From an uncultured Rubrobacteraceae bacterium (GTDB taxonomy: Bacteria; Actinomycetota; Rubrobacteria; Rubrobacterales; Rubrobacteraceae): a stretch of DNA of 19,313 bases. Positions 1 to 19,313 of this stretch are shown here, piece after piece; positions within the stretch are counted from its first letter, which is position 1, and every line of letters starts with the position of its first letter. The position numbers and the translations under genes were made by a program. The stretch covers positions 1 to 19,313 of the forward strand of contig CADCUW010000102.1 in assembly GCA_902805985.1 (NCBI GenBank). The letters are read 5' to 3'. The notes below the pieces were generated by a model, which worked only from the letters and a program-made list of their open reading frames with translations, ran no database searches and was not told the DNA's origin.

Positions 1-48
1 TAGTTCGTGTGCCGTCTCAGCGGTGAATCTTACCGGTATACGGAAGCC

Positions 49-81
49 AGAGAGGCCGAAGAGGAGCGCTTCGGCCTCTCT
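49..81. terminator. Strong hairpin, possible terminator
   Basis: A perfect 13-bp inverted repeat (49-61 pairs with 69-81) encloses a 7-base loop. No T-run follows on either side, so it is not a classical intrinsic terminator. It could end a gene that lies left of the window, since no gene is visible in bases 1-438. The stem is seen directly and its role is inferred. Confidence 0.45.
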
Positions 82-110
82 CTGGAGGCCACGCGCCCGT
101 ACCCCAGAGA

Positions 111-126
111 CTTTTCAGACAGTCTC
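111..126 (-). repeat. Third, imperfect copy of the MITE terminal repeat
   Basis: CTTTTCAGACAGTCTC matches the right-hand terminal repeat at 280-295 in 14 of 16 positions and in the same orientation. It lies 28 bases left of the complete element. It may be the end of a second, decayed copy, or part of a cluster of protein-binding sites. Confidence 0.4.
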
Positions 127-154
127 AAGGCAAAGTTCGCAGAACACCCCTTCC

Positions 155-295
155 GAGACTGTCTGATAAACCGAACTGGGCCCCGAAGCGGGACCCAAAA
201 AGCGGCTCGGAAGAGCCGAACACGCACCCGATCACCGTTCCGCGTCACCGAAACGCAGCCTCGGAATGCCCTCCAGCCATTTATCAGACAGTCTC
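155..295. mobile_element. MITE-like element, 141 bp, 16-bp terminal inverted repeats
   Basis: GAGACTGTCTGATAAA at 155-170 is repeated perfectly in inverted orientation at 280-295. The two ends diverge right after the 16 bases, as transposon ends do. The trinucleotide TCC lies immediately outside both ends (152-154 and 296-298) and may be a 3-bp target duplication. The 109-base interior has no credible gene. A further partial copy of the repeat (14 of 16 bases), oriented like the right end, lies at 111-126. This looks like a non-autonomous IS derivative. The parent IS family cannot be named from the sequence, and a paired operator remains an alternative. Confidence 0.45.
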
Positions 296-438
296 TCCAC
301 CACGCACTCGGGTAAAAAGAGGAGATAGCCTGTAATGTGGGCGAACCGTGCCCGGCGGGGCGGTCGGGGGACACGCCCGCCGTCGCGCGGGGGCAGGGGA
401 ACGCGTACCCGAGAAAACCCGAGAAGGGGAGGCCAGGA

Positions 439-666
439 GTGAGCGAAGGAACGCGGGGGCAGCAGGGCAACGAGAACTACTCCTTGAGCGACGGCAGCTC
501 GACCACGGTAGAAGACGACAAGGGCCCCAAGGGGCCCCTCGCGCCCCTTCTCAACCTGGACATCCTCCCGTCCCTGGTGAGCGACACGACCACCCTGGTG
601 TCCGGCGACGGCGAAGGCTACTCCGGGCAGGAAGGGGGAGGTCCGGGAGGAAGCGGGCAGGGGTAG
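439..666 (+). CDS. Hypothetical Gly-rich small protein (75 aa)
   Basis: I do not recognise this protein. The GTG start at 439 is chosen because AAGGGGAGG lies about 6 bases upstream; the ATG at 337 in the same frame has no such site. The product is hydrophilic at the N-terminus. It then has an acidic/Lys stretch (about residues 25-30), a Leu/Pro/Ile segment (about 31-47), a Ser/Thr/Val stretch, and a C-terminus made mostly of Gly, Ser and Gln. No signal peptide or membrane segment is evident. A perfect 7-bp hairpin (522-528 with 531-537) lies within the reading frame. It converges on the ferritin-like gene, with a hairpin between them. Reality of the gene rests on the ribosome-binding site and the clear space around it. 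Confidence 0.45.
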   Translation: MSEGTRGQQGNENYSLSDGSSTTVEDDKGPKGPLAPLLNLDILPSLVSDTTTLVSGDGEGYSGQEGGGPGGSGQG

Positions 667-692
667 CGAGAGCCGGGGGTTTTCTGGGGCTA

Positions 693-724
693 CAGGGCCG
701 GAGCCCCGAAGGACCCCGGCCCTG
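693..724. terminator. Hairpin between convergent genes
   Basis: A 9-bp perfect stem (693-701 with 716-724) lies between the ends of two convergent genes (666 and 748), the expected place for a bidirectional terminator. There is no T-tract on the plus side. An A-run (AAAA) follows the stem on the minus strand. Confidence 0.6.
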
Positions 725-747
725 TGGTGGTGCGCGCTCGGCCTACT

Positions 748-975
748 CTACTCCTGTTCGTTCTGGATGCGGGCGACGAGCATCTCCTTGGCGCTTTGGG
801 CGGCCTTCAGGTTGTTCTCGAGGATGCCCCCGAAGAAGTCCACCAGCTCCTGGTCGCCCTCCTGTTCGGCATCCTGGATGTAGGTCTTCAAGGACTCAAC
901 GTTGTCCGAAGAGTGGTAGAGCACGGCTATGAGGTTGTAGTTTTTGTCCTTGGGTTGCCTAGACGCTTCGGTCAT
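748..975 (-). CDS. Small ferritin-like helical protein (75 aa)
   Basis: The ATG at 975 is preceded by AGGAG at a spacing of about 6, which makes it a better start than the upstream in-frame ATG at 1038. The product is a short, soluble, mostly helical protein. Its core reads like one half of a ferritin/rubrerythrin four-helix bundle: a helix around NLIAVLYHSSDN, a second helix with YIQDAEQEGDQELVDFF, then a long charged C-terminal helix. Proteins of this layout occur in actinobacteria and cyanobacteria as small unannotated ferritin-like relatives. The recognition is from remembered pattern, not from a search. Only scattered Glu, Asp and His residues are visible, so metal binding is not claimed. 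It diverges from the DUF2795 gene. Confidence 0.6.
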   Translation of the reverse strand: MTEASRQPKDKNYNLIAVLYHSSDNVESLKTYIQDAEQEGDQELVDFFGGILENNLKAAQSAKEMLVARIQNEQE

Positions 976-1168
976 CTTGACTCCTGTGGGTGGGTTGCCT
1001 TGCCTGGCCCACCTCGTACCCGAACCCGGCCGCTCCACAAACGCGGGGGGTCCGAAAACCGGAAGGTCCTCGCCTCCGGACTTCCTAGAACCCCCTTAAG
1101 CAGAAGGCGGATCACCACGCCGCGGTACCATGACGCCGGAGCGATCGACCAACGGGAGGCGAAGGACC

Positions 1169-1375
1169 GTGGATTTCTTGAGGAAGCGTTTGCCCGCCCA
1201 GGTGGGCAGGTACCTGGAGGGCGTCCAGTTCCCGACCCGCAAGGAGGAGCTGCTAGGCACGCTGGAGCGCAACGGGGTGCCGGGCCCCGTCCTAGGCCAG
1301 CTGCGCAAGAGGCTGCCGGAGGGCGAGTACCGCGGCCCCCAGGACGTCTTGTCGGCCCTGCAGGGGGGACGCTAG
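1169..1375 (+). CDS. DUF2795 domain protein
   Basis: The product (68 aa from the GTG at 1169) carries the DUF2795 pattern: a helix with YLEGVQFPTRKEELLGTL, then a short Asn-Gly turn, then LRKRLPEGEYRGPQDVL. Small DUF2795 proteins are common in actinobacteria; their function is unknown, and a helical nucleic-acid or protein-binding role is only guessed. The GTG start is preferred because GGGAGG lies 9 bases upstream. The in-frame ATG at 1130 (81 aa) has no ribosome-binding site, although it would also be a legal start. A 7-bp hairpin at 1411-1428 follows the stop by 36 bases. Confidence 0.75.
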   Translation: MDFLRKRLPAQVGRYLEGVQFPTRKEELLGTLERNGVPGPVLGQLRKRLPEGEYRGPQDVLSALQGGR

Positions 1376-1758
1376 CCGGATCCCGGGGCCGCCCGAGTCT
1401 CCCACGGGCGCGCTTCCGTCTGGAAGCGGCCAGAAGCCGAACTTCGGGAACCCCTTGGACCCGTAGTTGTGAAACGACCCACGGGCGGAGCTCGCGGATG
1501 CCCCTCCTCGGCCGCGCGGAGACGACGCCGGCGGGGGCCGTTGCCGCGACCGTCTTGGTATCTGTCAATGCAGGTTGAGACAACGGCGGGTTTGGCTTTC
1601 TGGGCAACCCTGTCGAGGTTAGGCGAGGGCGTGGGGCCCGGAACCGCGCCCTAGGTAGGCGGGCCAGAGTGGTACGCGAGCTCGCGCCAAGAGGCACGGT
1701 CGGACCTCCTAATGGAGTGGGAGAGTGGTGGGGGCGGACCCCGTTATTGGACTGCCCG
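1376..1758. other. Intergenic region without a recognised gene
   Basis: These 383 bases separate a plus-strand gene from the 3' end of a minus-strand gene. Apart from the hairpin at 1411-1428 I see no supported gene, RNA or repeat. The reading frames crossing it are random open frames of GC-rich DNA, without ribosome-binding sites or recognisable protein patterns. Confidence 0.5.
1411..1428. terminator. Tetraloop hairpin after the DUF2795 gene
   Basis: A 7-bp perfect stem (1411-1417 with 1422-1428) has a 4-base loop and lies 36 bases after the DUF2795 stop. It has no T-tract. Possible terminator. Confidence 0.35.
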
Positions 1759-2151
1759 CTACTTGGTGTCTTGCGAATCGTCCTCGACGAGTTCCAGCGC
1801 CCCTTTTCCTTCCCCTTCGCTCTCGGAGAAGCCCTCCGCGCCGCCCGAAGTGTCGGTCGCAGGACCGCCCCATCGCGCCTCCTTCGCCTCCTCGGCGCTT
1901 ACGTCCAGCACGACCCTATTGTCGGGGCTCACCTCGCGGACCCGCGCGACGGGCACGTGCAGGTCGGACCTGAGCAGCGGACGCCCCACCACGATGTCCG
2001 CGTCGCCCACGGTCTTGAGGTCGCCGACCTTCACCCCGTCGGAGCCGACCACCTCTGCCCCCGTGCCCTGCATCTGCGCCAGGGTCTGGGGCCCCGCGCC
2101 TGCGTCGGAGCGTTCGCCCTTGGAGCCGACCCCCGGTTCGTCGTTCGTCAT
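1759..2151 (-). CDS. DUF2171/PRC-barrel-like protein with acidic tail
   Basis: The 130-aa product starts with a flexible Gly/Ser/Asp-rich stretch (1-25). A compact beta-rich core follows (about 28-96) and reads like the DUF2171/PRC-barrel-type fold: GAEVVGSDGVKVGDLKTV, then a Val-rich strand, an Arg-Ser-Asp-Leu-His-Val-Pro segment, and VVLDVSAEEAKEARW. The tail (97-130) is Ser/Glu/Gly-rich and acidic. The ATG at 2151 has GAGGAG 8 bases upstream. That site overlaps the stop of the broken methyltransferase gene, 12 bases away, so the two would be co-transcribed. Such proteins are abundant in actinobacteria and are often linked to stress or surface roles, but the function is unknown. Confidence 0.72.
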   Translation of the reverse strand: MTNDEPGVGSKGERSDAGAGPQTLAQMQGTGAEVVGSDGVKVGDLKTVGDADIVVGRPLLRSDLHVPVARVREVSPDNRVVLDVSAEEAKEARWGGPATDTSGGAEGFSESEGEGKGALELVEDDSQDTK

Positions 2152-2163
2152 CGCTCGCGCTCC

Positions 2164-2826
2164 TCATTTTTCGGCTTCGGGTCTTCGGTTCGGTAATGGT
2201 GCCCAGAACAGTGCGGTCCTAAGCCCACCCACGGCGGGAACGCGATGAGGCGGAGGCAAGCACGGGCAAGGAAACGAGCAGGGGTGCTCCACAGCGGCCA
2301 CCCGATGGTCGCCTCCTTCCAGCCTGGGGAGGAATGGCGCTAGTGCTACGCGCAAGGGAGGCCCGGAGGAGGGGCACTGAGCGAGACGAACTGCTACCGC
2401 CTTCCCGTGGGTAAAGGCCATATGGAGCGCGTTCGGGGGCGGGTCGGGTTTCTCCCAGGCCACGGAGTTGATCACCTTGAATCCGAGCGTCTGTAGCGCG
2501 AACCCGAGGCTGAAGATCACGTGGTGCGTGCCGCTCACCCAGATCGTCCCACCCGGCTTGAGGATGCGACGTGCCTCTCTCAGCCACCGCTCGTTGAAGG
2601 CGTGATCCTCACCAAAAGAACCGAGCGAACGGTCCCAACTTCCCTTGTCCACGGACGCGAGACGCCCGTTCTCCACGGTGGAGCCGCCGTTGGAGAGTCG
2701 GTAGGGCGAGTCCGCGAAGACGGCGTCGACGCTCCCCGCGGGCATGAGGCGCATGAGATCGACGCAGTCGGCGAGGTAGACCACGGCCCCAGGCTCGCCG
2801 AAAGTCTCCATCTCCCTCAGCTCCAT
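2164..2826 (-). pseudogene. Truncated DpnA-like DNA methyltransferase
   Basis: Residues 14-140 match the N-terminal half of beta-class amino-methyltransferases of the DpnA kind. They contain motif IV as DSPY (39-42, normally DPPY), LSNGG, SVDKGSWD, a Phe-Asn-Arg-like helix, RRILKPGGTIWVSG (87-99), the block GFKVINSVAWEKPDPPPN (115-132), and FTH (138-140), which normally continues as Ser-Thr-Glu. After His140 the similarity stops. The remaining 80 residues are Pro/Arg-rich with no family pattern, and the C-terminal AdoMet-binding motif I (Phe-x-Gly-x-Gly) is absent. None of the minus-strand frames restores the family sequence, so this looks like loss of the 3' half by deletion or replacement rather than a single frameshift. 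No restriction enzyme gene is nearby. Starts at 2826 or 2808 are both possible. Activity is very unlikely. Confidence 0.75.
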
Positions 2827-2887
2827 ACCCCATTTGTAGGGACGACGGGGCCAGAACTTTAGGCCGGCAAAGCGGGTCGCTACTCGC

Positions 2888-4117
2888 CTACCTTCGGCCC
2901 GCCAGGTCGAGCACGGTCGAATAGAGAATCTTGCAGCCGGCTTCGCAATCCTCCGGGCTGCTCCACTCCTTCGGGTTGTGGCTGATGCCTCCCTTGGAGC
3001 GGACGAAGATCATGCCCATGGGACACACCTCGGCGACGTGCATCCCGTCGTGCCCGGCGCCGCTCGGCAACGAATATGGCCGGATACCTTCTTCTTCGCA
3101 AGCGGCGGCTATGGTGGCCCTGATCTCCTCCGAGCACGGCGCCGGCGGGAGGCGCTGTATCTCCTCGAACTCGAGCCCGATACCGCGCCTCTCGCACGTC
3201 TCAGCGGCCCGCTCCCGGATGCGCCGCTCGGCCCGGTCGCGAACGGCCTCGTCTATGTCGCGCAGATCCAGCGAGAGCTCGACCCGCCCCGGGATGATGT
3301 TGATGCCGCCGGGCCCCGCCTCTATCTGCCCCACGGTCCCGACCGTCGTTCCCGTAGCGGACGCCTCCTCTTCTATTACGCCGGCAACCTCAGCCGCCGC
3401 GGCCAGGGCGTCGCGGCGCGAGCCCATGGGCGTAGTCCCGGCGTGCCCGGCCTCCCCGGTAAACGAGAGCCTGAGCCATACGGGCCCCGCGATGCCCGTC
3501 ACCACCCCGACCGGGAGGTTCTCGTTTTCGAGCACCTTCCCCTGCTCGATGTGGAGCTCGATGTACGCGGCCAGGGAGCCCGCGGGCCGGGCCGCCTCGC
3601 CGACCTTGCCGGGGTCAAGCCCGGCATCCCGCATAGCCCCTTCGATTGAGACGCCGTCCCGGTCTTCAAAGCGCAGGTCTTCTCGCGAGAGCGTGCCGGC
3701 CAGGGCGCGGCTGCCGATCATGCCGAGCGAGAACCTCGCGCCCTCCTCGTCGGTGAAGGCGACCACCTCGACCGGACGCTCCGTCTGGACACCCTCCTCG
3801 TCCATCGTCTGGAGGACCTCGATGCCGCCGAGAACCCCGAGAGGCCCGTCGAAGTCACCGCCGTTCAAGACGGAGTCAACGTGGGAACCTATGAGGACCG
3901 CCGCAGCCCCAGGGTCCTCCCCCTCCCGGCGCCCGAAGAGGTTGCCGGCCGCGTCCTCGCGCACGGCGAGCCCTGCCTCCTCCATGTACGAGGCGACGAG
4001 GTCCTTGGCCGCCCGCTCTTCCGGCGTCAAGGAGGGGCGGGCGACGCCGCCTTCCTCCCTCTTCCCGATCTCCGCCAGCTCCGAGAGCCGCTTCCACAAC
4101 CGCCCGCCGTCTACCAC
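2888..4117 (-). CDS. M20-family Zn-dependent hydrolase (N-carbamoyl amino acid / allantoate amidohydrolase type)
   Basis: The 409-aa length is normal for the hydantoinase/carbamoylase branch of the M20 peptidases. These cytosolic dimeric metalloenzymes hydrolyse N-carbamoyl-L-amino acids, allantoate or ureidoglycine. The metal-ligand set is visible: GSHVDS (His79), GGDFDGPLG (Asp90), FTDEEGARF (Glu124/Glu125), IELHIEQG (His189) and GISHNPKEW (His380). GHAGTTPM (His225) marks the dimerisation lid, and SGAGHDGMH (354-360) is the substrate-side signature. The start is a GTG at 4117 with GGGGGG 6 bases upstream. Which carbamoyl or amide substrate is used cannot be told. No hydantoinase or purine-degradation gene lies beside it. 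The downstream gene on the same strand is the broken methyltransferase, 61 bases away. Confidence 0.9.
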   Translation of the reverse strand: MVDGGRLWKRLSELAEIGKREEGGVARPSLTPEERAAKDLVASYMEEAGLAVREDAAGNLFGRREGEDPGAAAVLIGSHVDSVLNGGDFDGPLGVLGGIEVLQTMDEEGVQTERPVEVVAFTDEEGARFSLGMIGSRALAGTLSREDLRFEDRDGVSIEGAMRDAGLDPGKVGEAARPAGSLAAYIELHIEQGKVLENENLPVGVVTGIAGPVWLRLSFTGEAGHAGTTPMGSRRDALAAAAEVAGVIEEEASATGTTVGTVGQIEAGPGGINIIPGRVELSLDLRDIDEAVRDRAERRIRERAAETCERRGIGLEFEEIQRLPPAPCSEEIRATIAAACEEEGIRPYSLPSGAGHDGMHVAEVCPMGMIFVRSKGGISHNPKEWSSPEDCEAGCKILYSTVLDLAGRR

Positions 4118-4208
4118 ACAGCACCCCCCAGATCAGTTGGCCGCCAACCCCTACATGCTAGCGTGAAGGGTCACCCGGAGCTTCGGGATCGCGGGAGACC
4201 GGGATATG

Positions 4209-4260
4209 CAGGTTCTAAGTTTTGAGGCTTAGAACCTCAATGCCTTAAGCCTCAAAGCCT
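4209..4260. repeat. Nested palindromes made of GGNTYNA-like heptads
   Basis: A 10-bp perfect hairpin (4210-4219 with 4228-4237) overlaps a second 11-bp perfect pairing (4221-4231 with 4246-4256) and a 6-bp one (4222-4227 with 4235-4240), so the pairings exclude one another. The strand is a chain of 7-8-base units (GGTTCTA, GTTTTGA, GGCTTAG) followed by their complements. It is much more AT-rich than its surroundings. It lies beyond the reading frame of the P1 peptidase tail and upstream of the M20 gene on the minus strand. It could act as a terminator or attenuator for the upstream minus-strand operon. Confidence 0.5.
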
Positions 4261-4386
4261 TCTCCCGGCCAGGGGGCGAGCCTCATCGAGGGCAGTGATG
4301 AGCGCGTCGGGCGTAAGGCCGTGGGCGGTAACGTCGTCGCGACCGGTCACGGTGCCGGCGGCCAGCAGGGCGTTCAGGATCGCGGC
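4252..4386 (-). pseudogene. Displaced C-terminal tail of the P1 peptidase, behind an in-frame TAG
   Basis: Translation continued past the TAG at 4387-4389 in the same frame gives about 44 more residues before a TGA at 4252-4254. It begins AAILNALLAAGTVTGRDDVT and is followed by a His-Gly-Leu stretch. This is the conserved C-terminus of DmpA-type peptidases, where the family normally has Glu-Ala-(Ile/Val)-Leu-Asn-Ala-Leu and Thr-Gly-Arg-Asp. The coding sequence shows no other damage. The gene has therefore either acquired one recent nonsense change, or is read through, or carries a sequencing error. Confidence 0.75.
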
Positions 4387-5379
4387 CTACGTCGCCTCGG
4401 CCGCCGCGTGGAAGAGCGGGGTCATGCGCTCGTTGGGCAGCATCCGGACGGGCACCGTCTGCGGTATGTCCGCGTCCAGGACGGCCCGCGGGAGGCCGCT
4501 GTTGCCCGTGGCGAAGGCGAGGAAGATGTCGCCGGAACCGTCGTCTAAGCCCCCGCCCATCCTGGAGAGGCCGACGCCGGCGCGTATCGCCAGCCTCTCG
4601 CACTGGATCGGCAACAGCGGAGCGTCCGTCGCCAGAACCACGATGATGGAGCCCGAGCCGGGGGGCTGATCCGTCTTCTCCCCGTCGAAGGGCGAGGGAA
4701 CCCGATCCGTGGTCAGAACCCGGCCGACGGGCAACCCGTCTACCCGCAACGTCGCACGTCTCCCGTAGTTGGACTGGACCAGGGCGCCGACGGTCCACCC
4801 GCCCTGTTCCTCGGGCACGCGCCGCGAGGCCGTGCCGATACCGCCCTTGAACTCGTGGCAGATCATGCCCGTCCCACCGCCCACGGAGCCCTCGGCCACG
4901 GGACCGCCGGCCGCGTTCTGTAGCGCCTCCTCTACGTGCTCCGCGCCGACGTGCATCCCGTTGATGTCGTTGAGCGTCCCGTCGTAGGTCTCGGCCACGA
5001 CCGGCAGCGACCAGTACTCGCCATCCACCCCGAGCTCGGCGCTTATGAGGGCGTCGCGCACGACGCCGACGCTGTGGGTGTTGGTGATGCCGATGGGTGT
5101 TGTGAGGGCGCCGGCCTCCCGGATCCACTCCAGCCCCGTCATCTCCCCGTTGCCGTTGAACCTGTGGCACCCCGCGAAGACCGGCTCGTCCCGCGCCAAC
5201 CCCTCGCGCGGGCAGACGACCGTAACACCCGTCCTGACAGGCCCCTCCCCCACCACCAGAGGTCCATCCCCCCGGATGATCGTCGAGTGCCCGACCCTCA
5301 CGCCCTCGACGTCCGTGATCGCGTCGTTCGGACCGGATGGTAGGACACCTATGTTTATATTGAGATCACGCGCGCGCAT
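4387..5379 (-). CDS. P1-family (DmpA-like) aminopeptidase/esterase, cut short by a stop codon
   Basis: This belongs to the DmpA/P1 family of self-processing N-terminal-nucleophile amidases, which remove N-terminal L- or D-residues or cleave beta-peptides. Seen from the upstream GTG (5391), residue 22 onwards has the family opening (NDAITDVEGVRVGH), then GITNTHSVGVV, TYDGTLNDINGMHVG, VGGGTGMICHEFKGGIGTASR and VGALVQSNYGRR. The predicted autocleavage site is Gly247-Ser248, just before IIVVLATDAPLLP. The start is placed at the ATG at 5379, which has GAGG 6 bases upstream, rather than at the GTG at 5391. That GTG overlaps the stop of the upstream aldo/keto reductase, so the two genes are translationally coupled. 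The protein ends at a TAG about 44 residues before the family's usual C-terminus, so activity of the short form is doubtful. Confidence 0.85.
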   Translation of the reverse strand: MRARDLNINIGVLPSGPNDAITDVEGVRVGHSTIIRGDGPLVVGEGPVRTGVTVVCPREGLARDEPVFAGCHRFNGNGEMTGLEWIREAGALTTPIGITNTHSVGVVRDALISAELGVDGEYWSLPVVAETYDGTLNDINGMHVGAEHVEEALQNAAGGPVAEGSVGGGTGMICHEFKGGIGTASRRVPEEQGGWTVGALVQSNYGRRATLRVDGLPVGRVLTTDRVPSPFDGEKTDQPPGSGSIIVVLATDAPLLPIQCERLAIRAGVGLSRMGGGLDDGSGDIFLAFATGNSGLPRAVLDADIPQTVPVRMLPNERMTPLFHAAAEAT

Positions 5380-5387
5380 CGGAGACC

Positions 5388-6158
5388 TCACCTGCTCAGG
5401 GAGGAGACGCGGTCCATCTCCTCGTTCGAGAGCTCGAAGTCGAAGACGTCGAGGTTGGAGCGGAGGTGCTCTTCGCCGGTTGCCTTGGGGATTGCCGAGA
5501 CCTTCTCCTGCTGGACGAGCCAGCGCAGGGCGACCTGGGCTGCGGTCTTGCCGTGGGCCTCGCCCACCTCCCGAAGCGTACCGTCGCCCTCGACGCTGCC
5601 GCGGGAGAGCGGGCGGTAGGCGACGAGGAGGTAGTCCATCTCGCGGGCCTGCTCCAGTAAAGCGTCCTGGGACTTGTAGACGTGGTACTCGACCTGGTTG
5701 CAGAAGACGTCGACGTGCTCTGCGGCTTCTTGCGTCAGGGACGGCGAGAAGTTGCTGACGCCGACGTGACGGACGGCGCCCTCCTCTTGCAACTCGCGCA
5801 TCGCGCCGAGGGTCTCTCCGAGCGGCACGCCGTCGCCGGGCCAGTGCATGAGGAGCAGGTCCACGTACTCCGCGCGGAGCTTCTTCAGGCTCTCGCGGGT
5901 CTTCTGGATCACCCTGTCGTACGCGTAGTCGCTCGGCCAGACCTTGGTGGTCAGGAAGATCTCTGCACGATCTACGCCGGACTCCCCCATTCCCCGCCCG
6001 ACCTCGGCCTCGTTGCCGTACATCTGGGCGGTGTCGAGGTGCCTGTAGCCCATGGAGAGGGCGAGGTTTACGGCCCCCGCGCAGTCCTCCCCGGTGAGCC
6101 GGTACGTGCCCATCCCGAGGGACGGGACCTTCTTGCCTTTTATGTTCTGATGCTCCAC
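5388..6158 (-). CDS. Aldo/keto reductase
   Basis: A 256-aa NADPH-dependent (beta/alpha)8-barrel oxidoreductase. The full catalytic tetrad is visible: Asp42 and Tyr47 (HLDTAQMYGNE), Lys72 (TTKVW) and His105 (LLLMHWP). The family signatures GVSNFSP and AIPKATGEEHLRSNLDVFDFELS, the latter near the coenzyme phosphate site, are also present. The closest named relatives by pattern are 2,5-diketo-D-gluconate and methylglyoxal reductases, but the substrate cannot be assigned. The start is a GTG at 6158 with GAGGAGG about 6 bases upstream. Its TGA stop (5388-5390) lies within the window of possible starts of the P1 peptidase gene, forming a two-gene operon. Confidence 0.93.
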   Translation of the reverse strand: MEHQNIKGKKVPSLGMGTYRLTGEDCAGAVNLALSMGYRHLDTAQMYGNEAEVGRGMGESGVDRAEIFLTTKVWPSDYAYDRVIQKTRESLKKLRAEYVDLLLMHWPGDGVPLGETLGAMRELQEEGAVRHVGVSNFSPSLTQEAAEHVDVFCNQVEYHVYKSQDALLEQAREMDYLLVAYRPLSRGSVEGDGTLREVGEAHGKTAAQVALRWLVQQEKVSAIPKATGEEHLRSNLDVFDFELSNEEMDRVSSLSR

Positions 6159-6225
6159 GACGGCCTCCTCTGCAGCCTACCCGCCCAACCGTAGCACGCG
6201 TGGGCCGCGGCGGTCGTCTTGCGGG

Positions 6226-6699
6226 CTAGCGCTCCGGCGGGGCGAAGTCGTCTTCGGGACGGCCTTCGAGGGCGGCGACGGTCGGGAGGAACCAGTCGGG
6301 GCGGGGCCTGACGGCGTTCTCGACCGGGTCGAAGAAGACGTGGGCGGCGAAACCCTCGCAGGCGGTCTCGCCCTCCTCGAAGCTCTCGCCGTTTCGGAGC
6401 TCGAAGTCCATGGCATAGGAGCGGTCGCCGATCCAGGGCACCGTCGCAGCACCATGGAGGGTGTTGTCGAAGAAGATGGGGGCCTTGAAGCGGAGGGTCG
6501 TCTCGGCGATCACGTACCGGGCGCCGGGGACGTCGCCGGCCTCGAACTCCGTTATGCCCGCGAGGTCGGCTAAAGAGCGCCAGTAGGCGAAGCGGACCTG
6601 CTCGAAGTAGGCCAGGTAGACGGCGTTGTTGACGTGGCCGTAGGGGTCGAGGTCCGCGTACCGGATCTCCAACCGTACCGGCGCCGGGGGGTTTTTCAT
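6226..6699 (-). CDS. Acyl-CoA thioesterase of the 4-hydroxybenzoyl-CoA thioesterase hotdog family
   Basis: The 157-aa product carries the hotdog signature near its N-terminus: YADLDPYGHVNNAVYLAYFE (Asp16, Asp18, His22, Asn24, Asn25). An Ala-rich helix follows, then the strand region ETTLRFKAPIFFDN. Members hydrolyse acyl-CoA thioesters in the cytosol; chain type is not evident. The ATG at 6699 is chosen because it begins the conserved domain a dozen residues later. GAAAGG lies about 9 bases upstream, a weak site. The in-frame start at 6744 adds 15 unconserved residues. The C-terminus (about 120-157) is charged and not part of the core fold. The gene diverges from the TPR gene. Confidence 0.85.
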   Translation of the reverse strand: MKNPPAPVRLEIRYADLDPYGHVNNAVYLAYFEQVRFAYWRSLADLAGITEFEAGDVPGARYVIAETTLRFKAPIFFDNTLHGAATVPWIGDRSYAMDFELRNGESFEEGETACEGFAAHVFFDPVENAVRPRPDWFLPTVAALEGRPEDDFAPPER

Positions 6700-6733
6700 G
6701 ACGGTGGGCCTTTCGGGTTCGTGTGCGCGGGAA

Positions 6734-6739
6734 ATTGTA
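6734..6739 (-). promoter_or_regulatory. -10-like hexamer TACAAT for the thioesterase gene
   Basis: On the minus strand, TACAAT (5 of 6 to TATAAT) lies 34 bases before the ATG at 6699. No convincing -35 element is seen at the right distance. Confidence 0.35.
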
Positions 6740-6764
6740 CACACTCGTGCTTGGCCCTATCTGA

Positions 6765-6770
6765 TTTAAT
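6765..6770 (+). promoter_or_regulatory. -10-like hexamer TTTAAT, start-proximal, for the TPR gene
   Basis: TTTAAT ends 6 bases before the ATG at 6777, so transcription would begin at or next to the start codon. The gene has no ribosome-binding site. An alternative pair is TTGTAC at 6735-6740 with TATCTG at 6758-6763 (17-base spacer), which would leave a leader of only a few bases. Confidence 0.4.
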
Positions 6771-6776
6771 GCAACC

Positions 6777-8126
6777 ATGGAGTATGAGGAGTATCTCGAG
6801 CAGGGCGAGACCCTGGCGAGCGAGGGTCTGATCGAGGAGGCGCTCTCCCGTTTCGAGCAGGCCCTGGCAGCCGCCCCGGAGAACCCGGAGGCCATAGAGG
6901 CGGTCGGCAGGGCGCTCTTGAACCTGGGCCGCCTGGAGGAGGCCGAGGCGAGCTTTCTGGACGCTCTTGAGATCGACCCTGAGTGGGTCGCCCCGCGGAT
7001 GGGTCTCGCGCTGGTGGCTTTGGGACGGGACGAGCCGTTCAAGATCGTTCACCACCTCGAGCGGGCCATCGAGGCCGACCCGGGCTACCCCGAACCCTAC
7101 GTCGAGCTCGGTCGCTACTACGGCTACATGAACGAGCCGGCGCTGGCCAAGGCCACCTTCGAGCGCTGGACCGCCCGCCACCCGGAGGACGCCGACATGC
7201 TCATAAACGCCGGTCTCACCCTCTTTGACGCCTCGGATTTTGCGGAGGCGTACGGCTTCTTCGAGAAGGCGGTCGAGGCGGCGACGGAGGAGGAGCAGCG
7301 CAGCGGGGCGCTCACGTTCCGGGCCAACGCCCTGGACATGCTCGGCCGCTACGACGAGGCGGTCACAGCCTACGAGGAGGTCATCGCCGAGACCCCCGAG
7401 TGGTGGGAGGCCCACGCCAACCTCGGCATCTGCCACGCCCGCAACGGCCACGTGGAGAGGGCCGAGGCCGCCTTCCGGCGGGGCCTCGCGGATTGCCCCG
7501 GCTCGCCGGAGATAAGGGACGAGCTCGCCGCGCACCTGCTCTCCCAGGGAGGGGACCTCCAGGAAGCGTTGAAACTCTCGGAGGAGGCGGTGGCGCTCGG
7601 GCGGGACGAGATCCGGCACCTCATAACTTTGGGCGAGGTGAAGCTCGCCCTCGGCGACGACGAGGGGACCGCGGAGGCCTACCGGGCCGTGCTGGCCCTC
7701 GACCCTGAGAACCCGGACGCCCACCTGGAGCTCGGCATCCTGCACGAGCGCCGCGGCGAGATGACGGAGGCCGAGGAGCACTTCGTGGAGTCCCTGAAGG
7801 CGGACCCGGGCAACCCGCGCGCCCTCTACTCCTACGCGAGCCTGTACTACACGGCCGACGACCTGGAGACGGCGGAGGAGATCCTGGAGCGCGCCGTCGC
7901 TGCCGACGCCGAGTACTCCCCCGCCCTCTCCGCGCTTGCGAGCATCAGGGCCCGCCGCGGCGAGTACGGGGACGCGCTTGACTTTATAGAGCGGGCCGTC
8001 GAGGCCGGTGAGAGCGACGCGGACCACTTCAAGAGCGCCCTGGAGTTCGCCCCCCTCCACTCCGACCCCCGCTTCCGCACCCTCCTCTCCCGCATGTCCC
8101 ACGCCAGGGGCAACGGCGCGGACTAG
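6777..8126 (+). CDS. Tetratricopeptide repeat protein
   Basis: The 449-aa product is built almost entirely of 34-residue TPR units, roughly a dozen of them, with the usual Gly/Ala-Tyr/Phe-Ala-Pro pattern. Clear examples are GLIEEALSRFEQALAAAPEN near the N-terminus, LGRYDEAVTAYEEVIAETPE in the middle, and GEMTEAEEHFVESLKADPGN towards the end. There is no signal peptide or membrane segment, so it is a cytosolic scaffold for protein-protein contacts with an unknown partner. The last 25 residues (ALEFAPLHSDPRFRTLLSRM and following) are the kind of closing segment found after bacterial TPR arrays. No Shine-Dalgarno sequence precedes the ATG; a -10-like hexamer sits 6 bases upstream. The small membrane-protein gene follows 3 bases after the stop. 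Confidence 0.93.
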   Translation: MEYEEYLEQGETLASEGLIEEALSRFEQALAAAPENPEAIEAVGRALLNLGRLEEAEASFLDALEIDPEWVAPRMGLALVALGRDEPFKIVHHLERAIEADPGYPEPYVELGRYYGYMNEPALAKATFERWTARHPEDADMLINAGLTLFDASDFAEAYGFFEKAVEAATEEEQRSGALTFRANALDMLGRYDEAVTAYEEVIAETPEWWEAHANLGICHARNGHVERAEAAFRRGLADCPGSPEIRDELAAHLLSQGGDLQEALKLSEEAVALGRDEIRHLITLGEVKLALGDDEGTAEAYRAVLALDPENPDAHLELGILHERRGEMTEAEEHFVESLKADPGNPRALYSYASLYYTADDLETAEEILERAVAADAEYSPALSALASIRARRGEYGDALDFIERAVEAGESDADHFKSALEFAPLHSDPRFRTLLSRMSHARGNGAD

Positions 8127-8129
8127 GCG

Positions 8130-8342
8130 ATGCAGGCCACCGTCGCCTTCGGCATACTCCTCATCCTCGTAAGCATCGCCACCCTCTCCTTCGCCGCCTA
8201 CGCCCTGACCCGCGGCGGCAGGGGCCAGCGCGGAGGTATCGGCCCCATCTCAGAGCGGGGCATACACGTGATCGCGGGGATAAGGATGCTCTTGATAGGT
8301 ATAGCCAGCCTCGTCGTCGGCATGTATCTGTTGTTAGGCTAA
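8130..8342 (+). CDS. Small two-helix membrane protein
   Basis: A 70-aa protein with two hydrophobic helices (about residues 5-25 and 46-68), separated by a basic Gly/Arg loop (about 28-44). I do not recognise a family. The Arg/Gly-rich loop is likely cytoplasmic by the positive-inside rule. It starts 3 bases after the TPR stop and has no ribosome-binding site of its own, which suggests translation coupled to the TPR gene. It may serve as a membrane anchor or partner for the TPR protein, but that rests only on position. Confidence 0.7.
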   Translation: MQATVAFGILLILVSIATLSFAAYALTRGGRGQRGGIGPISERGIHVIAGIRMLLIGIASLVVGMYLLLG

Positions 8343-8360
8343 CCACACGCTACGCTCTCG

Positions 8361-8569
8361 GGCCTAGCTAAGGCCGAAAAGGGCGTTGAGAATAGGTCTT
8401 GGTCACTTAACCGGAGTCGGTGCCTCCCACAACGGTACGGTTTGAGAGCGAGCCTGAAGGTGAGATCCCGAGGCTTGGAGAGACACGTATCAGGGCCACG
8501 TAGTCCTGTATTCACCCAAAACTGTGGGAAGCTGCCTCTCGGGAGTCCGTCACCGAGAACAAGAGAAAC
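8361..8569 (+). ncRNA. Candidate structured RNA, possibly an orphan HEARO/omega-RNA-like element
   Basis: Between two convergent genes lies a stretch without coding potential that can fold extensively. The stems seen are 8361-8365/8371-8375 (5 bp), 8409-8413/8438-8442 (5 bp), 8449-8455/8471-8477 (7 bp with one G-U) and 8491-8496/8503-8508 (6 bp with one G-U). GGTGA in the loop at 8459-8463 can pair with TCACC at 8512-8516, which makes a pseudoknot. Segments such as CCTCCCACAACGG and ACACGTATCAGG look to me like the HEARO RNA that accompanies IscB HNH nucleases; this is memory of a pattern, not a search. HEARO elements are known to sit immediately upstream of ATGA or GTGA, and GTGA occurs at 8570-8573. 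No IscB reading frame is present. The strand and ends are provisional. Confidence 0.45.
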
Positions 8570-8598
8570 GTGAGAACAGCGGAGGTGGACTTCGCCGC

Positions 8599-9201
8599 CT
8601 AGAGAAGCTTTAAGCCGGCCGTGGCGTTTCTGAGGCCCTCCATAAAACTGTCGGTCTCCTGGCCGCGGCGGTGGGCGATGTCCTTGCTCGTCTCCAGGAT
8701 GAGGAGGTCGGGGATCTGGCGCCTGAGGCTCTCGGCGTGCCAGACGGCGGCCCTTATGTCCGCCACGTCGTCCTCGGTGCCGACCATGGCGAGCACGCGG
8801 GAGAGGCCGACGACACCGAGGTAGTCGAGGGCGACGGCGTCCTTGAGGAGGGTCGCCTCGGCGTCCGCGCCGGGCGGGGCGCCGGGAGGGTGGGCCACGA
8901 TGGCCTCGATCGCGGCCCTCGTGGCCTGCGGCGGGAAGTCGGCGTCGTTGAGGATGCGCTGCGCCACAGCGGCCGACCGTTTCGCGTGGTCCGCCGGTTC
9001 CCGCATCGCGTACGCCTTGTACAGCCCGACGTCGTGCAGGAGCGCCGCCACGCGCAGGATCTCCGCATCGTAGGAGATCCCCTCCGCGCGCGCGAGATCC
9101 TCCGCCAGCGCGTGTACCCGCACGCAGTGGCCGTAGCCCCAGACCGGGTGAGTCCCGACCCGCGCCACGAGCGCATCTACCTCTTCGACCACAGGCTTCA
9201 T
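8599..9201 (-). CDS. HD-domain metal-dependent hydrolase
   Basis: A 200-aa cytosolic HD-superfamily protein. The metal motif H...HD...D is visible as His25 (YGHCVRVH), His56-Asp57 (ALLHDVGLYK) and probably Asp121 (LLKDAVALDYLG), with His72 and His104 (IVAHPPG) as further conserved positions. The family hydrolyses phosphate esters, often of nucleotides; the substrate is unknown. The ATG at 9201 is chosen because it opens the conserved region. The open frame upstream is Arg-rich and overlaps the neighbouring gene, so it is an artefact. No Shine-Dalgarno sequence is present, but TAGACT lies 7 bases before the ATG. It follows the cobalamin-binding gene on the same strand with a 44-base gap. Confidence 0.87.
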   Translation of the reverse strand: MKPVVEEVDALVARVGTHPVWGYGHCVRVHALAEDLARAEGISYDAEILRVAALLHDVGLYKAYAMREPADHAKRSAAVAQRILNDADFPPQATRAAIEAIVAHPPGAPPGADAEATLLKDAVALDYLGVVGLSRVLAMVGTEDDVADIRAAVWHAESLRRQIPDLLILETSKDIAHRRGQETDSFMEGLRNATAGLKLL

Positions 9202-9208
9202 CGGAGAG

Positions 9209-9214
9209 AGTCTA
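9209..9214 (-). promoter_or_regulatory. -10-like hexamer TAGACT just before the HD gene
   Basis: On the minus strand TAGACT ends 7 bases before the ATG at 9201, a spacing that puts the transcription start at the start codon. No ribosome-binding site is visible, in keeping with a leaderless mRNA. Confidence 0.45.
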
Positions 9215-9245
9215 GCGAATAGGAGACCCCGCCGCGAACGCCGGG

Positions 9246-10166
9246 TTACTCGAAGACCGGCGAGAGGCGCGAAGCGACGTTTTCTCCCGGGCGCCCGGGA
9301 AACGCCTCCGGATGGAGTATGCGCGCCAGGATCTCGACGCCCTCGACCAGCCGCGGCGCCGGGCGCGAGAAGAACGAGTTGGCGTCCACCGCCCATACGC
9401 GATCTTCCTTTACGGCCGGAAGGTCCGGCCATCCGGGCAGGCTCGGGAGCGCCTTCGCCTCCCCGGCGGCCCGCTTCGCGTCGAAGCCGCACGGCATGAG
9501 GACGAGGACCTCGGGGGCGGCCTCGAAGACGGTCTCCCATTCGAGCCTGACGGACCGCTCGCCCGGGCCGGCGAAGAGTTCCCGTCCGCCGGCGAGCCGC
9601 ACCATCTCGGGGACCCAGTGACCGGCCGAGAACGGCGGGTCGAGCCACTCGATGCACCCGACGCTCGGGCACCGCAGGCCGGCGACGGTCTCCTCGATCT
9701 CATCGAGGCGGCACCGAAGCGCGGCGACGTCCCTACGGGCCCTTTCGCCGCGTCCGAGAGCCTCGCCTATCCTGACCGTGTCCTCAAGGACGTCTTCGAG
9801 GGAAGTGGGGTTGAGTACCAGCAGCTCCGGCCCGCTCCGGAGGCTTGATACGGCCTCTTCTACCAGGCTCGTGGAGACGGCGCAGACCTCGCAGAGACCC
9901 TGTGTGACGACGAGGTCGGGGGCGAGGTTTTCGAGAAGGTCAACGTCCAGGGCGTAGATGCTCTCGTCGTCGGTGACGAGGCGGTTCACCTCGGCGTCTA
10001 TCTCGGCGCCAGAGAGGGTGGGGTCTATCCTGGAGCTCGTCAGCCTCGGCAACCTCTCGACGCCGGGCGGGTGGTCGCACTCGTGGGTCACGCCGACGAG
10101 CCAATCCCCGGCCCCGGCGAAGTGGACCATCTCCGTAGCACTCGGGAGCAGGGAGACCACGCGCAA
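9246..10166 (-). CDS. Cytosolic BtuF-like cobalamin-binding protein
   Basis: The 306-aa product has the fold pattern of class III periplasmic-binding proteins of the BtuF/TroA type. The opening VVSLLPSATEMVHFAG (3-18), THECDHP, LAPDLVVTQGLCEVCAVS (82-99) and SVGCIEWLDPPFSAGHWVPEM are typical of the proteins annotated as cobalamin-binding. There is no signal peptide or lipobox, and no permease or ATPase gene is adjacent. It is thus a cytosolic member, perhaps a corrinoid carrier or sensor rather than a transport component. The start is a TTG at 10166, supported by GGGGAGGA 7 bases upstream and by the conserved N-terminus beginning at once. It is downstream of the M50-CBS gene (57-base gap) and upstream of the HD gene. 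Confidence 0.85.
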   Translation of the reverse strand: MRVVSLLPSATEMVHFAGAGDWLVGVTHECDHPPGVERLPRLTSSRIDPTLSGAEIDAEVNRLVTDDESIYALDVDLLENLAPDLVVTQGLCEVCAVSTSLVEEAVSSLRSGPELLVLNPTSLEDVLEDTVRIGEALGRGERARRDVAALRCRLDEIEETVAGLRCPSVGCIEWLDPPFSAGHWVPEMVRLAGGRELFAGPGERSVRLEWETVFEAAPEVLVLMPCGFDAKRAAGEAKALPSLPGWPDLPAVKEDRVWAVDANSFFSRPAPRLVEGVEILARILHPEAFPGRPGENVASRLSPVFE

Positions 10167-10198
10167 GCTACCGTCCTCCCCGGGAGCCCGCGTCCGAT

Positions 10199-10214
10199 GC
10201 CTCGAACCCGAGGC
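10199..10214. terminator. Small hairpin between the M50-CBS and cobalamin-binding genes
   Basis: A 6-bp perfect stem (10199-10204 with 10209-10214) has a 4-base loop and lies 9 bases after the M50-CBS stop on the minus strand. It has no T-tract; weak terminator or processing site. Confidence 0.3.
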
Positions 10215-10223
10215 CCGAAACCC

Positions 10224-11336
10224 TCACTGGCCGAGTTTGCGCCGGTCGCGCAGGAGGGCGGCCTGGCCGATATCGTCGGTGGTCAGCATGCCGACGAGGT
10301 CGCCGTCCTTTACGACGGGGAGGGCGCGGAGGCCGCTCTCCTGGAGGATGCGGTTGCCGTCGCTGAAGAGGTCGGCGTCCGGAGAGACCGTGGGGAACTC
10401 CGTGCGCATCAGGTCGCGGACGCTCGAGTACTTGTCCGGGGAGTGGGCGGCGGCCATGATCTCACCGCGCGTCAGGATGCCTACCAGCCGGCCTTCCTCG
10501 TCCACGACGGGGAAGTCCTCCTGGTAGCCGTGGAGGACGGCGTCAAAGACCTGACCGAAGTTGTGGTAGGGCGTCACGGTCTCCGTGCGGCGCTTGGTGC
10601 CCATCACGTCAGCGACCGTGAGGCCGCGCATCATCTCCTTCTGGCGGACAAACCCGGACTCGCCGCTGGCCCCGAAGAAGATGAACACGGCGACGAGGGC
10701 GAGCGTAAAGGTGTTGAGGATGAAGGCCAGGATAAAGAACCCGACGGCGAAGACCTGGCCCACGGTCGAGGCTATATCCGTGGACCTGACGGCGCCGAGG
10801 CGCGTGGCGAGCAGGCCGCGCAGGATACGCCCGCCGTCCATCGGGAAGGCCGGTATCAGGTTGAAGATGGCGAGGGCCAGGTTCATGATCCCGAGGTAGG
10901 CCAGTATCTGGCCCACGGAGGCGGAGCCTTCGAGCACGTTCACCGGACGGAGCAGGTCAGCCCCGAGCGCGAACGCGCCGGCGAAGAAGAAGGGGGCCAG
11001 CGCCACGTTCACCACGGGACCCGCCACGGCGATCTTGACCTCGTCCCACGGGTTCTCGGGCAGCGACTTGAGCCGCGCCAGCCCGCCTATGGGGAGCAGC
11101 GTTATGTCCGGCACCTCGATGCCGAACCTCTGGGCGACGAGCGAGTGCCCGAACTCGTGGAGCAGCACGCAGACGAACAGCGCCACGATGATGACCGAGG
11201 CGACGACGGCCGCCCTGACGCTCCCCCCGTTGCTGAACCCCAAATAGGAGAAGAAGGCCAGCAGCAGGAAGAAGGTCCAGTGGATCTTCACGTCTATGCC
11301 GAAGATTCGGCCTATCTTGAACGAACCGCCCATCAC
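10224..11336 (-). CDS. Site-2 protease (M50) with two CBS domains
   Basis: A 370-aa polytopic membrane metalloprotease. The zinc motif HEFGH is at 60-64 and the third ligand is in FPMDGGR (Asp167). Hydrophobic segments lie at about 20-35, 43-60, 100-127, 143-163 and 185-225. Two cytosolic CBS domains follow: about 235-290, with VTPYHNFGQVFDAVLHGYQ and LVGILTRGE, and about 300-360, with VSPDADLFSDGNRILQE and LVGMLTTDD. This is the archaeal/actinobacterial S2P-CBS type, in which adenine nucleotides bound by CBS are thought to control intramembrane cleavage. The substrate is unknown and no anti-sigma gene is nearby. Adjacent GTG (11336) and ATG (11333) starts are both possible; neither has a ribosome-binding site. 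Confidence 0.93.
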   Translation of the reverse strand: MMGGSFKIGRIFGIDVKIHWTFFLLLAFFSYLGFSNGGSVRAAVVASVIIVALFVCVLLHEFGHSLVAQRFGIEVPDITLLPIGGLARLKSLPENPWDEVKIAVAGPVVNVALAPFFFAGAFALGADLLRPVNVLEGSASVGQILAYLGIMNLALAIFNLIPAFPMDGGRILRGLLATRLGAVRSTDIASTVGQVFAVGFFILAFILNTFTLALVAVFIFFGASGESGFVRQKEMMRGLTVADVMGTKRRTETVTPYHNFGQVFDAVLHGYQEDFPVVDEEGRLVGILTRGEIMAAAHSPDKYSSVRDLMRTEFPTVSPDADLFSDGNRILQESGLRALPVVKDGDLVGMLTTDDIGQAALLRDRRKLGQ

Positions 11337-11341
11337 ACGGA

Positions 11342-11347
11342 AGTCTA
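11342..11347 (-). promoter_or_regulatory. -10-like hexamer TAGACT just before the M50-CBS gene
   Basis: On the minus strand TAGACT ends 5 bases before the GTG at 11336 and 8 before the ATG at 11333. The gene lacks a ribosome-binding site, so a leaderless start is plausible. Confidence 0.4.
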
Positions 11348-11393
11348 CCGCAAGGCCGCGAGGATCTTGTGATACCGCTCATGTCCTCCCTGC

Positions 11394-11399
11394 TAGAAT
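11394..11399 (+). promoter_or_regulatory. Extended -10 hexamer TGC-TAGAAT for the DNA polymerase gene
   Basis: TAGAAT (5 of 6 to TATAAT), preceded by TGC as in an extended -10, ends exactly 6 bases before the ATG at 11406. Transcription would start on the A of the start codon. No Shine-Dalgarno sequence exists, so a leaderless mRNA is expected. Confidence 0.55.
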
Positions 11400-11405
11400 C
11401 GCCTG

Positions 11406-14135
11406 ATGGAGGAAAAGACGACGTCCTACACCCTCGTCACCGACCCCGAAGAGCTACCCGCAGTCGCCTCGGCGCTCGAAGGGGCCGGGGCCGTCGGCAC
11501 CGACACCGAGACCACGAGCCTCTCCCCCAGGGACGGCAGGGCCCGCCTCCTACAGCTCGCGGTTCCGGACCAGACCTTCGTCATAGACCTCTTCGAGGTT
11601 GCGGATATATCCCCCTTGAAGGAGGTGCTCGAGAACGGCCCGGTAAAGGTTTTTCACAATTGCGTTCCCCTGGATACCGATGTTCTGACCCCACGGGGAT
11701 GGCGTCCCATCGGCAGCATCTCGCGGGGCGACACCGTCATGGGATATTCCGAAGGTCGCCAGAGGTGGACGACGGTAACGGAGCACATAGACGGCGGCCA
11801 CCAGGAGGTGATCGAGACCTTCAACACGCGGAGGAGGTGGCGGTCGACGGCTTCCCACAGGTGGGTATGCCACGTTCGACAAGGCAAACGGGGCGACAGG
11901 ATCGAAGAAGTCTATAGGACGACCGACGACCTGCGTGCCCGGCCGAAGAACTTTGATCGGGTGGTCCACTCGGCGTCGTTCATTAACCCTTTCCCTTCGG
12001 ACGTGTCGCCCGACGAAGCGGCATTGATGGCCTGGCTTTGGGGAGATGGAACGGTTCACGCGAAGGGAAGGTACAGCCCCAAGCGGCCGGGCTTCGGCGG
12101 AGGAAACCGCATCCCGACGTGCAGCATCACGCAGTCGGAGAACAACCGGGACTACTGTGCCCGAATAGAGACCTTGCTCCGTTCTTTGGGAATCGAACCC
12201 GAGTACGGGAGACTTCCCGAGTCCCCGCATATCAGAAGGTACAAGGTTCCGGGCAGGTTGGTCACTGGCGTATACGAGAAAGCCGGCATGGATCTTGACG
12301 ACCCCAACTACGAGGACTTCGTGCTCGGACTCTCCGCAGAGGCCCTAGGCGCATGGTTCGAGGCGTTTTGGTTCGCCGAGGGGTCAAAGTCGCGGCCGTT
12401 TCCGCAGGTGTTCTGTCAGACGCGCAAGGCGAACCCGGGCAAATTCGAGGCGCTACTCCTGGCCGGTCATCTTCTCGGCCACACCCCGAAACCGGGTGGC
12501 GAAGACTTCCTCAACTTCGGCAGGCCCACGACGACGATGAGGAAAGTCGAACACCGGAGCCTGGGCACGGAGAGGGTGGCGTGCCTGACCACGGAGACCT
12601 CCAATTTCGTGATGCGGCAGGGCGACTTCGTAACCATCACCGGAAATTCCAAGTTCGACTACCAGTTCATAAAGGAGTTGCACGGCATCTCCGCGGCCCC
12701 CGTCTTCGACACGATGCTCGCGGCCCAGATCCTCGACGGCGGCCGGCAGGGCGCGGCGTACGGGTTGGACGCGGTGGCGGAGCGTTACCTGGAGGAGTCG
12801 CCGGACAAGTCCGAGCAGCGCAGCGACTGGTCCGGGAAGCTTACGGGGCGGCAACTGGAGTACGCCGCGCGCGACGCGGCCGTGTTGCTGCCGCTGCGCG
12901 AGAAGCTTCTGGAGGCGCTCGAAGCCGAGGAGCTCGTCCGGGTCTCCAGGATAGAGTTCGCGGCCGTCTCCTCCATAGCGGAGATGGAGCTCGCCGGGGT
13001 CAAGCTCGACGTGGCGCGGTGGAGGGAGCTCGAGAAGGTCGTCAGGGAGCGGCGAGACGAGGCCGCGCTCGCGCTTGAGGCGCATTTTCCCGAGCCCGAA
13101 GGCGTGTTGCCCCTCGAAGGACTCGGGCCGCGGTTGAACTTGAACAGCCCGCAGCAGATCACGGACGCCTTCCGCTCCATCGGCGTCGAGCTCGCCGACA
13201 CGAAGGTCTGGACGCTGCTCAAGGTCGACCACCCGGCGGCCAGAGACCTGCTCCGCTACCGCGAGCTCCAGAAGAAGCTCGGCACGTACCTCGAGACCTA
13301 CCCGAAGTTCATCCACCCGAAGACCGGGCGCATCCACGCAAGCTTTCTGCAGTGCCGGGTTCCGACCGGGCGTCTCGCGTGCGCGAACCCGAACATCCAG
13401 CAGATACCGCACGAGGAAGAGTTCCGCCGCTGCTTTGTGGCCGAGGACGGCTACACCCTCGTCATAGCGGACTACTCGCAGATAGAGCTCAGGATCCTCG
13501 CCGAGGTCTCGGGCGACCCGGCCTTCGTCGATGCCTTCCAGAAGGGCGAGGACCTTCACAGCCTGACGGCGGCGACGATGTACGGGGTGCCGATGGAAGA
13601 GGTCACCAGGGACCAGCGATCTGACGCCAAGCGCATAAACTTCGGCCTGATGTATGGCCGCGGCGCCAGGAGCCTCTCGGCCCAGCTCGGCACCGACGAG
13701 GCTCGAGGACGCCAGCTCATAGACGAGTACTTCGCCAACTACCCGAAGGTCCAGCGCTTCCTGCAGAGGACCGCCAACCGGGCCACCAGGGACAGGACGC
13801 TCAGGACCCTCGCGGGTCGCATCCGCAAGTTCGGCAACGACCCCGTCGAGGACGACCGGGGCGCCATGAGGCGCGAAGCGATGAACTACCCGATCCAGGG
13901 CTCCAGCGCCGACATCGCCAAGCTCGCCCTCGCCTACATGCGCCAGGAACTTCTGGGCCTCGACGCCCGCCTCGTCAACTCCATCCACGACGAGTTCGTC
14001 GTCGAATGCAAAGAGGACCTGACGGACGTGGTCTCCGAGAAGATGAGCGCGGCGATGACGAGGGCCGGGGAGCGCATCCTGGAGAAGGTACCCGTCGAGG
14101 TCGAGGTCGTCGTCTCGCGGGAGTGGACGAAGTAG
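11406..14135 (+). CDS. Bifunctional 3'-5' exonuclease/family-A DNA polymerase, intein-containing
   Basis: The 909-aa precursor would splice to 580 aa. The exonuclease part has Exo I Asp33-x-Glu35 (GTDTETTSL), Exo II His84-Asn85 joined to SKFDYQF (415-421) after splicing, and Exo III Tyr486-x3-Asp490 (YAARD). The family-A polymerase part has motif A (DYSQIELR from 689), motif B (Lys742 with NFGLMYG 745-751) and motif C (HDE 861-863). The N-terminal 5'-nuclease domain of classical PolA is missing, as in the actinobacterial proteins annotated as bifunctional 3'-5' exonuclease/DNA polymerase. It is therefore probably a second, repair-type polymerase acting on chromosomal DNA. The start is the ATG at 11406, with a -10-like element 6 bases upstream and no ribosome-binding site. 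The mature protein depends on splicing, because Exo II is split. Confidence 0.93.
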   Translation: MEEKTTSYTLVTDPEELPAVASALEGAGAVGTDTETTSLSPRDGRARLLQLAVPDQTFVIDLFEVADISPLKEVLENGPVKVFHNCVPLDTDVLTPRGWRPIGSISRGDTVMGYSEGRQRWTTVTEHIDGGHQEVIETFNTRRRWRSTASHRWVCHVRQGKRGDRIEEVYRTTDDLRARPKNFDRVVHSASFINPFPSDVSPDEAALMAWLWGDGTVHAKGRYSPKRPGFGGGNRIPTCSITQSENNRDYCARIETLLRSLGIEPEYGRLPESPHIRRYKVPGRLVTGVYEKAGMDLDDPNYEDFVLGLSAEALGAWFEAFWFAEGSKSRPFPQVFCQTRKANPGKFEALLLAGHLLGHTPKPGGEDFLNFGRPTTTMRKVEHRSLGTERVACLTTETSNFVMRQGDFVTITGNSKFDYQFIKELHGISAAPVFDTMLAAQILDGGRQGAAYGLDAVAERYLEESPDKSEQRSDWSGKLTGRQLEYAARDAAVLLPLREKLLEALEAEELVRVSRIEFAAVSSIAEMELAGVKLDVARWRELEKVVRERRDEAALALEAHFPEPEGVLPLEGLGPRLNLNSPQQITDAFRSIGVELADTKVWTLLKVDHPAARDLLRYRELQKKLGTYLETYPKFIHPKTGRIHASFLQCRVPTGRLACANPNIQQIPHEEEFRRCFVAEDGYTLVIADYSQIELRILAEVSGDPAFVDAFQKGEDLHSLTAATMYGVPMEEVTRDQRSDAKRINFGLMYGRGARSLSAQLGTDEARGRQLIDEYFANYPKVQRFLQRTANRATRDRTLRTLAGRIRKFGNDPVEDDRGAMRREAMNYPIQGSSADIAKLALAYMRQELLGLDARLVNSIHDEFVVECKEDLTDVVSEKMSAAMTRAGERILEKVPVEVEVVVSREWTK
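11661..12647 (+). other. Intein (329 aa) in the Exo II motif of the DNA polymerase
   Basis: Residues 86-414 of the precursor. The first residue is Cys86 (CVPLDTDVLTPRGWRPIGSI, block A). Block B is T148-A-S-H151 (STASHRWV), and the C-terminal blocks are RVACLTTETSNFV and VTITGN. The final residue is Asn414 and the +1 extein residue is Ser415. The penultimate residue is Gly instead of the usual His. Two LAGLIDADG-like motifs occur: AWLWGDGTV (acidic Asp214) and FWFAEGSK (Glu325). Both catalytic acids are kept, but the second motif is degenerate. Removing it joins HN to SKFD and restores a perfect Exo II motif. A 60-base sample (11881-11940) has 36 G+C against 43 in host sequence (13021-13080), in keeping with separate origin. 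Confidence 0.93.
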
Positions 14136-14143
14136 GTTTCGTA

Positions 14144-14171
14144 GGCTCTAGGATCCAGGCTTCAGGTTCTT
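14144..14171. repeat. Four tandem degenerate heptads GGNTYYN
   Basis: GGCTCTA, GGATCCA, GGCTTCA and GGTTCTT follow one another without gaps, directly after the polymerase stop. The unit type matches the chain at 4211-4260, which suggests a family of intergenic heptad repeats in this genome. Confidence 0.45.
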
Positions 14172-14172
14172 T

Positions 14173-14649
14173 GTGGGTGGCGGTGTTGAGGTGCGACGGG
14201 CGGGGCCGGGGGATGCCGGGGCGTTGGGGCGGGTTGCCTTTGCCGCGAAGGGACACTGGGGGTACCCGGAGCGCTGGATGGAGCTGTGGCGGGAGGATCT
14301 CGAGGTCTCGCCGGGGTTTGTTCGGGAGAACGAGGTGTACGTCGCGGTCTCCGGGGGGAGGGCGGTCGGTTTCTACGCCCTCGTCGGTGGGGGGCGGGAG
14401 TTGAACCTGGAGCACCTGTGGGTGCTGCCGGCCTGGATCGGAACGGGCCTCGGACGGACCTTGTTCGAGCACGCGATGCGCCGCGCAGCAGAGCTTGGGG
14501 CGAGGATGGTCCGGATAGAGTCCGACCCCAACGCGGAAGGTTTCTACCGACGGATGGGCGCGAGGCGTACGGGAGAGAACGTCTACGAGATGGAAGGCCG
14601 GGAGCGCGTGCTGCCGGTCATGGTCGTGGAGCTGCCGAAAGCCCGGTAG
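14173..14649 (+). CDS. GNAT-family N-acetyltransferase
   Basis: The 158-aa product has the GNAT fold order: an N-terminal strand VEVRRAGPGD, two helices, the strand VYVAVSGGRAVGFYALVG, then motif A (LEHLWVLPAWIGTGLGRTLFEHAM, about 79-102) with the acetyl-CoA pyrophosphate loop G90-T-G-L-G-R. After that come a helix, the strand ARMVRIESDPNAEGFYRRMG and the closing strand VMVVELPK. It transfers an acetyl group to an amine on an unknown small molecule or protein. The start is uncertain: the GTG at 14173 is the longest option, and an in-frame GTG at 14191 lies nearer the conserved core. No clear ribosome-binding site. It sits 37 bases after the polymerase stop and converges on the MFS gene. Confidence 0.88.
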   Translation: MGGGVEVRRAGPGDAGALGRVAFAAKGHWGYPERWMELWREDLEVSPGFVRENEVYVAVSGGRAVGFYALVGGGRELNLEHLWVLPAWIGTGLGRTLFEHAMRRAAELGARMVRIESDPNAEGFYRRMGARRTGENVYEMEGRERVLPVMVVELPKAR

Positions 14650-14739
14650 GGCGCACGTGCATGATCCGCCACGAACCGCGCCGTCTCTGTATGTTCGTCT
14701 TTCTCGGACAGGGAAGCTGACGGCTGAGAGCCGACCGTC

Positions 14740-15915
14740 CTACCCTTCCGACGCGACCTCCGGTCGCTTCGCCCTGCTGGTGAGGAGCAGCAGCGCGAGG
14801 GCCGCCAAGGCGCAGAGGGAGCCGGTCCATCCGAGGGTCTGCAGCGAGCCATTGGCGAGGGCGAGGGCGCCGAGGCCGGCGCCGATGCCCTGCCCGAGGT
14901 AGATGGCAGAGGCGTTGAGGGAGAGGGCGACGTTGCGGGTGGAGGGCGCCAACTGGGAGACGCGGTACTGCTGCAGCGGGTTCAGGGCGAAGCCGGCTAC
15001 GCCCCACAGCGCCAGCGCCGCCACAGTACCGGGGAGGGCGAGAGCGGTTTCGGAGGAGGCGACCAGCAGCGAGAAGCCGAGCAGGGAGAGGGAGAGCAGG
15101 GCCAGGATGGCCGCCATGAGCCGGGCGTAGCCTATGTGGTCCGCGCCGTAGCCCCCGAGCCAGTTGCCGAGGAGGGCCGCAACCCCGAACAGGAAGAGCA
15201 GGCCGCTCACGCCGGCGCCGCCGAAGCCGGTGATCTCGGCGAGCAGCGGGCTCACGTAGGTAAACACGACGAACCCGCCCATGAGCCCGAGCGTCGTGAG
15301 GCCGAGGGCGGCCAGAACCGCCGGTTGCCCCAGGGCGTCCACGCGCTCCTTGAGGCCCACCACCGGCGGCGCCTCGACGTCCGGTAGCGCCCGGACGCCG
15401 AGCATGGCCACCACGCCGAGGGCGGCGACCATAACGAAGGTCATCCGCCAGCCCGCGTACGTGCCGATGATCGAGCCAAGGGGTATCCCGACCACGAACG
15501 AGACCGTGAGCCCGCCCGTGATGGTCGAGATCGAGCGCCCCCGCTCCTCCGGCGGGGAGAGGCCCGCCGCCACGGCCAGCGCCGTCGGCGTGAACACCGC
15601 GGCCCCGCACGCGGCGAGCACCCGGCAGGCGAGCAGGAGGCCGAAGGTGGGCGCGAACACCGCCGCCAGGTTAGCCGCCGCGAACACCGCCATCGCGGCG
15701 AAGAGGATCTTGCGCGGCGCCACGCTCCCCGTCAGGGTGACGAGGATGGGCGAGACGACCGCGTAGGTGACCGCGAAGACGGTCACCAGGTTGCCCGCCG
15801 TCCCGACGGAGACGGAGAGGTCGCCCGCGACCCCTTCGAGCAGCCCCGCAAACACGAAGCTCCCCGTCCCTATGGCGAAGGTCCCGAGCGCCAGGACGAG
15901 CAGCCGAAGCCTCAC
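14740..15915 (-). CDS. MFS transporter, DHA1 drug-exporter type
   Basis: A 391-aa integral membrane protein with about 12 hydrophobic segments, the normal length for the family. Visible family marks are the loop 2-3 motif around GSVAPRKILFAAM, CRVLAACGAAVFTPTALAVA in helix 4, the charged loop PPEERGRSIS, and the helix 5 antiporter-like motif GIPLGSIIGTYAGWRMTF. It is related by pattern to proton-driven efflux permeases of the CmlA/YdhP kind; the substrate is unknown. The GTG at 15915 is chosen because it opens the first helix. A G-rich stretch (GGAGGGGG) lies about 10 or more bases upstream. The longer frame reaching into RtcB is an artefact. It follows RtcB by 58 bases on the same strand. 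Confidence 0.9.
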   Translation of the reverse strand: MRLRLLVLALGTFAIGTGSFVFAGLLEGVAGDLSVSVGTAGNLVTVFAVTYAVVSPILVTLTGSVAPRKILFAAMAVFAAANLAAVFAPTFGLLLACRVLAACGAAVFTPTALAVAAGLSPPEERGRSISTITGGLTVSFVVGIPLGSIIGTYAGWRMTFVMVAALGVVAMLGVRALPDVEAPPVVGLKERVDALGQPAVLAALGLTTLGLMGGFVVFTYVSPLLAEITGFGGAGVSGLLFLFGVAALLGNWLGGYGADHIGYARLMAAILALLSLSLLGFSLLVASSETALALPGTVAALALWGVAGFALNPLQQYRVSQLAPSTRNVALSLNASAIYLGQGIGAGLGALALANGSLQTLGWTGSLCALAALALLLLTSRAKRPEVASEG

Positions 15916-15973
15916 GACGCGCCATCCCCCTCCGCCGCCCCGGCAAGCGACGGACCCCGGGGTGGGACGCGGC

Positions 15974-18529
15974 TCATTTGCGCTTCTTTTTCCAGGGTCC
16001 GCCGCCGGCGTCCATGCGCACGATCTTCGGGGTGAACCTCCCGATGAGGTCCACGAGATCCCCCTGCAGCGAGACGACGGCCTCGACGTCCTTGTAGGCC
16101 GCGGGGGCCTCGTCAAGGGAGCCGCCGATGAGGGTGATACCGCGCTCAGAGAGGTGCTCCCTCCAGCGCTCCTCCGAGAGGGTCTTGAAGGCCTGGGTGC
16201 GGCTCATGCGCCTGCCGGCCCCGTGGGCGGCGGAGTTTATGGAGCGGGCGTTGCCCCTGCCGCGCACGACGTACCCCGGGTCACCCATGGAGCCGGGGAT
16301 CACACCCATGACCCCCCGCCCGGCCGGCGTCGCGCCCTTGCGATGGACGATGGCCTCTTTTCCATCCCACTCTTCCTTCCAGCAATTGTGCGCAACGACG
16401 CCGGAGCAAACAAAGGAGTGGCTCTCATGTCGGACAGAGAGATCGTACACGGGTTCGGCGACCTTGGAAGCTACAACCTTGCGTACCCTTTGGACGAAAA
16501 GGCCGGGAGGTGGGGCGAACCCACCAAGCTTCTGATAGCCTAGCCCGCGGCCTTGGGATGCTTCGCGGTTGATTCGGGAGACTTTACTCCTATGCCAAAG
16601 CGGGAGACAGGCTATGGAGCTAGCCGAGATCACGCACCGGTAGACAACGCAAGGCCCAAAGTTGGTGACCTTTCGCTCCTCACTGATCGAAGTAACCCGC
16701 AACCCACACGAAATGGCGAGCTCGCGCAGACCTCGGATCAACGCAGGGTTAGTAGAAGCCATAGTACCCCTGCCCCGGTTACGGACGTTTTCGGCAACGC
16801 AACCATCGGCATCCATGTACCCGGCTAGCAACGCCATCTTCTCTTCTTGAGGGAGCCCGTAGACGTAGGGGGGCAGAGATCTATCGCGTCCGTAACCGAA
16901 AAACCCTAGTTCAACCAACGCGGTGTGGACAGCTTTAGAGGAGCACGTCAGGCCGTAGGTGCCGCGTACGTTGTTCGACCATCGCGCGATAGGTAGGACC
17001 CGCTGGCAGAGCAAGAGGTAATCCGAAGTGTGTTCCTCGTCCTTCCTGCCGATAGCAAGCCCGACACCGTACCCGCTGACCTCAGGTTTAGTGTTTCGTA
17101 CCCAGCCATCGCCGAGGAATGCTCCGAATAAACGGGCGGCGTCGGTGCCGATGGACTGGCCGTTGGCGAAGTAGCCGTCGGCGCAGACGAGCATGTCCCC
17201 TTCCGCAAGCTTATCGGTGCATCTCCACTCGAGAAATCCTGAAGTTTTCCTCCTGGTCCTGGACCCGCCGGTTGGTCTCATCGACAGGACGAGCAGGCGG
17301 TGATCTCCAGTGCATCTGATGCGGCGACTGGCCGTGTGGACCGTGAGCGTTTCACGGTAACCCGACCGCCAGGCATCCGACACCTCCGTTTCCACGAGAC
17401 CGAAATTCGGGTCGCAAGCATAGACCATATCGCCAGCCTCGATCTCGTCCATTCGCCTGGGACCTGCTGGCGTGGGCACGAACTGGTCACCGGCGATGCA
17501 GAAGTTGTGGTGGTTCTCCACCTTCGTCAGGACCTCCTCGCCGAGGGCGTAGGAGACCTTTTCGTGGATGACGGCGTGGTTGGCGGAGGCGTAGCGGCCG
17601 GCGAGTTGCATGGAGAGCCAGTACTCCTCCCCCTCCTCGCTCGTCAGGTCTAGCCACGCGAGGTCGGCGACGCTTTTGTCCAGCTCGGGGTGCTTCTCTT
17701 TGGCGATCTTGGAGTAGCGGTTGGCGACCTTGAACCCAACCCCCCGGCTCCCGGAGTGCGAGAGCAACGCGAGGTAGCGCCGCCCCGGCACGAACGCCTC
17801 TCCGGTCTCTCCCTCGCCGAGCGTCTCGAAGAGTCCCCACTCCACGAAGTGGTTTCCCGAGCCCGACGTACCGAGCTGAGCCCGTCCGGTATCCTTCAGG
17901 CCCCGCAGGAAAGACGTGGCCTCCCACGCGGGGTCGTCGAGGACCTCGTGCTCCGGCCGGCGGCCCTCCTTGTACTTCGAGCCGGCCCCGAAGTTGGTGT
18001 TGCGGAGCAGCACCTCGGTGAGATCCTCCCTCCGGTCCTCGATGAGATCCGGCGACACATCATATATGGATAAACGCATACGACAGGCGATATCCACGCC
18101 GACGGCCCAGGGTATAACGGCGCCTTCGGTGGCGAGGACGCCGCCGACGGGGAGGCCGTAGCCGAGGTGGGCGTCGGGCATCAGGGCGCCGCCGACGGAG
18201 ACGGGGAGGCGCATGGCGTCCTCCATCTGGGCGGTCGTGCCGGGTTCGATCAGGTCCGGCCCCCAGACGCCGTAGGCCCGCGGCCTGTCGCGCAGCTCGT
18301 GCTCGGATGCCCTGGACGCGGCGTCCCGGAGCTTCAGCAGCTCGCGGGCGAGGGGTTCGAGGGCCGGGTCCGTTGGCGCGTCGGGGGCGGCGCGGGTCTT
18401 CTCCAGCTCGCGGAGGATGGAGTCTTCGTCCATGCCGGCCGCCCGGAGGCTCTTTGCGGCGGCGAGGGCGAGGCCGATGGTCGGGCCCTCGGGCCAGCCG
18501 GTTTCGATCAGGTCTCTGCCGTTGATCAT
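15974..18529 (-). CDS. rtcB: RNA-splicing ligase RtcB, intein-containing
   Basis: The 851-aa precursor would splice to 479 aa, the usual RtcB length. RtcB joins 2',3'-cyclic phosphate or 3'-phosphate ends to 5'-OH RNA ends using GTP and Mn2+, in RNA repair and tRNA splicing. Visible catalytic residues are Asp146 and Cys149 (GVDIACRM), Asn226-His227 (GSGNHFVEWG), His258 (SHSGSRG), His340-His341 (ENHHNF), and the GMP-accepting His769 in SAAHGAGRRMSRTQA. The ATG at 18529 has GAGGAGGAGA directly upstream, a strong site. It lies 16 bases after the RhtA-like exporter gene and is probably co-transcribed with it. No RtcA, archease or RtcR gene is seen. Function requires excision of the intein, since the split is beside the metal site. 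Confidence 0.95.
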   Translation of the reverse strand: MINGRDLIETGWPEGPTIGLALAAAKSLRAAGMDEDSILRELEKTRAAPDAPTDPALEPLARELLKLRDAASRASEHELRDRPRAYGVWGPDLIEPGTTAQMEDAMRLPVSVGGALMPDAHLGYGLPVGGVLATEGAVIPWAVGVDIACRMRLSIYDVSPDLIEDRREDLTEVLLRNTNFGAGSKYKEGRRPEHEVLDDPAWEATSFLRGLKDTGRAQLGTSGSGNHFVEWGLFETLGEGETGEAFVPGRRYLALLSHSGSRGVGFKVANRYSKIAKEKHPELDKSVADLAWLDLTSEEGEEYWLSMQLAGRYASANHAVIHEKVSYALGEEVLTKVENHHNFCIAGDQFVPTPAGPRRMDEIEAGDMVYACDPNFGLVETEVSDAWRSGYRETLTVHTASRRIRCTGDHRLLVLSMRPTGGSRTRRKTSGFLEWRCTDKLAEGDMLVCADGYFANGQSIGTDAARLFGAFLGDGWVRNTKPEVSGYGVGLAIGRKDEEHTSDYLLLCQRVLPIARWSNNVRGTYGLTCSSKAVHTALVELGFFGYGRDRSLPPYVYGLPQEEKMALLAGYMDADGCVAENVRNRGRGTMASTNPALIRGLRELAISCGLRVTSISEERKVTNFGPCVVYRCVISASSIACLPLWHRSKVSRINREASQGRGLGYQKLGGFAPPPGLFVQRVRKVVASKVAEPVYDLSVRHESHSFVCSGVVAHNCWKEEWDGKEAIVHRKGATPAGRGVMGVIPGSMGDPGYVVRGRGNARSINSAAHGAGRRMSRTQAFKTLSEERWREHLSERGITLIGGSLDEAPAAYKDVEAVVSLQGDLVDLIGRFTPKIVRMDAGGGPWKKKRK
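16385..17500 (-). other. Intein (372 aa) in RtcB, next to the metal-binding histidines
   Basis: Residues 344-715 of the precursor. Cys344 begins block A (CIAGDQFVPTPAGPRRMDEI). Block B is RCTGDHRLLV (T407, H410). The C-terminal blocks are VYDLSVRHESHSFV and SGVVAHN, with the standard His714-Asn715 end and a +1 Cys716. Both LAGLIDADG motifs are well preserved (LFGAFLGDGWV 467-477 and LLAGYMDADG 567-576), so the homing endonuclease may be active. Excision joins HHNF to CWKEEW, the normal RtcB sequence. A 60-base sample (16621-16680) has 34 G+C against 43 in the flanking host gene (17761-17820), as expected for a horizontally moved element. RtcB is a known intein host in archaea and bacteria. 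Confidence 0.95.
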
Positions 18530-18545
18530 TCTCCTCCTCTTCCCT

Positions 18546-19313
18546 TCAGGTTTTCCCGTACGCGCCGAAGAGCGAAGCCCCGGCGGCGGCCGTGGTGACG
18601 AGCCCTATGGCGGCGACGGCGCGCCAGTCCAGAAGCTCGCCCAGGACCAAAAAGCCAACGAGGGCGGCTACGGCGGGCTCCAGGCTCATAAGGACGCCGA
18701 AGACGCGGGTCGGGAGGGATCTCAAGGCCGAGAGCTCCAGGGAGTAGGGAATGGCGGAGGAGAGGATCGCGACGCCGAGGCCCATGAGAAGGAGCTTCGG
18801 GTCGAGCAGGGCGTAGCCGCCGCCGGCGATACCGACGGGCAGGAGGACGAGCGTGCCGACGCACAGCGAGATCACGAGCCCCGTCCCGCCCGGGAACGCG
18901 CCCCCGACCCTGGCGCTGAGGAGTATGTATGACGCCCAGAACACTCCGGCGAGCAGCGCGAACATCACGCCGACGGGGTCGAGGTTCGTAGCCCCCAGGA
19001 CGTTCAGGGGCGCCAGCAGGAGCACGCCCGTGGCGGCGAGCACGACCCAGAGCCCGTCCAGCAGGCGCCTGGACCCCGCGACGGCGACGCCCAAGGGTCC
19101 TATGAACTCCAGCGTCACGGCCACGCCGAGGGGTATCCGGTCGATGGCGAGGTAGAGGGAGAGGTTCATCGCGGCCAGTGCGAGCCCGAAGACGACGGCG
19201 AGCCCGTACTCGGCCCTGGCGTAGCCCTTTAGCTTCGGGCGCCACAGCAGGAGCAGGATGAGGGCGGAGAGCGAGATCCTGAACAGCACCGTCCCGCCGG
19301 GCCCGACGGAGTC
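18546..19313 (-). CDS. RhtA-like EamA/DMT family amino-acid exporter, cut by the window edge
   Basis: The open frame continues through the right edge, so the N-terminus is missing; at least 255 residues are present. The sequence is strongly hydrophobic with about 9 of the usual 10 helices. It matches the RhtA (threonine/homoserine exporter) branch of EamA proteins: LFRISLSALILLLLWRPKLK, AMNLSLYLAIDRIPLGVAVT and LEFIGPLGVAVAGSRRLLD in the first half, and SSAIPYSLELSALRSLPTR and VLMSLEPAVAALVGFLVLGE in the second. It is an inner-membrane exporter, probably of amino acids; specificity is inferred from family. The gene is 16 bases upstream of RtcB on the same strand. The apparent ATG-like start at 19289 is internal, as the family sequence continues upstream of it. 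Confidence 0.88.
   Translation of the reverse strand, partial: DSVGPGGTVLFRISLSALILLLLWRPKLKGYARAEYGLAVVFGLALAAMNLSLYLAIDRIPLGVAVTLEFIGPLGVAVAGSRRLLDGLWVVLAATGVLLLAPLNVLGATNLDPVGVMFALLAGVFWASYILLSARVGGAFPGGTGLVISLCVGTLVLLPVGIAGGGYALLDPKLLLMGLGVAILSSAIPYSLELSALRSLPTRVFGVLMSLEPAVAALVGFLVLGELLDWRAVAAIGLVTTAAAGASLFGAYGKT

Follow-up and report, generated by a model that had tools for sequence, protein, structure and literature searches.

Inteins located in catalytic motifs of DNA polymerases are familiar from archaeal family-B enzymes, i.e., from a different polymerase family than the one considered here. We studied a 329-residue insertion in a family-A polymerase that is encoded in a chromosome-like 19,313-nt stretch of an uncultured Rubrobacteraceae bacterium (contig CADCUW010000102.1 of assembly GCA_902805985.1), called the window in the following. 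The inteins of Pseudomonas phage KIL1 and Escherichia phage nieznany belong to the same lineage and also interrupt a family-A polymerase. They share Cys1, H-x-W, Cys F:4, Thr G:5, the Gly-Asn end and LAGLIDADG motifs with the window intein, to which they are 25% and 23% identical, respectively. They differ in position, i.e., we read their insertion site as the O-helix (motif B) of the polymerase domain, whereas the window intein lies in the Exo II motif of the exonuclease.

Class 3 inteins (Msm and Mch DnaB1, PhoH) have the HINT fold and the WCT triad in common with the window intein (PMC7664689, PMC6195587, PMC5050341). This triad, i.e., Trp B:12, Cys F:4 and Thr G:5, is the mark of the class (PMC3196547, PMC7664689, PMC5050341), which generally goes without the Thr of TxxH, the latter being a class 1 criterion (PMC6195587). 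The window intein departs from class 3 by its Cys1, TxxH and Gly-Asn end, while 11 of our 12 class 3 references begin with Ala and one (L046) with Ser, the ends being His-Asn. The mycobacteriophage RDF intein, which is treated as class 1, resembles the window intein in its penultimate Gly, its link to phages and its host protein from DNA metabolism (PMC5050341); a tblastn search did not reach the RDF family. Among the matches listed by our search of the open-licence literature, no paper names Exo II of a family-A polymerase as an intein site, in line with the original prediction. The nearest of them deals with cyanophage Mic1, in which inteins are described in the terminase and the Pol-gamma gene consists of two ORFs separated by an intron (PMC7156551).

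The features of the locus are listed in Table 1. The 909-residue precursor combines a 3'-5' exonuclease with a family-A polymerase domain, and a 5' nuclease was not matched. Its score of 733.6 bits for the NF011539 (PRK14975) profile exceeds the curated threshold of 640 and places it in this family. The names we assign to its exonuclease and polymerase motifs (Exo I, Exo III, etc.) are those we take to be customary. Among empty relatives, DxE and YxxxD were found at the expected distance from N-KFD in all 29 that were matched by our script (L028, reading KFE, was left unmatched and L032 was not entered). The polymerase part had been expected to be intact before splicing, and the motifs DYSQIE and HDE are indeed present in the precursor. 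The predicted structure of the precursor is poor (pLDDT 53, pTM 0.32) and unusable for judging it.

Table 1. Features of the window, with positions counted from its first nucleotide.
Feature	Position	Strand	Basis
Precursor gene, intein-bearing PRK14975-type family-A DNA polymerase, 909 aa	11406..14135	+	ORF and domain matches
N-extein, 85 aa	11406..11660	+	sequence, motif reading
Exo I DTETT, in N-extein	11502-11516	+	
Exo II first half HN, at N-extein end	11655-11660	+	
Intein, 329 aa, Cys1 to Asn329	11661..12647	+	homologue borders, alignment, fold matches
Cys1, class 1-type N-terminal nucleophile	11661..11663	+	alignment
Block B T63-A-S-H66-R-W68, with TxxH as in class 1 and Trp B:12 as in the class 3 WCT triad	11847..11864	+	
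LAGLIDADG motif 1 LMAWLWGDG, acid D129	12024..12050	+	alignment
LAGLIDADG motif 2 FEAFWFAEG, acid E240	12357..12383	+	alignment
Cys308, block F:4, class 3-type internal nucleophile position	12582..12584	+	alignment
Thr327 (G:5), Gly328 (penultimate), Asn329	12639..12647	+	alignment
C-extein, 495 aa, begins with Ser+1	12648..14132	+	sequence, motif reading
Exo II second half SKFD	12648-12659	+	
Exo III YAARD	12861-12875	+	
Polymerase motif DYSQIE	13470-13487	+	
Polymerase motif HDE	13986-13994	+	
Second intein, 372 aa, of ordinary class 1 type and hosted by RtcB, separate from the polymerase finding	16385..17500	-	

Residues 86-414 of the precursor split Exo II between Asn85 and Ser415 (HN ^ 329 aa ^ SKFD). 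The original prediction had placed an intein with exactly these borders, and both empty alleles and homologues with the same borders bear this out; the predicted product sizes are exact as well (909 = 580 + 329). In the protein database, 16 of 23 matches hold a complete intein with the same borders (P0005-P0007 being near-identical), and two more confirm the C-terminal border alone. None of the nine source names shown for the 18 Exo II homologues, one of which is a stray sign, mentions an intein. Among the 39 genomes of the family (window genome G000 included), the site is filled in two (G000 and G373), empty in 31 and unreadable in six (G008, G013, G014, G025, G029, G357). One of the empty alleles stems from the same genus (G003), with identities to the window of 97% (C-extein) and 92% (N-extein). 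In 396 genomes drawn from the phylum, a full-length intein match was found in G000 and G373 only.

Filled and empty alleles also differ in the residue that follows the insertion point. All 17 filled alleles (window and P0001-P0016) have Ser or Cys at position +1, as expected from the need of splicing for a +1 nucleophile, while of the 31 empty alleles nine have Ser, 17 Ala, two each Val and Leu, and one Gly. The respective Fisher test (p=1.2e-6) is indicative only, since the alleles are related, and its count of 9/31 includes L028, which was read by eye (8/30 without it).

The insertion has the residues of an intein (C1, T63xxH66, C308, N329 and Ser+1), a HINT fold according to structure matches, and the two LAGLIDADG motifs, each with its acid, and matching fold of a homing endonuclease. 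W68, C308, T327, G328 and N329 are invariant across 17 aligned homologues, and Cys1 is present in each of them that extends that far. When searched on its own as a single sequence against Pfam, NCBIfam and PDB, the insert gave no significant match, intein models included; the best PDB sequence match of the intein profile is 6bs8 (Msm DnaB1, E 0.0017). The second LAGLIDADG motif (FWFAEGS) had been called degenerate, but none of the 17 aligned sequences lacks its acid (E in 16 of them and D in the other) and I-DmoI is among the nearest endonuclease folds, i.e., it is a normal variant. The list of these folds includes the E117A mutant of I-DmoI, whose E117 we take to be catalytic. In P0017, the first motif reads GGG without the acid, such that this motif may have been lost.

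Judged by its residues, the intein mixes class 1 features (Cys1, TxxH) with the class 3 WCT triad (W68, C308, T327). With regard to class 1, the N-terminal nucleophile and TxxH are present, while the usual (not obligatory) penultimate His is replaced by Gly328. With regard to class 3, the triad is complete, and Cys1 stands against the strict requirement that an N-terminal nucleophile be absent. Tori and Perler reportedly widened the class 3 definition in 2011 to admit WCT inteins with Cys1 or Ser1; since this may cover the mix, we do not claim its first description.

The mix is not restricted to the window. Cys1, Cys F:4, Thr G:5 and Gly-Asn are found in 28/28 aligned inteins of the lineage and the exact H-x-W in 27/28, the exception (Awesomesauce) reading H-x-x-W. 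These inteins were cut at Cys and TGN (the 17 Exo II rows by pattern, the other 11 by hand), so that the Cys1 and TGN counts are partly given by construction; the borders of the Exo II rows are fixed independently by empty alleles, and Trp, Cys F:4 and the LAGLIDADG acids played no part in the cutting. In a wider tally of 46 inteins (28 + 18), the whole residue set is present in 45 and the Gly-Asn end in all. Here, 17 of the 18 added rows were preselected for H-x-W and a [T/S]xN end with the penultimate residue left open (the eighteenth, P0034, was added by hand), such that 27/28 remains the clean figure for H-x-W. Seven more proteins (P0028, P0037, P0039, the second intein of P0045, and P0046-P0048), inspected at their ends only, all show Cys F:4 and TGN. 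Outside the tally are the first intein of P0024, which has no Trp, and the first intein of P0042, which occupies an Exo II-like site and whose N-terminal end is cut off. In P0004, Ser replaces the Thr of TxxH, and the class 1 reference P0045b has an H-x-W somewhere in the scanned stretch. The constancy of Cys1 among sequences of about 25% identity suggests that this residue is in use.

From the Gly-Asn end, an unusual splicing rate had been predicted. Gly is present in 46/46 relatives, and the RDF intein, the one tested case considered here, splices completely with its native penultimate Gly, while its G316H variant is slow, i.e., it takes >5 h for about half; other inteins respond differently to a change of this residue (PMC5050341). 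Since the RDF intein splices fully with Gly, we see no sign of slow splicing in the Gly-Asn end of the window intein.

We also compared the splicing blocks of 43 inteins in an unrooted tree (154 columns, no outgroup). Its references include several loci from the phylum that had first been taken as relatives and turned out to be PhoH and DnaB inteins of class 3. The tree groups the 12 class 3 references (11 PhoH, one DnaB) in a branch without the window intein (99/93), eight class 1 inteins (96/89) and 23 members of the lineage, whose support of 73/60 is lowered by the long Awesomesauce branch.

With regard to mobility, the extein and intein trees of 17 proteins are in conflict. The exteins of P0011 and P0015 are identical at 489/506 positions (96.6%; N-extein 85/85), while their inteins agree at only 202/318 (63.5%). 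Forcing these two inteins together is rejected (p-AU 4e-29), where the groups for such tests were chosen after the trees were seen. That is, near-identical exteins with divergent inteins indicate that one intein was replaced by another at the same place. In the pair of window and P0011 (G373), the intein (80.9% identity) is better conserved than the extein (74.1%). The respective dN/dS values (NG86) are 0.12 for the intein (dS 1.05) and 0.115 for its endonuclease part (dS 1.27), with dS near saturation; on this codon-level estimate, the intein is under purifying selection. Its GC3 is 0.77, compared to 0.82 and 0.91 in the exteins.

We thus consider it very likely that the insertion is a phage-linked mobile LAGLIDADG intein, with the members at this site specialised on Exo II of family-A polymerases, which splices out by default. 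The 909-residue precursor would be translated, the intein would fold as HINT domain and excise between Asn85 and Ser415, and the joined exteins would form a proofreading polymerase of 580 residues. Splicing probably starts at Cys1, given that the intein retains this residue along with the activating TxxH; together with the rest of the WCT triad, Cys308 appears as a second, class 3-like constellation. The endonuclease would cleave the conserved HN/KFD codons of alleles that lack the intein, which would then be copied in during repair. We infer this course, including the starting Cys and the way in which the intein passed between phage and bacterium, on the background of borders, empty alleles, conserved catalytic residues and conflicting intein and extein trees, which are direct observations.

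A different role was proposed by the original prediction, namely that splicing switches the enzyme from a non-proofreading to a proofreading form. In this reading, the intein would be kept since it delays the assembly of the exonuclease site, with splicing regulated, e.g., by redox control via Cys1 and Cys308. The insertion does part Exo I from Exo II and Exo III. In the canonical PolA of congener G006 (a two-contig genome), a 5' nuclease and a polymerase domain are recognised, while Pfam matches no 3'-5' exonuclease, such that the intein-bearing paralogue may be the sole family-A proofreader. Two active-site cysteines would furthermore permit redox control, and the class 3 intein DnaBi1 of M. 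smegmatis is reported as oxidant-sensitive (PMC6195587). On the other hand, the intein is present in only 2/33 readable alleles of the family with congeners being empty, inteins are exchanged between near-identical exteins, and an insertion in the N-terminal domain may well impair the whole precursor. We found no evidence for a switch; the scattered distribution of the intein and its replacement by others suggest a mobile element, and we regard regulated splicing as improbable.

Even less probable is a decayed insert, i.e., 329 residues that stay in the protein as a fixed domain without splicing. While the first reading of motif 2 as degenerate and the Gly-Asn end would fit such decay, the invariant residues W68, C308, T327, G328 and N329, the presence of Cys1 wherever the alignment reaches, the Ser/Cys rule at +1, purifying selection and the empty alleles all speak against it. 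An assembly or binning artefact might be suspected given the 707 contigs of the genome assembly (88.6% complete, 5.9% contamination), but we deem it extremely unlikely. The gene is a single open frame with 16 complete homologues of the same borders, and its M50 neighbour is 94.6% identical in congener G003 and adjoins the polymerase there too, which assigns the window contig to that genus. The same arrangement is found in JAIVIG010000075.1, a MAG contig that appears to be the one of G373/P0011.

The reading as mobile intein is also reflected in the spread of the lineage. According to a precomputed column, 38 of the 48 proteins from our lineage searches carry the family-A polymerase domain PF00476; this share is not a census, as searches admitted only protein lengths between 0.55 and 1.75 times that of a polymerase query, and two of the three protein searches scored the best 7998 candidates. 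Reading the flanks by eye, we find O-helix sites in KIL1, nieznany, P0019, P0020, P0024-P0027, P0029 and P0032, Exo III sites in P0031, P0033 and P0042, and a QG-motif site in P0020. Other hosts, identified partly by Pfam accessions and partly by our own reading, are a metallophosphoesterase-like protein, a phage DNA methylase, a sigma factor, WXG100 proteins and unassigned proteins. Among isolated-phage records, 82/50,697 match the intein, all below 60% identity, and Exo II was filled in none of the three matching records examined. Viral contigs and plasmids held no relative, and the one hit in a named genome was the contig JAIVIG010000075.1. L040, for a time considered an exonuclease with an Exo II intein, was dropped since its host protein proved to be a different one.

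Exo II itself is filled in two further proteins. P0043 (FVN^SKFD) carries an intein of 55% identity, and its extein is nearest to phrog_31382 (4e-67) and to 3'-5' exonucleases of Microcystis phages (33.8% for that of LMM01). P0044 (HN^CGYD) carries an intein of 37% identity, with an extein that shows the Pol-gamma exonuclease domain PF18136 and is nearest to phrog_22619. Similarity to PHROG families and phage records points to a phage nature of both, which were absent from the viral contig collection in which we sought them. Of the 17 Rubrobacter-type Exo II inteins, four were entered and form a single branch with those of P0043 and P0044 (99/97), within which P0043 and the Rubrobacter-type inteins share an unresolved fork. 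On these sequence comparisons, one intein lineage occupies one motif in three kinds of family-A polymerase, i.e., Rubrobacter-type, cyanophage-like and phage Pol-gamma-like. The site had been assumed to be uncommon, which holds by genome (2/33 readable) but not with regard to the kinds of polymerase in which it is filled. This recurrence across all three kinds clearly illustrates a mobile element that tracks a catalytic motif, not a species. To judge from the alignments and trees, what is new here is that the class 1/class 3 residue mix is common to the relatives and that a single Exo II branch spans three polymerase kinds.

The origin of class 3 is disputed: in one view, its ancestor is an intein of phages whose first nucleophile was lost (PMC3196547), while in the opposing view class 1 would not convert directly to class 3 (PMC7664689). 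A lineage with both residue sets makes this question testable. Given Cys1 and TxxH next to the whole WCT triad, largely in phage-type proteins, the lineage might be a surviving form of the phage ancestor that gave rise to class 3 by losing Cys1, with splicing by either nucleophile or a Cys1-Cys308 disulfide as possible features, but we consider this rather unlikely. If true, such a disulfide may restrain the proofreading polymerase under oxidative stress.

Across the family, the polymerase paralogue is host to inteins at two further sites. HNH-type inteins are found at GRLA^C (G002, G026, G007) and LAGLIDADG inteins at NYPIQG^ (G002, G028, P0002), such that the polymerase gene of G002 holds two inteins and P0002 combines the NYPIQG^ intein with an Exo II intein in one protein.

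The 3'-5' exonuclease motifs are kept in the PRK14975-type paralogue, i.e., the family-A polymerase that carries the Exo II intein, in contrast to the canonical PolA of three congeners (L060, L061, L062), where none was recognisable by eye. PF01612 likewise gave no match in L060, the one canonical PolA of these three that was scanned.

Other sites of the Exo II-intein polymerase are also occupied (^, insertion point). An HNH-type intein is located at GRLA^CTNPN in G002, G026 and G007 (family genomes; loci L049, L050 and L052, respectively), and the database protein P0045 shows a similar intein at the corresponding place. At NYPIQG^SSAD, a LAGLIDADG intein is observed in G002 (L049), in G028 (L051) and in P0002, such that the G002 gene holds both of these inteins while P0002 combines the NYPIQG^SSAD intein with the Exo II intein.

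The window contains a second intein, located in RtcB after ENHHNF. With Cys1, a His-Asn end and Cys at +1, it is of class 1 type, and it provides the single PF14890 match in the window's genome (G000). Its GC3 is 0.67 vs. about 0.89 for the RtcB exteins.

RtcB intein of the window and its reading frame
Feature	Position	Strand	Length
RtcB intein (second intein)	16385-17500	-	372 aa
RtcB ORF containing it	15974-18529	-	

In other members of the phylum, PhoH carries class 3 inteins at MRGR^TLN (loci L035-L039, L041-L046), which start with Ala (Ser in one), show the WCT triad (Trp B:12, Cys F:4, Thr G:5) and end in His-Asn. Inteins of the Exo II intein's own lineage are found in three WXG100 proteins (P0035, P0036, P0039; PF06013/PF01464), an unusual host in being non-replicative.

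Finally, residues 1-246 of P0042, a phage-type polymerase, form an N-truncated intein ending at LTGN^CNFD, i.e., an Exo II-like site. Block F of this intein looks unlike the lineage of the window's Exo II intein, and a second intein of P0042 is located in Exo III.
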